A stretch of 64,000 bases of DNA from Carboxydocella thermautotrophica. Lineage in GTDB: Bacteria > Bacillota > GCA-003054495 > Carboxydocellales > Carboxydocellaceae. Shown here one piece after another: positions 1 to 64,000 of this stretch. Under the pieces are notes generated by a model. That model made no database searches. It saw only the letters and a list, made by a program, of their open reading frames with translations, and was not told the DNA's origin. Every line of letters starts with the position of its first letter. Position 1 is the first letter of the stretch. A program made the translations under genes and the position numbers. Where the stretch lies: the NCBI GenBank assembly GCA_003054495.1, contig CP028514.1, positions 1,104,501 to 1,168,500 of the forward strand. Reading direction: 5' to 3'.

Positions 1-113
1 CCGCAGTGGCGGGGACAGAGATGGCAGCTGGCCAGGGCAGCCCAGGCCTTTTCGGCCCGCTCTGCCAGCTGGCCGCTGGCGTGCAGTTGCCGGTAGGAGG
101 GCGCTATGTCCAT
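1..113 (-). CDS. PflA-like radical SAM protein, 5' end only
   Basis: The gene runs off the left edge of the window. The visible 37 residues begin MDIAPSYRQLHASGQ and reach a CHLCPRHC cysteine cluster. That N-terminal cysteine-rich segment is typical of the pyruvate-formate-lyase-activating-enzyme-like (PflX type) radical SAM proteins, where it precedes the CxxxCxxC barrel. The ATG at 113 follows a GAGGTGAG ribosome site. It lies 7 bases beyond the remnant of the DUF362 gene and is probably cotranscribed with it. The radical SAM domain itself is outside the window, so the family call rests on the N-terminus only. Confidence 0.6.
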   Translation of the reverse strand, partial: MDIAPSYRQLHASGQLAERAEKAWAALASCHLCPRHC

Positions 114-120
114 AATGATC

Positions 121-748
121 TCACCTCACATGGGGCGGTTTGATGCCTGCCGCATCAAGGGCGATTTCATAACCATAGGCGGCCTGGCTGAAAAGGCGCT
201 CAGCTTCAACCTGGGCCGTGCAATTCGGCCGGGGGCCAGCTGAGGGCGATGTTCTTGATGCCGAGGGTGACGGTGGCCTCCTGGTGAACCTTGATTTGGG
301 CCAGGCTGATGATGACATCTGCCTCTGCCAGCAGGCGGTTAACCTGCAGAACGGGTAAAAGGGGATGGTTCAATTTTAATTCTAGATAGGGCCCATAGTT
401 TAAATCAACAAATTCCCCACCAGTTTCCTGAATGACATTGAGAAATCCCTGTTGTTGCAAAACCAGAGGAGTAGGGTCACCGCCCGAACCGGCCGCCACT
501 ACCAGGCGGGCAGGTTGAAAATCCTGCAGATACAGGAGCAAGCGCTGTAGAGTGCCGGGCCCGGTGATGGTGCCACTGGCTGGAGGCTGGTTTTTAACCA
601 GATTGGGTACTACTACTACTGTATCCCCAGGGCGGAAGAGCTGGGTGTGGGGCAACAGTTCCAGAGCCTGGATCAGAGCATCTCCTTCGTAAGGATGGCG
701 GGTAATGGCGATAAAAGGCTGATGAACGCGACGACGACGCTGATTCAT
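121..748 (-). pseudogene. DUF362 domain protein, frameshifted and internally deleted
   Basis: The start at 748 (MNQRRRRVHQPFIAITRH) has a good AAGGAGG ribosome site. The first 180 codons resemble the N-terminal half of DUF362 proteins (for example GDTVVVVPNLVKNQPP and TLGIKNIALSWPPAELHG), then reach a stop at 206. A second frame continues to a stop at 121 and encodes EAERLFSQAAYGYEIAL, which looks like the usual C-terminal end of such a protein. The two halves are out of frame, and roughly 100 residues expected between them are missing. This suggests an internal deletion with a frameshift around 215-235. The family's biochemical role is unclear. A sequencing error could explain the frameshift but not the missing middle. 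Confidence 0.65.
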
Positions 749-824
749 GTTCTCGACCTCCTTCATCAAAGTATAAGGTGGACAGATTGACCGGGGAAAA
801 TGTACATTTACCCCAAACTTGTTC

Positions 825-853
825 TTGCCAAACAAACAATGTTCTGGTAAACT
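825..853 (+). promoter_or_regulatory. Promoter of the pyr operon
   Basis: A TTGCCA -35 hexamer (825-830) and a TAAACT -10 hexamer (848-853) are separated by 17 bases. They lie just upstream of the first PyrR attenuator, which places transcription start near 860 and leaves room for the whole attenuator in the leader. The -10 matches consensus at four of six positions. Confidence 0.55.
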
Positions 854-864
854 ATTAACAGTAA

Positions 865-1545
<681 letters not shown>

Positions 1546-1650
1546 CCCTTTAAAACTGGTCCTGTGAGGCCGGCAAGGGTGGATATACTAACCGTTAATG
1601 TCGGGTTAGTCTGCCTTCCTGCCCTTTCAGGCCGGAAGGCTTTTATTTTA
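1546..1650 (+). promoter_or_regulatory. PyrR attenuator 2 (pyrR/uraA intercistronic)
   Basis: Immediately after the pyrR stop comes CCCTTTAAAACTGG, then TCCTGTGAGGCCGGCAAGG, a PyrR-binding-loop sequence. An intrinsic terminator follows: GCCTTCC (1613-1619) pairs with GGAAGGC (1634-1640), followed by TTTTATTTTA. GGCAAGGGTGG can pair with the terminator's 5' arm as an antiterminator. The position between pyrR and the uracil permease gene matches the second attenuator of Bacillus pyr operons. Confidence 0.85.
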
Positions 1651-1675
1651 CATATCAGAAGAGGAGGACTCATAC

Positions 1676-2977
1676 ATGAAGAAACGCTTTGATGTCCACG
1701 AAAGACCGCCAATAGGACAGGCCCTGGTCCTGGCCCTGCAGCATGTTTTCGCCATGTTCGGGGCGACGGTGCTGGTGCCTTTCCTGACCGGTCTGGATCC
1801 AGCAGTAGCCCTCTTTACTTCCGGGGTAGGGACTATCATCTTTCACCTCTTTACCGGCGGCAAAGTTCCTGCCTATCTTGGCAGTTCCTTTGCCTTTATT
1901 GCTCCTCTGGCAGCCTGGGTAACAGGGGCGAAAGACTTACCTGGCGCTATGGGTGGGGCTTTTGTGGCCGGTCTGGTTTATGTTCTGATGTTCTTTTTGA
2001 TCCGTGCCTTCGGTACGGAATTCATTCACCGGCTGGTACCCAGTGTGGTGGTGGGTCCGGTAGTAATGATTATCGGTTTAAGCCTGGCAGGTGTAGCTGT
2101 CAACAACATGGCCTCCTTGCACTGGCCGACAGCCATCTTTACCTGTGTCATGGCTATCATTTTCAGCATCTTCGGCCGCGGTTTTATGAAAGTAATCCCT
2201 ATTCTGCTCGGCATTATCTCTGGCTATATCTTCGCTATCGTTTGGAACATGGTGGAACCCACCACTATCGGTGAGAACATGAAACTGGTGGACTTTGCTC
2301 CCTTTGTCCAGTCGCTCAATCCTGATACATTGCTGGGTTATTTTCATCTGCCCCAGTTTGTTCTGCCCGGTTTCAAGATGGCGGCAATCTGGGCCATTGC
2401 ACCTATAGCCCTGGTTACCATTATCGAGGACCTGGGCCATGTGCTGGTAATTGGCAATGTGACAGAACGGGATCTGATCAAGGACCCTGGTTTTGACCGG
2501 GTCTTGCTGGGGAACGGTCTGGCTACCTCCATTGCCTCACTGTTCGGTGGCCCGCCCAGCACTACTTACGGGGAAAATATCGGGGTACTGGCCATTACCC
2601 GGGTGTTCAGCTCCTTTGTTATCTGGTGTGCAGCCGGTATTGCCATCCTGTTGAGCTTTTTCAACCCGGTACGGGTGCTGATCAGTACCATTCCGGTGCC
2701 GGTGATGGGTGGAATTGTCATCCTGCTTTTCGGGATGATCGCTGCTGCCGGTATCCGCACCATGATTGAAGCTAAAACCGACCTGTCCAGTACCCGCAAT
2801 CTGATTATTGTCTCCATCATCCTCATCCTCGGGGTAGGGCTGAAGGACCATGGGGTCAGCTATGCTACCCTGGCGGGGATTATCCTCAACCTGATTCTGC
2901 CCCAGGATAAAGTAGAAGATGATGCGGTTCTGACCTTAGAACCTGATACTGTAGAGGAAACAAAACGCCTGCATTAG
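1676..2977 (+). CDS. uraA: Uracil permease (NCS2 family)
   Basis: This is a membrane symporter that imports uracil, which PyrR or Upp can salvage to UMP. The 433-residue protein is hydrophobic throughout. It has the NCS2 features [14 protein letters not shown] and the [11 protein letters not shown] and [20 protein letters not shown] motifs typical of UraA/PyrP. The ATG at 1676 follows AGAGGAGGAC. The gene lies between attenuators 2 and 3, as pyrP does in Bacillus, which fixes uracil rather than xanthine or urate as the likely substrate. The symbol pyrP would be equally valid. Confidence 0.93.
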
Positions 2978-2984
2978 GAAATAC

Positions 2985-3078
2985 TCCTTTAAGGCAGTCC
3001 CGTGAGGCTGGCAAGGAGGGCAAAACAGGCGCGCTTGCTGCTGCCCTTCTCCGGCCTGTTGGGGGAGGGCGTTTTTTG
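2985..3078 (+). promoter_or_regulatory. PyrR attenuator 3 (uraA/pyrB intercistronic)
   Basis: The segment CCTTTAAGGCAGTCCCGTGAGG (about 2987-3008) continues into CTGGCAAGGAGGGC and is the best of the three matches to the PyrR binding loop. The terminator stem is GCCCTTCTCC (3043-3052) with GGGGAGGGC (3062-3070), followed by a T-rich tract. GGCAAGGAGGGC can pair with the terminator's 5' arm as the antiterminator. It would control pyrB and everything downstream. Confidence 0.87.
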
Positions 3079-3102
3079 TATAACCGGAAAGGAGGATGGA
3101 CT

Positions 3103-4038
3103 ATGGCCTGGCAACGCAAGGACCTGCTGGGTCTGGAGGACCTGAGCAGGGAAGAAATCGACCTGATTCTTGATACCGCTGACGCCATGAAGGATATTGT
3201 TCTACGCCCGATCAAAAAGGTGCCAACCCTGCGGGGGACGGTGGTACTGACTCTGTTTTATGAACCCAGTACCCGCACCCGTACTTCCTTTGAACTGGCG
3301 GCCAAGTATTTGAGTGCGGATACTGTCAATATTGCTACCAGTACCAGCAGTGTGACCAAGGGGGAATCCCTCAAGGACACGGTGCGGACCATCGAGGCTC
3401 TGGGTACGGATATTGTGGTTTTGCGGCACAGTGCCGCTGGCTCGGCGGCTCAGCTGGCTAGCTGGGTGAAGTGTTCGGTTATTAATGGGGGAGATGGTAC
3501 CCATGAACATCCCACCCAGGCCCTGCTGGACATGTTCACAATCAAGCAGCGGAAAGGAACTATCGCCGGACTGACAGTGACCATTGTGGGGGATATCCTG
3601 CACAGCCGGGTGGCCCGCAGCAATATCTGGGGCTTGACCAAAATGGGAGCCAGAGTGCGGGTGGTAGGGCCGGCCACTCTGTTGCCCCGGGAGATCGAAA
3701 AACTGGGGGTAGAAGTCTATCATAGCCTGGAAGATGCTCTGCCCGGGACGGATGTCATCAATGTCCTGCGCATCCAGCGGGAAAGGCAACAGGCCGGCTT
3801 GTTCCCCAGCCTCAGGGAATATGCCTGTCTCTATGGTATCAACCGGGAGCGACTGGCCCTGGCCCGGCCGGATGTGCTGGTTTTGCATCCTGGTCCGATG
3901 AACCGGGGCGTGGAAATCAGCCCGGAGGTGGCGGAAGGGCCCTGGGCGGCCATTGAGGAACAGGTAACCAATGGGGTGGCTGTCCGCATGGCGGTTCTGT
4001 ATTTGCTCAAGGGGGTGCATTCAGATGCTGCTCATTAA
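3103..4038 (+). CDS. pyrB: Aspartate carbamoyltransferase catalytic subunit
   Basis: The enzyme condenses carbamoyl phosphate with aspartate to give carbamoyl aspartate, the committed pyrimidine step. The 311-residue protein has the carbamoyl-phosphate loop [13 protein letters not shown], the [12 protein letters not shown] motif and the C-terminal [14 protein letters not shown] at 3103 is chosen because AAAGGAGGA precedes it; an upstream in-frame TTG at 3076 lies in the attenuator terminator. No pyrI regulatory subunit is present, as in Bacillus-type enzymes. The 3' end overlaps pyrC by 14 bases. Confidence 0.96.
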
Positions 4039-5311
4039 AGGAGCGGAAATAGTTAACCCGGCGGGTAGTTATAGCGGCAAAGGGGATATCCTGATTAAGG
4101 AGGGGAAAATAGCTGCCATTGGCCCGGAACTTCACCTGGAAGGGGTGCCGGTACTGGCTGCACGGGGATTGCTGGCCTTTCCCGGCTTGATTGATGTCCA
4201 TGTCCATCTCCGGGAACCGGGACAGGAGGCCAAAGAGACCATAGCCAGCGGAACCCGGGCAGCGGCGCGCGGTGGCTTTACCGCTGTAGCCACCATGCCC
4301 AATACCAGCCCCCCGGTGGACCGGGCCATTCTGGTGGAAGGGCTGCGGGCCAAAGCGGAACGGGAAGGGGTGGTACGGGTTTATCCCGTTGCCTGTATCA
4401 CCAAAGAGCAGGCCGGAGAGGAGATCACAGAAATGGCCGACCTGGCGGCTGCTGGAGCAGTAGCCTTTTCCGATGATGGACGGCCGGTGCCTTCTGCGGC
4501 GGTGATGCGGCGGGCTTTGGAGTATGCTAAAATGGTAGGCAGGCCCGTTCTTTCCCACTGTGAGGAACCGACCCTGGCCCGGGGTGGGGTGATGCATGAA
4601 GGTTACTGGTCTACCCGCCTGGGGCTCAAGGGGATTCCGGCAGCGGCGGAGGAAATCATGGTGGCCAGAGAGATAATGCTGGCCCGGGAGACCGGGTGTC
4701 CTGTCCATCTCTGCCATCTCTCCACTGCTGGCAGTGTGGAGCTGTTGCGCTGGGCCAAAGCCCGGGGTATACCGGTAACAGCGGAAGTAACTCCCCATCA
4801 TCTGACTTTAACAGCAGCGGCGGTAGCTGGTTATGATACCAGTACCAAAGTCAATCCGCCCCTCAGGGGGGAAGAGGATCTGACTGCTTTAAAACAAGCT
4901 TTGGCCGAGGGGATTATAGATATTATCGCTACTGACCACGCCCCCCACACCAGGGAGGAAAAGGAACAGGAATATGATCTGGCTCCCTTTGGCCTGGTGG
5001 GGCTGGAAACGGCGCTGGCCCTCTGCTGGCAGGAGCTGGTTGGAAAGGGCATCCTGACCCCGGCCCAGCTGGTAGAAAAAATGGCGGTCAATCCGGCCCG
5101 CCTGCTGGGCATTGAGGGAGGGCGGCTGGTGGAAGGAGCTGCGGCTGACCTGGTGCTCTTTGACCCGCGACGGGTAGAGACGGTAACTGCCGAAAGCCTG
5201 GTCAGCAAAGGCAAGAATACCCCTTTTCTGGGCTGGACTCTGACTGGCTGGCCGGTTACCACTATTGTCGGAGGCAAACTGGTCATGCAGGAGCGCAAAC
5301 TTTTGGTCTAA
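4025..5311 (+). CDS. pyrC: Dihydroorotase (class I)
   Basis: This zinc amidohydrolase cyclises carbamoyl aspartate to dihydroorotate. The protein has 428 residues, with the metal-binding [12 protein letters not shown] motif near residue 60, a central HCE, HLCHLST and the catalytic ATDHAPHT. These features and the length mark the class I enzyme. ATG at 4025 ([12 protein letters not shown]) follows AAGGGGGTG and overlaps the end of pyrB, so the two are translationally coupled. Confidence 0.96.
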
Positions 5312-5335
5312 TTCAGCAAGGGAAGGAGCTGGAGC

Positions 5336-6415
5336 ATGGACGGCTTTTTGATACTGGAAAATGGCGCGGTATTTCAGGGCAAAGCTTTTGGCGCACCGGG
5401 GGAGAAAACCGGGGAAGTGGTGTTCAACACTTCTATGACCGGTTACCAGGAGATTTTGACTGATGCCTCCTATTGTGGTGAAATTGTAGTTATGACCTAT
5501 CCCCTGCAGGGTAATTATGGCATCAATGCCGAGGATTTTGAGCATAAACAGTCCTTTGTCCGGGGCTTTGTGGTCCACGACCTCTGTGATGAACCCAGTA
5601 ACTGGCGCAGCCAGTCCAGTTTGCACCGCTTTCTGGCCGAACGGGGGATTGTAGCCCTGCAAGGTATCGATACCCGGGCCCTGACCCGGATGCTAAGGCA
5701 GAAAGGCACCATGCGGGGCTTGATTACCACCAGCAAGGCGCCACTGGAAGAATGGTTGCAGACAGTGCGACAGGCTCCTACCCTTTCCATGGAGGAGCCG
5801 GTACCTACAGTTACCTGTGCCGCGCCTTATCAGGTGGAAGGAGGCGCAGGACCGCATATCGTGGTTATTGACTGTGGAGCCAAAGGCAATATCATCCGCT
5901 CCTTGCGGGAAGTGGGGGATTGCCGCATTACAGTAGTGCCGGCCCGTACTGGTGCGGAAACCATCCTGGCCTATCAGCCGGACGGGGTGCTGATTTCCAA
6001 TGGTCCCGGCGATCCGGAACGGGTACCTTATGTGATCAAAACCGTACAGGAATTGCTGGGGAAAGTCCCCCTCTTCGGCATCTGTCTGGGCCATCAGATT
6101 CTGGCCCTGGCCTGCGGGGCCAGAACCTACAAGCTGAAATTTGGCCATCGGGGTGCTAACCACCCGGTACAGGATCTGGAAACAGGTCGGGTTTACATCA
6201 CGTCCCAGAATCATGGCTATGCCGTAGCAGAGGATTCCCTGGCTGGCTTACCTCTGCGGGTGACCATGAAAAACCTCAATGATGATACAGTGGAAGGGAT
6301 CAGGCACCTGCAATATCCGGCCTTCAGTGTGCAATATCACCCGGAGGCTTCGCCCGGACCGCGGGATAACCTCTATCTTTTTGAACAGTTCTTGACTCTG
6401 GTGGGGAGGGGATAA
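5336..6415 (+). CDS. carA: Carbamoyl-phosphate synthase small (glutaminase) subunit
   Basis: CarA hydrolyses glutamine and channels ammonia to CarB. The 359-residue protein has the small-subunit N-terminal domain ([19 protein letters not shown]) and a class I glutamine amidotransferase domain with SNGPGDPE, the nucleophile motif [12 protein letters not shown], and the His/Glu pair in [13 protein letters not shown] at 5336 follows GGAAGGAG. Its position inside a PyrR-controlled operon indicates that this copy serves pyrimidine synthesis; it may be the only one. Confidence 0.96.
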
Positions 6416-6416
6416 G

Positions 6417-9400
6417 ATGCCGAAACGGAAAGATATCAAGAAAATCATGGTGATTGGCTCCGGCCCCATCATCATCGGCCAGGCGGCGGAGTTTGACTAT
6501 GCCGGCACCCAGGCCTGCCGGGCCTTGAAGGAAGAAGGCTATGAGGTGGTCCTGATTAACTCCAACCCGGCCACCATTATGACAGATAGCAATATGGCCG
6601 ACCGGGTCTATCTGGAGCCATTGACTCCAGAGTTTGTGGAGGCAGTATTGCGCAAGGAACGGCCCCAGGGACTGCTTCCTACCCTGGGAGGACAGGTGGG
6701 GCTGAATCTGGCCCGCAGTCTGGCCCAGTCCGGGGTGCTGGAGGAACTGGGCGTGGAATTGCTGGGAACGCCCCTGGCGGCCATTGAAAAAGCGGAAGAC
6801 CGGGAATTATTCCGCAGTTTGATGGCTGAGCTGGGGGAACCGGTTCCGGCCAGTGAAATTGTGGAGCAATGGGAAGAGGCCCGGGCCTTTGCCGAAAAGA
6901 TTGGTTTTCCCCTCATCATCCGGCCTGCTTACACTTTGGGCGGCACCGGTGGCGGGATTGCGCATAACTGGGAACAGCTGGAGGAAATTGTCCGCCGGGG
7001 CCTGAAGCTGAGTCCTATCGGCCAGGTGCTGGTGGAACAGAGTGTGGCAGGCTGGAAAGAAATAGAATATGAGGTGATGCGGGATAGTGCCGATAACTGT
7101 ATCACCATCTGTAATATGGAGAATATCGACCCTGTGGGTATCCACACCGGGGACAGCATAGTGGTGGCTCCCTCTCAGACCCTCAGTGACAAGGAATACC
7201 AGATGCTGCGGTCTGCGTCCTTGAAAATCATCCGGGCCCTGGGTATTGAGGGAGGCTGTAATGTCCAGTTTGCTCTGGACCCCCATAGTTTCCGCTATGT
7301 GGTGATTGAGGTAAATCCCCGGGTCAGCCGTTCTTCCGCTCTGGCCTCCAAGGCTACCGGCTATCCCATCGCCAAGGTGGCAGCCAAAATTGCGGTAGGA
7401 TTGACTCTGGCGGAAATTCCCAATGCGGTAACGGGTAAAACCAAAGCCGCCTTTGAACCAGCCCTGGATTATTGTGTGATCAAGATTCCCCGCTGGCCTT
7501 TTGATAAATTCACCACAGCAGACCGCCATCTGGGCACTCAGATGAAGGCTACCGGCGAGGTGATGGCCATAGACCGTACTTTTGAAGGGGCCCTGCAAAA
7601 AGCGGTGCGCTCTCTCGAAATCGGGCTGGATGGCCTCTATCACCCCCGGCTGGCGGCAGCAGCAGATGCCACTCTCTGGCATAAAGTAGAAAATCCCGAT
7701 GATGAGCGGCTATTTGCTATAGCCGAGCTCATCCGCCGCGGGATGGAAGTGGATGAGCTCCATCAGCGCAGCCGGATAGACCGCTGGTTCCTGCGCAAAA
7801 TCCGCAATATTGTCAATTTCGAATTTGCTATCAGCGCCTGGCGGGGCAAGCCTCTGGATGACAGTCTGGCCCGGCTCTTGCAACAGGCTAAAGCCTGGGG
7901 GTTCAGCGATTTCCGGCTGGCCCGCTTACTGGGACTAAAGCCGGAGAAGATGCGGGATTTGCGCAAACTGCTGGAAGTAGCCCCTGTTTATAAAATGGTG
8001 GACACCTGTGCGGCGGAATTTGAGGCGGAAACTCCCTATTATTACTCCACTTATGACCAGGAAGATGAAGTAGAGAGCAGCCCGCGGCCGAAAGTGGCGG
8101 TGCTTGGCTCTGGCCCTATCCGTATCGGCCAGGGGATTGAGTTTGACTATTGTTCCGTACATGCCGTCTGGGCTTTGCAGAAAGCCGGTTATGAGGCGGT
8201 GATTATCAATAACAACCCGGAAACGGTTTCCACCGATTTTGATACTGGAGACGCCCTCTACTTTGAACCCCTGACGGTAGAGGATGTCCTCAATGTGCTG
8301 GAAAAGGAAAAGCCCCTGGGCGTGCTGGTGCAGTTTGGCGGGCAGACGGCCATTAACCTGGCCGCTCCCCTGGCCCGGGCAGGGGTGAAAATCCTGGGAA
8401 CGACGGTGGAAAACATTGACCGGGCCGAAGACCGGAAGAAGTTCGATCAGGTTCTGGAAGACCTGGACATTCCCCGGCCCCCGGGCCGCACAGTCTTCTC
8501 CGTTGATGCTGCCGTCAGGGCCGCTGAGGAAATCGGTTATCCGGTACTGGTGCGTCCCAGTTATGTCCTGGGGGGCAGGGCAATGGAAATAGTCTACAAC
8601 CAGGAAGAGCTGCTGACCTATATGGAATGGGCAGTGGAAGTCAACCCGGAACACCCGGTGCTGGTGGATAAATATGTGGTGGGCAAGGAAGTAGAGGTGG
8701 ATGCCATCAGTGACGGGGAAACGGTGGTAATCCCCGGCATTATGGAACATATCGAGCGGGCAGGGGTACACAGCGGTGACTCCATTGCCGTTTATCCTGC
8801 CCTGCATCTGGGACCGGAAGTCATTCGGCGCATTGAGGATTATACCATCCGCCTGGCTCGCCATCTGGAAGTGAAAGGTTTATTAAACATTCAGTTTGTC
8901 CTGGATGGAGAGACAGTGTATGTAATTGAGGTTAACCCCCGTTCCAGCCGGACGGTGCCCTATCTGAGCAAGGTAACGGATGTACCAATGGTGGAACTGG
9001 CTACCCGGGTAGCCCTGGGAGAAAAACTGGCCGACCTGGGCTACCGGACCGGACTGGTACCGGCCAGGGATTTTCATGCCGTCAAGGCCCCGGTTTTCTC
9101 CTTTGGTAAACTGACCCAGGTGGAAACATCCCTGGGACCGGAAATGAAGTCCACCGGGGAAGTGCTGGGGGTTGACCATGAATATACCATGGCCTTTTAC
9201 AAAGCCCTGCGGGCAGCAGGCTGGCAGCTTCCCCGGGAAGGCACGGTCCTGCTCACAATTGCCGATAAGGACAAGGAAGAAGCCCTGGAGCTGGCCCGCT
9301 CATTCCTGGATCTGGGGTATAAATTGCTGGCTACGGGTGGTACCTGGCGATACTTACAACAAGCTGGATTGCCGGTAGAAAAGGTCAACAAAATCCGGGA

Positions 9401-9665
9401 AGGCAGCCCCCATATTCTGGACTACCTGCGGGAGGATAAAATCCAGCTGGTAATCAATACCATGACCAGAGGCAAGGTGCCCCAGCGGGATGGCTTCCAG
9501 ATTCGCCGGGCAGCAGCCGAATATGGCGTCCCCTGTGCCACTTCTCTGGATACGGCCCGGGAGATGCTAAAAGTGCTGGCTGACCTTACCCGGGGCCAGA
9601 AATGGCAACTGGTCGCCCTGCAGGATTACCCGCGCCTGGGCCGAGGAGAAAGACAGTGGTATTAA
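6417..9665 (+). CDS. carB: Carbamoyl-phosphate synthase large subunit
   Basis: CarB makes carbamoyl phosphate from bicarbonate, ammonia and two ATP. At 1082 residues it is of normal length and has the duplicated structure: [20 protein letters not shown] begins the first half and [20 protein letters not shown] the second, near residue 563. Each half has an ATP-grasp domain, and an MGS-like allosteric domain ([19 protein letters not shown]) ends the protein. It starts one base after the carA stop, so translation of the two subunits is coupled. Confidence 0.97.
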
Positions 9666-9683
9666 GGAAAGGAGGTCAGTCCA

Positions 9684-10463
9684 GTGGCCGGGACCGGAGT
9701 ATATAACGGGAAAATCCTGGAACACCGCCATCTCAATGATTATTACAGTCTTTTAACCATAGAAGTACCGGAAATCGCCATGTATGCCAAACCGGGACAA
9801 TTTGTCATGGTAGCTTGCCGGGAGCAGGGGAGTCTGGATCCCCTGCTGCGCCGGCCCTTGAGCTTGCATAATATCCTCGCCGATGATGGGCAGATCCAGC
9901 TGCTCTACCAGCTACGGGGTAAGGGAACAACCTGGTTATGGCAGCGTAGACCCGGGGAAACTTTAAGCCTGCTGGGCCCGCTAGGCCGGGGCTTTCGTCT
10001 GCCTCCTGAGGTTAACAAGGCAGTGCTGGTGGGAGGAGGAATTGGCAATGCTCCATTGCTGCCCATTGCCCAGGTGCTGGCCCAGTTTGAGCTGGAAAGC
10101 CGCTTTTTCACCGGCGCCAGAAGCGAGGCCCATCTGGTAGGGGTGGAACCCATCGCTGCTCTGGGCATTCCGGTACATATTAGCACTGAAGATGGTTCCG
10201 TCGGTCGGCAGGGCCTGGTTACCGAGGAGCTGGCAGTTTATCTAGAACGGGAAAGGCCGGACTATCTCTATGCCTGTGGTCCTTTGCCCATGCTTAAAGC
10301 GGTAGTTAAACTAGCCCGGCAATATGGTATGGCCGGACAGGTTTCCCTGGAAGAGACTATGGCCTGTGGCATTGGCATCTGCCTGGGCTGTGACTGTGGT
10401 GGCAAAAAGGTCTGTAAGGAAGGGCCGGTCTTTGCCATCGAGGAGGTGGTGCTGAATGACTGA
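9684..10463 (+). CDS. pyrK: Dihydroorotate dehydrogenase B electron-transfer subunit
   Basis: PyrK is the FAD and [2Fe-2S] partner that lets PyrD use NAD+. The 259-residue protein has a ferredoxin-reductase-type fold with RRPLSLHNI (FAD) and [13 protein letters not shown] (nucleotide). Its C-terminal cysteine cluster [17 protein letters not shown] ligates the iron-sulfur centre. The start is GTG at 9684 behind AAAGGAGGTC. It overlaps pyrD by 8 bases, consistent with equal production of the two subunits. Confidence 0.94.
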
Positions 10464-11385
10464 GCCCAACCTCACTACCAGCCTGGGGGCTTTGCAGCTG
10501 GCCAATCCGGTACTGACAGCTTCCGGTACCTGCGGCTTCGGGCTGGAACTCACTCCTTTCGGAGATTTGAACCAGCTGGGGGGAGTAATCCTGAAAGGCA
10601 CTACCCTTACTCCCAGAGCAGGCAATCCAACTCCCCGTCTGGCAGAAACACCGGCCGGGGTTCTCAACGCTATCGGACTGGAAAACCCGGGGATAGAAGG
10701 ATTGTGCCGGGATGTCCTGCCTCGGCTCACTGCTTTTCAATGCTCTTTTCTGGCCAATATTTCCGGCAATACAGTAGAGGAGTACGGGGAGCTGGCTGCC
10801 CGCCTGGAGGGAGAAGCGGTGATTGCAGCTATTGAAGTCAATGTCAGTTGTCCCAATGTCAAACAGGGGGGCATTATGTTCGGCACCCAGGCTGAAGCCC
10901 TGGCCGAGGTAACCAGAACGGTTAAAGCCCATACCACCAAACCGGTGATAATCAAACTTACCCCCAATGTAACGGACATCGTGGCTCTAGCCCGGGCTGC
11001 TGCTGAAGCAGGGGCTGATGCCCTTTCCCTGATCAATACCTTGCAGGGAATGGCCATTGATATCCGGCGCCGACGGCCGGTACTGGCCAATATTTTTGGG
11101 GGTCTGGCCGGACCGGCCATCAAGCCGGTGGCTTTGCGCTGTGTCTGGCAGGTTCATCAGGCTTTACCGGAAATGCCTCTGCTCGGTGGCGGAGGTATTA
11201 TGAGCGGGGAGGATGCCATCGAATTTTTCCTGGCCGGTGCCAGTGCGGTCAGCATCGGTACTGCTACCCTGGTGGACCCCCGGGCTCCCTGGCGGATCCT
11301 GGCGGAAATCGAGGAGTTCTGCCGCCGGGAAGGGGTCAGGGATTTGGGTGAACTCATCGGGGCCGCCCACAGGAAGGAGGAATAA
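10456..11385 (+). CDS. pyrD: Dihydroorotate dehydrogenase B catalytic subunit
   Basis: This FMN enzyme oxidises dihydroorotate to orotate. The 309-residue protein has the class 1B features [13 protein letters not shown], the [13 protein letters not shown] segment with the catalytic cysteine, the lysine motif IIKLTPNV, and the FMN-phosphate loop [16 protein letters not shown]. Pairing with pyrK identifies the NAD+-linked class 1B enzyme rather than the fumarate- or quinone-linked forms. Confidence 0.95.
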
Positions 11386-12122
11386 TGGCCGTGGAAAAAC
11401 TGATTCTGGCCCTGGATGTAGATACACTGGCGGAAGCCCAGCGCCTGGTCAGCCTCACTGCCGACTATGTAGGTATGTACAAAGTGGGGATGCAGCTTTA
11501 TTATAGCTGTGGCCCTGAGTTGCTCAGCTGGTTTCGCCAGAATAACCTCAGAGTCTTTCTCGACCTGAAACTGCATGATATTCCCAATACTGTGGAACAG
11601 GCCAGCCGGGTTCTGGCCAGCTATGGGGTGGAGATGTTCAATGTCCATGCCGCCGGGGGACCAATCATGCTGAAAGCAGCTCTGGCCGGGGCTCAGGCCG
11701 GTGCAGTAGCAGGCAAGCGGCCACTGTTGCTGGCGGTTACCGTCCTGACCAGTTTTAGCCAGAGCGAATGGGAAGCCACTCTGGGGCAAAAAGAGGAAAT
11801 CGGCCAGCGCGTCCAGGCCTGGGCCCGCCTGGCCAGGCAATGCGGCCTGGATGGCGTGGTAGCTTCTTCCCGGGAACTGCCTTTAATACAGCAAGCCTGT
11901 GGCCCTGAATTCGTTACTGTTATCCCCGGCATCCGTCCTCTTTGGGCGGCAGCAGGGGACCAGCAGCGCATCATGACCCCGGCCCAGGCTCTGCGGGCAG
12001 GGGCCCATTATCTGGTGGTAGGACGGCCGATTACCGGCAGTGCTGATCCTCGCGAGGCAGCACGCCGGGTGGCAGAGGAAATGGCTGAGGCTCTAGCAGA
12101 GGGAGGTAAGATGAGATGTTAA
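11385..12122 (+). CDS. pyrF: Orotidine-5'-phosphate decarboxylase
   Basis: The enzyme decarboxylates OMP to UMP. The 245-residue protein carries LILALDVDT at the N-terminus and the catalytic Asp/Lys tetrad in FLDLKLHDIPNTVEQA, with VIPGIRPLW and VVGRPITGSADP forming the phosphate site. The start ATG overlaps the pyrD stop as TAATG at 11383-11387, so the genes are translationally coupled. This is the usual group I bacterial form. Confidence 0.95.
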   Translation: MAVEKLILALDVDTLAEAQRLVSLTADYVGMYKVGMQLYYSCGPELLSWFRQNNLRVFLDLKLHDIPNTVEQASRVLASYGVEMFNVHAAGGPIMLKAALAGAQAGAVAGKRPLLLAVTVLTSFSQSEWEATLGQKEEIGQRVQAWARLARQCGLDGVVASSRELPLIQQACGPEFVTVIPGIRPLWAAAGDQQRIMTPAQALRAGAHYLVVGRPITGSADPREAARRVAEEMAEALAEGGKMRC

Positions 12123-12697
12123 GTCAGGCTGATGTGATTGCCATTTTCGAGAAATGTGGTGCTTTACTGCAGGGACATTTTTTGCTGACCTCAGGAAAAC
12201 ACAGTGACCGCTACCTGCAATGCGCCCAGGTTTTACAATACCCTGAATATACCCGCATGATCTGTGCCAGTCTGGTGGAACAACTGGGGGAAGAACCGGA
12301 AATAGATGTGGTAGTAGGACCGGCTATGGGTGGAGTGATCGTAGCTTATGAAATCGGACGGCAGCTGGGCAAACGGGCTCTGTTCACGGAACGGGAAGAG
12401 GGGAAAATGCGGTTGCGCCGCAATTTCAGCATCAGGCCGGGAGAACGGGTGCTGGTGGTAGAAGATGTTATCACCACCGGCGGTTCTGTTCAAGAGGTTA
12501 TTGATGTGGTCAAAGCGGCAGGAGGAGAAGTGGTAGGGGTAGCCGTTCTGGTGGACCGCAGTAACGGCAGGGCTGATTTTGGCGTACCCCTCTACAAGGC
12601 ACTAACTGTGGCAGCAGTGGCCTGGGAACCGGAAGTCTGTCCCCTTTGCCAGGCCGGGGAACCGGCAGTCAAACCGGGTTCGCGGGGTTTAAAATGA
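12116..12697 (+). CDS. pyrE: Orotate phosphoribosyltransferase
   Basis: PyrE transfers the phosphoribosyl group of PRPP to orotate, giving OMP. The 193-residue protein has GHFLLTSGKHSDRY at the N-terminus and the PRPP motif VLVVEDVITTGGSVQEVID near residue 120. A short extension, CPLCQAGEPAVKPGSRG, sits at the C-terminus; its cysteine pair is common in this subgroup. The ATG at 12116 overlaps the pyrF stop by 7 bases. It is the last gene of the operon, followed by a terminator. Confidence 0.95.
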   Translation: MLSQADVIAIFEKCGALLQGHFLLTSGKHSDRYLQCAQVLQYPEYTRMICASLVEQLGEEPEIDVVVGPAMGGVIVAYEIGRQLGKRALFTEREEGKMRLRRNFSIRPGERVLVVEDVITTGGSVQEVIDVVKAAGGEVVGVAVLVDRSNGRADFGVPLYKALTVAAVAWEPEVCPLCQAGEPAVKPGSRGLK

Positions 12698-12700
12698 GAG

Positions 12701-12727
12701 AGAGGTCCCGGATTTGGGACCTCTTTT
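12701..12727. terminator. Bidirectional terminator between pyrE and metQ
   Basis: AGAGGTCCC pairs with GGGACCTCT around a short loop, with TTTTCC on the plus side and an A-rich tract on the other. It lies between two convergent genes and can serve both the pyr operon and metQ. Confidence 0.85.
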
Positions 12728-12730
12728 CCT

Positions 12731-13573
12731 TTACAGGGGCAGAACTGCTCCCTGATACTTCTCTTCAATGAATTTCTTGATTTCCGGGCTGAGCAGGACT
12801 TCACCCAGAGCCTTGATAGCTTCCTTGTTCTCGTCCCCTTTACGAACAGCGATAATATTGCCAAAGGTTTGGGCAGCCTCACTGTTCTTGTCTTCAGAAA
12901 CCAGGGCATCCTTACCGGCGTTCAAACCGGCCTCGACAGCATAGTTACCATTGATGACTGCCAGATCCACATCAGGCAGGGAACGGGGAATCTGGGCGGC
13001 ATCCAGTTCCTGGATTTCCAGCTGTTTGGGGTTTTCGATAATGTCCTGTTTGGTGGCCTTTAAGCCTACTCCGGGCTTGACTTTGATCAGACCGGCCTTT
13101 TCCAGCAGGAGCAGAGCCCGGGCTTCATTGGTGGGGTCATTGGGCACTGCGATTTTGGCCTTTTCCGGCAGTTGAGCCAGGTCTTTGACTTTACCGGGGT
13201 AGATACCCATCGGCTCGAAGTGAACTTTGACGGTATAAGTCAGATCCAGCTTGTTTTCCTTACTGAAGTCCTCCAGATAGGGGACGTGCTGGAAGTAATT
13301 GGCATCCAATTCACCATTAGCCAGGGCTTTGTTAGGCAAGATGTAGTCAGTAAACTCCACAATTTCCAGCTTGATGCCTTTTTTCTCCAGCAGCGGCTTG
13401 GCTGCTTCCAGAATTTCCTTGTGGGGAACGGGGGTGGCACCTACTTTAAGTACTACTGTTTCTTTGGCAGCGGGTTGTTCAGCTGCCTTTTCCTGCTGGC
13501 CGCCACAGCCGCTGATTAATCCTGCCAGCAGGGCCAGACCGGTGATGAGAGTCAGAGCTTTGCGTTTGAACAT
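12731..13573 (-). CDS. metQ: Methionine ABC transporter substrate-binding lipoprotein
   Basis: MetQ (NlpA family) captures methionine outside the membrane and delivers it to MetNI. The 280-residue precursor starts with a lipoprotein signal ending in the lipobox LISGC (Cys near 23). It then has VLKVGATPVPHKEIL and FTDYILPNKALANGELDANYFQHVPYL, both typical of the family. ATG at 13573 follows GGAGGT. The metN and metI genes lie 1.8 kb upstream on the same strand, separated from metQ by an IS110-family element. The riboswitch-controlled transcript may therefore no longer reach metQ. Confidence 0.93.
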   Translation of the reverse strand: MFKRKALTLITGLALLAGLISGCGGQQEKAAEQPAAKETVVLKVGATPVPHKEILEAAKPLLEKKGIKLEIVEFTDYILPNKALANGELDANYFQHVPYLEDFSKENKLDLTYTVKVHFEPMGIYPGKVKDLAQLPEKAKIAVPNDPTNEARALLLLEKAGLIKVKPGVGLKATKQDIIENPKQLEIQELDAAQIPRSLPDVDLAVINGNYAVEAGLNAGKDALVSEDKNSEAAQTFGNIIAVRKGDENKEAIKALGEVLLSPEIKKFIEEKYQGAVLPL

Positions 13574-13639
13574 TTTTGTTACCTCCTCGTATCATATATT
13601 TAGAGATTTAACCTGAACGGTAATATTAACCGTTCATTT

Positions 13640-13971
13640 TTTGTACCAAATTTGTTCTTTAAAAACTGGAAATTAGACTTCCATTTTGCTGCTGTTCCAG
13701 GCACAATGTAATCGTGAGATTGCTTTCTGGGTAGGTATTCGTCCTCCTTGAGGCTTGACCTTTTGAAAAGAGTGACCCCCAGCTCATGGTCTGCACTTTT
13801 TACGCGTAGGTTGCACAGACCTATTGTTTCCCCGCCCGTGTGCAGCAGAACGGACGGAAGCAGGTTCTTTAGGTTTAGTGCTCATTCCCGGCGAGGTTGC
13901 TGACCGGCCATGATGCCTGGGTCCCAGCAGCAATTTTCATTATACTTTCTTTATGAAAGCGAGGTGATACT
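13640..13971 (+). ncRNA. Candidate bridge RNA region of the IS110 element
   Basis: This 330-base stretch between the presumed left end and the transposase start has no credible ORF. It has several small inverted repeats, including TGGAA/TTCCA near 13667-13683, TACGCGTA at 13801-13808, and TTGCTG (13897-13902) with CAGCAA (13928-13933). IS110-group elements are known to encode a structured bridge RNA between the left end and the recombinase gene, which specifies target and donor DNA. Position and length fit that. I could not assign the target- and donor-binding loops, so this is inference from family and location. Confidence 0.45.
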
Positions 13972-15216
13972 GTGAGAAACCTTTTTGTCGGCATTGATGT
14001 CAGTATGAAAGATTTTAAGGTTCAATTTATGGACCACCTGGGAGAAACAATCACTAAACGCCAGCGTTTCTCAAATGATAATCCGGGCATGGAATCTCTG
14101 GTTCAACTTATCCTCGAAATTTGCCAGGCTAATGATATAGGCTGTGTTATGGTCGGGTTGGAAGCAACTTCAGTGTATAGCTGGCATCTGCAAATGGGGT
14201 TAACCTCTGACACCCGGCTAACTCCTTATAACTGTCAGGTATATTCCTTTAATCCTAAAGTAGTAGCTAATTTTAAAAAGGCTTATCCTGACCTTCCCAA
14301 GAATGACTGGACAGATGCCTGGGTAATTGCTGACCGGATTCGTTTTGGCCGTCTCCCGGAAAATAGCCAGGTCGATTTTCGTTATCTCCCTTTACAGCGG
14401 TTAACCAGGTTCCGTTATCATCTGATGCAGACTATTAGCAGGGAGAAAAACTATTTTCTCACTAATCTTTTTCTCAAGTTTAATACCCTGCAACAAAATG
14501 AGGTCTTCAGTAACCTGTTTGGCGCAACTTCAGAGGCAATTTTAACCGAGTTCCTTTCTCCTGAAGAAATTGCGGCTCGACCGCTTGAGGATTTAATTGA
14601 TTTTCTGATGGAGAAAGGTAACAAGCACTTTTCAGATCCCAAAGCTACTGCTGAAGCGCTTAAAAAGGCTGCTCGTAATGCTCACAGGTTAAGGGGAGAT
14701 CTTCTGGAACCGGTTAACTTGATCCTGGCTACAAGCCTTGAAACCATTAGATGCCTGGAAAAGCAGGTCAAAACCATTGATAAAGCCATTGCCAGGGAAT
14801 TGGCTAACTTTAAGCACACGCTTGATTCTGTCCCAGGTCTTGGTCCTGTAATGTGTGCAGGTTTAATTGCTGAAATCGGTAATATTCACCGTTTTAATAA
14901 CGATTCAGCATTGGCGAAATTCGCCGGTTTAACCTGGCGTAGCCATCAATCAGGTGAATTTGAAGCAGATGAAACGCCGCTAACCAGGACGGGTAATGCT
15001 TATTTGCGCTATTACTTTGTACAAGCGGCCAATCTGGTTCGGCAACATGAGCCTGAATATCGGGATTTCTATGCCCGAAAGTACCGGGAAAGCAAAACCC
15101 ATCATCATCGCCGCGCCTTGGTTCTCACAGCACGCAAGTTAGTGCGTATGGTTGATGCTCTGCTGCGCAGCAACCAACTTTACATGCCCCAGGGGCAAAG
15201 GAGGGATTCAAACTAA
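13972..15216 (+). CDS. IS110-family transposase (DEDD recombinase)
   Basis: The 414-residue protein has an N-terminal RuvC-like domain with acidic residues at about D9 (FVGIDVS), E64 (VGLEATS), D112 and D115 (NDWTDAW). A C-terminal Tnp_20 domain carries LDSVPGLGPVMCAGLIAEIG and SHQSGEFEADETPLTRTGN. The serine at about 327 is the likely nucleophile. GTG at 13972 follows GCGAGGTG. The frame is full length and intact, so the element could be active. It lies antisense to the metNIQ genes it interrupts. Confidence 0.93.
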   Translation: MRNLFVGIDVSMKDFKVQFMDHLGETITKRQRFSNDNPGMESLVQLILEICQANDIGCVMVGLEATSVYSWHLQMGLTSDTRLTPYNCQVYSFNPKVVANFKKAYPDLPKNDWTDAWVIADRIRFGRLPENSQVDFRYLPLQRLTRFRYHLMQTISREKNYFLTNLFLKFNTLQQNEVFSNLFGATSEAILTEFLSPEEIAARPLEDLIDFLMEKGNKHFSDPKATAEALKKAARNAHRLRGDLLEPVNLILATSLETIRCLEKQVKTIDKAIARELANFKHTLDSVPGLGPVMCAGLIAEIGNIHRFNNDSALAKFAGLTWRSHQSGEFEADETPLTRTGNAYLRYYFVQAANLVRQHEPEYRDFYARKYRESKTHHHRRALVLTARKLVRMVDALLRSNQLYMPQGQRRDSN

Positions 15217-15355
15217 GGACAACCCAAAATCTGTTTTACATTTTTGTAACTTGTTTCCAAATATATTAGGGAACAGGGTGGTTTTTTTGTTGCCTTTTTT
15301 AAAAAACTAAACTAGAAAATATTGACCTTATGGTCTTGACATATTACCGTAGGTC

Positions 15356-16015
15356 TTATTTATGTTTTTTATTGTATAGCTTGGCAAGATAGTTGCCAAA
15401 ACTTTGAATGACTTGAACCAGAATAACCAGCACCGCGATGGTGGCCAGCATGATCTCGGTCTTATAGCGATAATATCCGTATTTGACCGCCAGGTCCCCC
15501 AGACCGCCGCCGCCGACAAAACCAGCCATGGCTGAATAACCGATGAGGGTAATGGCTGTAATGGTGGCACCCAGAATCAGTGAAGGGATGGATTCTGGCA
15601 ACAGGACTTTAAAAATTATCTGGAGCGGGGTTGCTCCCATGGCTAAAGCTGCTTCCACCAGGCCGCGGTCCACTTCTTTGAGAGATGTTTCGACCATCCG
15701 GCCGACAAAAGGAACAGCACCAATGACCAGGGGCACTGTGGCAGCAGTAGTGCCAATAGATGTTCCCACCAGTAACCGGGTCAGAGGGATAACTGCCACC
15801 AGCAGGATAATAAAAGGGATGGAGCGGGTGGCATTGACGATAGCTCCCAGAGTCCGGTTGAGGAGAGGGCTTTCCCAGATGTGTCCTTTTTCAGTTGTTA
15901 CCAGGATTACTCCCAAGGGCAAACCAAAGATATAGGATAGTACCAGAGCGATGCCGGTCATATACAGGGTTTCCCCCAGGCCTACCCAGAGCAGTTGCAA
16001 TTCATTAGAACTCAT
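15356..16015 (-). CDS. metI: Methionine ABC transporter permease
   Basis: MetI forms the membrane channel of the methionine importer. The 219-residue protein has about five membrane segments and the BPD_transp_1 signature region (ALAMGATPLQIIFKVLLPESIPSLILG), which includes the coupling loop to MetN. It overlaps the end of metN by 11 bases, so the two are coupled. Its stop lies 10 bases from the inferred right end of the IS110 element, which separates it from metQ. Confidence 0.94.
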   Translation of the reverse strand: MSSNELQLLWVGLGETLYMTGIALVLSYIFGLPLGVILVTTEKGHIWESPLLNRTLGAIVNATRSIPFIILLVAVIPLTRLLVGTSIGTTAATVPLVIGAVPFVGRMVETSLKEVDRGLVEAALAMGATPLQIIFKVLLPESIPSLILGATITAITLIGYSAMAGFVGGGGLGDLAVKYGYYRYKTEIMLATIAVLVILVQVIQSFGNYLAKLYNKKHK

Positions 16016-17033
16016 ATTCCAGCACCTCCACCTTTAGCCCGGTTGTGTGTAAGTAGCTAAGGGCCTTTTCCACTTCCAGGGAGTCACCGCTGATGTCCAG
16101 AGTCAGGATGCCCAGGGGTTGTCCCTTGATATAGTCGATATTGCCGGCCATGATATTTACTGTTACAGCGAATTTTTGCCCCAGGGTGGCCACTATCGGT
16201 TCAGCGGCATTGACGCCGGTAAAGACAAGCCGAACCAGGCGGTGAAAACCGGGCCGGTGGACAATCTGCCGGTAGAAGTCTGATGGCAGGTCCAGCTGAT
16301 ACAGGCTTTCGATAAAGGCTCTGGTGGTCTCCCGGGTGGGGTGGGCAAACACATCCAGTACCGGGCCGGATTCGATAATTTCTCCAGCTTCCATGACATA
16401 GACGGTATCACAGATTTCCTTGATCACATCCATTTCATGGGTGATAAGTAAAATGGTCAGTCCCAGCCGCTGATTGATATCCAGCAATAATTGCAGGATA
16501 GACCGGGTGGTGGCAGGGTCTAAGGCTGAGGTTGCCTCATCGCATAACAGGACACTGGGATTGCTGGCCAGAGCCCTGGCGATGCCAACCCGCTGTTTTT
16601 GGCCTCCACTGAGCTGGGCCGGATAGTTGTCGGCCCGATCGGTCAAGCCAACCAGCTCCAGCAATTCATCGACGCGCTTTTTGATTTCCGCCCGGGGTAC
16701 ACCGGCGATTTCCAGGGGGAAGGCGATATTTTCCCGCACGGTACGAGAAGAAAGTAAGTTAAAATGCTGAAAAATCATGCCCATTTTGCGCCGGGCCTGG
16801 CGCAGCTGTTCACCCCGCAAGCTGGTAATCTCCTGTCCATCGACGACAATGGTACCTGTAGTCGGAGTTTCCAGCAGGTTGACACAGCGGATGAGTGTAC
16901 TTTTTCCGGCACCGCTGTAACCGATGATGCCGGCGATTTCCCCTTTGGATACAGACAGGTTAATATTTTTCAGGGCCTGTACCGGTCCATTGGGGCCTTG
17001 AAAAACTTTACTTAGTTCAGTAATTCTGATCAT
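16005..17033 (-). CDS. metN: Methionine ABC transporter ATP-binding protein
   Basis: MetN powers methionine uptake. The 342-residue protein has Walker A GYSGAGKST, signature LSGGQKQRVGIARAL, Walker B VLLCDEATSALDP and a C-terminal NIL domain (from about residue 265) that senses methionine and inhibits transport. ATG at 17033 (MIRITELSKVF) follows GGAGAGGTAGC; an upstream in-frame ATG at 17066 lies inside the riboswitch terminator and is rejected. It is the first gene behind the SAM-I riboswitch. Confidence 0.95.
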   Translation of the reverse strand: MIRITELSKVFQGPNGPVQALKNINLSVSKGEIAGIIGYSGAGKSTLIRCVNLLETPTTGTIVVDGQEITSLRGEQLRQARRKMGMIFQHFNLLSSRTVRENIAFPLEIAGVPRAEIKKRVDELLELVGLTDRADNYPAQLSGGQKQRVGIARALASNPSVLLCDEATSALDPATTRSILQLLLDINQRLGLTILLITHEMDVIKEICDTVYVMEAGEIIESGPVLDVFAHPTRETTRAFIESLYQLDLPSDFYRQIVHRPGFHRLVRLVFTGVNAAEPIVATLGQKFAVTVNIMAGNIDYIKGQPLGILTLDISGDSLEVEKALSYLHTTGLKVEVLEYEF

Positions 17034-17050
17034 TGCTACCTCTCCTGTGC

Positions 17051-17080
17051 TAAAAATTAAAGGCACCCGAGAGGTGCCTT
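17051..17080 (-). terminator. Terminator of the SAM riboswitch
   Basis: On the minus strand GGCACCTCTCGGGTGCC forms a 6-bp GC-rich hairpin followed by TTTAATTTTT. It sits between the S-box and metN. Its formation is expected when SAM is bound and the P1 helix sequesters the antiterminator segment. Confidence 0.88.
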
Positions 17081-17094
17081 TTTATACAGGTTAC

Positions 17095-17204
17095 CTCTCT
17101 TATCTCTCAGGCAGTTTGCCTGCAGGAATTGGCACATTTCCGTCTCATAGACGGCTGTTGCCGGGTTTCATCGGGCCAGTCCCTCCACCTCTCTGGATAA
17201 GAGT
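17095..17204 (-). promoter_or_regulatory. SAM-I (S-box) riboswitch
   Basis: On the minus strand the P1 arms CTCTTATC (about 17203-17196) and GATAAGAG (about 17104-17097) enclose the conserved core. The core reads AGAGGTGGAGGGACTGGCC, GATGAAACCCGGCAACAG and GTGCCAATTCCTGCAG, the standard S-box order. A terminator and metN follow. By the known mechanism, high SAM shuts off the methionine importer. A promoter lies directly upstream. Confidence 0.96.
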
Positions 17205-17241
17205 CTTATCCCTATGCGTTTATCGTAAGCCAACGATAAAT

Positions 17242-17270
17242 AAATTATCAGGTATTACAGGAAGTGTCAA
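17242..17270 (-). promoter_or_regulatory. Promoter of metNI(Q)
   Basis: On the minus strand TTGACA (17270-17265) is separated by 17 bases from TAATTT (17247-17242). Transcription would start near 17235, about 30 bases before the riboswitch P1 helix. The -35 sits immediately after the stop of the aminomutase gene. Confidence 0.7.
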
Positions 17271-17273
17271 GAG

Positions 17274-18503
17274 TTAAAACTCAATTTTTATTAATTTATT
17301 TTCCCAGGTACGTAAAATGGCATGATCTTTGGCTATTACTTTAGCGTAGTCAGGACTAACGGGGATTTTACCAAGACCACCTGGTGCGTTTACGATATAC
17401 TGGGGAACTGCCAGGCCAGAAGTTTGGCCTCGCAATTGGTCAATAATTTTTATTCCTGTGGTAATGGGGACACTGAAGTGAGCTGTACCCAGTACTTTTT
17501 TGGGATGGAAGATATAATAGGGACGGATTCGAACCTTGAGTAACTCCTGGTTCAGCTTTTTCATGACATGAGGATTATCATTAATACCCCTTAATAACAC
17601 GGCCTGGTTGCCCAGCACCACTCCGGCCTTAATCAGGCGGTCAATGGCCTGTTTAGCTTCAGGGGTGACCTCTCGGGGATGGTTGAACTGGGTATTTATA
17701 TATATAGGCGGATGCTTTTCTAATATAGCGGCCAGCTCTGGAGTAATGCGCTGGGGCAGGGTTACCGGTGCCCTGGTGCCGATGCGCTTGATTTCCACAT
17801 GGGGAATCCGATCCAGCTCGGTTAATAACCAGTCCAGACGGGAATCGGAAAGCAACAGGGCATCACCGCCGGTAATCAGCACATCCCGGATTTCCGGGTT
17901 TTTCCGAATGTAATCCAGGGCCTGTTCCAGCTGATCCAGGGCCAGATGGCGATCGATTGTACCGATATTGCGTCTTCGCTGGCAATGCCGGCAGTACATG
18001 GCACACTGGTTGGTAACATTGATAATTAATCGATCAGGATAACGCCTGGTAATGCCGGGAGCAGGGGAAGAGTATTCTTCACCCATGGGATCAAGTTCTC
18101 CTTTTTCATCCTGCAGTTCCTGGATTTGAGGGATGGCTTGCAGACGCACCGGATCATCGGGGTTGTTCCAGTCCATTACAGCCAGGTAATATGGTGAAAT
18201 GGCCCAGCGAAACCTTTTTCCAATGGTGTTTAAATCAGCTATCTTTTTTTCGGATAAAGGAATAAATTGCGCCAGTTGCTCCGCTGTAGTAATACGGTTA
18301 CTGATTTGCCATTTCCAGTCCTGCCAGTTATGTTCTGAAGCTTGAAATGCTGTCAGGATACGTTCCTTTTGCTGAAGGAATTGTTCAAAAGTAGTGAACC
18401 CGGTTGGAATATGGTCTTTTATTTTCAGATAATCCTGGATGGTATCCTTTAGCTCACTGGCTCTGGACAGGGAAATGGACAACCTGGTATCCAGCTGTAA
18501 CAT
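17274..18503 (-). CDS. KamA-family radical SAM aminomutase, probably glutamate 2,3-aminomutase
   Basis: The 409-residue protein has the radical SAM cluster C167-AMY-C171-RH-C174 and the PLP-binding lysine K379 in NAPGGLGKIP. Lysine 2,3-aminomutases bind the substrate side chain with two aspartates, in QCDL and VVDAPGG. Here those positions are K335 (FHPKKVLGTAHF) and N372 (YIVNAPGG). As I recall, Lys and Asn there characterise glutamate 2,3-aminomutase, which makes the osmolyte beta-glutamate. No ablB-like acetyltransferase is adjacent, which argues against N-acetyl-beta-lysine synthesis. ATG at 18503 follows GAGGAGGG. The gene is preceded by a c-di-AMP riboswitch. Aminomutase class is firm; glutamate specificity is inferred from two residues. 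Confidence 0.82.
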   Translation of the reverse strand: MLQLDTRLSISLSRASELKDTIQDYLKIKDHIPTGFTTFEQFLQQKERILTAFQASEHNWQDWKWQISNRITTAEQLAQFIPLSEKKIADLNTIGKRFRWAISPYYLAVMDWNNPDDPVRLQAIPQIQELQDEKGELDPMGEEYSSPAPGITRRYPDRLIINVTNQCAMYCRHCQRRRNIGTIDRHLALDQLEQALDYIRKNPEIRDVLITGGDALLLSDSRLDWLLTELDRIPHVEIKRIGTRAPVTLPQRITPELAAILEKHPPIYINTQFNHPREVTPEAKQAIDRLIKAGVVLGNQAVLLRGINDNPHVMKKLNQELLKVRIRPYYIFHPKKVLGTAHFSVPITTGIKIIDQLRGQTSGLAVPQYIVNAPGGLGKIPVSPDYAKVIAKDHAILRTWENKLIKIEF

Positions 18504-18532
18504 AATTATCCCTCCTCTTCTAAAAATGTAAA

Positions 18533-18562
18533 ATAAAAAACCCCGTAATTAACGGGGTTTTT
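18533..18562 (-). terminator. Terminator of the c-di-AMP riboswitch
   Basis: On the minus strand AACCCCG pairs with CGGGGTT around TTAATTA or a shorter loop, followed by TTTTATTTT. It lies between the riboswitch aptamer and the aminomutase start and is the likely off-state structure. A second inverted repeat, CCACC/GGTGG at 18586-18608 enclosing GTCAGTACTGAC, lies between the aptamer and this terminator. Confidence 0.85.
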
Positions 18563-18613
18563 GGCGCAGACAAAAGCTATCTAAACCACCTGTCAGTACT
18601 GACGGTGGCTGAA

Positions 18614-18745
18614 AACCTCTATCAACGCTTACGAAGTTAGCTGACGGATTCGGGCCGATAGCTAGCCCTACGCCAAAAGGCGATTCACCCCGAAAAAGTG
18701 GTTCCCCCGCTCTTCCATCAGGAAGATTCAGCGTTATCCTATTCA
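18614..18745 (-). promoter_or_regulatory. c-di-AMP riboswitch (ydaO-yuaA class)
   Basis: On the minus strand the leader contains, in order, ACGCTGAATC, AGAGCGGGGGAACCA, GGGGTGAATCGC, GTAGGGC, CCCGAATCCGTCAGCTAAC, CGTAAGCGTTGATAG. These are the conserved blocks of the ydaO-yuaA aptamer in the right order and spacing. An intrinsic terminator and the aminomutase gene follow. The class normally turns genes off when c-di-AMP is high, so the downstream gene should be on at low c-di-AMP, the state linked to osmotic stress. A spurious ORF covers this element. Confidence 0.9.
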
Positions 18746-18758
18746 ATTTTTTAATATT

Positions 18759-18787
18759 AGTATATCTTAAACAAAGTGAATTGTCAA
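18759..18787 (-). promoter_or_regulatory. Promoter of the riboswitch-aminomutase unit
   Basis: On the minus strand TTGACA (18787-18782) and TATACT (18764-18759) are 17 bases apart, close to consensus. The -35 begins 6 bases past the stop codon of the truncated paralogue. The full-length gene therefore has its own transcription start and does not depend on read-through. Confidence 0.82.
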
Positions 18788-18792
18788 TGTAA

Positions 18793-19596
18793 TTAGTTGG
18801 CGACAGACAAGTCTGTCCGCTGAGCGATAGTCATGGCTACAGGTTGATTGATTATAATAGCACCTGCAGCTACTAGATCTTTTAGCGCTTGCTGGGTTGC
18901 CAGAGTCAACTCGCGCGGATGGTTAATCCGGGTAAAGATATTGATTGGGCCTGACTGGTTCAGGACCTGGCAGAGTCCAGCAGTAATGCGCTGGGGTAAG
19001 ACTGCCGGGGTTCTAGTAACGATGCCGACAGAGCGGATATGGCTTATTTTCCTGATTTCTCTTAACAACCATTCCAGGCGGCGATCAGAAAGCAAGAGGG
19101 CATCACCGCCAACCAGTACTATTTCCCGGATTTTCTTCTGCTGAGCCAGAGCATTAAGGGTAGATTGCAACAAATCTAGAGCCAGATGCCGTTCAATCAA
19201 GCCCTGCTGACAGGTCAGGGTACAATAGCTGCAATAGATGGCACACTGATTGGTTACTGTCAGCAGATACCTGGTCTCTTTTTTATCCAGCCCGACAGGA
19301 CAGCCAGCCACGGTTTTGTCCCGCCAGGGCAGAACTTGCAATTTGAGTGGGTCATCAGGCTGTTCCCAGTCAATGGCTGCCAGGTAATGAGGGGTGATGG
19401 CCCAGCGTCTATGGGCTGAAGCATTTCTAAGCAGAGAAATTTCCTTTTCAGTTAAAGGGAGAAAATGAGCCAGGTCAAGAGGACTGGAGATGCGGTTAGC
19501 CAGATGCCAGCGCCAATCCTGCCACTCAGCCTCGCTGGCCTGCAGGTGCTTAAGGATAATGGATTTTTGCTGCTGGTACTTCTGGTTTCGTTCCAT
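18793..19596 (-). CDS. KamA-like radical SAM protein lacking the PLP-binding C-terminus
   Basis: The 267-residue protein is clearly paralogous to the adjacent aminomutase (SEAEWQDWRWHLANRI versus SEHNWQDWKWQISNRI). It keeps the cluster C118-AIY-C122-SY-C125, the GGDALLLSDRRLEWLL block and NHPRELTLATQQAL. It ends at NQPVAMT plus an unrelated tail, where the full-length protein reads NQAVLLRGIND. The region with the PLP lysine and substrate residues is missing. The CTRRR-like stretch after the cluster is altered to CTLTCQQG. ATG at 19596 is preferred to GTG at 19602 for spacing from AGGAGG. It is either a decaying duplicate or a cofactor-cleaving remnant; I cannot assign activity. Confidence 0.7.
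   Translation of the reverse strand: MERNQKYQQQKSIILKHLQASEAEWQDWRWHLANRISSPLDLAHFLPLTEKEISLLRNASAHRRWAITPHYLAAIDWEQPDDPLKLQVLPWRDKTVAGCPVGLDKKETRYLLTVTNQCAIYCSYCTLTCQQGLIERHLALDLLQSTLNALAQQKKIREIVLVGGDALLLSDRRLEWLLREIRKISHIRSVGIVTRTPAVLPQRITAGLCQVLNQSGPINIFTRINHPRELTLATQQALKDLVAAGAIIINQPVAMTIAQRTDLSVAN
18802..18817. repeat. 16-bp inverted repeat at the 3' end of the truncated gene
   Basis: GACAGAC-AA-GTCTGTC forms a near-perfect palindrome within the last codons of the truncated aminomutase, just upstream of the next promoter's -35. It has no T-tract and is not a clear terminator. It could be a protein-binding site or a deletion scar; the sequence does not decide. Confidence 0.4.
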
Positions 19597-19621
19597 CTTC
19601 ACTCCTCCTTTCCAATCATTC

Positions 19622-19651
19622 TATATACATCAGGAATGGTCAAAAAGTCAA
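19622..19651 (-). promoter_or_regulatory. Probable promoter of the truncated aminomutase paralogue
   Basis: On the minus strand TTGACT (19651-19646) and TATATA (19627-19622) are 18 bases apart, 25 bases upstream of the start codon. A TATAAT on the plus strand at 19674-19679 probably serves the divergent ccdA gene, although its -35 is poor. Confidence 0.5.
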
Positions 19652-19712
19652 TGCCTTTTTGCAATTTTTCTGGTATAATTAGATAGAAAACTTGAGCGAA
19701 GGGGTGTTAATC

Positions 19713-20414
19713 TTGACCAATGTATCGGGTTGGCTGGCTTTTGCCGCTGGTGTAGTTTCCTTTGCTTCACCCTGTGTATTACCTTTGATTCCCGCCTATG
19801 TAGCTTATCTGGCTGGCAGTACCCAAAATGCCACTCTTGCCGAGGGGAAACGGCTCAGACTTTTAACCAGGGCGCTTTTGTTTATTCTAGGTTTTTCATT
19901 GCTTTTCATTTTGCTGGGAGCATCTGCCAGTGCAGTGGGCAAACTACTGTTGCAATATAAAGACATATTACGCCGAATAAGCGGGGCATTGATTATCATT
20001 TTTGGCCTGTTTATGACAGGGCTGCTGCCACTGGAGATGTTCTACCGGGAAGTGCGCTGGCAGGCCACTCCCCGGGCTGGTGGATTAGGGGCTTTTTTGC
20101 TGGGCCTGGCCTTTGCGGCCGGCTGGACTCCCTGTGTGGGGCCTATCCTTTCGTCTATCTTGCTTTATGCCAGTACGGAGGCTACTGTCAATAAAGGCAT
20201 TTATTTACTTTCCCTTTATTCTCTGGGACTGGGTTTACCTTTTCTGGTTACTGCCCTGGCTGTTGACAAATTTCAGTCGGCATTAAACAGGATGGCCAGG
20301 TTTTTGCCCGTGGTTTCCCTGGTGGCCGGGGTGATTATGATCATCCTGGGGATCCTGATTTTTACCAATAAACTGGGGCTGATTGCCGGATATTTTTCCT
20401 GGTTGGCCATCTAG
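19713..20414 (+). CDS. ccdA: CcdA-family thiol-disulfide transmembrane transporter
   Basis: CcdA passes reducing power across the membrane to keep apocytochrome c cysteines reduced. The 233-residue protein has about six membrane segments and the two redox cysteines in FASPCVLPLIPAYVAYLAG and GWTPCVGPIL, as in the DsbD core and CcdA. TTG at 19713 is preferred because GAAGGGGTG precedes it; GTG at 19704 and TTG at 19692 are also in frame. No ResBC-type haem lyase genes are nearby. A c-type multiheme cytochrome elsewhere in the window would need such a pathway. Confidence 0.85.
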   Translation: MTNVSGWLAFAAGVVSFASPCVLPLIPAYVAYLAGSTQNATLAEGKRLRLLTRALLFILGFSLLFILLGASASAVGKLLLQYKDILRRISGALIIIFGLFMTGLLPLEMFYREVRWQATPRAGGLGAFLLGLAFAAGWTPCVGPILSSILLYASTEATVNKGIYLLSLYSLGLGLPFLVTALAVDKFQSALNRMARFLPVVSLVAGVIMIILGILIFTNKLGLIAGYFSWLAI

Positions 20415-20427
20415 ACGGGGTGAGAGG

Positions 20428-21426
20428 ATGGAAAAGAGGGAAATAGTTTTCCAGGTGTTACAAGGACTCAAACCAGAAGTAACTCCCTGGGGAGAACTGC
20501 TGGCTCCTGCTGACCTAACCGGTTCCACCTGGGAAGAGAAAAGTCAGTTCTGGCAACAGTACGGCGCTTTCCTGGTCGTGGAAGGGCCGGAGCGGCCAGC
20601 GCCTCAGGATACCGGGCTGGAAATCGAAGGCAGAAGAATCTGGCTGGATGAATGGGGACGTTTTTTCTTCTGGTGGGAAGATTGCCCCCTTTATGTGGAA
20701 CCGGCGGTGGATTTTTTGCGCTGGGAAACTACCATTAACTGGCCGGAAGCGACTGCATACGATTACGGTTATTTCAGGCGCTGGCGGCAGGAGAGTGACC
20801 TGTTTGTCTTTGCCCTGCTGGATGGCCCATATCAGCTGGCCAGTACGCTGGTGGAGTATACCGCTTTCCTCAATGCCTGTGAAAACAATACGGAGAAGAT
20901 GGGGCAGTTCTGGCAGGCCCTGGGGGAATACCAGCTGGAACTGGCCCGGCTGGCCATTCAGGCCGGGGCCCAGGGGATAATAATCGCCGATGATTTTGCC
21001 AATCAGCTGGGCCCGGTAGTACCAGGCCATATTCTGGCGGTAGCTCTGTTTCCTGTTTATGATTTCCTGGCCCGGGAGTTAGAAAAGGATGGTATACCGG
21101 TATTATTGCATTGTGATGGGGACTTGCGTTCCATCTTGCCAGCCCTGACCCGTACCCGCTTACGGGGCATACAGGGACTGGAGTGGGCCTGTGGCCAGGA
21201 TCTGGGCGATGCGGAACTGGTCAAGTTGCTAGGGAACCTGCTGGTGATGGGTAATCTGGATCCAGGCTGGCTGGAAGGGAATATCAGCCCGAAGGAATTT
21301 GAACAAAGGCTGGCGAAGGTCTGTGCTGCTGGTCGCACATTGCCGGGTGGGCATATTCTCGCCACCAGCAGCGGGTTAACCCGTAGAACCAGGAAGGAGT
21401 ATCTGGATTTATTAAGCAAGAGATAA
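20428..21426 (+). CDS. Uroporphyrinogen-decarboxylase-fold (URO-D/MtaA-like) protein
   Basis: The 332-residue protein has the URO-D superfamily barrel, seen in DGPYQLASTLVEYTAFL, GIIIADDFANQLGPVVPG, IPVLLHCDGDLRSILPAL and the C-terminal LPGGHILATSSGLT. It lacks the N-terminal arginine motif expected of true HemE. It therefore belongs with the methyltransferase-like members used in corrinoid-dependent methyl transfer, whose substrates vary. ATG at 20428 lies after GGGGTGAGAGG, 14 bases beyond ccdA. The substrate is unknown. Confidence 0.7.
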   Translation: MEKREIVFQVLQGLKPEVTPWGELLAPADLTGSTWEEKSQFWQQYGAFLVVEGPERPAPQDTGLEIEGRRIWLDEWGRFFFWWEDCPLYVEPAVDFLRWETTINWPEATAYDYGYFRRWRQESDLFVFALLDGPYQLASTLVEYTAFLNACENNTEKMGQFWQALGEYQLELARLAIQAGAQGIIIADDFANQLGPVVPGHILAVALFPVYDFLARELEKDGIPVLLHCDGDLRSILPALTRTRLRGIQGLEWACGQDLGDAELVKLLGNLLVMGNLDPGWLEGNISPKEFEQRLAKVCAAGRTLPGGHILATSSGLTRRTRKEYLDLLSKR

Positions 21427-21432
21427 AAAAGG

Positions 21433-21468
21433 GGCAGGGCCAATTTCCGATCACCCTGCCTTTAAAAA
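21433..21468 (+). terminator. Probable terminator after the URO-D-like gene
   Basis: GGCAGGG pairs with CCCTGCC around a 14-base loop, followed by TTTAAAAA. The stem is good but the T-tract is short. The rest of 21469-21612 has no credible gene; it contains a small CTCTT/AAGAG hairpin near 21585. Confidence 0.6.
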
Positions 21469-21612
21469 CATTACAAGAAAATATATGAGTTATGGGAGGT
21501 AAGAAGGGAGAAATAGCGTTGCGGAGGCAAGTGATAGTGAAGGTGTTCACTTAACCTCGACACAGTAATGATAACACTTATTTGCTCTTTTGGCAAGAGG
21601 TTGGCAAAAAAT

Positions 21613-22662
21613 TTAATTTTTCAGAAAATGATAGGATAGGGCCAGCAGAAAAGCAAGTCCTGCATACCCTAGCAGGGGATAGAGGGTTTCTACCAGTAAG
21701 CTGAAAGGATAGTGGGAAAAGAGAATGGCTGCGGCCAGCAGGATGAAAGACCAGAAGAGGGGAGGTTTACCCCATTTATCCTGTAAACGGACAGCCAGAC
21801 CAAAGAGATTGGCAATCATGGTAGTGAAGATTTCGGTCCACAGCACCAGGATAACAATCAGGCGGATAAAAAATGGGTGTGGCTTGACAATATACAGGAT
21901 AGGGATTTCGAAGTCCAGGATCTGGGGAAAATGAACCAGCACCACCAGGGCAATCAAAACAGTAAGCAAGCCTATCCCGAGCGCACCCAGCCAGGCTCCC
22001 AGATAAAGGGGGCTGCTTTTTTGACTTTGGCCACCCAAAGGGGCTAAAATAGTGGCAGATAAAATCAGATTATAGGAGAGGTATAAAAGGGAAGCCAGCA
22101 GCCAGTGGGGCGCTACTCCTGGGCTGGCGGGAGGTTGGGCCATTACTTCCCAGCTCAGGCCGTGATAAAAGAGGGAATAAAGGCTGATCCCCAGAACCAT
22201 AAGGATCAAGAGGGGCACCAGCCAGGCATTGGCGGCCAGGATGCCGCGAACACCAAAAAAGAGAACCAGCAAGGCGAGCAAGGCAGCCAGAAGAATTCCC
22301 CACCAACGGGACAGGCCCAGATGTTCTTCAAAGACAGCTCCGGAAGCTGCAAGCATGATTAGCAGGGTGGAAAAAAGAAAGGCATTGAGCAGCCAGTCGA
22401 GAAAACTACCCAGCAGGGGGCCAAACAGCAGACGAAAGAGAGCAGCGTGGCTGCTGGCATTAATTTGCCAGGCAAAGCGCATGACCAGCATACCAAAAAA
22501 GCCAAAGCCGAAAGTGGCCAGTAAAATGCCCCAGAGGCCCTGGGTGCCGTAGGAAGAAAAAAACTGCAGGGTTTCCTGACCGGAGGCAAATCCTGCACCT
22601 ACCATGGTACCAATATAGGTGGCGGCAATTTGCCAGGTAGAAAAATTTTCTTTTTTAACCAT
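21613..22662 (-). CDS. YkvI-like multispanning membrane protein
   Basis: The 349-residue protein is hydrophobic with about ten membrane segments. It begins with WQIAATYIGTMVGAGFASGQETLQFF, a Gly-rich first helix resembling the APC/LeuT-fold transporters and the YkvI group. ATG at 22662 (MVKKENFSTW) follows GCAGGAGGTAAG; upstream in-frame starts lack a ribosome site. The substrate is unknown. The gene is divergent from the phosphodiesterase gene, with 62 bases between starts. Confidence 0.7.
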   Translation of the reverse strand: MVKKENFSTWQIAATYIGTMVGAGFASGQETLQFFSSYGTQGLWGILLATFGFGFFGMLVMRFAWQINASSHAALFRLLFGPLLGSFLDWLLNAFLFSTLLIMLAASGAVFEEHLGLSRWWGILLAALLALLVLFFGVRGILAANAWLVPLLILMVLGISLYSLFYHGLSWEVMAQPPASPGVAPHWLLASLLYLSYNLILSATILAPLGGQSQKSSPLYLGAWLGALGIGLLTVLIALVVLVHFPQILDFEIPILYIVKPHPFFIRLIVILVLWTEIFTTMIANLFGLAVRLQDKWGKPPLFWSFILLAAAILFSHYPFSLLVETLYPLLGYAGLAFLLALSYHFLKN

Positions 22663-22724
22663 GCACTTACCTCCTGCTTCAGTGTACAATTAAAATATAT
22701 GCAGGAGGGATAGGGGAGAAGAAG

Positions 22725-24287
22725 ATGCAATCCATACCTGTTTCTGTCAGTAAACAGAAAAAGGTGATATTGATTATTATTGACTCCCTCAATCCGGCTG
22801 TGGTCAGGGATTGCCTGGAGCAGGGAATGGTTCCAGGACTGGAGTTTCTGGTCAGGCGGGGACGGATTTTTTACGATTGTGTCAGTGTTTTCCCCACCAT
22901 GACCCCTACCTGTACCAGTTCCATTGTTACTGGTACCTACCCGGATTTACACCAGGTTCCCGGATTTGTCTGGTTCAGCCGCTGGGAGAAGCGGATGATT
23001 AACTATGGCGCCAGTTTTACGGCTATCTGGAAATTGGGCCTGCCTACAGTGATGCAGGACCTTATCTTTAACCTCAATGGGCGGCAGTTAAGCCGAAGAA
23101 TAAAAACTGTGTATGAGCTGCTGGAAGATCAGGGATTAACGACTGCGGCCATAAATTTCTACATTTTTCGCGGCCGCCAGGTTTTTGAAACCAGAATTCC
23201 CTGGCTGATTAACCTCCTGACCAGATTTCGCCTGGCTGGCAGGTTAATGGGGCCCAGTCTGCTGGTACTGGGCGAAATCTGCCGTCCGGCCAGGTTGTTT
23301 AAAGATGATGAATTCTGGGCTCCGGCCGGGCCGCTGAATAAATTCGGTGTTAATGATGAATTTTCCGGGACAGTGACCAGCTATCTGATCAGCCATGGGC
23401 ATCAGCCGCCCTTGATGCTGGTCTATTTGCCCGATAATGATGGATACTGTCATCGCCATGATCCCCTGACTGCCTATGAGAGCCTGATGCGGGCCGATCG
23501 GCAGATTTGTAAAATTCTGGATGCCTATCCCAGCTGGGAACAGGCTCTGGCTGAAACGGTATTTATCGTAACGGGAGACCACAGCCAAAGCAGGATATTA
23601 AACAGTCCGGAAGCTATTATTGACTTGCCCGCTTTGCTGGCTCCTCTGAAACAGGTTCCCCTGGGTCGCAAACTGGCATTGCCTGGGAAGGATATTGCCA
23701 TTGCTCCCAATGAACGGGCGGCCCATATCTATATCCTGCGTCGTAAGCCCCTGAAACGGGCCCGGGTCATGCAAAAACTGCTGGAGCTCCTGGAAGGGGA
23801 TAGCCGCATTGATCTGATTCTCTGGAAAGAGGAATGGCAGGGGATGACCAAATTCTGGATCAAAAATGGTAATCGGGCTCTCTGGTTTGTTAAAGGAGGC
23901 ACTGGCCGAGATCTTTACGGTAATAGCTGGCACTGGGAAGGAGACCTGTCCGCTATCGATGCCAGGGTGGAAGGGCAGTATCTGAAGTTCGGCCAGTATC
24001 CCGATGCTTTTCGCCGTATTTCGGCCCTGCTGCGATCCCGCAATGCCGGGGATGTGGTCATTACTGCTGCGCCGGGTTATGAATTTGGTGGCCTGGGGTC
24101 ACCTTTGCATCTGGGCTTTGGCAGCCATGGTTCTCTACATGCCGTCGATTCCCTGGTACCGTTGATTGTCTGTGGCGCTGAATGGCAGAAGGAACATCCC
24201 CGGCTGGTTGATCTGGTACCCTGGCTACTGAAATATTTTGGCATACCTTATCCTGATTATTTAGTGAATGAGGAGGGTCACAATTGA
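22725..24287 (+). CDS. Alkaline-phosphatase-superfamily phosphodiesterase
   Basis: The 520-residue protein belongs to the type I phosphodiesterase/nucleotide pyrophosphatase group. ILIIIDSLNP gives the first metal aspartate, and FPTMTPTCTSSIVTGTYP gives the nucleophile Thr/Ser. YLPDNDGYCHRHDP, VTGDHSQS and the later FGSHGSLH supply further metal ligands. No signal peptide or membrane anchor is evident, so it may be cytoplasmic. It overlaps the next gene by 4 bases. The substrate cannot be read from the sequence; phosphonate, nucleotide or lipid phosphodiesters are all possible. Confidence 0.75.
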   Translation: MQSIPVSVSKQKKVILIIIDSLNPAVVRDCLEQGMVPGLEFLVRRGRIFYDCVSVFPTMTPTCTSSIVTGTYPDLHQVPGFVWFSRWEKRMINYGASFTAIWKLGLPTVMQDLIFNLNGRQLSRRIKTVYELLEDQGLTTAAINFYIFRGRQVFETRIPWLINLLTRFRLAGRLMGPSLLVLGEICRPARLFKDDEFWAPAGPLNKFGVNDEFSGTVTSYLISHGHQPPLMLVYLPDNDGYCHRHDPLTAYESLMRADRQICKILDAYPSWEQALAETVFIVTGDHSQSRILNSPEAIIDLPALLAPLKQVPLGRKLALPGKDIAIAPNERAAHIYILRRKPLKRARVMQKLLELLEGDSRIDLILWKEEWQGMTKFWIKNGNRALWFVKGGTGRDLYGNSWHWEGDLSAIDARVEGQYLKFGQYPDAFRRISALLRSRNAGDVVITAAPGYEFGGLGSPLHLGFGSHGSLHAVDSLVPLIVCGAEWQKEHPRLVDLVPWLLKYFGIPYPDYLVNEEGHN

Positions 24288-24697
24288 ACCAGGGAATTAA
24301 AGTATTCGTTTATGGTACATTGCTGAAAGGCCAGTCCAATCACAGGCTATTGCACAGGGCACTGGCTGGTCCGGTGGCGGCTGAGGTATGGGGCTATGCC
24401 CTTTATCAGGTAACACCAGCCTATCCGGGAGCAGTACCGGATGAAGCAGGCAAAATCAAAGGGGAGATCTACTGGGTTGATGAAGAGCTGCTGCGGGAAC
24501 TGGATGAACTGGAAGATTACGATCCAGATACCCATAGTGGCTTATATATCCGACAAAAAACCAGAACAGTGGATCAGCAGGAGGTATATATCTACGTCTG
24601 GACCGGACCGGTTCGACAGGAATGGGAGGTGCCATATGAACAGCAACCCTGGCACTCAGATTGGGCCGGTGATCAAAACCCGGGAACTGGAAATTGA
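24284..24697 (+). CDS. Gamma-glutamylcyclotransferase-like (AIG2/GGCT) protein
   Basis: The 137-residue protein has the GGCT fold motif VFVYGTLLKGQSNH at the N-terminus. The acidic residue of GEIYWVDEELLRELDELEDY lies at the position of the catalytic glutamate. Family members release 5-oxoproline from gamma-glutamyl amines, but bacterial members are mostly uncharacterised. The start is TTG at 24284, overlapping the previous stop, behind AGGAGGGTCAC. It overlaps the next gene by 62 bases. Confidence 0.75.
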   Translation: MNQGIKVFVYGTLLKGQSNHRLLHRALAGPVAAEVWGYALYQVTPAYPGAVPDEAGKIKGEIYWVDEELLRELDELEDYDPDTHSGLYIRQKTRTVDQQEVYIYVWTGPVRQEWEVPYEQQPWHSDWAGDQNPGTGN

Positions 24698-25292
24698 TCT
24701 GGGCGGCAAAGTCCTTAATTTTACTGTAGTGGCCAATAGTGAAGAAATTTTACCCCATACCCTGCCGGATGGAGAATCTCCCGTTTGGGTGGAGTTGTGG
24801 CCTTCGGCCCTGGCCCTGGCCCGCTGGTACTGGCAGGGGGAGGATTTGACCGGTAAAAAGGTACTGGAGCTTGGGGCAGGCCTGGGGTTGCCTGGAATTG
24901 TGGCGGCTCTCAAAGGGGCATGGGTTATCCAAACTGACTATATTCCTGCCGCCGTGGAGCTGGCCCGTCAGAATGCCCTCAAGAACGGGGCGGCAGCTAA
25001 TATGGTTCAGCAAGTGGCAGACTGGCGTCAATTTAACATCCAGGAAAAGTTCCATATAATTACCGGTTCCGATTTTATCTATCAGCCGCTAAATCATCCG
25101 TATCTGGAGCAAATCTTTAATAACAATTTGCTACCAGGGGGGAAACTGGTTATTGCTGAATATGGCCGGGTGGATGCCCTGCGATTTTTGCAGTTTTTGG
25201 AGCAGCAGGGCTGGCAGGTCGAGCAGCAAATCTGGCCAGTGGAGCAGGGGGGCTATACTTATAAAATCAAAATTTTTCAGCTGCAAAAATAA
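24636..25292 (+). CDS. Class I SAM-dependent methyltransferase (Methyltransf_16-like)
   Basis: The 218-residue protein has motif I VLELGAGLGLPGIVAALKGA near residue 72, and an ESPVWVELWPSALALARW lead-in characteristic of the lysine-methyltransferase-like METTL21/Nnt1 group. A TGSDFIYQPLNHPYLEQI segment occupies the motif IV position. ATG at 24636 follows GGGAGGTG and lies inside the GGCT gene, so translation is coupled. The target could be a protein or a small molecule. Confidence 0.75.
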   Translation: MNSNPGTQIGPVIKTRELEIDLGGKVLNFTVVANSEEILPHTLPDGESPVWVELWPSALALARWYWQGEDLTGKKVLELGAGLGLPGIVAALKGAWVIQTDYIPAAVELARQNALKNGAAANMVQQVADWRQFNIQEKFHIITGSDFIYQPLNHPYLEQIFNNNLLPGGKLVIAEYGRVDALRFLQFLEQQGWQVEQQIWPVEQGGYTYKIKIFQLQK

Positions 25293-25293
25293 A

Positions 25294-25326
25294 AGGCGCA
25301 CCCCTTAGCGGGCTGCGCTTTTTTTT
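25294..25326. terminator. Bidirectional terminator between the methyltransferase gene and lgt
   Basis: AGGCGCA and TGCGCTT-type arms with an inner CCCC/GGGG pairing form a GC-rich hairpin. A run of eight T follows on the plus side and a run of A precedes it. It serves convergent genes; the minus-side arm overlaps the last codons of lgt. Confidence 0.8.
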
Positions 25327-26048
25327 CTGCGCCAGAGAATTATCAAACCTGCACTGGTAAAGAGTACCACACTCATCACCTGGGCGGCGCGGAGAGGTCC
25401 GAGCATCAAACTGTCGGTGCGGAAACTTTCCACGATGAAACGGCCCACAGAATAGGCCATCAAATAGAGGAGAAAAACTTCTCCCTTCCGAATGACTGGT
25501 TTGCGCCGAATCCAGAGCAGGAAAAAGAAAACCCCTAAATCCCAGAGGGATTCATAAAGAAAAGTGGGATGGCGATAGGCGCCATCGATATACATGGCCC
25601 AGGGTAAATCGGTTTCATAGCCATAGGCTTCCTGGTTGAAGAAATTGCCCCACCGTCCGATGGCCTGGCCCATAATCAAACTGGGGGCGCAGATATCAGC
25701 CAGCTGCCAGAAATCCAGGCGGTAATGGCGGCTAAACCAGAGTCCCACCAGGATGGCAGTTAAGATGCCGCCGTGAATAGCCAGACCACCATGCCAGATT
25801 TTGGGGATTTCAGAGGGATTGGCACTATAATAATCCCAGTTGAAAATGACATAATAGAGACGAGCGCCTAACCAGCTGAGGGGGGCGGCGATCAAGGCCA
25901 GATCCAGGATGCGTTCCGGATCAATCCCCTGACGCCGGGCTTCCCGGGAAGCCAGCGTTACCCCGATAATAACAGCGATAGCCATGATCACCCCATACCA
26001 GCGGATGGTGAGGGGGCCAATTTGTAAAGCGATAGGATCAATTTTCAT
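25305..26048 (-). CDS. lgt: Prolipoprotein diacylglyceryl transferase
   Basis: Lgt transfers diacylglycerol from phosphatidylglycerol to the lipobox cysteine of prolipoproteins such as MetQ. The 247-residue membrane protein has IRWYGVIMA, the HGGLAIHGGI block, and the family signature MGQAIGRWGNFFNQEAYG near residue 130. ATG at 26048 is preferred because the ATG at 26054 directly abuts AGGAGG. It overlaps the end of rqcH by 11 bases. Confidence 0.95.
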   Translation of the reverse strand: MKIDPIALQIGPLTIRWYGVIMAIAVIIGVTLASREARRQGIDPERILDLALIAAPLSWLGARLYYVIFNWDYYSANPSEIPKIWHGGLAIHGGILTAILVGLWFSRHYRLDFWQLADICAPSLIMGQAIGRWGNFFNQEAYGYETDLPWAMYIDGAYRHPTFLYESLWDLGVFFFLLWIRRKPVIRKGEVFLLYLMAYSVGRFIVESFRTDSLMLGPLRAAQVMSVVLFTSAGLIILWRRKKSAAR

Positions 26049-27735
26049 TTTCATCCTCCTTTGTTGTCGTCAAGCGGGTGAGTATTTCCGGGCCCGGATT
26101 GACGTACAGGGTTTTTTGCTGTTCATAGATAACAAATCCCGGTTTGGCACCACGGGGTTTTTTAACATTTTTGCGCTGGGTATAATCAACCGGGACCTGG
26201 GAAGAATGGCGGGCCTTGCTGAACCAGGCGGCCAGCAGGGCACCGGTTTGCAACAATTCAGCCGGAGGGGGGTCTGGACTGTTCCATTTTAAAATTACAT
26301 GGGAGCCAGGGATATCTCTGGTATGAAACCAGTAATCTTCACTCCGGGCCAGACGCAAGGTCAGGTAATCATTTTGCCGGTTATTACGGCCGACCAGGAA
26401 AAGGTAGCCATCCCGGGTTTTGAAACGGGTGGGCTGGCTGATTTCTTCCGCCTTTTCTGGCTTACGCTGTCTTCCGGTTTGTTTCAAAAGCCCGGCTGCC
26501 GCTATTTCCTCCCGGATTTCTGCCAGCACTCTGGCATCCTCGGCATTTTCCAGATTAGTGGCAACACTTTCCCAGTACTGCAAATCCCTGATTATAGTTT
26601 CCAGTTGCTCTGTCGCCATGCGCTCAGCTGAACGCAGTTTGCCATACTTTTTGTAAAAGTGTTCTACCTGTTCAGAAGCTGTCAGTTCCGGCTGCAAAGG
26701 AATAGTCAGCGGTTTTAATTCCGGGTCATAGTAATTGGGTACCGTCAGTTCAGTAAGGCCGGGCTGCCACTGATAAAGATGGGCAGCCAGCAGGTCTCCA
26801 AAGAGCTTATATTTTTCTCCTGAGGCCGCCTCGGCCAGGGCCTTTTCCTGAAATTCCCGCCGCTTTTGCAGGCGATTGATCTCCTCTTTGACCAGGCGCA
26901 GCAAGTTCTGACGCTGAGAGTGCAGAATTTCTTCCGCCTCTAATCGCTGATATTCCGCATCAGCCAGGTAATTGTAGTAAAGGGGATGAGGGCCTTTGCC
27001 CAGTTCAGCCAGCAAATCCTGCAGGGCTAACCAGGTTTTGGTCAGTTCATAGTTGCCCACCTGGTCCAGAGGGAAATCAGGGTCAAGACCTGCTTTCTTT
27101 ACTAGATCGGCAGCCCGTTTGGGGCTAAAACCGGCGACTGTTTTCTGGAGCGCCTGGCTTAAAGTCAGATTTTCCCCGGCAGCCAGAAGCAAGGGCCCCC
27201 ATTCCTCTTCCAGGATATGGCCAGGAATTGCTTTTTCCTGGGGCGGCGGGGGAAGGTAAGGACGGCCGGGAAGTACTTCCCGGTGACGGCTGACGGCGTG
27301 GGTATAGCGTTTGATGCCATCATAGATCAGGTTGCTGACAGGGTCTACCAGGATGATGTTGCTATGCTTGCCCATGATTTCTACCAGCAAACGGCGCTGG
27401 GCCAGCTGACCCAGTTCATCGGTATTTTCGATTAATATCTCTACCACCCGTTCAAAGCCTTCCTGATTAAATTGCAGAATTTTGCCCCCTTCCAGATGTT
27501 TGCGCATAACCATGCAGAACATGGGAGGGGAGAGAGGATTGATTTTTTGCCAGCGGCTTACATGTAGACGCGCCCATTTGGGATGGGCGGAAAGCAGGAG
27601 GCGGTAATTTTGACCTTGATTGCGTACCAAAAGGTGGATTTCCCAGGGGGTAGGCTGCTGGATTTTTTGAATGCGGCTGCCAGCCAGTACCTGATTCAAC
27701 TCCGATACTATGGCAGCAATTGCGAAACCGTCCAT
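26038..27735 (-). CDS. rqcH: RqcH / NFACT-family ribosome quality-control protein
   Basis: RqcH binds stalled 50S-peptidyl-tRNA complexes and recruits alanyl-tRNA to add C-terminal alanine tails. The 565-residue length is typical. The NFACT-N domain begins MDGFAIAAIVSELN and contains the KILQFNQEGFERVV region. A coiled-coil middle includes long Leu/Glu-rich stretches. The C-terminal NFACT-R domain has TRDGYLFLVGRNNRQNDYLT and YWFHTRDIPGSHVIL. ATG at 27735 is the first plausible start, 14 bases beyond AGGAGG, which is somewhat far. Older annotations call this fibronectin-binding protein. Confidence 0.93.
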   Translation of the reverse strand: MDGFAIAAIVSELNQVLAGSRIQKIQQPTPWEIHLLVRNQGQNYRLLLSAHPKWARLHVSRWQKINPLSPPMFCMVMRKHLEGGKILQFNQEGFERVVEILIENTDELGQLAQRRLLVEIMGKHSNIILVDPVSNLIYDGIKRYTHAVSRHREVLPGRPYLPPPPQEKAIPGHILEEEWGPLLLAAGENLTLSQALQKTVAGFSPKRAADLVKKAGLDPDFPLDQVGNYELTKTWLALQDLLAELGKGPHPLYYNYLADAEYQRLEAEEILHSQRQNLLRLVKEEINRLQKRREFQEKALAEAASGEKYKLFGDLLAAHLYQWQPGLTELTVPNYYDPELKPLTIPLQPELTASEQVEHFYKKYGKLRSAERMATEQLETIIRDLQYWESVATNLENAEDARVLAEIREEIAAAGLLKQTGRQRKPEKAEEISQPTRFKTRDGYLFLVGRNNRQNDYLTLRLARSEDYWFHTRDIPGSHVILKWNSPDPPPAELLQTGALLAAWFSKARHSSQVPVDYTQRKNVKKPRGAKPGFVIYEQQKTLYVNPGPEILTRLTTTKEDENEN

Positions 27736-27849
27736 GGTATGTAGACAAACCTCCTTGTATATTCCATATATATTGTATACAAAAAAGGTAGAGGTTGCAA
27801 AAGCATTGATGGTATTATAACATATTTTCCGTAGAGGAGGTAATCTGTG

Positions 27850-28698
27850 ATGAATTTTACCAAAGTGCATGGACTGGGTAATGATTTTGTGGTAGTTAAT
27901 GCCTTTCAGGAAGCCTTACCAGCTGACCTGGCAGCTCTGGCCCGGGCAGTCTGCGACCGGCATTTCGGAATTGGAGCAGATGGACTGGTCTTGCTTTTGC
28001 CAGCTGAAAACCCGGAAAATCATCTGCGCATGCGGATTTTCAACCCCGATGGTTCTGAACCGGAAATGTGCGGCAATGCCATCCGCTGTTTTGCCCGCCT
28101 GGCCTGGGAGGATGGTCTGGTAAAGGATACGGTGATCCGGGTAGAAACCCTGGCCGGGGTGATGGTACCGGAAGTGATTCTGGGGGAAAACGGACAAGTA
28201 CGGGGAATCCGGGTGGATATGGGTGAACCCATCCTGGAACGGAATCTCATCCCCATGCAAGGTCCGGCTGGCACAGTGGTGAATGAACCTTTGCAGGTTG
28301 GGGAATATGCTTTACATATAACAGCAGTATCCATGGGCAACCCTCATGCTGTAACTTTTGTGGAGGATCTCTCCCATTTCCCCTGGCAAACTGTAGGACC
28401 GTTGCTGGAAAGCCATCCCGCTTTTCCCCGCAAAGTAAATGCTGAATTTGTCCAGGTGGTCAATCGCCAGGAAATGATCATGCGGGTGTGGGAGCGGGGA
28501 GCAGGGCCCACTCTGGCCTGTGGCACCGGGGCTTGCGCTACTCTGGTAGCGGCGGTTCTCAATGACCTAACAGAACGAAAGGCGACTATTCACCTGGCTG
28601 GTGGTGATCTGGAGATCGAATGGGATGCCAGCACCAACCATGTTTTTATGACAGGACCGGCGACAATTGTTTTTACAGGGAAATACCAGGTTCGATAG
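27850..28698 (+). CDS. dapF: Diaminopimelate epimerase
   Basis: DapF converts LL- to meso-diaminopimelate for lysine and peptidoglycan synthesis. The 282-residue protein has FTKVHGLGNDFVVV, the first catalytic cysteine in EPEMCGNAIRCFAR (near 74) and the second in GPTLACGTGACATLVAA. ATG at 27850 and GTG at 27847 are adjacent starts behind AGAGGAGGT. It is paired with dapL, which makes its substrate. Confidence 0.96.
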   Translation: MNFTKVHGLGNDFVVVNAFQEALPADLAALARAVCDRHFGIGADGLVLLLPAENPENHLRMRIFNPDGSEPEMCGNAIRCFARLAWEDGLVKDTVIRVETLAGVMVPEVILGENGQVRGIRVDMGEPILERNLIPMQGPAGTVVNEPLQVGEYALHITAVSMGNPHAVTFVEDLSHFPWQTVGPLLESHPAFPRKVNAEFVQVVNRQEMIMRVWERGAGPTLACGTGACATLVAAVLNDLTERKATIHLAGGDLEIEWDASTNHVFMTGPATIVFTGKYQVR

Positions 28699-28710
28699 GA
28701 GGATGAAAAA

Positions 28711-29886
28711 ATGGTAATGGAAGCTCAGCGTATTCGCCAGTTACCCCCTTATTTGTTTGCTCGCATCGAAGCTCAGATCGCTAAAGCGAAAGAAGAAGGA
28801 GTGGATGTCATCAGTCTGGGGATTGGTGACCCTGACCGGCCTACCCCTGACCATATCATTCAGGAACTGGTGAAGGAAGCCCATAATCCAGCCAACCATC
28901 AATATCCCTCTTCCGTGGGCATGCTGTCTTTCCGTCAGGCTGTAGCCGACTATTATCAGCGCCGTTTCCAGGTCAGCCTGGATCCCAAAACCCAGGTAGT
29001 ATCCCTGCTGGGCTCTAAAGAGGGGATTGCCCATATGGCCTGGTGCTATCTGGATCCCGGCGATATTGCTCTGGTGCCCGACCCGGGTTATCCGGTCTAT
29101 GGTATCGGAACCCTGCTGGCAGGGGGTACTCCGTACATCATGCCTTTGAAGGCGGAAAACAACTTTTTGCCTGATCTCAAGGCTATTCCTGAGGAGGTTG
29201 CCCGTAAAGCCAAGTTAATGTGGCTGAACTATCCCAATAACCCCACCGGGGCTATAGCTCCCCTGGAATTTTTCGAGGAAGTAGTGGCCTTTGCCAAAAA
29301 GTATGATATAATCGTCTGCCATGATGCCGCTTATCAGGAGATTTCCTTCGATGGTTACCGGCCACCCAGCTTTCTGGAAGTGCCGGGGGCTATGGAAGTG
29401 GGGGTTGAATTCGGCTCCTGTTCCAAGACTTATAATATGACGGGCTGGCGAATTGGCTGGGCTGTAGGTCGGGCGGATGTCATCAACGCTCTGGGACGGC
29501 TGAAATCCAACATCGACTCCGGGGTATTTCAGGCTATCCAGTATGCGGCTATTACCGCTTTAACAGGCCCCCAGGATTGTGTCGAAGCCATGAGTAAAGT
29601 CTATCAGGAGCGGCGGGACATTGCTGTGGAAGGTCTGAATGCTATCGGCTGGAAGCTGGAAAAACCCAAATCCACCATCTATGTCTGGGCTCCGGTACCG
29701 AAAGGCTTTACTTCCATGTCCTTTGCGGAACACGTCTTTGAGAAAACAGGTGTGGTTATTACCCCTGGCAATGGCTATGGTGAACATGGAGAAGGCTTCT
29801 TCCGTATCGCTTTGACTGTGGAGAAAGAACGAATGCTGGAAGCTTTTGATCGAATCAAGAAAAACCTGGGTCCCTTTGAGTTTTAA
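28711..29886 (+). CDS. dapL: LL-diaminopimelate aminotransferase
   Basis: DapL makes LL-diaminopimelate directly from tetrahydrodipicolinate and glutamate, bypassing the acylated route. The 391-residue PLP enzyme has [25 protein letters not shown] and the Schiff-base lysine in [19 protein letters not shown] near residue 236. ATG at 28711 follows AGGAGG at good spacing. Adjacency to dapF supports DapL over a generic aspartate aminotransferase. Confidence 0.94.
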
Positions 29887-29890
29887 GGTG

Positions 29891-29920
29891 TTGACAGGCA
29901 AAAAATATCCTGTCTATAAT
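29891..29920 (+). promoter_or_regulatory. Strong promoter of the glycosyltransferase/trehalose operon
   Basis: TTGACA (29891-29896) and TATAAT (29915-29920) are both perfect consensus hexamers with an 18-base spacer. They lie only a few bases after the dapL stop. Transcription should start near 29927, leaving a leader of about 150 bases before the first coding region. Confidence 0.85.
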
Positions 29921-29926
29921 AGTCAT

Positions 29927-30056
29927 AAAAGAGGAAATAAGGAAATAATGTAACTAATGGTTGATAAATGTCTCCCAGGTTCTTGGGTCGGCAGTTATTG
30001 ACATTAGTTTCATTAGCAGCAAACAGGGCGGGAGACATCTCCCGCCTGATTTTTTT
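29927..30056 (+). promoter_or_regulatory. Unassigned attenuator leader with terminator and antiterminator
   Basis: The leader ends in a strong terminator, GGCGGGA (30027-30033) pairing with TCCCGCC (30040-30046) plus extra inner pairs, followed by seven T. Its 5' arm can instead pair upstream: ATGTCTCCC (29968-29976) is the exact complement of GGGAGACAT (30030-30038). The upstream arm lies inside another helix, AACTAATG (29952-29959) with CATTAGTT (30002-30009), which encloses a CCCAG/TTGGG hairpin near 29974-29987. The alternatives are mutually exclusive, as in a riboswitch or protein-controlled attenuator. It matches no class I recognise. A 14-codon ORF (29957-30001) lacks a good ribosome site. 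Confidence 0.6.
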
Positions 30057-30076
30057 GAGCAAGGGAGGGAGAAAAC

Positions 30077-31303
30077 ATGCGAATTGCCCAAATTCACTGG
30101 GCCTTTCCACCCATTATCGGCGGGGTGGAAAGCCATCTGGCCATGCTGGGCCCGGCTCTGGTGGAAAAAGGCTGTCAGGTGAGCCTGTTGACCGGAGCTG
30201 TTCCAGGAGAGCCTGAAATGGCTGAATATGAAGGGATGACAGTTAAAAGAACCCCTTTACTGGATTTAAACAGCCTCAATCCTGAAATCATCGCCGCCAG
30301 GGCGGAAGAGATTCGGACAGAGTTCAAAAACTTTATCGAACAGTTCAAACCGGATATGCTGCATGTCCATAACATGCATTACTTCAGCCCTGTTCATGCT
30401 GATATTCTTTTTGAATTAAAAAAGGAATATGGTATTCCCCTGATTTTGACCAGTCACAACGTCTGGGCTGATAGCGATCCCACCTGGCAGGAGATGAACA
30501 AACGGGCTCAGGCCTGGGATGCTATTATTGCTGTCAGTCACTATATTAAAAGAGAAATGATTCGTGTTGGCTATGAAGAGAAAAAAATCACAGTCATTCA
30601 TCATGGCATTGACCTTAACCGCTTTGTTCCGCCTGGTAGCAAGGACCTGGCGGAAATTGAGCGGATTTATCCCCAGTTTAAGGGGCGGCGGGTGATTTTC
30701 CATCCTGCTCGCATGAGTCTGGATAAAGGCTGCCACATCAGTGTTCAGGCCCTGGCGGAAATCCGCAGGGAATTTCCCGGGGTTTTACTGGTCCTGGCAG
30801 GCACCAGTAAAACGGTGGACTGGGGCTCGCATCAGCAGAAACATGTGCGTCAGATCATGGATTTAATTGAGGAGCTTCAGCTGCAGGACCATGTTTTTGT
30901 GAAGTTGTTTGCCTGGTCGGAAATGCCCCTGGTTTACCAGGCAGCTGAGTTTTGTATTTATCCCTCCTGTTTTGAGGAACCTTTCGGTCTGGTCATGCTG
31001 GAAAGTATGGCTTCTGAGCGGCCCATCATCGTGAGCCGGGCAGGGGGCATGCCGGAAATTGTCAGAGACGGTATCAATGGCTATATCGTGCCCATGGGAG
31101 ATGCCCGCGCCCTGGCAGAACGCTGTTGCCGCTTGCTGGCTGATCCCATTGCCTGCCGGCAGATGGGTAAGACCGGGCGCAGGATGGTGGAAAAGTTCTG
31201 GACCAGGGAAGTGATGACAGAAGCTACACTGGCCGTATATAAAAAAGTTAGCAGAGGCAAAGGGGTAGATTATGAACAGTTGCAACCTTACCAGGCAGGA
31301 TGA
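30077..31303 (+). CDS. Glycosyltransferase, GT4 family
   Basis: The 408-residue GT-B enzyme begins with HWAFPPIIGGVESHLAML and has the donor-binding block ILVLAGT-like region and the EX7E motif in CFEEPFGLVMLESMASERP near residue 310. ATG at 30077 follows GGGAGGGAG, after the attenuator. It shares an operon with a glucan debranching enzyme and trehalose genes. A role in glucan or trehalose metabolism is likely, but the acceptor is unknown. Confidence 0.8.
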   Translation: MRIAQIHWAFPPIIGGVESHLAMLGPALVEKGCQVSLLTGAVPGEPEMAEYEGMTVKRTPLLDLNSLNPEIIAARAEEIRTEFKNFIEQFKPDMLHVHNMHYFSPVHADILFELKKEYGIPLILTSHNVWADSDPTWQEMNKRAQAWDAIIAVSHYIKREMIRVGYEEKKITVIHHGIDLNRFVPPGSKDLAEIERIYPQFKGRRVIFHPARMSLDKGCHISVQALAEIRREFPGVLLVLAGTSKTVDWGSHQQKHVRQIMDLIEELQLQDHVFVKLFAWSEMPLVYQAAEFCIYPSCFEEPFGLVMLESMASERPIIVSRAGGMPEIVRDGINGYIVPMGDARALAERCCRLLADPIACRQMGKTGRRMVEKFWTREVMTEATLAVYKKVSRGKGVDYEQLQPYQAG

Positions 31304-33449
31304 TTTTCGGATTGCCCCGGAGGATATTCGCAGCAGTGTGGAAATACTGAAGGAAGGGCAGATGTTCATGAACTCCCTGCCCGGGGGAGAAATCCCCTGT
31401 CAGGATACAGGCGGACTGGGATTTTATTATGCTGATACCCGTTTTCTCAGCTGTCTGGAGCTGCGACTGAACGGAACAGAACCAATTTTTCTTTCCCGCT
31501 CTGTACGGGACAGCCATATTGCCCAGGTGGAATTGACCAACAAGGACTTTGTCAGCAAGGGTCAGCTGGTACCATTGCATACTATCCATTTGCGCTTGTT
31601 GCGGCTGGTAAGAGATGGGTTTTACCAGCGGTTACGTCTTATTAATTTCAACCAGTATCCTGTGGAACTAACCTTGCGCTTTCGCCTGGGGGCGGATTTT
31701 GCCGATATCTTTGAGGTCAGAGGAACCAGGCGGCAGGTTAGAGGGCAAAGACTAAAACCGGAGTTTTCCCACCAGGGAATCAGCCTTGGTTATCAGGGCC
31801 AGGATGGGGTAGTGCGTAAAACGCGCATATATTTTGCTCCTGCTCCCTCCAGGATAGGGGAAGAGGGTACTTTGGCCTGGGCTGAGTATAAGCTGGTGCT
31901 ACAGCCCCAGAAAAAATACTACCTTTACCTGAAAATCCAACCCTGGCTGGAAGAAAGCCGCCAGCAGGAGGAGACTTTACCCCGGGATCTTGGGTTTAAG
32001 AAGGCAGCCGGTTTTTTAATCCAATCCTACCGGGACTGGATTCAGGATTGCATCAATATCATTACTGACAATCAGCGCTTCAACCAGATGCTGAGAGTAG
32101 GGATTACAGATTTACGGGCCCTGACGACCCATTATCCCGGCAAAGGGGCGGTACTGGAAGCGGGGATACCCTGGTATGCTGCACCTTTTGGCCGTGATTC
32201 CCTGATTACTGCCTGGCAAACACTGCTGGTCAATCCCTGGCTGGCCCGGGAAACTTTGCTTTTCCTGGCCCGCTATCAGGGAGAAAAAATTGACCCCTGG
32301 CGGGATGAAGAGCCTGGCAAGATTTTGCATGAATTGCGTCTGGGGGAAATGGCCCGGGCTGGAGAAATTCCCCATACTCCTTATTATGGTTCAGTGGATT
32401 CCACCCTCTGGTTTATCATCTTACTGGCGGCTTACTACCGCTGGACTGGTGAGCGGGAGCTGCTGGAAAAACTGCGGCCCAATCTGGAACGGGCAATCCA
32501 CTGGTGTGAAGTTTACGGGGACAGGGACCAGGATGGCTATATCGAATATCAATGTCAGTCAGAAAGGGGCCTCATTAACCAGGGCTGGAAGGATTCCTGG
32601 GATGGGGTTATTGATTCTGATGGCCAGCTTCCCACCGGTCCCATTGCTCTGGTGGAGGTGCAGGGCTATTATTACCTGGCCCTGCGGGAAGCAGCTTTTT
32701 TGTACCAGCAGCTGGGAGTGCCTTCATTAGGAGAGCAGCTCCTGGCCAGAGCCCGGAGTTTGCAAGCTAAATTCCTGCAGGATTTCTGGTTGCTGGAGGA
32801 GGAATTTCTGGCCTTTGCTTTAGATGGCCAGAAACGGAAGCTCAAAACCATTGTTTCCAATCCTGGCCATTGCCTGTTTACCGGTATCCTGCCACCGGAG
32901 TATGCCGACAAGGTGGCAAGGCGCCTGTTTGCCCCTGACCTCTTTTCTGGCTGGGGAATTAGAACTATGAGTGACCGGGAGAAGGCCTATAATCCTATGA
33001 GTTACCATAATGGTTCAGTCTGGCCCCATGATAATGCCATTATCGGTTATGGCTTGCGGCAAGCCGGGCAACTGGAAAGACTGTGTTATCTGACGGAAAC
33101 TCTCTTTGCTGCGGCCGAGTATTTTCCCCAGTCCCGTCTGCCGGAACTGTTCTGCGGCTTTACCCGCCGGGGCAATGCTGGCCCGGTCAAATATCCCATT
33201 GCCTGTGATCCGCAGGCCTGGGCGGTGGGCAGTATCTTTTTGCTCCTCAGGGCCTTACTGGGGGTAGAATGCCGTGGTAACCAGATTTTTGTCCGGCAAC
33301 CCCTGTTACCAGATTTTCTGAAAACCCTGCGGCTGGAGAATATCAGAGTAGGAGAAGGCAGAGTAGACCTGGAGTTCACCCGCAGAAATGGTAAGACCTA
33401 TTGTGGAGTCACCGGTACAACTGGCCAGGTGCAAGTGATTTTTGCATAG
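31272..33449 (+). CDS. Amylo-alpha-1,6-glucosidase (glycogen debranching type)
   Basis: The 725-residue protein has an N-terminal GDE_N_bis-like domain with GLGFYYADTRFLSCLELRLNG. Its C-terminal (alpha/alpha)6 catalytic domain is of the GH133/GGDE type: IPWYAAPFGRDSLITAWQ, NQGWKDSWDGV, and YNPMSYHNGSVWPHDNAII with expected acidic residues. The start ATG lies 32 bases inside the end of the GT4 gene. The enzyme would release glucose from alpha-1,6 branches, giving precursors for the two genes that follow. Some homologues act on other oligosaccharides. Confidence 0.85.
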   Translation: MNSCNLTRQDDFRIAPEDIRSSVEILKEGQMFMNSLPGGEIPCQDTGGLGFYYADTRFLSCLELRLNGTEPIFLSRSVRDSHIAQVELTNKDFVSKGQLVPLHTIHLRLLRLVRDGFYQRLRLINFNQYPVELTLRFRLGADFADIFEVRGTRRQVRGQRLKPEFSHQGISLGYQGQDGVVRKTRIYFAPAPSRIGEEGTLAWAEYKLVLQPQKKYYLYLKIQPWLEESRQQEETLPRDLGFKKAAGFLIQSYRDWIQDCINIITDNQRFNQMLRVGITDLRALTTHYPGKGAVLEAGIPWYAAPFGRDSLITAWQTLLVNPWLARETLLFLARYQGEKIDPWRDEEPGKILHELRLGEMARAGEIPHTPYYGSVDSTLWFIILLAAYYRWTGERELLEKLRPNLERAIHWCEVYGDRDQDGYIEYQCQSERGLINQGWKDSWDGVIDSDGQLPTGPIALVEVQGYYYLALREAAFLYQQLGVPSLGEQLLARARSLQAKFLQDFWLLEEEFLAFALDGQKRKLKTIVSNPGHCLFTGILPPEYADKVARRLFAPDLFSGWGIRTMSDREKAYNPMSYHNGSVWPHDNAIIGYGLRQAGQLERLCYLTETLFAAAEYFPQSRLPELFCGFTRRGNAGPVKYPIACDPQAWAVGSIFLLLRALLGVECRGNQIFVRQPLLPDFLKTLRLENIRVGEGRVDLEFTRRNGKTYCGVTGTTGQVQVIFA

Positions 33450-33462
33450 GGGGTGAGAAACC

Positions 33463-34917
33463 ATGGCTCAGCTGTCTTTTTCTGGTGGTAAGACGGGAGG
33501 TCGGTTGCTGGTAGTTTCCAACCGGGGGGCCTGTACTCTGCGTCAGACCCCGGGCGGATTGGCGATAATCCCGGCGGTTAGTGGCCTGGTTTCGGCAGTG
33601 GAGCCGATATTAAGACGGGAAGGGGGGATCTGGGTAGCCTGGGGTGGCCGTTGTGGCCAGGAGCCAGGCCACCTGTTACCCCTGCCGGAAGGAGAGAGTA
33701 AATATCTTTTTGCTGAAGTAGTTTTATCGTCAGAAGAAATTAAAGGCTTCTATGATGGATTTTCCAATAGCATTATGTGGCCTCTTTGTCATGGTTTTTT
33801 GGAAAAGGTTCAGTTTGAAGAAAACTACTGGCAGCTCTACCGCCAGGTCAATGAAAAATTTGCTCGTACTGTGGTCAAAATGAGCAGCCATAACGATCGG
33901 GTTTGGGTACATGATTATCATCTTACCCTATTGCCTGCACTGATACGCAGGCAACGGCCGGTTCTTTCTATCTCCTTTTTCTGGCATGTGCCTTTTCCAC
34001 CAGTGGAATTATTTGCAACATTACCCTGGGCGGGGGAAATCCTGCGCGGCCTGCTGGCCTGTGACCAGATAGGCTTTCATACTGAAAGTTATGTTCGCAA
34101 CTTTCTGCAGGCGGTGGAGGAAATCCTCCGGGCAAGGGTGGATTATCTTAACTCCACTATCCACTGGGGAGGGCGGAAAATCAGGGTTATTGCTGCCCCT
34201 ATCGGGATTGACTGGCGGGAATATCTGACTCTGGCAGCCAGGGAGGAGATCAAAGGCAAGGCAGAGCAAATTCGCCTCGCTCTGCAAAGCGACTATGTAC
34301 TGCTGGGTGTAGACCGACTGGATTATACCAAAGGTATACCCCAGCGATTGCAGGCCTTTTCTCATTTGCTGACAAATTACCCCTGGCTAAGGGGTAAAGT
34401 TGCTCTGTTACAGGTGGTTGTTCCCAGCCGGGTAGAGACAGCAGCCTATCAGAGCCTGCGGCAGGAAATTGAGAAACTGGTGGGAGAAATCAATGGGTTA
34501 TTTACCACCGATTATCAGGTGCCGGTCCGCTATCTCTATCGTTCTCTGACCAGGCAGGAACTGGTGGCCCACTACCTGGCAGCAGATCTGGCTTTAGTCA
34601 CTCCTCTCAGGGATGGGCTCAATCTGGTGGCTAAAGAATATGTAGCATCTAAAGCCCGAGGCACCGGGGGACTGTTACTCAGTCCTTTTGCCGGTGCTGC
34701 CTTGCAGCTAAAAGGTGCTCTGCTGGCCAATCCCTATCATCCCCGGGAGATGGCAGAACAAATCAAACGCGGTCTGGAAATGCCTCTGCCGGAACAGCAG
34801 CAGCGACTAAGTAGCATGATGCGGATTATTAGAGAACAGGATTTAGAGTGGTGGTGGCAGCAGGTGAAAGGAATGAGCAACAATGCGGAGCAGCCGGAAG
34901 TTGCTGCTAATGACTGA
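33463..34917 (+). CDS. otsA: Alpha,alpha-trehalose-phosphate synthase (GT20)
   Basis: OtsA joins nucleotide-activated glucose to glucose-6-phosphate. The 484-residue protein has RLLVVSNRGA, VWVHDYHLTLLPALIR, FFWHVPFPPVELFATLP, GVDRLDYTKGIPQRL and LVTPLRDGLNLVAKEYVA, all standard GT20 blocks. ATG at 33463 follows GGGGGTGAG. The trehalose-phosphatase-like gene overlaps its end by 35 bases. Glucosylglycerol-phosphate synthases share these motifs, so that alternative is not fully excluded. Confidence 0.88.
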   Translation: MAQLSFSGGKTGGRLLVVSNRGACTLRQTPGGLAIIPAVSGLVSAVEPILRREGGIWVAWGGRCGQEPGHLLPLPEGESKYLFAEVVLSSEEIKGFYDGFSNSIMWPLCHGFLEKVQFEENYWQLYRQVNEKFARTVVKMSSHNDRVWVHDYHLTLLPALIRRQRPVLSISFFWHVPFPPVELFATLPWAGEILRGLLACDQIGFHTESYVRNFLQAVEEILRARVDYLNSTIHWGGRKIRVIAAPIGIDWREYLTLAAREEIKGKAEQIRLALQSDYVLLGVDRLDYTKGIPQRLQAFSHLLTNYPWLRGKVALLQVVVPSRVETAAYQSLRQEIEKLVGEINGLFTTDYQVPVRYLYRSLTRQELVAHYLAADLALVTPLRDGLNLVAKEYVASKARGTGGLLLSPFAGAALQLKGALLANPYHPREMAEQIKRGLEMPLPEQQQRLSSMMRIIREQDLEWWWQQVKGMSNNAEQPEVAAND

Positions 34918-35623
34918 TTATGATGGCACTCTGGTTCCCTTGCGGGAAAAGCCAGAGCTGGCAGTACCGGACCAGCAGCTTCTGGACCTGCTCACAGAAC
35001 TGACAGAAAGACAGGAGCAGATTATCGCCATCATTAGCGGCCGGGATTTGCAACAGCTCAAGCAGTTTTTTCCCATCCCTGGTCTCTGTCTGGTCGGTGG
35101 ACATGGTGGGCAAATCCTCTGGCCCGGGGGAGAGGTGGAAAACTGCTTTGATTCTGCAGCCGTCGCAGCGGTGGCAGCCCGCATTGGGGAGATGGCAGAC
35201 AAAATTATGTCCAGGGAATGCGGGTTTTTGCTGGAGTACAAACAAACTGGGGTGGCTGTTCATTACCGGCTGGCACCGCCTCAACTGGCTACAGAGAAAA
35301 TACGTCAGCTGCTCAGCCAGGTCAGACAGTGGCTTCCGGCAGACTGGGAAGTATTATCAGGAAAAAAGGTACTGGAATTCAAACCTGCCTGTACCAGTAA
35401 AGGCAATGCCCTGTTACGCCTGCTTCAGCGCTGGCCCCATTTCTGGCCAGTTTACCTGGGAGATGATGTCACTGATGAATCAGCTTTCCAGGTTCTGGCC
35501 CGGCGGGGTACGGGTATTCTGGTAGCGGACCTGTCCCGGCCAACAGCAGCTCATTTTCGCCTGCGGGATTACCGGGAAGTACGCCAATTATTAAAGACAG
35601 GGATTTCCTGTCTTTTTTGTTGA
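34883..35623 (+). CDS. otsB: Trehalose-6-phosphate phosphatase
   Basis: This HAD phosphatase removes phosphate from trehalose-6-phosphate. The 246-residue protein has the nucleophile motif LLMTDYDGTLVPL, the IAIISGRDL motif, VLEFKPACTSKGNAL with the motif III lysine, and YLGDDVTDESAF as motif IV. ATG at 34883 lies inside otsA and couples translation. Its last codons overlap an intrinsic terminator and the promoter of the next gene. Confidence 0.88.
   Translation: MRSSRKLLLMTDYDGTLVPLREKPELAVPDQQLLDLLTELTERQEQIIAIISGRDLQQLKQFFPIPGLCLVGGHGGQILWPGGEVENCFDSAAVAAVAARIGEMADKIMSRECGFLLEYKQTGVAVHYRLAPPQLATEKIRQLLSQVRQWLPADWEVLSGKKVLEFKPACTSKGNALLRLLQRWPHFWPVYLGDDVTDESAFQVLARRGTGILVADLSRPTAAHFRLRDYREVRQLLKTGISCLFC
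35593..35619 (+). terminator. Terminator inside the 3' end of otsB
   Basis: AAAGACAGG (35593-35601) pairs with CCTGTCTTT (35607-35615) around ATTTC-type loop bases, followed by TTTG. The hairpin lies wholly within the last ten codons of otsB. Confidence 0.75.
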
Positions 35624-35648
35624 CAATTACCCCGGATAGATTTAGACT
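35620..35648 (+). promoter_or_regulatory. Probable promoter of the MFS transporter gene
   Basis: TTGACA (35620-35625) and TAGACT (35643-35648) are 17 bases apart. The -35 overlaps the otsB stop and directly follows the otsB terminator, so the transporter has its own start. Confidence 0.6.
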
Positions 35649-35677
35649 GATATCAAAAGCAATGGGCGGCGATTGCA

Positions 35678-36838
35678 ATGCAGAAAAAAATCCTATTCTT
35701 AACTAGTATCCTTAATTTCTTGTTAAATACGGCTATCCAGGGGTCGGTAATTTTTATCCCTTTGCTGGGTCAAAAGCTGGGAGCTACTGATTTTCAAGTT
35801 GGCCTGATTGGGGCTGCGTATGGTGGCGCTTATCTTGTTGCTTCCCTTGCCTCCGGTCAGCAATCAGACCGCCGTGGCAAATTAATTTTTGTGCGCTGGG
35901 GCCTGTTTTTCAGCACTTTGATGTTTTTGGCCCAGCTACTGGCCCAGCACTATCTGGTCTTGCTGCTGGTTCGGGCCGGGGTAGGGCTGGCTCTGGGAGT
36001 TACCACAGCCGCGCTGGTGGCCTATGCCTTTGAAGCAGGGGCCGATATGGGCAAGTTCAGCTCTTATGGCTCCCTGGGCTGGATTGGCGGAGCTGCAACA
36101 GCGGCGGTATTAAAAAGATTTGAGCTGATTTTTCTTAGCGGAGCCTTTTTTTGTGCCCTGTCCTGGCTCCTCAGCCTGTATCTGCCCCCGGGTGAGCAGC
36201 AAATCGGGAAAAAGGTAGAGAAGGACTCTTCCGGCTGGCTCAAGGTGTTGCGGCGGGAATATAAGGTCTATCTGGCTATTTTTTTACGCCAGCTGGGGGC
36301 GGCGGCGGTCTGGATCATCTTGCCTCTCTATTTCAACTCCCTCGGTTTGTCACCAACCTGGACCGGGATTTTGTGGGGGATTAATTTTACGGTACAATTT
36401 CTGGTAATGCGGCATCTTAATCATTATGATCCTGTCAAAATTTTTGCTTTTGGTCAAATCCTTTCTATTTTCGTTTTTTTAACTTATGGGCTGGTAACGC
36501 GGTTAGAGTTATTGATTCTGGTCCAGATTCTGCTGGGTATAGCCTGGTCAGGCCTGTATGTAGGAGCATTGTTGCTGGTACTCAGCTCCGGGCAGGAAAG
36601 GGGAACAGCCAGTGGCCTGTTCACGGCAACCCTTAACCTCTGCGGCACTCTCGGTCCCTTTCTGGGAGGTCTGGTGGCCCAGTTCTGGGGTTACAGAGGA
36701 GTGATGTTTCTGGCAGCTGCTTTATCAGCTGCTGGCATGCTGGTAGCAGTACCGCAGGCGGTGAAGGGAGAAAAAGAAAGAGAAAGAGTGGGAGATAGGA
36801 ATGAAGGCAAACTTACTGACCTGGCGCGCCGGTTGTAA
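35678..36838 (+). CDS. MFS transporter
   Basis: The 386-residue protein has about twelve membrane segments. The loop 2-3 motif appears as ASLASGQQSDRRGKLIFVRWG, near residue 60, which is the MFS signature region. GVGLALGVTTAALVAYAFEAG is the fifth helix. ATG at 35678 has only a weak GGCGGCGA ribosome site. The 3' end overlaps azlC by 38 bases. The substrate is unknown. Confidence 0.8.
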   Translation: MQKKILFLTSILNFLLNTAIQGSVIFIPLLGQKLGATDFQVGLIGAAYGGAYLVASLASGQQSDRRGKLIFVRWGLFFSTLMFLAQLLAQHYLVLLLVRAGVGLALGVTTAALVAYAFEAGADMGKFSSYGSLGWIGGAATAAVLKRFELIFLSGAFFCALSWLLSLYLPPGEQQIGKKVEKDSSGWLKVLRREYKVYLAIFLRQLGAAAVWIILPLYFNSLGLSPTWTGILWGINFTVQFLVMRHLNHYDPVKIFAFGQILSIFVFLTYGLVTRLELLILVQILLGIAWSGLYVGALLLVLSSGQERGTASGLFTATLNLCGTLGPFLGGLVAQFWGYRGVMFLAAALSAAGMLVAVPQAVKGEKERERVGDRNEGKLTDLARRL

Positions 36839-37520
36839 GGCGGGGCTGGCCATTGCGGTGGGCTATTTTCCGGTGGCGATGGCCTTTGGCCTCATGGCCA
36901 AAGCCATTAATGTCAGCGGCCTGGAAGCAACTCTTTTTTCCCTCCTGGTTTTTGCCGGGGCCAGCCAGTTTATGGCCCTTAACCTGATTAAGGCCGGGGT
37001 TTTTTCCGGAGAAATTATTCTGGCCACCTTGCTGTTGAATTTCCGCCATTTCTTGATGAGTGCGGCCCTTTCTACCCGATTGGAAGATCGCCGGTTCTGG
37101 CGGCTGGCCCTGGTGGCTTTTGGTATCACCGATGAAACCTTTGCCCTGGCTATGACTAGAGAGGGAAAGCTAAATTTTTCCTTTTTGCTGGGATTGGAAG
37201 GGACGGCTTATCTGGCCTGGGTACTGGGTACGGTAACGGGCTATCTGCTGGGAGATGGTTTGCCCCCGGCCTGGCAAAACAGTCTGGCTATTGGTCTTTA
37301 TGCCATGTTTGCGGCCATTTTAGTACCGGAAGGGAAAAAATCTGCTCGCTTGCTGATGGTAGCTGCCCTGGCGGGGCTAATCAATACCGGTCTTTCATAT
37401 CTGGGCAGATTGCCGGGGGGCTGGAATTTGATTATCGCAATGGTGGCAGCGGCAGCCTTTGCTCTGGTAATGGAAAGAGGAAGGGAGGAAGAGAGATGTC
37501 GAGCCACTACCTCTGGTTGA
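36801..37520 (+). CDS. azlC: AzlC-family branched-chain amino acid exporter subunit
   Basis: AzlC and AzlD form an exporter of branched-chain or related amino acids. The 239-residue membrane protein has the conserved GYFPVAMAFGLMA, FAGASQFMALNLI and LNFRHFLMSAAL blocks. ATG at 36801 lies inside the MFS gene. AzlD follows with a 25-base overlap, which confirms the pair. Confidence 0.9.
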   Translation: MKANLLTWRAGCKAGLAIAVGYFPVAMAFGLMAKAINVSGLEATLFSLLVFAGASQFMALNLIKAGVFSGEIILATLLLNFRHFLMSAALSTRLEDRRFWRLALVAFGITDETFALAMTREGKLNFSFLLGLEGTAYLAWVLGTVTGYLLGDGLPPAWQNSLAIGLYAMFAAILVPEGKKSARLLMVAALAGLINTGLSYLGRLPGGWNLIIAMVAAAAFALVMERGREEERCRATTSG

Positions 37521-37798
37521 TTATAGGCATGGCAGCAGTAACTTATTTGCCCCGGCTCTTGCCGCTAACCATCCTGACTGGAATCAGGTTGCCCCTATCT
37601 TTACAACGTTTTTTATCCTATCTACCATATGCTGCCCTTGGGGCCTTGCTGGCACCGGGGGCCTGGCAGGCTATACCCCAGCAACCGGCTGCTGGATTTC
37701 TGGGGGTTTTGGCCGCTGCCATCACTGCCTGGCTGGGAGGAAACCTGATGCTGGCAGTAACGGCGGGAGTGCTCACTACTTTTTTCTTAATTCAGTGA
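37496..37798 (+). CDS. azlD: AzlD-family exporter small subunit
   Basis: The 100-residue protein has four hydrophobic segments and the AzlD-type MAAVTYLPRLLPLTIL and LSYLPYAALGALLAPG blocks. ATG at 37496 follows GGAAGGAGGAAGAG and overlaps azlC. It is the small partner of the exporter. Confidence 0.88.
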   Translation: MSSHYLWLIIGMAAVTYLPRLLPLTILTGIRLPLSLQRFLSYLPYAALGALLAPGAWQAIPQQPAAGFLGVLAAAITAWLGGNLMLAVTAGVLTTFFLIQ

Positions 37799-37871
37799 AG
37801 GATTTTAGTGATTTAAGTCGAACTATGTAGGCAAAACTATGGTTAAGATTGTATAAAAGGCGGTGCTGCGC

Positions 37872-38750
37872 TTGGTCAAAAGCATGACAGGCTACGGCCG
37901 AGGGGAAGGACTGGGAGCTGGCAAAAAATTTACAGTAGAAATGAAATCGGTGAATCATAGATTCTGTGAGGTGGTTGTTCGCTATCCCAGGGGCTGGGCG
38001 GCGATCGAAGATAAAGTCAGGTCGCTGGTCCAGTCAGGAGTGGCCCGGGGCCGGATCGATGTCTTCATCAATATAGAAGATACCGGGGAAGAGGCGAAAG
38101 GGGTAAAAGTTGACAAAGGATTGGCCCTGGCGTATTATAATGCAATGAGAGAGCTGGCTGGGCTTTTGGGGCAGCCTCTGGAATTCGATTGGACCCAGAT
38201 TGCCCGCTGGCCGGATGTAATCACTCTGGACCAGGAGGAAGCGGATCTGGAACAGTTCTGGCCTTATCTGGCCCAGGCTGTAAATATAGCTCTGACCAAT
38301 CTGGTCAGGATGCGGGAACAGGAAGGGGCCAAGCTGGTACAGGATCTGGAAGGAAAGTTCAGTGATTGTGAACACATAACCAATCGCATCAAGGAACGGG
38401 CTCACCTGGTGGTAGAGGAATACCGTCAACGCCTGCAACAGCGGGTGCAGCAACTGCTGGGCGAAGTACCAGTTGATGAAGCCAGATTGGCTATGGAAAT
38501 CGCTTTGCTGGCAGAACGGGCAGCAATTGATGAAGAGCTGGTGCGCTTATTCAGCCATTACCAGGAGGCCCGGTTGTGTTTAAAGGCCCGGGAGCCGGTA
38601 GGGCGCAAACTGGATTTTCTTGTGCAGGAAATGAACAGAGAAGCCAATACCATTGGATCCAAAGCAGGGGATTTAACTATAAGCAAACTGGTAGTTGAAT
38701 TGAAAACCGAGATCGAAAAAATCAGAGAACAGGTGCAAAACCTGGAGTAA
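37872..38750 (+). CDS. YicC/YloC-family endoribonuclease
   Basis: The 292-residue protein begins [13 protein letters not shown] and has [19 protein letters not shown] and a C-terminal DUF1732 region with [19 protein letters not shown], all typical of YicC. E. coli YicC is reported to be an endoribonuclease. TTG at 37872 is preferred to GTG at 37863 because it gives the family's usual N-terminus. It heads the yicC-remA-gmk-rpoZ-coaBC order common in Firmicutes. Confidence 0.88.
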
Positions 38751-38763
38751 GGAGGCTGTTGGC

Positions 38764-39057
38764 GTGGAGATTAAACTGGTGAATATCGGTTTTGGTAACA
38801 TTGTCTCTGCCAATCGGATTGTAGCGATTGTCAGTCCGGAATCAGCACCCATCAAGCGGATTATCCAGGAAGCCCGGGATCGGGGCATGCTGATTGATGC
38901 CACTTATGGCCGGCGTACCCGGGCGGTGATCATTACTGACAGTGATCATGTCGTTTTATCAGCAGTACAGCCGGAAACGGTAGCTCATCGGCTGATGGCC
39001 AAGGAGGCCCCGGCAGCCATAGCTGATCTTGAAGATGATGAGACGGAGGAACAATAG
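38764..39057 (+). CDS. remA: RemA-family DNA-binding regulator (DUF370)
   Basis: RemA is an oligomeric DNA-binding protein that activates matrix and osmoprotection genes in Bacillus subtilis. The 97-residue protein has the conserved [26 protein letters not shown]-type core (about residues 7-32) and [20 protein letters not shown]. The start is GTG at 38764 behind GGAGGC. A short acidic tail extends beyond the usual end. Its role in this organism is unknown. Confidence 0.9.
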
Positions 39058-39058
39058 G

Positions 39059-39670
39059 ATGACCGGACAGGGCTTGTTACTGGTGATATCCGGTCCATCC
39101 GGTGCCGGAAAGGGCACCGTTTGCCGGGCCCTGATGGCACGACATCCTGAAGTAGCGTATTCGGTTTCGGCTACTACCCGTAAACCGCGGCCGGGAGAGA
39201 TAGACGGGGTTCATTATTATTTTGTCACCAGGGAACGTTTCGAAGAAATGATCGCTGCCGGAGAACTGCTGGAATGGGCCATGGTTTACGAAAGCGGCAA
39301 CTACTATGGAACTCCACGCCAGGCCGTGCTGGATAATCTGGCCGCCGGTAGAGATGTGATTTTGGAAATCGATGTTCAGGGAGCGTTACAGATCAGGGAG
39401 AAGTTTCCTGAAGCTATTTTTATTTTTATCCTTCCTCCGTCAATGGAAGAACTGAAAAAACGCATTACCGGCCGGGGCACGGAGTCGGCGGAAAGTATTT
39501 CGAAACGCCTGGCCTGTGCTGCGACGGAACTAAGTTATGTCAAAAAATATGACTACTGTATTGTCAATGATCTGGTGGAAAAAGCTGTAGAAAAACTGGA
39601 AGCCATTATCATAGCGGAAAAATGCCGCGTACAACGCTTGACCTTACCGACTGGAGGTGGAGAATCATGA
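39059..39670 (+). CDS. gmk: Guanylate kinase
   Basis: Gmk phosphorylates GMP to GDP. The 203-residue protein has the P-loop VISGPSGAGKGTV, the GMP-binding SVSATTRKPRPGEIDGVHYYFV, and EIDVQGALQIRE. ATG at 39059 lies 2 bases after remA, behind GGAGGA. It overlaps rpoZ by 4 bases. Confidence 0.96.
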   Translation: MTGQGLLLVISGPSGAGKGTVCRALMARHPEVAYSVSATTRKPRPGEIDGVHYYFVTRERFEEMIAAGELLEWAMVYESGNYYGTPRQAVLDNLAAGRDVILEIDVQGALQIREKFPEAIFIFILPPSMEELKKRITGRGTESAESISKRLACAATELSYVKKYDYCIVNDLVEKAVEKLEAIIIAEKCRVQRLTLPTGGGES

Positions 39671-39861
39671 ATAAACCTTCGCTGGATATTCTGCTGAAAA
39701 AGGTGGATAGCCGTTACACCCTGGTGGTAGCTGCAGCCAAACGGGCCCGTATGCTGACCAACCCGGAGAGCTCTGCTGGCACCAAGCCTGTTTCCAGAGC
39801 ACTGGAGGAAATTGCAGCCGATAGGTTACAATATGAACGGACCAAGAGTGGGATCAAGTAA
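39667..39861 (+). CDS. rpoZ: RNA polymerase omega subunit
   Basis: The 64-residue protein supports RNA polymerase assembly. It begins MNKPSLDILLKKVDSRYTLVVAAAKRAR-like (about residues 1-28) and ends with VSRALEEIAADRLQYER, both standard for omega. The start ATG overlaps the gmk stop as ATGA, and its own stop overlaps coaBC as TAATG, so the three genes are tightly coupled. Confidence 0.94.
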   Translation: MNKPSLDILLKKVDSRYTLVVAAAKRARMLTNPESSAGTKPVSRALEEIAADRLQYERTKSGIK

Positions 39862-41078
39862 TGTGGCAGGGGAAAAGAATAATTGTCGGCATCACTGGCG
39901 GGATCGCAGCCTATAAGGCGGCGGACCTGGTCAGCCAGTTAGTGAAAGCAGGAGCTGAAGTCAGGGTTATTATGACCCCTTCAGCTCAAAAATTTATTAC
40001 ACCCCTGACCTTGCAGACCCTGTCCCGGCAGCCGGTGGGGTTGGATATGTTTGCTGAGCCAAAAGCCTGGGAAGTGCAGCATATCGCCTGGGCGGACTGG
40101 GCCCAGCTGGTGATTGTGGCACCAGCTACGGCCAATACCATTGGCAAGCTGGCCCATGGCCTGGCTGATAACCTGCTGACAGCGGTGCTGATGGCAACCA
40201 GGGCCCCCATTTTGCTGGCACCGGCCATGAATGTCCACATGTGGGAAAATCCGCTGGTTCAGGCTAATCTAAAAAAGCTGCAGGCAGTTGGGGTACGAAT
40301 TGTTGAACCGGAAAGTGGTCGCCTGGCCTGTGGCTATGAAGGTAAAGGCCGGATGGCAGCGGTAAATACCATCCTCGAGGCGGCAGCCTTGATTTGCTGG
40401 GACCTGGATGGCAAAAGAGACCTGACCGGGCGCAAAGTCCTGATTACCGCCGGTGGCACCAGGGAACCGCTGGATCCCGTTCGCTTTATCGCCAATCGCA
40501 GTTCCGGCAAAATGGGTTACGCTCTGGCTACAGAGGCGGTCAGGCGGGGGGGCCAGGTAGTTCTGGTTTCGGGACCGGTGGAGCTGGCTCCTCCTCCTGG
40601 ACTGGCGGAATTCATCCGGGTGGAGCGGGCAGAAGAGATGGCTGAGGCCGTATTAAGTCGAGCCCCGGAGATGGATGTAATTATCAAGGCCGCTGCAGTA
40701 GCCGATTTTCGTCCGGTCCAGGTAGCAGAGCAGAAAGTGAAAAAGGGGGACGGGGACTGGGTACTGCATTTGCAGAAAAACCCCGATATTCTGGCCATAC
40801 TGGGAGCCCGGAAACGGCCAGGACAGGTGCTGGTGGGTTTTGCTGCCGAAACCCATGATTTGCTGGCCAATGGAGCGGAAAAAGCACGGCGAAAAGGGGC
40901 GGATTTTATAGTTGCAAATGATGTCAGTCGCCCGGGCAGTGGCTTTGGCAGTGATACCAATGAGGTAACTTTTATTTTTCCCGATGGCGCAACCATTTCC
41001 TGGCCTTTATTAAGTAAACAGGAAGTAGCAACCCGGATTTTTGATCAGATAGTTCAGCTCCTGGGAGAGGAGGAATAG
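39861..41078 (+). CDS. coaBC: Bifunctional phosphopantothenoylcysteine synthetase/decarboxylase
   Basis: CoaBC carries out two steps of coenzyme A synthesis. The 405-residue protein has the N-terminal flavodoxin-like CoaC domain (GITGGIAAYKAADLV, HIAWADW with the catalytic His, APAMNVHMW) and a C-terminal CoaB domain (VLITAGGTREPLDPVRFI, AAAVADFRP, KNPDIL). Length and domain order are normal. Confidence 0.96.
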   Translation: MWQGKRIIVGITGGIAAYKAADLVSQLVKAGAEVRVIMTPSAQKFITPLTLQTLSRQPVGLDMFAEPKAWEVQHIAWADWAQLVIVAPATANTIGKLAHGLADNLLTAVLMATRAPILLAPAMNVHMWENPLVQANLKKLQAVGVRIVEPESGRLACGYEGKGRMAAVNTILEAAALICWDLDGKRDLTGRKVLITAGGTREPLDPVRFIANRSSGKMGYALATEAVRRGGQVVLVSGPVELAPPPGLAEFIRVERAEEMAEAVLSRAPEMDVIIKAAAVADFRPVQVAEQKVKKGDGDWVLHLQKNPDILAILGARKRPGQVLVGFAAETHDLLANGAEKARRKGADFIVANDVSRPGSGFGSDTNEVTFIFPDGATISWPLLSKQEVATRIFDQIVQLLGEEE

Positions 41079-41081
41079 AGA

Positions 41082-42215
41082 ATGGCAAAAAGGTTATTTA
41101 CTTCCGAGTCAGTGACCGAAGGACATCCTGATAAAATGGCTGACCAGATTTCTGATGCCATTCTGGATAGCATTCTAGCCCGGGACCCGGACGCCAGGGT
41201 GGCCTGTGAGACCATGGTGACCACCGGGCTGGTCCTGGTGATGGGTGAAATCACTACCGAGTGCTATGTTGATATCCCAAAGATCGTTCGGGAAACCATT
41301 AAAGATATTGGCTATACCAGGGCCAAGTTTGGTTTTGATGGGGATACCTGTGCTGTTCTCACAGCTATTGATGAACAATCGCCGGACATTGCCCTGGGGG
41401 TTGATCCCGGTGGGGCCGGGGATCAGGGGATGATGTTCGGTTATGCCTGTGATGAGACTCCGGAACTGCTGCCTGCCCCCATTGCCCTCGCCCACCGGCT
41501 GGCACGGCGTTTGGCCCTGGTACGCAAGGAGCGGCTGGTACCCTATCTCAGACCGGATGGCAAGACCCAGGTAACAGTGGAATATGATAATGATGAAGTA
41601 GTTAGAATTGATACCATAGTGGTTTCAGCTCAACACAAGCCCTCCATATCCCAGGAAACCATCCGGGAGGATATTATCCAGCAGGTTATTCGTCCGGCGA
41701 TTCCCCCCCATCTGCTGGCTGATACCAGGATACTGGTCAATCCTACTGGCCGCTTTGTGGTAGGTGGGCCCCAGGGGGATTGTGGCCTGACGGGAAGAAA
41801 AATTATTGTTGACACCTATGGGGGAATGGCCCGGCACGGAGGTGGAGCTTTCTCCGGCAAGGATCCGACCAAGGTGGATCGCTCCGCTGCCTATTATGCC
41901 CGCTATGTGGCCAAAAATATTGTCGCAGCAGGACTGGCCCGGCGTTGTGAGGTACAAGTAGCCTATGCTATTGGCAGAGCCGAGCCTGTGGCTATAGATA
42001 TAAATACTTTTGGTACCGGGCGAGTTGCAGAAGCAGAGCTAGTTGCTGCTGTTAAAAAAGTCTTTGATTTCCGGCCCGCAAAAATTATTCAGGAATTAAA
42101 TTTGCGTCGGCCTATTTATAAGCAGCTGGCTGCTTATGGTCACTTTGGACGCCTGGATTTGGACTTGCCCTGGGAAAAAACAGATAAAAAAGATTTGCTG
42201 CTTTCCCTGTTTTAA
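41082..42215 (+). CDS. metK: S-adenosylmethionine synthetase
   Basis: MetK makes SAM from methionine and ATP. The 377-residue protein has [32 protein letters not shown], and the P-loop-like [19 protein letters not shown]. It is slightly shorter than many family members, but every motif is present. ATG at 41082 follows GAGAGGAGG. No SAM riboswitch precedes it here, unlike metN; it appears to be read from the yicC-coaBC unit. Confidence 0.95.
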
Positions 42216-42312
42216 TGCAGGATTTTGTCACTTTATGTCGAAAAGTAAATTTGATAGATAGATAAGTGCTTGTGATAACTTGTTGGGGGCATATCCGGGG
42301 AAGGTGATAGAC

Positions 42313-42477
42313 ATGCTATGGATTTTGGCGGGGGCAGCAGGACTTATCCTGGTCATTATCGTTATCTGGTTACTGCGCTCCATGGATCAACAGTTGCAGG
42401 AAGTCAAAAATAGTTTAGATGAATGCTTGGAAAGAGTCCAGGAGGACAAAAGGCCGCGACTATCCGAGCGGTCATGA
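42313..42477 (+). CDS. Small single-span membrane protein
   Basis: The 54-residue ORF begins MLWILAGAAGLILVIIVIWLLR, a single membrane helix, followed by a charged amphipathic tail (SMDQQLQEVKNSLDECLERVQEDKRPR). ATG at 42313 follows GGGAAGGTG at good spacing. A terminator follows directly. I do not recognise a family. The compact gene with its own ribosome site and terminator suggests it is real. Confidence 0.55.
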   Translation: MLWILAGAAGLILVIIVIWLLRSMDQQLQEVKNSLDECLERVQEDKRPRLSERS

Positions 42478-42481
42478 GCAA

Positions 42482-42508
42482 GCCAGGAAATCTCCTGGTT
42501 TTTTCTTT
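42482..42508 (+). terminator. Terminator after the small membrane protein gene
   Basis: CCAGGA pairs with TCCTGG around AATC-type loop bases, followed by TTTTTTC. It separates the metK-side unit from priA. A TATAAT at 42524-42529 just after it may be the priA -10, but the -35 is poor. Confidence 0.8.
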
Positions 42509-42565
42509 ATCGGTCGGATATGATATAATACAACTGGAAACGAGAGTCCGGAGAGAGGGCGAAAA

Positions 42566-45016
42566 ATGGGGAAAAATCCTGTTTATGCCGAGGTATATAT
42601 AGATAGACCTGTAAAAGAACTGGACCGTCCCCTGACCTACAGGATCCCGGACCAGCTCCAGGGCCAGGTGCGTCCTGGCATGCGCGTGCAGGTTCCGCTG
42701 GGCAGACAGGGGCGGGTACAGGCTTTTGTAACAGCCATCACCGACCAGCGCCCACCGGTACAGGTACGGGACATAATAGGACTAATAGACCGGGAGCCTA
42801 TTATAGATGAGGAGCTGCTGGGTTTGGCCCGCTGGCTGGCAGACTATTATGTTTGTCCGCTGGTAACAGCAATTCATACCCTGGTTCCGCCGGGTAAAAA
42901 GAACTCTGGTGGTACTCTGGTGGCCCTTACTCCCAGGGGCTGGGCCTATTTAAATCAGCAGGATGATGAGGAAGAAGAGGCTGGACTGGAAATGCTGGAG
43001 TGGCTGGCTGCCCGGGGCGGCGAGGCTGATGCTCCTTCCCTGCGGGCGATGTTCCGGAGCCAGGGACAACAGGTGCTAAAAAAGTTGCAGGCAGCCGGCC
43101 TGGTTCAGGTGGAACAATTTAAAATGGTGGGCGAGAAAGGGACCGGCAAGCTCGGTATTTATCCAGCCTTTCCGCCGGAGGAGCTGGCAGTACATTTGCT
43201 CAGTCTTTCACCCCGGGCCAGCAAAAGCCGGCAGGCCTTAACGGTCGCATGTGCTGTACCGGGCCTGACGGTAAAGGAGCTGGCGGCCCGGGCGGAAGTA
43301 ACCGAGAGCGTAATTAGAGGCTTGCTGGACAAGGGGCTCCTCTGTCAAAAAGCTATTTCACTTCAAGCAGAGCAACCAGAACGCAAGGTAGTCTGGCCCC
43401 GGTTAACTCCGGCCCAGCAGGCTGCTTTTCAGGCTATAGAAGAGAGCATAGTAAAGGGCAGAAGGAAAAAATTCCTGCTTTTCGGAGTGACAGGCAGTGG
43501 CAAAACCGAGGTCTACCTGCGTGCCATTGCTAGCTGTCTTGAAAGAGGCCAGACAGCGATTTGTCTGGTCCCGGAAATTTCCCTGACCCCGCAAATTGCA
43601 GCCCGTTTTAAGGAACGATTTGGAGCAGATGTAGCTGTTTTTCACAGCCGCCTGTCTTTGCGGGAACGGCATCTGGAGTGGCAAAGAATTAAAGAAGGCA
43701 AAATTAAAGTAGTAGTCGGGGCCCGCTCTGCTATCTTCGCTCCTCTGCAAAAACTGGGGCTAATCATAATCGACGAGGAGCATGAAACCAGTTACAAACA
43801 GGATGTTACCCCCCGTTATCATGCCCGGGAGGTGGCCCAGGAACGGGCCAGACGAACAGGGGCTACCCTGGTGCTGGGCAGTGCCACTCCGGCAGTTGAG
43901 ACCTTTTACCGCGCCCAGCAGGGGGAATTCACCCTCTTGACCCTGGCGGAAAGAATCGATGATCGGCCTCTGCCGCCGGTGACTGTGGTGGATATGCGAC
44001 AGGAACTGGCAGAGGGCAATCGCAGCATTTTTTCCCGGGAACTGCAGGAAGCTCTCCGACATACTCTGCAGCGGGGGGAACAGGCGATTCTGTTTTTGAA
44101 TCGCCGGGGCTACAGTACTTTTGTATCCTGCCGCAGCTGCGGGTATGTGCTGCGCTGTCCTGCCTGTGATGTGACTTTGACCTATCATAGTTCGGACCAG
44201 ACGGTACGCTGTCACTATTGTGAACACAGAGAACCTTCCCCGGCCCTTTGTCCCCGGTGTAATTCCAGGTATATCCGTTATTTTGGGGCAGGTACCCAGC
44301 GGGTGGCAGAGGAATTTGCCCGGGAGTTTCCAGGTGTGAGCTGGCAGCGGATGGATGTGGATACTACCAGTCGTCGGGGAGCCCATGAAACTATCATTCA
44401 GAATATGCTGGAAGAAAAAATTCAGGTTCTAATCGGCACCCAGATGATTGCCAAGGGCCTGGATTTTCCTAAAGTAACTCTGGTCGGTGTGATTTCTGCC
44501 GATACTTCCCTGAATGTTCCCGATTTCCGTTCAGGGGAAAGGACTTTTCAGCTCCTGACTCAGGTGGGCGGTCGGGCTGGCCGGGATGTCCTGCCGGGGA
44601 GGGTGATTATTCAGACCTATTCGCCGGAACATTACAGCATTTTACGGGCAGTAGAACATGATTATCCGGGTTTTTACCGGGAGGAGCTGGAGCTGAGGGA
44701 AATGCTGGGCAATCCCCCTTTCAGCTACCTGGTCCGTCTACTGCTTAGCGGGCCCAGGGAAGAGGAAGTAATCAGGGGCAGTCAGCTGATCTGTGACTGG
44801 CTGCAACCGGGATTGCAAGCGGATCAGTCCCTGCTGGGGCCCGCCCCGGCGCCTCTGTCCCGCTTGCGGGGCCAGTATCGCTGGCATCTGGCCATCAAGG
44901 GCCCGGAGCTGGAGGGATTACGCAGCCTGGGCCGGGAAGTGTTACAGAAATGGAGCAAGCAACGCAGTGGGGAAGTGCGTCTGGTTCTGGATATTGAACC
45001 AGTTAGTTTGCTATAA
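42566..45016 (+). CDS. priA: Primosomal replication restart helicase
   Basis: PriA reloads the replicative helicase at stalled forks. The 816-residue protein has the 3' DNA-binding domain at the N-terminus, Walker A GVTGSGKTEVYLRAI, the DEEH box (IIDEEHETSYKQ), and a zinc-binding insert (CRSCGYVLRCPAC, CHYCEH, CPRC) between the helicase lobes. GTQMIAKGLDFP and QVGGRAGRD are helicase motifs V and VI. It starts the def-fmt-rsmB cluster. Confidence 0.96.
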   Translation: MGKNPVYAEVYIDRPVKELDRPLTYRIPDQLQGQVRPGMRVQVPLGRQGRVQAFVTAITDQRPPVQVRDIIGLIDREPIIDEELLGLARWLADYYVCPLVTAIHTLVPPGKKNSGGTLVALTPRGWAYLNQQDDEEEEAGLEMLEWLAARGGEADAPSLRAMFRSQGQQVLKKLQAAGLVQVEQFKMVGEKGTGKLGIYPAFPPEELAVHLLSLSPRASKSRQALTVACAVPGLTVKELAARAEVTESVIRGLLDKGLLCQKAISLQAEQPERKVVWPRLTPAQQAAFQAIEESIVKGRRKKFLLFGVTGSGKTEVYLRAIASCLERGQTAICLVPEISLTPQIAARFKERFGADVAVFHSRLSLRERHLEWQRIKEGKIKVVVGARSAIFAPLQKLGLIIIDEEHETSYKQDVTPRYHAREVAQERARRTGATLVLGSATPAVETFYRAQQGEFTLLTLAERIDDRPLPPVTVVDMRQELAEGNRSIFSRELQEALRHTLQRGEQAILFLNRRGYSTFVSCRSCGYVLRCPACDVTLTYHSSDQTVRCHYCEHREPSPALCPRCNSRYIRYFGAGTQRVAEEFAREFPGVSWQRMDVDTTSRRGAHETIIQNMLEEKIQVLIGTQMIAKGLDFPKVTLVGVISADTSLNVPDFRSGERTFQLLTQVGGRAGRDVLPGRVIIQTYSPEHYSILRAVEHDYPGFYREELELREMLGNPPFSYLVRLLLSGPREEEVIRGSQLICDWLQPGLQADQSLLGPAPAPLSRLRGQYRWHLAIKGPELEGLRSLGREVLQKWSKQRSGEVRLVLDIEPVSLL

Positions 45017-45033
45017 AGTGAGGGAGATAATTA

Positions 45034-45489
45034 ATGGCAGTATTTAAAATAGTGGAGATTGGCGATCCTGTTCTGCGTCAAGTTGCCAAACCGGTAAAAG
45101 AGATTACCCCCAATATCATCAAGCTCCTGGAAAACATGGCTGATACTATGTATGATGCGGAAGGGGTAGGGCTGGCTGCTCCCCAGATTGGCATCAGCAA
45201 ACGGGTGATAGTAGTTGATGTGGGTGAGGGACTGATTGAACTGATCAATCCAGAGATTATCCATTGTGAAGGCAAGGAAGTGGCGGTGGAAGGTTGTCTT
45301 TCTGTTCCCGGCAAACAGGGGGATGTGGAGAGATGGGCTAGAGTCAAGGTCCGCGGTCTAAACCGCCAGGGGGAACTGGTGGAATATGAGGCCGAAGGCT
45401 TGCTGGCCCGCGCCTTCCAGCATGAAATTGACCATCTTGATGGTATCTTATATGTAGATAAAGCAGAAAATCTGCGCCCCAGCAAATAG
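45034..45489 (+). CDS. def: Peptide deformylase
   Basis: Def removes the formyl group from nascent proteins. The 151-residue metalloenzyme has all three motifs: [18 protein letters not shown] (metal Cys) and QHEIDHLDG (two metal His and the catalytic Glu). ATG at 45034 follows GAGGGAG. It is immediately followed by fmt, which supplies the formyl group, the usual pairing. Confidence 0.96.
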
Positions 45490-45501
45490 GAGGGATACAG
45501 C

Positions 45502-46431
45502 ATGCGGATTGTCTTTATGGGAACCCCTGATTTTGCTGTGCCCAGCTTGCTGGCATTGGACCAGCCCGGCTGGCAGGTGGTAGGTGTAGTAACCCAGCCG
45601 GACCGACCGCGGGGGCGGGGACAGAAAGTTTCTTTCTCCCCTGTTAAAGAAGCGGCTCTAAGCCGGGGCTGGCCGGTTTTTCAGCCCTTGAAAGTTAAAG
45701 ATGAAAACTTTCTGGCAGAGCTGGAAGAATTACGGCCAGATGCCATTGTGGTAGTAGCTTATGGTCAGATATTGCCGGAAAAGATCCTGCAATTGCCGCC
45801 CCTGGGTTGTATCAATGTCCATGCTTCTTTGCTGCCTCGCTACCGGGGAGCTGCCCCTATCCAATGGGCAATCATTAATGGTGAACAGGAAACCGGTATT
45901 ACAACCATGTACATGAGCAGGGAACTGGATGCCGGGGATATGATTCTGAAAGCCAAAGTGCCCATTACGGATACGGATACCTTTGGAACTTTGCATGACC
46001 GGCTGGCCACTCTGGGGGCAGAGTTGCTGGTGCAAACCCTGACCCAAATCGAGCAGGGCCAGGCGCCCCGGGAACCCCAGGACCATAGCCGGGCCACCTA
46101 TGCGCCAATGCTGAATCGGGAAACAGAGCGGATTAACTGGGGGGCTGGCGGCCAGCAGATTGTCAACCTGATCCGGGGCTTAAACCCCTGGCCGGGGGCC
46201 TATACCCTCTGGGAAGGGAATCCCCTGAAAATCTGGCAGGCCAGGTTTGAACCTGGCACACCGCTGGCTGATCCGGGAACTGTAGTGGAATTGCGCGCAG
46301 AAGGACCAGTGGTGGCAGCCGGAGATGGGCACCTGGTGCTAACCCAGTTGCAGCCAGCAGGAAGCAGGGCCATGACCGGGGCAGACTTCCTGAGGGGGCG
46401 CAAACTGCAGGCTGGAACTAAACTGGAATAA
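45502..46431 (+). CDS. fmt: Methionyl-tRNA formyltransferase
   Basis: Fmt formylates initiator Met-tRNA. The 309-residue protein has MRIVFMGTPDFAVPSLLAL, the folate and catalytic block NVHASLLPRYRGAAPIQWAI (residues 109-128), MYMSRELDAGDM, and a C-terminal OB-like domain. ATG at 45502 follows TAGGAGGG, 12 bases after def. Confidence 0.96.
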   Translation: MRIVFMGTPDFAVPSLLALDQPGWQVVGVVTQPDRPRGRGQKVSFSPVKEAALSRGWPVFQPLKVKDENFLAELEELRPDAIVVVAYGQILPEKILQLPPLGCINVHASLLPRYRGAAPIQWAIINGEQETGITTMYMSRELDAGDMILKAKVPITDTDTFGTLHDRLATLGAELLVQTLTQIEQGQAPREPQDHSRATYAPMLNRETERINWGAGGQQIVNLIRGLNPWPGAYTLWEGNPLKIWQARFEPGTPLADPGTVVELRAEGPVVAAGDGHLVLTQLQPAGSRAMTGADFLRGRKLQAGTKLE

Positions 46432-46447
46432 AGTTGGTGGAATAACT

Positions 46448-47761
46448 TTGAAAGAACCACGTCAAATAGCAGTAGAAATAGTGGAACAGGTATTATGGCA
46501 ACAGGCCTATTCCAACCTGACTCTGAATAAAGCCGCCAGTGCCCTGGATAGCAGGGAACGCAAGCTGGTAACTGAACTGGTTTATGGTACTGTAAAATAC
46601 TATTTAGCATTGGCCTGGCTATTAAATCAGTTTTTAAGTAAACCCCTGGAAAAGATGCCCCACAGATTACAGGCTATCCTGCTGGTAGGTGCTTACCAGA
46701 TTGTAAAAAGTGAAAGGATACCAGGCCCGGCAGCAGTACATACCAGTGTGGAACTTGCCAAAAAGAACAAATTTACCGGGCTTGCCGGCCTGGTTAATGG
46801 GGTATTGCGCAATCTGTTGCGCAACCAAGGTAACTGGAGCTGGCCAGATCGGAATCAGGATCTAGTGGGCTACCTCAGTGTTTTTTACAGCTATCCTCGC
46901 TGGCTGGTACAATTGTGGCTAAAGGAACTGGGGGAAGAAGACACAGAAAAACTGCTGGCTGCCGGAAATAACATCCCCCCCTTGACTTTACGGACCAATA
47001 CCCTGCGCCTGACCCGGGCAGAACTGGTGGAACGCCTGCAGGCGGCGGGTACTGGAGTAAAAGAACTGTCCTGGCCACCAGAAGGGGTAGAACTGACGGA
47101 CTTTGACTTGCTCACCCGTATACCGGGTTTTGCGGAGGGCTGGTGGCTGGTACAGGACCAGGCATCCATGCAGGTGGCCCATGTGGTAGCACCCCTTCCG
47201 GGTATGAAGGTACTGGATACCTGTGCTGCACCGGGAGGCAAAACCACCCATCTAGCCCAGCTGATGTCTGACCAGGGGGAAATCGTAGCCTGTGATATTC
47301 ATCCCCATAAGTTGAAGCTGATTGAGGACAATTGTTTGCGTCTGGGGATAAAATCCATCCACACGGTATTGCAGGACGCTACCGCTTTGCCATCTGCCTG
47401 GCATAACCGGTTTGACCGGGTGCTGGTAGATGCCCCTTGTTCCGGACTGGGGGTAATCAGGCGCAGGCCAGAAATACGCTGGCAAAAAGCTGCGGCAGAT
47501 TTAAAGAGTCTCCCGGAGCTTCAAAAACGGATCCTACAGGCCGCTGCGGCCTGTGTAGCACCAGGAGGAATCCTGGTTTATAGTACCTGTACCATCAACC
47601 GCCAGGAAAATCAGGAGGTTGCTCGCTGGTTTGGGGAAAATTTTCCCGAGTTTCAACTTTTGCCCTGGGAGGGAGCGCCTGCCGGAGAAATACAGCTCTT
47701 GCCTCACCGGGAAAATAGTGATGGCTTTTTCCTGGCCCGCTGGCGGAAGGAGGATAAATAG
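46448..47761 (+). CDS. rsmB: 16S rRNA (cytosine-967-C5)-methyltransferase
   Basis: RsmB methylates C967 of 16S rRNA. The 437-residue protein has an N-terminal NusB-like domain (RQIAVEIVEQVLWQQAYSN) and a C-terminal SAM domain with VLDTCAAPGGKTTHLAQL, VDAPCSGLGVIRRRPEIRW and the second catalytic cysteine in VYSTCTINRQENQ. The TTG start at 46448 has only a weak GGTGG ribosome site. Confidence 0.94.
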   Translation: MKEPRQIAVEIVEQVLWQQAYSNLTLNKAASALDSRERKLVTELVYGTVKYYLALAWLLNQFLSKPLEKMPHRLQAILLVGAYQIVKSERIPGPAAVHTSVELAKKNKFTGLAGLVNGVLRNLLRNQGNWSWPDRNQDLVGYLSVFYSYPRWLVQLWLKELGEEDTEKLLAAGNNIPPLTLRTNTLRLTRAELVERLQAAGTGVKELSWPPEGVELTDFDLLTRIPGFAEGWWLVQDQASMQVAHVVAPLPGMKVLDTCAAPGGKTTHLAQLMSDQGEIVACDIHPHKLKLIEDNCLRLGIKSIHTVLQDATALPSAWHNRFDRVLVDAPCSGLGVIRRRPEIRWQKAAADLKSLPELQKRILQAAAACVAPGGILVYSTCTINRQENQEVARWFGENFPEFQLLPWEGAPAGEIQLLPHRENSDGFFLARWRKEDK

Positions 47762-47766
47762 GAACG

Positions 47767-48810
47767 ATGATCAATTTAAAAACCCTTTCTTTGCCTGAGC
47801 TTACCTGCTGGCTAACCGCTGAACTGGGGCAGCCCGCCTTCCGGGCCCAGCAAATTTACCAGTGGATCTGGCAAAAAGGGGTTACGGATTTTGAGGCTAT
47901 GACCAATTTGAGTAAAGAAATGAGGCAACAGCTGCGGGAAAAGGCAAAAATCGAGAGTCTGCAGCTGGTTACCAGCCAGCAGGCCAGGGATGGGACCATT
48001 AAGGCCCTCTTTGCCCTACCCGATGGGCAGGCGGTGGAAACGGTGTTGATGGTGTATAATTACGGCACCAGTGTCTGCGTTTCCAGTCAGGTGGGTTGTC
48101 GTATGGGCTGTCGCCTTTGCGCTTCCACTCTTGGCGGTCTGGTGCGCAATCTGGAGGCCTGGGAGATTTATGATCAAGTGCTGGCTATGCAAAAACTGAG
48201 CGGATCCAGAGTAGGCCGGGTAGTGGTGATGGGGACTGGCGAACCTCTGGATAACTATGATGAGGTAGTAAAGTTTTTGCGTCTGGTCAGTGACCGCCAG
48301 GGTCTAAATATTGGTCAGCGTCACCTGACAGTTTCTACCAGTGGTCTGGTACCTCGCATCTATGACCTGGCCCGGGAAGGACTGGCCATTACCCTGGCCA
48401 TATCCCTTCATGCGCCCAATGATCAGCTGCGCAGTTACCTTTTGCCGATCAACCGCAAATATCCCTTGCAAAAGCTGCTGGCAGCCTGTGATTTTTACAC
48501 TGAGCAGACCGGGCGCCGGATTACCTATGAGTATGCCCTGATCAAAGGAGTAAATGACAGTGAAGAACTGGCGCGGCAACTGGGCAGTTTATTGCGGGGT
48601 CGCCTGGCTCATGTGAATTTAATACCCATCAATCCAGTTCCTGAATATGACTGGGAGCGGCCTGAACAGCAGGAAATTGCCCGTTTTCGTAGAATAGTCG
48701 AAACATACGGGCTGGAGGTTTCCGTCCGGCGGGAACTGGGCCAGGAAATTGATGCCGCCTGCGGTCAATTGCGCCGCAGGGTAATGGCTGAGAGGAGCGG
48801 GAAAGGATGA
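47767..48810 (+). CDS. rlmN: 23S rRNA/tRNA adenine-C2 methyltransferase
   Basis: RlmN is a radical SAM enzyme that methylates A2503 of 23S rRNA and A37 of some tRNAs. The 347-residue protein has the cluster motif CRMGCRLC (near 114-121), GTGEPLDNYDEV, and two further cysteines for its methyl-transfer mechanism (VCVSSQVG region and the C-terminal DAACGQLR). It lies 6 bases after rsmB and overlaps the FHA gene by 4. Confidence 0.95.
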   Translation: MINLKTLSLPELTCWLTAELGQPAFRAQQIYQWIWQKGVTDFEAMTNLSKEMRQQLREKAKIESLQLVTSQQARDGTIKALFALPDGQAVETVLMVYNYGTSVCVSSQVGCRMGCRLCASTLGGLVRNLEAWEIYDQVLAMQKLSGSRVGRVVVMGTGEPLDNYDEVVKFLRLVSDRQGLNIGQRHLTVSTSGLVPRIYDLAREGLAITLAISLHAPNDQLRSYLLPINRKYPLQKLLAACDFYTEQTGRRITYEYALIKGVNDSEELARQLGSLLRGRLAHVNLIPINPVPEYDWERPEQQEIARFRRIVETYGLEVSVRRELGQEIDAACGQLRRRVMAERSGKG

Positions 48811-49202
48811 GCTGGTGGAGAAGGCTATGGCGGCGTAAAACAGAGTTGATGAGTGGTCAGGATGGCACCATTGTGTTTGCTTTACCGGCCCAGTGTCAGG
48901 AAATAAGTTCAGCCGCAGCTGCGGCGTTAGTAATATTATCCGGGGAGGATACTGGCATGCGCCTTGCCCTGCCCCGGCAAACGGTGTACATAGGCCGAAG
49001 AGAGGACTGCACCATTACTATTAATCATCCAACGGTATCGAGACTCCATGCCAGGATTCTGCCGACTGACAGAGGCTGGGTTCTGCAGGACCTGGACAGT
49101 GCCAATGGTACTCTGGTTAACGGGCGACCGGTAACAGAAGTACTGCTTTCCCCGGGGGACAGGATTAAGATAGGACCCTGGGAAGCAGAGTTTTATCTCT
49201 AG
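48807..49202 (+). CDS. FHA-domain protein
   Basis: The 131-residue protein starts with a short basic segment (MSWWRRLWRRK). It ends in an FHA domain with YIGRREDCTITINHPTVSRLHARI, the phosphothreonine-recognition Arg, Ser and His, and the Asn in DSANGTLVNG. FHA domains bind phosphothreonine, so this is probably a reader or substrate of the adjacent PrkC-type kinase. The start overlaps the rlmN stop. Confidence 0.88.
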   Translation: MSWWRRLWRRKTELMSGQDGTIVFALPAQCQEISSAAAAALVILSGEDTGMRLALPRQTVYIGRREDCTITINHPTVSRLHARILPTDRGWVLQDLDSANGTLVNGRPVTEVLLSPGDRIKIGPWEAEFYL

Positions 49203-49209
49203 GGAGAGT

Positions 49210-49968
49210 ATGTGTGAGGTGGGAAAATTGCAGTTTGCGGTAGGTACCCATGTTGGTCTGGTCAGAAAAAACAATCAGGATGCTTTTATTTTGGCTCCTG
49301 ATCTCAATTTATTCGGGGTAGCTGATGGGATGGGCGGTCATGCTGCAGGGGAGATTGCCAGCCAGATGGCCGGGGAGATAATAATCCAGGAGTTGGCCCG
49401 GAATCGGGAGCAATTAATAGGTCCTGGGATACTGGGACTTTTACGCCAGGCAGTGGAGAAAGCCAACCAGGAAATTTATCACCGCGGGCGGCTGGAAAAT
49501 CAAAACCTGGGCATGGGTACTACCGTGACCTGTGGTTATTTCTCCGGGGACAGTAACCTGTTAGTTATTGCTCATGTGGGTGATAGCCGGGCATACCGCT
49601 GGCGGCGAGGAGAACTGAAGTTATTAACCCATGACCATTCCCTGGTCTATCAGCTTTACCAGAATGGCGGAATCAGTTTGGAGGAAGCCTTTAAACATCC
49701 CCAGCGTAATATCCTGACTAGAGCTCTGGGGATGGATCCGGCCGTAGTGGTGGATTTAACGGAACTAACCATAGAACCTGATGACCTGTATCTTTTTTGC
49801 ACCGATGGTTTAAGCGGTCAGGTTAGAGATGAGGAAATGCTGGAATTGCTGCAAACATGGCAGGAAGATAACAGTGACTTACCTACCCTGGCAAACAGGC
49901 TGATAGAGGAGGCACTTGAGCGGGGTGGCAAGGATAACATCACGCTGGTGCTGGTAAAACCGAGGTGA
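49210..49968 (+). CDS. prpC: PP2C-family serine/threonine phosphatase
   Basis: This is the partner phosphatase of the downstream kinase. The 252-residue protein has the PP2C motifs VGLVRKNNQDAFIL, GVADGMGGHAAGEIAS, VIAHVGDSRAYRWRRG, LTHDHSLV and GGKDNITLVLV, with metal-binding aspartates intact. ATG at 49210 follows GGGAGAG. The PrpC/Stp role is clear from the adjacent kinase gene. Confidence 0.93.
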   Translation: MCEVGKLQFAVGTHVGLVRKNNQDAFILAPDLNLFGVADGMGGHAAGEIASQMAGEIIIQELARNREQLIGPGILGLLRQAVEKANQEIYHRGRLENQNLGMGTTVTCGYFSGDSNLLVIAHVGDSRAYRWRRGELKLLTHDHSLVYQLYQNGGISLEEAFKHPQRNILTRALGMDPAVVVDLTELTIEPDDLYLFCTDGLSGQVRDEEMLELLQTWQEDNSDLPTLANRLIEEALERGGKDNITLVLVKPR

Positions 49969-49973
49969 GGACC

Positions 49974-51848
49974 ATGGAACTGATAGGCAGAGTAATAGCA
50001 GGCCGTTATCATGTAGAGGAGCTGTTAGGTGGCGGCGGCATGGCAGTAGTATATCGGGCTCATTGTCGCTATTTGCAGCGGGATGTTACCATTAAAATCC
50101 TGCGCCCGCAGTATTCTGATGATGCTGATTTTGTAGAACGCTTTCGGCGGGAAGCCCAGGCGGTGGCCCGTTTGTCTCACCCCAATATTGTCAATGTCTT
50201 TGATGTAGGTCAGGACGGAATTATCCACTATATCGTAATGGAATATATTGATGGCATCACCTTGAAAAGATATATCCGGGAAAAGGGCCCGCTGGCACCG
50301 GTGGAAGCGGTAGATATAGCCCGGCAGATCTGTGCGGCTTTGGTCCATGCCCATGCCAGTGGGATTGTGCATCGGGATATCAAGTCAGGTAATATCCTCA
50401 TTGCCAAAGATGGAAGGGTAAAAGTCACTGATTTCGGCATCGCCCGCTCCACAACCGATGTTACTGTGACCCAAACCGGGACGATTGTAGGCTCAGTCCA
50501 TTATATTTCCCCTGAACAGGCTCGAGGAGAACCGGCCTCTTTTCAGTCTGACCTTTACTCGGTGGGGGTCGTGCTGTTTGAAATGCTGGCCGGGCGGCTG
50601 CCATATGAGGGAGAATCGCCAATTGCAGTAGCCATGAAACATATGGGGGATCAGCCTCCCTCTCTATCCAAGCTGAATCCTGCCGTTAGCCCGGAGCTGG
50701 AGATGGTGGTTCGGCGGGCAATGGCCAAAGACCGGGCGCGCCGCTATGCCAGTGCGGAGGAGATGCTGGAGGACCTGAGGACAGTCCTCATAGGCCAAAT
50801 TAGTGAACAGACGAAAAAACTGATGCTGGATGAAAATCCAACCATGGTTTTGCCCCGGGATGAACTGAAACAGGCTCTGGGTAAGCAGCAGGCTGCCAGG
50901 GAAAAGAAAAATAAACGTAAACTCTGGGCTTGGCTGGCTATTCTGGTTACCCTGTTAATTCTCGGGGGAGCTGGCTATTTTCTGCTTTTACCCAAAACGG
51001 TGGAAGTGCCGGATTTGACCAATTTGACAGTAGAAGAGGCAGAACAGCGCTTAAAGCCAGCTCATTTGCAACTGGAAGTGCTGGGGCGGGAATATAGTGA
51101 CACCATTGCGGAGAACCGGATAATCAGTCAACGGGAAAAGCCCGGGACTGAAGTGCGGGAAGGGCAGGCTATTGGTGTAATTGTCAGTGTAGGAGTGGAA
51201 AAGGTGAATGTGCCTGATCTTTCAGGCCAGGATAAGGAAGATGCTCGTCTGGCCCTGGAAAAGGCAGGGTTAGCTCTGGGGACGATTGATTACCAGTACA
51301 GTGATGAATATGAAAAGGATACAGTTATTTCCCAGAACCCGGCTGCTGGTGAACAAGTCCCCCGCCAGACTGCAGTAAATCTGGTGGTCAGCAAGGGTAA
51401 AAAACCGGTGTTGCTGAAAATGCCCAATGTTACCGGGTTAAGCCTTACTGCTGCCAGGGCAGCCCTGGAAGCCATGGGCCTGAAAGTACCGGAGGAAAAT
51501 ATTACTCAGGAAGCCAGTACGGACTTTTTCCCTGGGACAGTTATCAGTCAGGAGCCTCAGCCGGGGACAGAAACGGAAAAGGGTAGCAGTGTCAAACTGA
51601 AAGTAAGCGCCGGTCCTGGACCTCAGCCTCAGCAAATTTCTATTTCGGTAAACATCCCCGGGGCAGGTGAGCCCCACCAGGTCTCCATCAAAGTAGTGGA
51701 TAACAAGAGCCCGGAAGGCAGACAGGAGTTTATTGGCAGTGGCACCGGGGGTTCCACTCTGGTGGTGCCGATCAGATACTACGGTAAAGCTAAAGCTTTG
51801 ATTTTCATTGATGGACAAAAATCAGAAGAACAGGAACTAACCCCATAG
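49974..51848 (+). CDS. prkC: PASTA-domain serine/threonine kinase
   Basis: PrkC senses peptidoglycan fragments and phosphorylates proteins controlling cell-wall and stationary-phase functions. The 624-residue protein has an N-terminal kinase domain (GGGGMAVVYRA, HRDIKSGNIL, DFGIARS, ending near 270), a membrane helix (WAWLAILVTLLILGGAGYFLLL near 319-340) and three PASTA repeats before a C-terminal beta-rich tail. The N-lobe lysine is TIKILRPQ, VTIKI, in place of the more common VAIKV. ATG at 49974 follows GAGGTGAGG. Confidence 0.94.
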   Translation: MELIGRVIAGRYHVEELLGGGGMAVVYRAHCRYLQRDVTIKILRPQYSDDADFVERFRREAQAVARLSHPNIVNVFDVGQDGIIHYIVMEYIDGITLKRYIREKGPLAPVEAVDIARQICAALVHAHASGIVHRDIKSGNILIAKDGRVKVTDFGIARSTTDVTVTQTGTIVGSVHYISPEQARGEPASFQSDLYSVGVVLFEMLAGRLPYEGESPIAVAMKHMGDQPPSLSKLNPAVSPELEMVVRRAMAKDRARRYASAEEMLEDLRTVLIGQISEQTKKLMLDENPTMVLPRDELKQALGKQQAAREKKNKRKLWAWLAILVTLLILGGAGYFLLLPKTVEVPDLTNLTVEEAEQRLKPAHLQLEVLGREYSDTIAENRIISQREKPGTEVREGQAIGVIVSVGVEKVNVPDLSGQDKEDARLALEKAGLALGTIDYQYSDEYEKDTVISQNPAAGEQVPRQTAVNLVVSKGKKPVLLKMPNVTGLSLTAARAALEAMGLKVPEENITQEASTDFFPGTVISQEPQPGTETEKGSSVKLKVSAGPGPQPQQISISVNIPGAGEPHQVSIKVVDNKSPEGRQEFIGSGTGGSTLVVPIRYYGKAKALIFIDGQKSEEQELTP

Positions 51849-51858
51849 GAGGACGGTT

Positions 51859-52725
51859 ATGGAGACAGGAATAGTGCTGAAAGGAATAGGCGGCTATTAC
51901 TATGTCCGCGTTGGAGATACTGTCTACGAATGCCGTCTGCGGGGCAAATTCCGCAAACTGCAACAAACGGCTCTGGTAGGGGATGAGGTAAAGATAACCT
52001 CTTTAAACCGGGAACAGGGGGTAATTGAGGAAATTTTGCCCCGCCGTAACGCTCTCATCAGGCCCCCTATCGCTAATGTAGATCAGGCTTTGCTAGTTTT
52101 TGCCGCCGCCAACCCTGACCCTAACCGCTTATTGATCGACCGCTTATTAGTACAGGTCAGTGCGGAAGGAATTCATCCCCTACTGGTAATTAATAAAGGG
52201 GACTTGGATCCGGAGGGCGCACAACGGCTGACTGCTCTCTACCGGGCGGCCGGGTTTACGACATTGATTACCAGTGCTGTAACCGGGCAGGGGTTACCGG
52301 AATTAAAACAGCATCTGGCTACCCGGGTGTCAGTAATCTGCGGGCCATCTGGAGCGGGCAAATCCAGCCTGATCAATGCTCTGGCCCCCGGCCTTTCCCT
52401 GAAAACCGGGGAAGTTAGTGATAAAATCGGACGGGGGCGGCATACTACCAGGCATGTGGAGTTGCTGACCGTAGGGGAGGGCTGGCTGGCTGATACGCCT
52501 GGTTTTAGCTCTTTGAGTCTTCATAATGTTAATAGTAAAGAACTGGCCCATTTTTATCCCGATTTTTTGCCCTATATGCAATGCCGTTTCCCCGGCTGCA
52601 TGCACCGGGCTGAACCTGATTGTGGAGTGCGACTGGCAGTAGAGCAGGGGCTGATCGACCAGACGCGCTACCATAATTACCTGGAATTGCTGGAAGAAGT
52701 GCTGGAACAGGAGAGGAGGTACTAG
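51859..52725 (+). CDS. rsgA: Ribosome small-subunit GTPase
   Basis: RsgA is a circularly permuted GTPase that assists 30S maturation. The 288-residue protein has an OB domain, then G4 (NKGDL), G1 (GPSGAGKSSLINAL), the G2-like RHTTRHVEL and G3 (DTPGFSSLSL), followed by a zinc motif (CRFPGCMHRAEPDCGV). The order G4-G1-G3 shows the permutation. ATG at 51859 follows AGGAGG. The gene normally follows prkC in Firmicutes. Confidence 0.95.
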   Translation: METGIVLKGIGGYYYVRVGDTVYECRLRGKFRKLQQTALVGDEVKITSLNREQGVIEEILPRRNALIRPPIANVDQALLVFAAANPDPNRLLIDRLLVQVSAEGIHPLLVINKGDLDPEGAQRLTALYRAAGFTTLITSAVTGQGLPELKQHLATRVSVICGPSGAGKSSLINALAPGLSLKTGEVSDKIGRGRHTTRHVELLTVGEGWLADTPGFSSLSLHNVNSKELAHFYPDFLPYMQCRFPGCMHRAEPDCGVRLAVEQGLIDQTRYHNYLELLEEVLEQERRY

Positions 52726-52727
52726 TC

Positions 52728-53381
52728 TTGGTTCAGATCGCCCCATCCATATTGTCAGCGAATTTTGCCAACCTCTGGGCCCACGTGGCACAGGTAGAAG
52801 CTGCTGGTGCGGAAATGCTGCATATCGATGTCATGGATGGACATTTTGTCCCTAACATTACCATTGGTCCGCTGGTGGTACAGGCCTTGCGGGATAAAAG
52901 CCGGATGACTTTCGATGTTCACCTGATGATCACCAACCCGGACCAGTTTATTGGAGAATTTGTGAAGGCCGGTGCCGATATTATTTCCGTACATGCGGAA
53001 GCCTGTACCCATTTACATCGGACCCTGCAAACCATTCGTAATCATGGTATCAAGGCAGCTGTCGCTTTGAATCCGGCTACACCTCTGACAGTGATTGAAT
53101 ATGTTTTACCTTATCTGGACATGGTCTTGCTGATGACTGTGAATCCGGGATTTGGCGGACAGCGTTTTATTCCGGAAATGGTGGAAAAGATTGAACGGCT
53201 TAATACCTGGCGGCGCGAAAGAAAGCTGAATTTTACCATTCAGGTTGACGGGGGCATTAACCAGGAAACTGCGCCCTTGGTGGTCAAAGCCGGAGCTGAT
53301 ATCCTGGTGGCCGGGTCCTATATTTTCGGTGCTGCCGACATCTCGACAGCAATCCGCAGTTTGCGGGAAAGGTGCGGGTAA
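52728..53381 (+). CDS. rpe: Ribulose-5-phosphate 3-epimerase
   Basis: Rpe interconverts ribulose- and xylulose-5-phosphate. The 217-residue TIM barrel has IAPSILSANFANL, LHIDVMDGHFVPNITIGP, FDVHLMI, LLMTVNPGFGGQRFIPEM and QVDGGIN, with the catalytic aspartates. TTG at 52728 follows GAGAGGAGGT. The gene lies 2 bases after rsgA. Confidence 0.95.
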   Translation: MVQIAPSILSANFANLWAHVAQVEAAGAEMLHIDVMDGHFVPNITIGPLVVQALRDKSRMTFDVHLMITNPDQFIGEFVKAGADIISVHAEACTHLHRTLQTIRNHGIKAAVALNPATPLTVIEYVLPYLDMVLLMTVNPGFGGQRFIPEMVEKIERLNTWRRERKLNFTIQVDGGINQETAPLVVKAGADILVAGSYIFGAADISTAIRSLRERCG

Positions 53382-53382
53382 A

Positions 53383-54408
53383 ATGACAGAACCCCTACTC
53401 TTGCTTTATGATGAGATTTTTCTGAAACACGAGACCGATTCCCTGGAACATGGTAGCCGCTTGCAGGCTATTGTCGGGGAGCTGAAGGAGTACGGATTGT
53501 GGGAAAAAGTACCCCGCAGGCGGCCCCGTCAGGCCAGTCGGAGTGAGGTGTTGCTGGCTCATCCCCATGAATACCTGGAAGCATTGCAGGCATTCTGTGC
53601 CGCTGGCGGAGGCGTCTGGGCAGAAGATACTGTTGTTGACCGGGATACTTATGATGTTGCTCTGCGGGCAGTGGGTGCGGTGCTGGACGGGATCGATGCA
53701 GTCATGAAGGGTGTCTATCACCGTGCGCTGGCTCTGGTGCGGCCGCCGGGACACCATGCTGCCGCTTTGCGGGGAGGGGGCTTTTGTGTCCTTAACAACC
53801 TGGCCATAGGGGCCAACTATGCCCGGCAGGAGTATGGGCTAAACCGTATTGCCATTTTAGACTGGGATGCTCATCATGGCAATGGTTTACAGTCGTTTTT
53901 TTACTCTGATTCGGAAGTGCTATACATTTCTTTGCACCAGGATGGCTTATATCCCTATACTGGCTGGGCAACAGAAACAGGCGACGAACGGGGGAAAGGC
54001 TTTAACATCAATATTCCTCTGCCGAAAGATACAGGGGATACGGGCTACTACTATGCCATGCATAAAATTATTTTGCCGGTGTTAGAGCAATTCCAGCCCC
54101 AGCTTCTGCTGGTGGCGGCAGGATATGATGCCCATTTTGCTGACCCCCTTTCCAGTCTGGCCTTGACCAGTGAAGGATTTGGACAGCTGGCGAAAATGAT
54201 CAAGCCCTGGCCTCTGGTGGCTGCGCTGGAGGGAGGTTATGATCCGGCTACAGTTGGCCACGCTGTGGCTGCTACAGTGGCCGTCTGGGGGGAGTTACCG
54301 GTGGCTGTCACCGACCCGGCGGCTCCTCCTTATGCTCCCGTGCGGCCTACCCAGCGTTTGCGCATCGATGATGCCTGGCAGATCCAGAAAAAATACTGGC
54401 GACTTTAA
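53383..54408 (+). CDS. Histone-deacetylase-superfamily amidohydrolase
   Basis: The 341-residue protein has the arginase/deacetylase fold with the catalytic and metal residues of the HDAC/AcuC family: RPPGHHAAALRGGGFCVLNNLA, ILDWDAHHGNG (metal), the Asp of AAGYDAHFADPLSSL, and the C-terminal LEGGYDPATVGHA. Bacterial members deacetylate acetylpolyamines or acetyl-lysine proteins. No acuA or acetyl-CoA synthetase gene is adjacent. ATG at 53383 overlaps the end of rpe. Confidence 0.88.
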   Translation: MTEPLLLLYDEIFLKHETDSLEHGSRLQAIVGELKEYGLWEKVPRRRPRQASRSEVLLAHPHEYLEALQAFCAAGGGVWAEDTVVDRDTYDVALRAVGAVLDGIDAVMKGVYHRALALVRPPGHHAAALRGGGFCVLNNLAIGANYARQEYGLNRIAILDWDAHHGNGLQSFFYSDSEVLYISLHQDGLYPYTGWATETGDERGKGFNINIPLPKDTGDTGYYYAMHKIILPVLEQFQPQLLLVAAGYDAHFADPLSSLALTSEGFGQLAKMIKPWPLVAALEGGYDPATVGHAVAATVAVWGELPVAVTDPAAPPYAPVRPTQRLRIDDAWQIQKKYWRL

Positions 54409-54433
54409 AAAGCCAGGGATTTCCTCCATTCCC

Positions 54434-54463
54434 TTGACAATCTTTTGTTGTAGAGGGTATAAT
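54434..54463 (+). promoter_or_regulatory. Promoter of the rib operon
   Basis: TTGACA (54434-54439) and TATAAT (54458-54463), both consensus, are 18 bases apart. Transcription would start near 54470, at the beginning of the FMN riboswitch. Confidence 0.85.
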
Positions 54464-54473
54464 CATTGTAAAC

Positions 54474-54613
54474 TCCTTCGGGGATAGGTGAAATTCCTTA
54501 CCGGCGGTAGGCAGCATAAGCTGCGAGCCCGCGAGCCGGCTCAGCCGGCAGATCCGGTGCGCCAGAAGGCAAGTCCGGAGCCGACAGTGACAGTCTGGAT
54601 GGGAGAAGGAGGG
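54474..54613 (+). promoter_or_regulatory. FMN riboswitch (RFN element)
   Basis: The P1 arms CCTTCGGGG and GAGAAGG flank the conserved blocks GATAGGTGAAATTCC, TTACCGGCGGTAGG, AGCCCGCGAGCC, GATCCGGTG, TCCGGAGCCGACAGT and AGTCTGGATGGGAG. This is an essentially textbook RFN order. It precedes ribD with a terminator in between, so FMN should attenuate the operon. Confidence 0.97.
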
Positions 54614-54666
54614 CGAGCAAAACAGCCAGTAGTTACTGCACTGGCTGACTATTTAGTTTGCCCTTT

Positions 54667-54694
54667 TGCCCCGGGAGCGCTCCGGGGTTTTTTA
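54667..54694 (+). terminator. Terminator of the FMN riboswitch
   Basis: CCCCGGGAGC and GCTCCGGGG form a GC-rich hairpin followed by TTTTTTATTT. It lies 26 bases upstream of the ribD start. An upstream segment with ACTGCACTGGCTG is available for an antiterminator. Confidence 0.88.
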
Positions 54695-54719
54695 TTTGTG
54701 GGCCGAAGTGGTGATGAGG

Positions 54720-55829
54720 ATGCGCGATGAAGAATATATGCGATTGGCTTTAGAACTGGCAGGGAGAGCCAGAGGTCGTACCAGTCCTAACCCGCTGGTG
54801 GGCTGTGTGATTGTCAAGGATGGGGAAATCATCGGAGAGGGTTATCATCAGAAGGCCGGCACACCCCATGCAGAAGTGCATGCCCTGCGGGAAGCAGGGG
54901 AACGGGCGGCTGGGGCCGATGTCTATGTAACCCTGGAACCCTGCTCCCATTATGGCCGTACTCCTCCCTGTGCTGATGCCCTGATTGCTGCAGGAGTGAG
55001 GAGAGTAGTTGCGGCCATGACTGACCCCAATCCCCTGGTAGCCGGGCGGGGATTGGCCCGGTTAAGGGAAGCGGGTATTCAGGTGGAAGTAGGTCTGCTG
55101 GAGAAAGAGGCCCGGAAGCTTAATGAGGGCTGGTTATACTATATTAGCCGGAAAATGCCTTTCGTGATCTGGAAGTATGCGATGACTCTGGATGGTAAAA
55201 CCGCTACCCGCACCGGGGACAGTCGCTGGATTAGCAGTGAACAGTCCCGTTTGCTGGTACATCAGCTCAGGAATGAGGTAGATGGTATTCTGGTAGGCAG
55301 CGGGACGGTGCTGGCCGATGATCCTGCCCTTACTACCCGCTTACCGGAGGGCGGCAGGGATGCAGTTAGAATTGTGGTGGACAGCCACGGACGCACACCT
55401 CCGGGGGCCCAGGTCGTCCGGCTGGCGCAAATCTCAGCTGCTCCTACCCTGATTGCAACCACAGAACAGAGTTCTGTTACCTGGAGGCAGCAAATGCAGG
55501 CTGACGGGGTAGAGGTCCTGGTGCTGCCCGAACAGGCCGGGCGGGTTGATTTAACCGCTTTGCTGCAGGAGCTGGCCCGGCGGGGGCTGGTAAATTTGCT
55601 CCTGGAAAGTGGCGGTGAATTGGCCTGGTCCATGCTGGCGGCAGGGCTGATTCAAAAGGTCTATGCCTTTATTGCTCCTAAACTGGCAGGTGGGTTAATG
55701 GCTCCAACTCCTTTGCAAGGTGCGGGGATTGAGCGCATGGCAGCAGCCATTACCATGCAGCATGGAGAATGGCGACAAATCGGGCCGGATTTCCTTTACA
55801 TTGGCTATCCCGCCCGGGAGGTGAAATAA
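54720..55829 (+). CDS. ribD: Bifunctional riboflavin deaminase/reductase
   Basis: RibD deaminates and reduces the pyrimidine intermediate of riboflavin synthesis. The 369-residue protein has the N-terminal deaminase zinc motifs TPHAEVHAL and EPCSHYGRTPPCADAL, and a C-terminal reductase domain (GKTATRTGDSRWIS, VGSGTVLADDP, LLLESGGELAW). ATG at 54720 gives the family N-terminus MRDEEYMRLALELA; ATG at 54714 and GTG codons upstream are alternatives. It is the first gene of the rib operon. Confidence 0.93.
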   Translation: MRDEEYMRLALELAGRARGRTSPNPLVGCVIVKDGEIIGEGYHQKAGTPHAEVHALREAGERAAGADVYVTLEPCSHYGRTPPCADALIAAGVRRVVAAMTDPNPLVAGRGLARLREAGIQVEVGLLEKEARKLNEGWLYYISRKMPFVIWKYAMTLDGKTATRTGDSRWISSEQSRLLVHQLRNEVDGILVGSGTVLADDPALTTRLPEGGRDAVRIVVDSHGRTPPGAQVVRLAQISAAPTLIATTEQSSVTWRQQMQADGVEVLVLPEQAGRVDLTALLQELARRGLVNLLLESGGELAWSMLAAGLIQKVYAFIAPKLAGGLMAPTPLQGAGIERMAAAITMQHGEWRQIGPDFLYIGYPAREVK

Positions 55830-55831
55830 GA

Positions 55832-56488
55832 TTGTTTACAGGGATTGTAGAGGAGCTGGGAGAGGTAAGGGCTCTTAACAGAGGAGCCCGCTCGGCCAGG
55901 ATAAAAATTGCAGCCCGTACGGTTCTGGAAGGGACCCGACTGGGAGATTCCATTGCAGTCAATGGGACTTGCCTGACTGTAACGGAACTGGGACCTGACT
56001 GGTTTATGGCTGATGTGATGGCTGAAACTCTGGACCGCACTAATCTGGGGGAACTGGGACCAGGCAGCCGGGTTAACCTGGAGCGGGCCCTGACTTTAAA
56101 TACCCGCCTGGGTGGCCATCTGGTCAGTGGCCATGTGGATGGTGTAGGCACCATTATCGCTCAGGAGCGGGTGGATATCGCTCTCTTAACCACTATCAGC
56201 GCACCTGCAGGGGTTTTGCGCTATACTATTGAAAAAGGCTCCATTGCAGTAGATGGCATTAGTCTGACTGTTGTCAGTTTGATAGATAATGGTTTTCAAG
56301 TATCCCTGATTCCGGAAACAGTTAAACGCACCACTCTAGGCTTCAAAAAGGTAGGCGACCGGGTCAATTTGGAAGGGGACATCATTGGTAAATATATTGA
56401 ACGCCTGTTAAAATTTCCACCGACATCTGAAAAACGGCAGTCTCAGTTAAGTATGGAATTTTTGGCGCAGCACGGTTTCCTGGAATAG
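55832..56488 (+). CDS. ribE: Riboflavin synthase alpha chain
   Basis: The enzyme dismutates two lumazines into riboflavin. The 218-residue protein begins MFTGIVEELGEV and has the duplicated lumazine-binding half domain (VNGTCLTV and VDGISLTVV). TTG at 55832 follows GGGAGGTG, 2 bases after the ribD stop. Confidence 0.94.
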   Translation: MFTGIVEELGEVRALNRGARSARIKIAARTVLEGTRLGDSIAVNGTCLTVTELGPDWFMADVMAETLDRTNLGELGPGSRVNLERALTLNTRLGGHLVSGHVDGVGTIIAQERVDIALLTTISAPAGVLRYTIEKGSIAVDGISLTVVSLIDNGFQVSLIPETVKRTTLGFKKVGDRVNLEGDIIGKYIERLLKFPPTSEKRQSQLSMEFLAQHGFLE

Positions 56489-56500
56489 AAGGGGAAAGGG

Positions 56501-57712
56501 ATGAGGAAAATGGAAAAACAGTTTCACAGTATTGAAGAAGCTATTGCTGACATTCGGGCAGGAAAAATGATAATAGTAGTGGATGATGAAGACCGGGAAA
56601 ATGAAGGAGATCTGCTGATGGCGGCGGAAAAGGCCACCCCGGAAGCCATTAACTTCATGGCTACTTATGGCAAGGGATTGATTTGTGTTCCGATGGAAGG
56701 CAAGCGGCTGGATGAACTGGATTTGCCCCCTATGGTTACCCATAACACTGACCCCCATGGCACGGCCTTTACCGTTTCGGTGGATTTTAAGGATACTACT
56801 ACCGGGATTTCCGCCCATGAACGGGCTCGCACTATTCAGGCCCTGCTGGATCCAGCCACTAAACCGGCGGATTTGCGGCGACCCGGTCATATTTTCCCCT
56901 TGCGCTATCGGGAAGGTGGCGTGTTGCGGCGGGCGGGCCATACCGAGGCTGCTGTGGACCTGGCCCGACTGGCCGGTCTTTATCCCGCAGGGGTAATATG
57001 TGAGATTATGAAAGAAGACGGGACTATGGCCCGGGTGCCGGAGCTGCTGGAATTTGCCCGGGAACATGGTTTGAAAATAATCACCATCGCTGACCTGATT
57101 CAGTATCGTCGTAAAACGGAAAAGCTGATTCAGCGAGTGGAGACCATCAGATTGCCCAACCGCTTTGGGGAATTCCAGGCCACTGCCTATGAAAGTTTGA
57201 TTGATGGCCAGACCCATCTGGCTATTCATAAAGGAGACCTGACCGCACCTGGCCCGGTGCTGGTAAGGGTTCATTCCGAATGCCTGACAGGAGATGTATT
57301 TGGCTCTGCCCGTTGCGATTGCGGCGACCAGCTGGCAGCAGCTATGCGCATGATTGAGCGGGAAGGCCGCGGCGTGCTGCTCTATATGCGCCAGGAAGGG
57401 CGGGGCATTGGCTTGAAAAACAAAATCCTGGCCTATAAATTACAGGAACAGGGGGCAGATACCGTTGAGGCCAATGAGGCCCTGGGTTTTCCGGCTGATT
57501 TGCGGGATTATGGTATAGGGGCTCAGATTCTGGCTGATCTGGGTTTAAAGCAAATCCGCCTGATGACCAATAACCCCCGGAAAATCAAAGGCCTGGAGGG
57601 TTATGGTCTGGAGATTGTAGAAAGGGTGCCCATTGAGATCGAGCCCTGTGACTATAATGAGCGCTACCTTAGCACTAAAAAGTCCAAATTAGGGCACATG
57701 TTGTCCTTCTAA
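56501..57712 (+). CDS. ribBA: DHBP synthase / GTP cyclohydrolase II
   Basis: RibBA supplies both precursors of riboflavin. The 403-residue fusion has the N-terminal RibB domain ([45 protein letters not shown]) and a C-terminal RibA domain ([21 protein letters not shown] with zinc cysteines, and [17 protein letters not shown]). ATG at 56501 or 56510 (MEKQFHS) could be used. Confidence 0.95.
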
Positions 57713-57736
57713 ATAATTTTTGAAAGGAGCAAGAAC

Positions 57737-58210
57737 ATGGCATATCAGTTATTGGAAGGTAAATTGCTGGCCCAGGACCTTAAATTTGCCATTGTAGTAG
57801 GCCGCTTTAATGAGTTCATCACCAACAAACTGCTGGGCGGGGCTTTAGATGCCATTAAACGCCATGGCGGTAAAGAAGAAGAAGTAACAGTAGCCTGGGT
57901 GCCGGGAGCATTTGAGATTCCCCTGGTAGCCCAAAAACTGGCGGCCTGTGGCCAATATGATGCAGTCATCTGTCTGGGGGCGGTTATTCGCGGTTCTACT
58001 CCCCATTTTGATTATGTAGCGGCTGAAGTGGCCAAAGGGGTGGCCAAAGTGGGACTGGATACCGGCAAACCTGTGATTTTCGGTGTCCTGACCACTGATA
58101 CCATTGAACAGGCCATTGAACGGGCAGGCACCAAAGCTGGAAACAAGGGGTATGAGGCTGCGGTTACTGCTATTGAAATGGCCAATTTGTTGAAGCAAAT
58201 GCAGGAATGA
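57737..58210 (+). CDS. ribH: 6,7-dimethyl-8-ribityllumazine synthase
   Basis: RibH condenses the RibBA and RibD products to lumazine. The 157-residue protein has [25 protein letters not shown] and [21 protein letters not shown] with the catalytic histidine. ATG at 57737 follows GAAAGGAGC. It ends the ribD-ribE-ribBA-ribH operon. Confidence 0.96.
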
Positions 58211-58211
58211 A

Positions 58212-58242
58212 CCAGGCCGGTTTTACCGGTCTGTTTTTTTTA
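58212..58242 (+). terminator. Terminator of the rib operon
   Basis: CAGGCCGG and CCGGTCTG form a stem around TTTTA, followed by eight T. It starts directly after the ribH stop. Confidence 0.9.
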
Positions 58243-58355
58243 AGCAGGAATTGTGAAAAAAATGTCGTATAAAGTAAATTAGAGGAGGTGAAGTAAAGAG
58301 GTGTAATTTTGTCGAAAGGTTGACAAAAATTCAAAACAGTAGAGGAGGGAGCGAA

Positions 58356-59855
58356 ATGTTCAAAAACAGAAAGGCAGGCATAATGGGATTTGCTCTGTTA
58401 GTTGCGTTTGCAGTAGGCAGCGGTACAGGTTGGGCCAGTACTGCCTATCTGAGCAAAGTACCCAGCAGTTTGCCAAAAAGCTGTACTACCTGTCATACAA
58501 CAAATATACCACAATTGAACGAGACAGGTAAGAAATTCCTGAGCGCTGGAAGAAGTTTCTCTTTCTTGCAAAGTACAAAGACTACAACAACCAGGACAAC
58601 AGTAACTAAAACAACCTCTACAACTAAAAAATCAACCAAAAAATCAAGCAAAAAACAACCAGTAAAACAAACTGCAGCTAAACCACAACCAGCTAAACCG
58701 CAACCAATCAAACCGACACCGCCGCCCAAACCAGCTTTTGATCCGGTAGCTTTCAACTATCAGGCCTGGGCAAGCAGCAAGCACAGCCAGCTGGTAGAGG
58801 AAGGGCCCGATAAATCAATTTGGCCCAATAACCGGGGTGGGACTTATAACTGTGCCAAGTGCCACACTACTGAAGGATTTAAAGCCTATATTACTGATGT
58901 AAAAAGCAATCCAGCTACTTTTGAAGCGGTATATGGTAATGCCAGCATCACCTTGAAACCTTATGGTCCTTATCCCAATGCCAAAGCGGTAGCAGCTTGT
59001 GATGCCTGCCATGACAACAAGGGGCTGCGGATTACTGGTATGGTGGGATTGCAAACTGTGGCAGTTCCAGGACAACCCGGTGCTGATAAACCATTTATGA
59101 TGGTTAATGCCGGTAAAGCGGCCGCCTGTTTTGTCTGCCATGATTATCGCAAGGCTCCATCTTTCCCCAGGGACTTGAATGCACCTGGGGTAGCCATCCG
59201 TGGACCTCACGCCGCTGCCCAGAGTGAATTGCTGCTAGGTTTTGGTGGAGCAGAAGTAACAGGTGAAAAATATCAATCTTCCCCGCATGCTGCTATACCT
59301 AATGCCTGTGTCACCTGCCATATGGCAAAAAGCAATGTACCTGGTCTGGGTGGTCACACATTTAAGGTTGCAGCCAGAGATGCCAGCGGTAAATTGATTA
59401 AATCAAATCTTAATGCCTGTACTGCCTGTCATCCGGGCCTGAATACTATTAACCGTCAGGCTCTGGGCGATTATGACGGGGACAGGAAAATCGAAGGGAT
59501 TCAGGATGAAATCAAAGGTTTGATCGCTGTGCTGGAAGAAGCTATTAATGAGAAACTGGGTTATCCTGAAGCCCATGCTGTCAGTACCGGTGGTCAAATC
59601 ATTATCTACACTGATATGAAGCATACTGACTCTTTAACACATAAGTTTGAAAATAACAAATGGGTAGTGGATACAACCAAACCTTACTGGACTAACCCTG
59701 CAGCAAAAGAAATCTATAATGCTCTTTTCAATATCTTCTTTATTGAGGATGAAGGATCTTATGGGATTCACAACCCTGTTTATGCAGTACAGCTTCTGCA
59801 AAAATCCTATAAAGAACTAACTGGTCATGATGTACCTAATGCCAGAATTCGTTAA
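58356..59855 (+). CDS. Secreted hexaheme cytochrome c
   Basis: The 499-residue protein has a signal peptide (about 1-28, ending GTGWAS). It has six CxxCH haem sites at about residues 43, 166, 215, 258, 318 and 355 (CTTCH, CAKCH, CDACH, CFVCH, CVTCH, CTACH). Between haems 1 and 2 is a Thr/Lys-rich then Pro/Lys-rich linker (about 80-127). It separates a monohaem N-terminal segment from a five-haem C-terminal domain. ATG at 58356 follows GAGGAGGG. A role in extracellular or membrane-associated electron transfer is likely. I do not recognise a named family. Confidence 0.85.
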   Translation: MFKNRKAGIMGFALLVAFAVGSGTGWASTAYLSKVPSSLPKSCTTCHTTNIPQLNETGKKFLSAGRSFSFLQSTKTTTTRTTVTKTTSTTKKSTKKSSKKQPVKQTAAKPQPAKPQPIKPTPPPKPAFDPVAFNYQAWASSKHSQLVEEGPDKSIWPNNRGGTYNCAKCHTTEGFKAYITDVKSNPATFEAVYGNASITLKPYGPYPNAKAVAACDACHDNKGLRITGMVGLQTVAVPGQPGADKPFMMVNAGKAAACFVCHDYRKAPSFPRDLNAPGVAIRGPHAAAQSELLLGFGGAEVTGEKYQSSPHAAIPNACVTCHMAKSNVPGLGGHTFKVAARDASGKLIKSNLNACTACHPGLNTINRQALGDYDGDRKIEGIQDEIKGLIAVLEEAINEKLGYPEAHAVSTGGQIIIYTDMKHTDSLTHKFENNKWVVDTTKPYWTNPAAKEIYNALFNIFFIEDEGSYGIHNPVYAVQLLQKSYKELTGHDVPNARIR

Positions 59856-59880
59856 AATCTAAGGTATATTTCCCCCTTTC

Positions 59881-59913
59881 TGCCACATAATAATGTTGTA
59901 CAAGCATGTGGCA
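59881..59913. repeat. 8-bp inverted repeat before the carboxypeptidase gene
   Basis: TGCCACAT (59881-59888) and ATGTGGCA (59906-59913) are perfectly complementary, with 17 bases between them. No T-tract follows; the ribosome site AAAGGGGG of the next gene directly abuts the right arm. It could be an operator, an mRNA hairpin masking the ribosome site, or a weak terminator of the cytochrome gene. Confidence 0.4.
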
Positions 59914-59928
59914 AAGGGGGTTCTTTTT

Positions 59929-61101
59929 ATGTGGAAGAAAATGATTATCTGGATAACAGCATTTACACTGCTTTTTCCGGCTGCAGCCGGTGCTGCAAAG
60001 ATAAAAACTGGTCAGCAGCCTGCACAGCCGGTGGTTCAACTGGAGACTACAGCACAATCAGCCGTTTTGATGGAAGCTAATAGTGGACAGATTCTCTATG
60101 AAAAAAATATGCATCAGGCCTTGCCGCCGGCCAGTGTAACTAAAATCATGACTTTGCTGGTGGCTGTAGAGGCTGTGGAACAGGGCAAAGTAAAACTGGA
60201 AGACCGGATTAAGGCAAGCGAAAATGCTGCCGGCATGGGTGGATCCCAGATCTATCTTGAACCCGGGGAAGAAATGACACTAAAAGACCTGCTGATTTCG
60301 ATAGCTGTTGGTTCTGCCAATGATGCCTGTGTAGCAGTGGCGGAGCATGTTGCCGGTTCCCATGAGGCTTTTGTGGAAATGATGAACCAGAAGCTTAAGG
60401 ATCTGGGTCTGAAGGACAGTAAGTTTGTCAATGCTTATGGTTTGCCTGCTGAAGGTCATGTCGCTTCTGCTTATGACCTGGCTATGATCCTCCGGGAAGG
60501 GATGAAACATCCCCTCTTCCGGGAATTGACCTCTATTAAGGAATATGACCTCCGGGGTGGTGAATTTAAGTTATATAATACCAATAAGCTGCTCTGGTGG
60601 TATAATGGTGCTGATACAGGCAAAACGGGCTGGACCACTGAAGCCAAATACTGCCTGGCTTCTTCGGCCCAGCGGGATGGCTTGCGCCTGATTGCAGTGG
60701 TGATGGCAACCCCCGAGCCTCGCAGCCATTTCCGGGAATCTATCAAGCTGTATAATTATGGGTTTGCCCGATATAAGGCCGTTAATATCAGTCAGGCTGG
60801 GCAGGTTCAGGGTGTTATCCCGGTAAGTAAAGGCCAGGTCAAACAGGTAAAAGCTGTAAGCCAGGAACCGGTAGTAATGGTGGTGGAAAAAGGCCAGGAG
60901 AAAAAAGTAACCTATAAGGTAGAAATTCCTGCTCGAGTTCAGGCTCCGATTAAGAAGGGGCAGAAAATTGGTAAACTAATCATAATGTTTGAAGGTCAAC
61001 CAGTAAAAATTGTGGATTTGGTGGCTGCGAGGGAAGTAGAGGCAGCTACCTTAAATCAGCATTTTGGTGCCATCTGGCAAAAAGCCACAGGAATTAAATA
61101 A
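59929..61101 (+). CDS. dacF: D-alanyl-D-alanine carboxypeptidase (DacF/PBP5 type)
   Basis: This enzyme trims the terminal D-Ala of peptidoglycan. The 390-residue protein has a signal peptide (MWKKMIIWITAFTLLFPAAAGA), the SxxK motif SVTKIM, the SxN motif SAND, and KTGWT, followed by a C-terminal PBP5-like domain. ATG at 59929 follows AAAGGGGG. DacF-type enzymes in spore-formers often act on spore cortex, but no spoIIA genes follow here. The broader DacA/DacF assignment is safer than the exact role. Confidence 0.88.
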   Translation: MWKKMIIWITAFTLLFPAAAGAAKIKTGQQPAQPVVQLETTAQSAVLMEANSGQILYEKNMHQALPPASVTKIMTLLVAVEAVEQGKVKLEDRIKASENAAGMGGSQIYLEPGEEMTLKDLLISIAVGSANDACVAVAEHVAGSHEAFVEMMNQKLKDLGLKDSKFVNAYGLPAEGHVASAYDLAMILREGMKHPLFRELTSIKEYDLRGGEFKLYNTNKLLWWYNGADTGKTGWTTEAKYCLASSAQRDGLRLIAVVMATPEPRSHFRESIKLYNYGFARYKAVNISQAGQVQGVIPVSKGQVKQVKAVSQEPVVMVVEKGQEKKVTYKVEIPARVQAPIKKGQKIGKLIIMFEGQPVKIVDLVAAREVEAATLNQHFGAIWQKATGIK

Positions 61102-61118
61102 GATAAATACTGGGTTTA

Positions 61119-61165
61119 AAAGGGTTTTGTTGTGGTCAATCAGCAAAACCCTTATAATATTTTTA
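61119..61165 (+). terminator. Hairpin terminator between dacF and the LevR-type gene
   Basis: AAGGGTTTTGTTG and CAGCAAAACCCTT pair almost perfectly (one G-T), followed by ATAATATTTTTAAG. A possible promoter overlaps it: TTGTGG (61130-61135), 17 bases, TATAAT (61153-61158). The overlap could make the promoter structure-dependent, but this is weak. Confidence 0.6.
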
Positions 61166-61191
61166 AGAGTAAAAAGGAAAAGGTGTGGAGT

Positions 61192-63912
61192 ATGAAACGC
61201 CAGGAATTAATCTTGAATTACCTGAAAGAGATGATTGGCCAATTTCCTCAGGGCCTAAGTGCAGGTGAAATTGCTGGAGCACTGGGTTTAGAGCGGGCCA
61301 ATGTCAGCCGGGAATTAAATGAGGCGGTAAGAAAAGGCATACTGGGTAAAAGCAGTGGCAGACCAGTCAGGTATTTTTATCTGGCAGCTTCAGAACAGCA
61401 AAAGAATAGGATGGGTGCAACCGATGCTTTCCAGAGATTGATCGGAGCGGAACAAAGCCTGGAACAGGCTGTCTTGCAGGCTAAAGCTGCCATTTTGTAT
61501 CCCCCGCAGGGGCTACACTGTCTTCTGATTGGGCCTACCGGTGTGGGTAAAACCCAGTTTGCTGAGACAATGTACCGGTTCGCCCTGGAAAAAGGAGTAT
61601 TACCACCCACCGCGCCTTTTGTTTCCTTTAATTGCGCTGATTATGCCCATAATCCTCAGCTACTGCTGGGGGTACTTTTTGGGGTGAAGAAAGGAGCCTA
61701 CACCGGGGCGGAGAGGGATCAGGAAGGACTGGTAGCCAAAGCTCACGGCGGGATTCTGTTCCTTGATGAAATCCATCGCTTGCCGGCAGAAGGGCAGGAA
61801 ATGCTGTTCTATCTGCTGGACAAGGGACGCTATCGGCCGCTGGGGGAAACGGGGGAGTACAGGGAAGCCAGGGTTTTATTATTAGGGGCTACCACTGAAA
61901 ATCCCCAGTCCCAGCTACTGTCCACTTTTTGCCGCCGGATTCCTATGTTGATTGAGTTGCCACCACTGGGGGAAAGAACCAGGGAAGAAAGATTATCACT
62001 GATTCGCAGCTTTCTTGAGGACGAGGCCCGAAGGATGCGACAGACCCTGGAAATTACCGAGGAAGCCGTTATGGCCCTTGCTTTATATGAACCCCGGGGA
62101 AATATCGGACAATTAAAAAGCGACATTCAGCTGGCCTGTGCCAAGGCTTTTTTGCATTTCGTCACAGATGGGGAAGAGCGGGTTAAAGTGGAGATTGGTG
62201 ATTTGCCGGTGACTGTACGACAAAGTTTAGCGGAAAAAAGTGAGCAGGGAAGACAACTGCGCAGTTTGTTACTGGCCCAGCCTGCCTGGATTTTTGAGCC
62301 TGAGTCCAGGCAAAAGGGCCGAGTATTGCCGGCTGAACCAATTCAGGAACCGGATTTTTACCAGTTGATCAGTAAAAGGGTAAAAAGCCTGGCTGCCCGT
62401 AAACTGTCAGAACAGGAAATTCAACAGATCCTGTATAATGATATCGAAAGATATTTTCAGCGCTTACTGGCCGGTTTGCCGGAAAAGATTGATCAGATTA
62501 TCCCATCCCAGTATCTTGAAAAAATATCCTTTCTGGTTGCCGAAGCGGAACTGGCCTTAGGACGCACCTTGCCAGCCCGGGTTTATTATGGAATAGCCAT
62601 GCATTTGACTACAACCATAGAACATATAAAGAATGGCAAATCCATGCCCAGGACACCTATTGGTACCTGGGTGGAAGAGTATCCAGATGAGTTGAAGGCA
62701 GCGGAACAGATTATTGCTGCCCTGGAACAGGAAATGGGATTAAAATTTCCAGACGAAGAAGCCGCTCTGGTGGCGCTATTTTTAGCTTCGGAACGTAAAC
62801 AGGAGGAAAAAAATCAGAGCGGGCAACCTGGAATTGTGGTACTCTGTCATGGCCGGGCTACAGCCAGCAGCATGGCAGAGGTTGCAGCGGAATTGCTGGG
62901 ATTTCAGGAAATTCTGACCCTGGATATGCCTTTAACCATGAGTCCGGAAGAGGCCCTGGAACAGGCGACAGAACTGGTGCGTAAAGCAGACCAGGGCCTG
63001 GGAGTGGTACTCCTGGTAGATATGGGATCCTTTCTGGCTTTTGGAGAGATTATCAGTGAGCGGACCGGTATAGTTACTGAAGTAGTAGAGGGAGTAAATA
63101 CGATGCTGGTCATGCAGGCTTTGCGTCTGGTACAAAAGGAAAAGCTTACTGCCCGCACTCTGGCAGCCAGATTGCGCAAAAGAGAACAGCCTGGGAGACA
63201 GACAAATAAAATTGTTGTTTCCGGTAGTGGACATAAGAGATTGGAAGGGGTGATTCTGGTAACCTGTTCTACTGGTGAAGGCAGTGCTCTTAAAATCAAG
63301 GCTTTACTGGAAGAAAAGTTGCCTGAACTGGCGGAAAGAAATATCAACTTGCTACCGGTAGGACCTCATAATCTGCAGGTTCCTGCGGGTAAACAGATTC
63401 TGGCTGTGGTAGGCAGTTTTCCCCTGCCAGAACTGCAGGTGCCCTTTATTTCCATTGATCGCATTCTTACAGCAGCAGGTTTAAGTCAGTTGCGCTGGTT
63501 AATCAACGGCGGAGAGCAGTTAAACTGGCTGGAGGCAGACTCTCAGGATCGTCAGCAATTGCTGGCTAAAATGGAAGAGACTCTGGCCAAGCACTTACGC
63601 TTTATTAACCCCTTACGGGCCTTACCTCTGGTCATTGACTGCCTGTCTCGCTATGAGCGGGAGATGGGGCGGCAGTTACCTGATGGTAACTGGGTAGGTT
63701 TGATAATGCACATTGTTTGCATGCTGGAAAGGAAAATCCAGAACAGATTGAACCTGCAAGAAGACGAGGTTTCGGGAAGTCAGATGGAACATCCGTTTCT
63801 GCAGTTGTTTCAGCCGGTACTGGCTGAATTTGATGTTAAGCTGACGGCCAGGGAAAAAGCCAATTTGCTGCATTTGCTGGAACAGGCCCTGCGGCAGAAG
63901 GAGGAAAAATAA
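61192..63912 (+). CDS. LevR/CelR-type sigma-54-dependent PTS regulator
   Basis: The 906-residue protein has an N-terminal helix-turn-helix (about 1-70). Its AAA+ sigma-54 activator domain shows GPTGVGKTQ near 114, the GAYTGA loop near 168, and GGILFLDEIH near 186. PTS-regulatory domains follow: PRD1 (about 420-540), an EIIA-Man-like domain with VVLCHGRATASSM, an EIIB-like domain with VTCSTGEG, and PRD2. It would activate PTS genes from a -24/-12 promoter under control of PTS phosphorylation. ATG at 61192 follows GGAAAAGGTG; GTG at 61132 is an alternative. A PTS EIIB gene follows 1 base on. Confidence 0.9.
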   Translation: MKRQELILNYLKEMIGQFPQGLSAGEIAGALGLERANVSRELNEAVRKGILGKSSGRPVRYFYLAASEQQKNRMGATDAFQRLIGAEQSLEQAVLQAKAAILYPPQGLHCLLIGPTGVGKTQFAETMYRFALEKGVLPPTAPFVSFNCADYAHNPQLLLGVLFGVKKGAYTGAERDQEGLVAKAHGGILFLDEIHRLPAEGQEMLFYLLDKGRYRPLGETGEYREARVLLLGATTENPQSQLLSTFCRRIPMLIELPPLGERTREERLSLIRSFLEDEARRMRQTLEITEEAVMALALYEPRGNIGQLKSDIQLACAKAFLHFVTDGEERVKVEIGDLPVTVRQSLAEKSEQGRQLRSLLLAQPAWIFEPESRQKGRVLPAEPIQEPDFYQLISKRVKSLAARKLSEQEIQQILYNDIERYFQRLLAGLPEKIDQIIPSQYLEKISFLVAEAELALGRTLPARVYYGIAMHLTTTIEHIKNGKSMPRTPIGTWVEEYPDELKAAEQIIAALEQEMGLKFPDEEAALVALFLASERKQEEKNQSGQPGIVVLCHGRATASSMAEVAAELLGFQEILTLDMPLTMSPEEALEQATELVRKADQGLGVVLLVDMGSFLAFGEIISERTGIVTEVVEGVNTMLVMQALRLVQKEKLTARTLAARLRKREQPGRQTNKIVVSGSGHKRLEGVILVTCSTGEGSALKIKALLEEKLPELAERNINLLPVGPHNLQVPAGKQILAVVGSFPLPELQVPFISIDRILTAAGLSQLRWLINGGEQLNWLEADSQDRQQLLAKMEETLAKHLRFINPLRALPLVIDCLSRYEREMGRQLPDGNWVGLIMHIVCMLERKIQNRLNLQEDEVSGSQMEHPFLQLFQPVLAEFDVKLTAREKANLLHLLEQALRQKEEK

Positions 63913-64000
63913 ATGAAACCAGTCCGTATCTTACTGGTATGCAGTTTTGGTATGTCAACCAGCTTACTGGTGGAAGCCATGCAGACTGAGGCTGAACTGC
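63913..64000 (+). CDS. PTS lactose/cellobiose-type EIIB subunit, 5' end
   Basis: The visible 29 residues read KPVRILLVCSFGMSTSLLVEAM-like sequence, with the phosphorylated cysteine in LLVCSFGMSTSLLV, the active site of the cellobiose-type EIIB. The start ATG at 63913 directly follows the regulator's stop. The gene runs off the right edge. Together with the upstream regulator it suggests a beta-glucoside or chitobiose uptake locus. Confidence 0.85.
   Translation, partial: MKPVRILLVCSFGMSTSLLVEAMQTEAEL

Follow-up and report, generated by a model that had tools for sequence, protein, structure and literature searches.

A conserved leader upstream of a GT4-debranching enzyme-ots operon is predicted to be a transcription attenuator of a small new RNA family

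An operon that begins with a GT4 glycosyltransferase gene and continues through a debranching enzyme to otsA and otsB has an intrinsic terminator (30026-30056) standing between its promoter and its first gene, and the question is how the leader in between may control its expression. The locus was analysed within the window, that is, the whole stretch of 64,000 nucleotides of DNA. The gene lying 5′ of the promoter encodes a class I/II aminotransferase by domain match and is taken to be dapL. In the window the GT4 start lies 20 nt 3′ of the terminator end; as the gap between terminator and start codon is only ~20-40 nt here and in the related genome G058, read-through is needed for expression of the operon in both. 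We found no description of an attenuator for a GT4-debranching-ots operon in the open-access literature. The features of the locus, as identified from sequence, predicted fold and profile matches, are given below.

29891..29920, forward strand: sigma-A type promoter TTGACA-18-TATAAT, consensus match 12/12
29952-30009, forward strand: imperfect predicted anti-antiterminator hairpin overall (P1, middle helix, P2), from the fold
29952..29959, forward strand: P1 5′ strand AACTAATG, the hairpin base, from the fold; basal helices of other sequence occupy the same place in four homologues
29961..29967, forward strand: middle helix 5′ strand TTGATAA, from the fold
29968..29976, forward strand: putative antiterminator 5′ strand ATGTCTCCC, hidden in the hairpin, exact complement of 30030-30038; conserved in all homologues as (A)TGTYTCC/AGTCTCCC
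29974..29987, forward strand: P2 apical hairpin CCCAG-GTTC-TTGGG (arms CCCAG 29974-29978 and TTGGG 29983-29987, from the sequence), from the fold; longer and A/U-rich in the homologues
29990..30009, forward strand: hairpin 3′ side (GGCA, TTATTGA, CATTAGTT), from the fold
30002-30009, forward strand: P1 3′ strand CATTAGTT, partner of AACTAATG in an 8-bp helix
30026..30047, forward strand: intrinsic terminator stem-loop, from pattern scan and fold
30030..30038, forward strand: putative antiterminator 3′ strand GGGAGACAT, overlapping the terminator 5′ arm and loop
30050..30056, forward strand: terminator U tract, from the sequence
30077..31303, forward strand: GT4 glycosyltransferase, first gene of the operon (Pfam Glycos_transf_1 / Glyco_transf_4), ribosome-binding site at ~30061-30070
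31272..33449, forward strand: amylo-alpha-1,6-glucosidase-like (debranching) protein (GDE_N_bis, GDE_C)
33463..34917, forward strand: otsA-like trehalose-6-phosphate synthase (GT20), by domain/profile match
34883..35623, forward strand: otsB trehalose-phosphatase, TIGR00685 above its cut-off

The consensus promoter named in the original prediction is present, as are the 8-bp helix and the CCCAG/TTGGG hairpin it described, both of which appear in the leader sequence and in its fold. The helix between P1 and P2 goes beyond that description, for TTGATAA/TTATTGA and TGTC/GGCA pair too. The leader (29927-30056, ~130 nt) has a folding energy of -44.9 kcal/mol with z = -5.07, equal stability being reached in 0/200 shuffles, and the hairpin alone, with the terminator left out, gives z = -3.41. 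The strand ATGTCTCCC is flanked by the 8-bp helix on one side and the small hairpin on the other, and it shares CCC with the small hairpin. It is indeed an exact 9-base complement as had been claimed, but the claim that its target is the 5′ arm of the terminator holds only in part: the stem has GGGAGA only, and CAT falls largely in the loop. A complement this good was found in 11/2000 dinucleotide shuffles of the leader, and it ranks first among the 13 terminators of the window, a known PyrR attenuator being a close second.

Orthologues of the GT4 protein were gathered from whole genomes, and three of the closest (G036, G058 and G121; 68-69% identity, three different families) have a recognisably homologous leader, while the upstream regions of more distant orthologues differ. 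The operons behind these three leaders go on with (debranching enzyme)-otsA-otsB. Each leader starts as a single long, imperfect hairpin (z -4.8 to -8.7) whose 5′ arm carries the antiterminator strand, and the terminator GGGAGACnnnGTCTCCC follows. By eye, the three have no clear consensus promoter, and they may be transcribed from an upstream MerR-like gene. It may be noted that a small MerR-family gene lies 5′ of each (L089 2224-2526, L090 9070-9351 and L091 7416-7736), and that the best NCBIfam match of the one in G036 is the heat-shock repressor HspR, with a score below the cut-off. In two further genomes, G064 and G071, there is a terminator ahead of the operon but no convincing homologous hairpin. 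These are strong terminators 100-200 nt 5′ of the operon (L068 and L070 respectively), and in G071 a 9-pair complement of TTCCCTGCC to GGCGGGGGA, G-U pairs included, is seen by eye further upstream.

Covariance models were then used in the search for copies, one (R1) built from the G036, G058 and G121 leaders only and the other (R2) from four leaders, the window sequence being left out of both. The best match of R1 in the window is the window leader itself (29943-30054, 23.7 bits, E 0.0049), and R2 matches the same positions at 26.1 bits (E 0.00038); the window leader is not among the matches listed in the genome-scale searches with R1 and R2, where filters were stricter or few candidates were scored per genome. 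Over 398 genomes of the phylum R1 gave one more true copy, at G121 C1:2898328-2898448 (L124 1829-1949, 53.7 bits), and apart from this and the known leaders the matches inspected were ordinary terminators. R2 over 30 genomes gave no additional convincing copy and none second in the window's own genome. An exact-signature pattern run on 397 genomes of the phylum returned the known leaders only, besides matches resembling coding sequence, and in viral contigs 58 pattern matches were about the chance estimate, none having a member-like score. We thus count five copies of the leader in four families; the family may be wider, as the genomes sampled are part of the phylum.

The second G121 copy comes with a promoter-like sequence of its own (TTGACA...TATAAT) and shares the buried strand and the terminator of the others; the operon behind it codes for an exported protein with a NEW3 domain and for a DrrA-like ABC (ABC-2) transporter. 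The element is therefore not tied to trehalose genes. This context also argues against a trehalose-specific ligand. We find no support for the earlier suggestion of a ligand related to sugar phosphates or osmotic state, given this second operon and the fact that no aptamer-type loop is common to all copies.

Comparison across the copies separates what is kept from what has changed. The long hairpin (z -3.4 to -8.7) recurs in 5/5 leaders, together with the terminator and the hidden antiterminator strand, and every leader has a complement of 7-12 bp to the terminator arm, found in 0 to 11/2000 dinucleotide shuffles each. The sequence of P1, the basal helix, is different in each leader and its pairing is always kept. 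Covariation was counted on four leaders without the window, because the MAFFT alignment that included the window leader was poor in P1. In the alignment of these four, standard pairs fill 88.7% of the pair cells vs <=54.5% for slid structures, and two-sided changes occur in 11 pairs vs 5.2 in shuffles (0/500 reach this); because the alignment was made to fit the model structure, these figures are somewhat inflated. The hairpin is conserved in the relatives, with compensatory changes. The antiterminator helix, present in 5/5, is nearly invariant with zero two-sided changes (in the fitted alignment that of G058 is shifted by one column), and hence covariation cannot test this pairing. The original prediction had offered as its own refutation a lack of conservation of the alternative pairings in relatives; this test was run and the idea survived, the pairings being kept in three other families.

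The antiterminator helix encloses P2 and the P1 3′ strand and leaves out the P1 5′ strand. As only the 3′ strand of P1 is enclosed, P1 and the antiterminator could coexist only through a pseudoknot, and, the two being exclusive, P1 and the middle helix would serve as the anti-antiterminator. We consider it probable that the leader is a cis-acting transcription attenuator, one of a small RNA family, off by default and opened by a trans-acting signal. Once RNA polymerase has passed the promoter, the leader would fold into the long imperfect hairpin and bury AUGUCUCCC. With AUGUCUCCC hidden, GGGAGACAU would be free to begin the terminator, and transcription would stop ahead of the GT4-debranching enzyme-otsA-otsB operon. 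A trans-acting signal that opens the hairpin or slows its closing would let AUGUCUCCC pair with GGGAGACAU, and this pairing would break P1, block the terminator and allow the operon to be read through.

RNA energies were computed at the decision point, taken as the moment when the terminator 5′ arm has just been made. In 4/5 leaders the hairpin is the more stable alternative at 37 C, with a margin of 3.7-10.3 kcal/mol over the antiterminator. The exception is the window leader, for which the antiterminator fold is already the minimum, so that the default-off state proposed for it rests on the order of folding. In the leaders folded whole, the minimum of the full-length RNA is the hairpin-plus-terminator fold. 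Since the hairpin would be completed before GGGAGACAU is synthesised, we infer that termination is the most likely default.

We also compared the leader with known systems. Rfam covariance models run on the leaders at gathering and permissive thresholds gave no riboswitch or leader family at gathering score. The view that this is an attenuator with mutually exclusive pairings outside the known classes is upheld by this result together with the conservation in three other families. The leader is built like the classical anti-antiterminator/antiterminator/terminator attenuators, with PyrR-like or riboswitch-type logic. In PyrR attenuators the upstream hairpin holds the antiterminator 5′ strand, and stabilising that hairpin leads to termination. 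The upstream hairpin of the window leader likewise holds this strand, but differs from the PyrR type (RF00515) in being longer, in preceding an operon that has no pyrimidine link and in not matching the binding-site model, which finds sites in the window at 1543-1647 and 2982-3077 and none at 29927-30056. With the SAM-I (RF00162) and FMN (RF00050) riboswitches the leader shares the three-part logic, whereas it is a single long hairpin, lacks a multi-helix junction aptamer and matches no Rfam family. The BglG/LicT antitermination systems control sugar-related operons in Firmicutes, and a sugar-related operon under antitermination is what we propose here; however, in those systems the RAT, a short hairpin, overlaps the terminator directly, while in our case the strand lies, by eye, ~50-75 nt upstream inside a long hairpin. 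The L20 leader (RF00558) gave weak matches through a similar terminator and an A/U-rich leader, and membership was rejected at 15.4-22.6 bits vs a gathering score of 58.7. Among the named families tested the leader belongs to none, and we regard it as representing a small, narrow family that is new but of a familiar regulatory type.

As to the signal, our leading candidate, at roughly even odds, is an RNA-binding protein that acts on the long hairpin, ahead of a sugar metabolite. The apical sequence AATTTCTT..GAAATT is common to three copies and missing from the window copy, and this lack of a conserved loop sequence in the window copy leads us to lean towards a protein over a metabolite. A small-molecule riboswitch, in which the long hairpin would be an aptamer stabilised or opened by a metabolite, is in our judgement unlikely. 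It would agree with the exclusive pairings, the lack of an Rfam match, the occurrence of the element before two different G121 operons and the use of such switches by this genome (three riboswitches and two PyrR leaders in the window), but the single imperfect hairpin has no multi-way junction, the apical sequence is wanting in the window copy and the two operon types have no obvious common metabolite. The window riboswitches are of the SAM, c-di-AMP and FMN types (17097-17203, 18612-18743 and 54470-54614).

The remaining explanations fare worse than a riboswitch. That there is no switch at all, only a plain terminator with a chance complement and an operon expressed by constant leakage or from an unseen promoter, we hold to be improbable. 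The antiterminator pairing does lack covariation, and GGGAGAC...GTCTCCC terminators with no antiterminator exist in the phylum (G129). But the window promoter is placed between the upstream gene and the terminator, and hairpin and complement have been kept in four families while the remaining leader diverged. Even less probable is an RNA thermosensor, in which the A/U-rich hairpin would melt before the G/C-rich antiterminator and heat would switch trehalose synthesis on. The energy gap between hairpin and antiterminator narrows with temperature in all copies having one, and the three homologous leaders have the MerR-like upstream gene, nearest to HspR in G036; yet any long A/U-rich hairpin gives the same calculated behaviour. 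We disfavour a simple thermosensor, since the calculated crossover comes only at ~65 C in the two G121 copies, at ~72 C in G036 and higher still in G058, against the moderate growth temperatures suggested by a 16S G+C of 56% in G058 and G121. Ribosome-dependent attenuation through a leader peptide (in the window, the frame MVDKCLPGSWVGSY*) is the least probable of all and fails because, by reading, no recognisable Shine-Dalgarno stands at normal spacing before any frame and frame, length and residues are not conserved, G058 having no comparable frame, even though the window, G036 and G121 have short ATG frames that overlap with this part of the leader, the antiterminator strand.

The same GT4-debranching-ots operon is preceded in three genomes of the g13 genus by a different, highly conserved leader of ~88 nt (L005 ~2690-2790, minus strand; L069 ~1400-1500; L071 ~2685-2785, minus strand), with the sequence GAGGATAA...GAATACAA...GGTGAATAAGGTAAAAAAGAGA..GGAGGTGATGCC and no Rfam match at gathering threshold. 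In its predicted fold CUCC is paired with the Shine-Dalgarno, and on this model the leader resembles a switch acting on translation, by which the ribosome-binding site could be hidden. As this leader differs from ours, RNA control of the operon may have arisen more than once.

Returning to the attenuator family, a wider reading that we put forward tentatively, as possible but doubtful, is that of a new RNA sensor family in which trehalose/alpha-glucan and ABC-exporter operons of several families of one phylum would respond through premature termination to one cellular signal, either a new ligand or a new RNA-binding regulator. The second G121 copy, standing before a transporter operon, offers a handle for finding that signal. 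Through the attenuator family itself, trehalose/glucan synthesis would come under control at the RNA level in bacteria that have been little studied.
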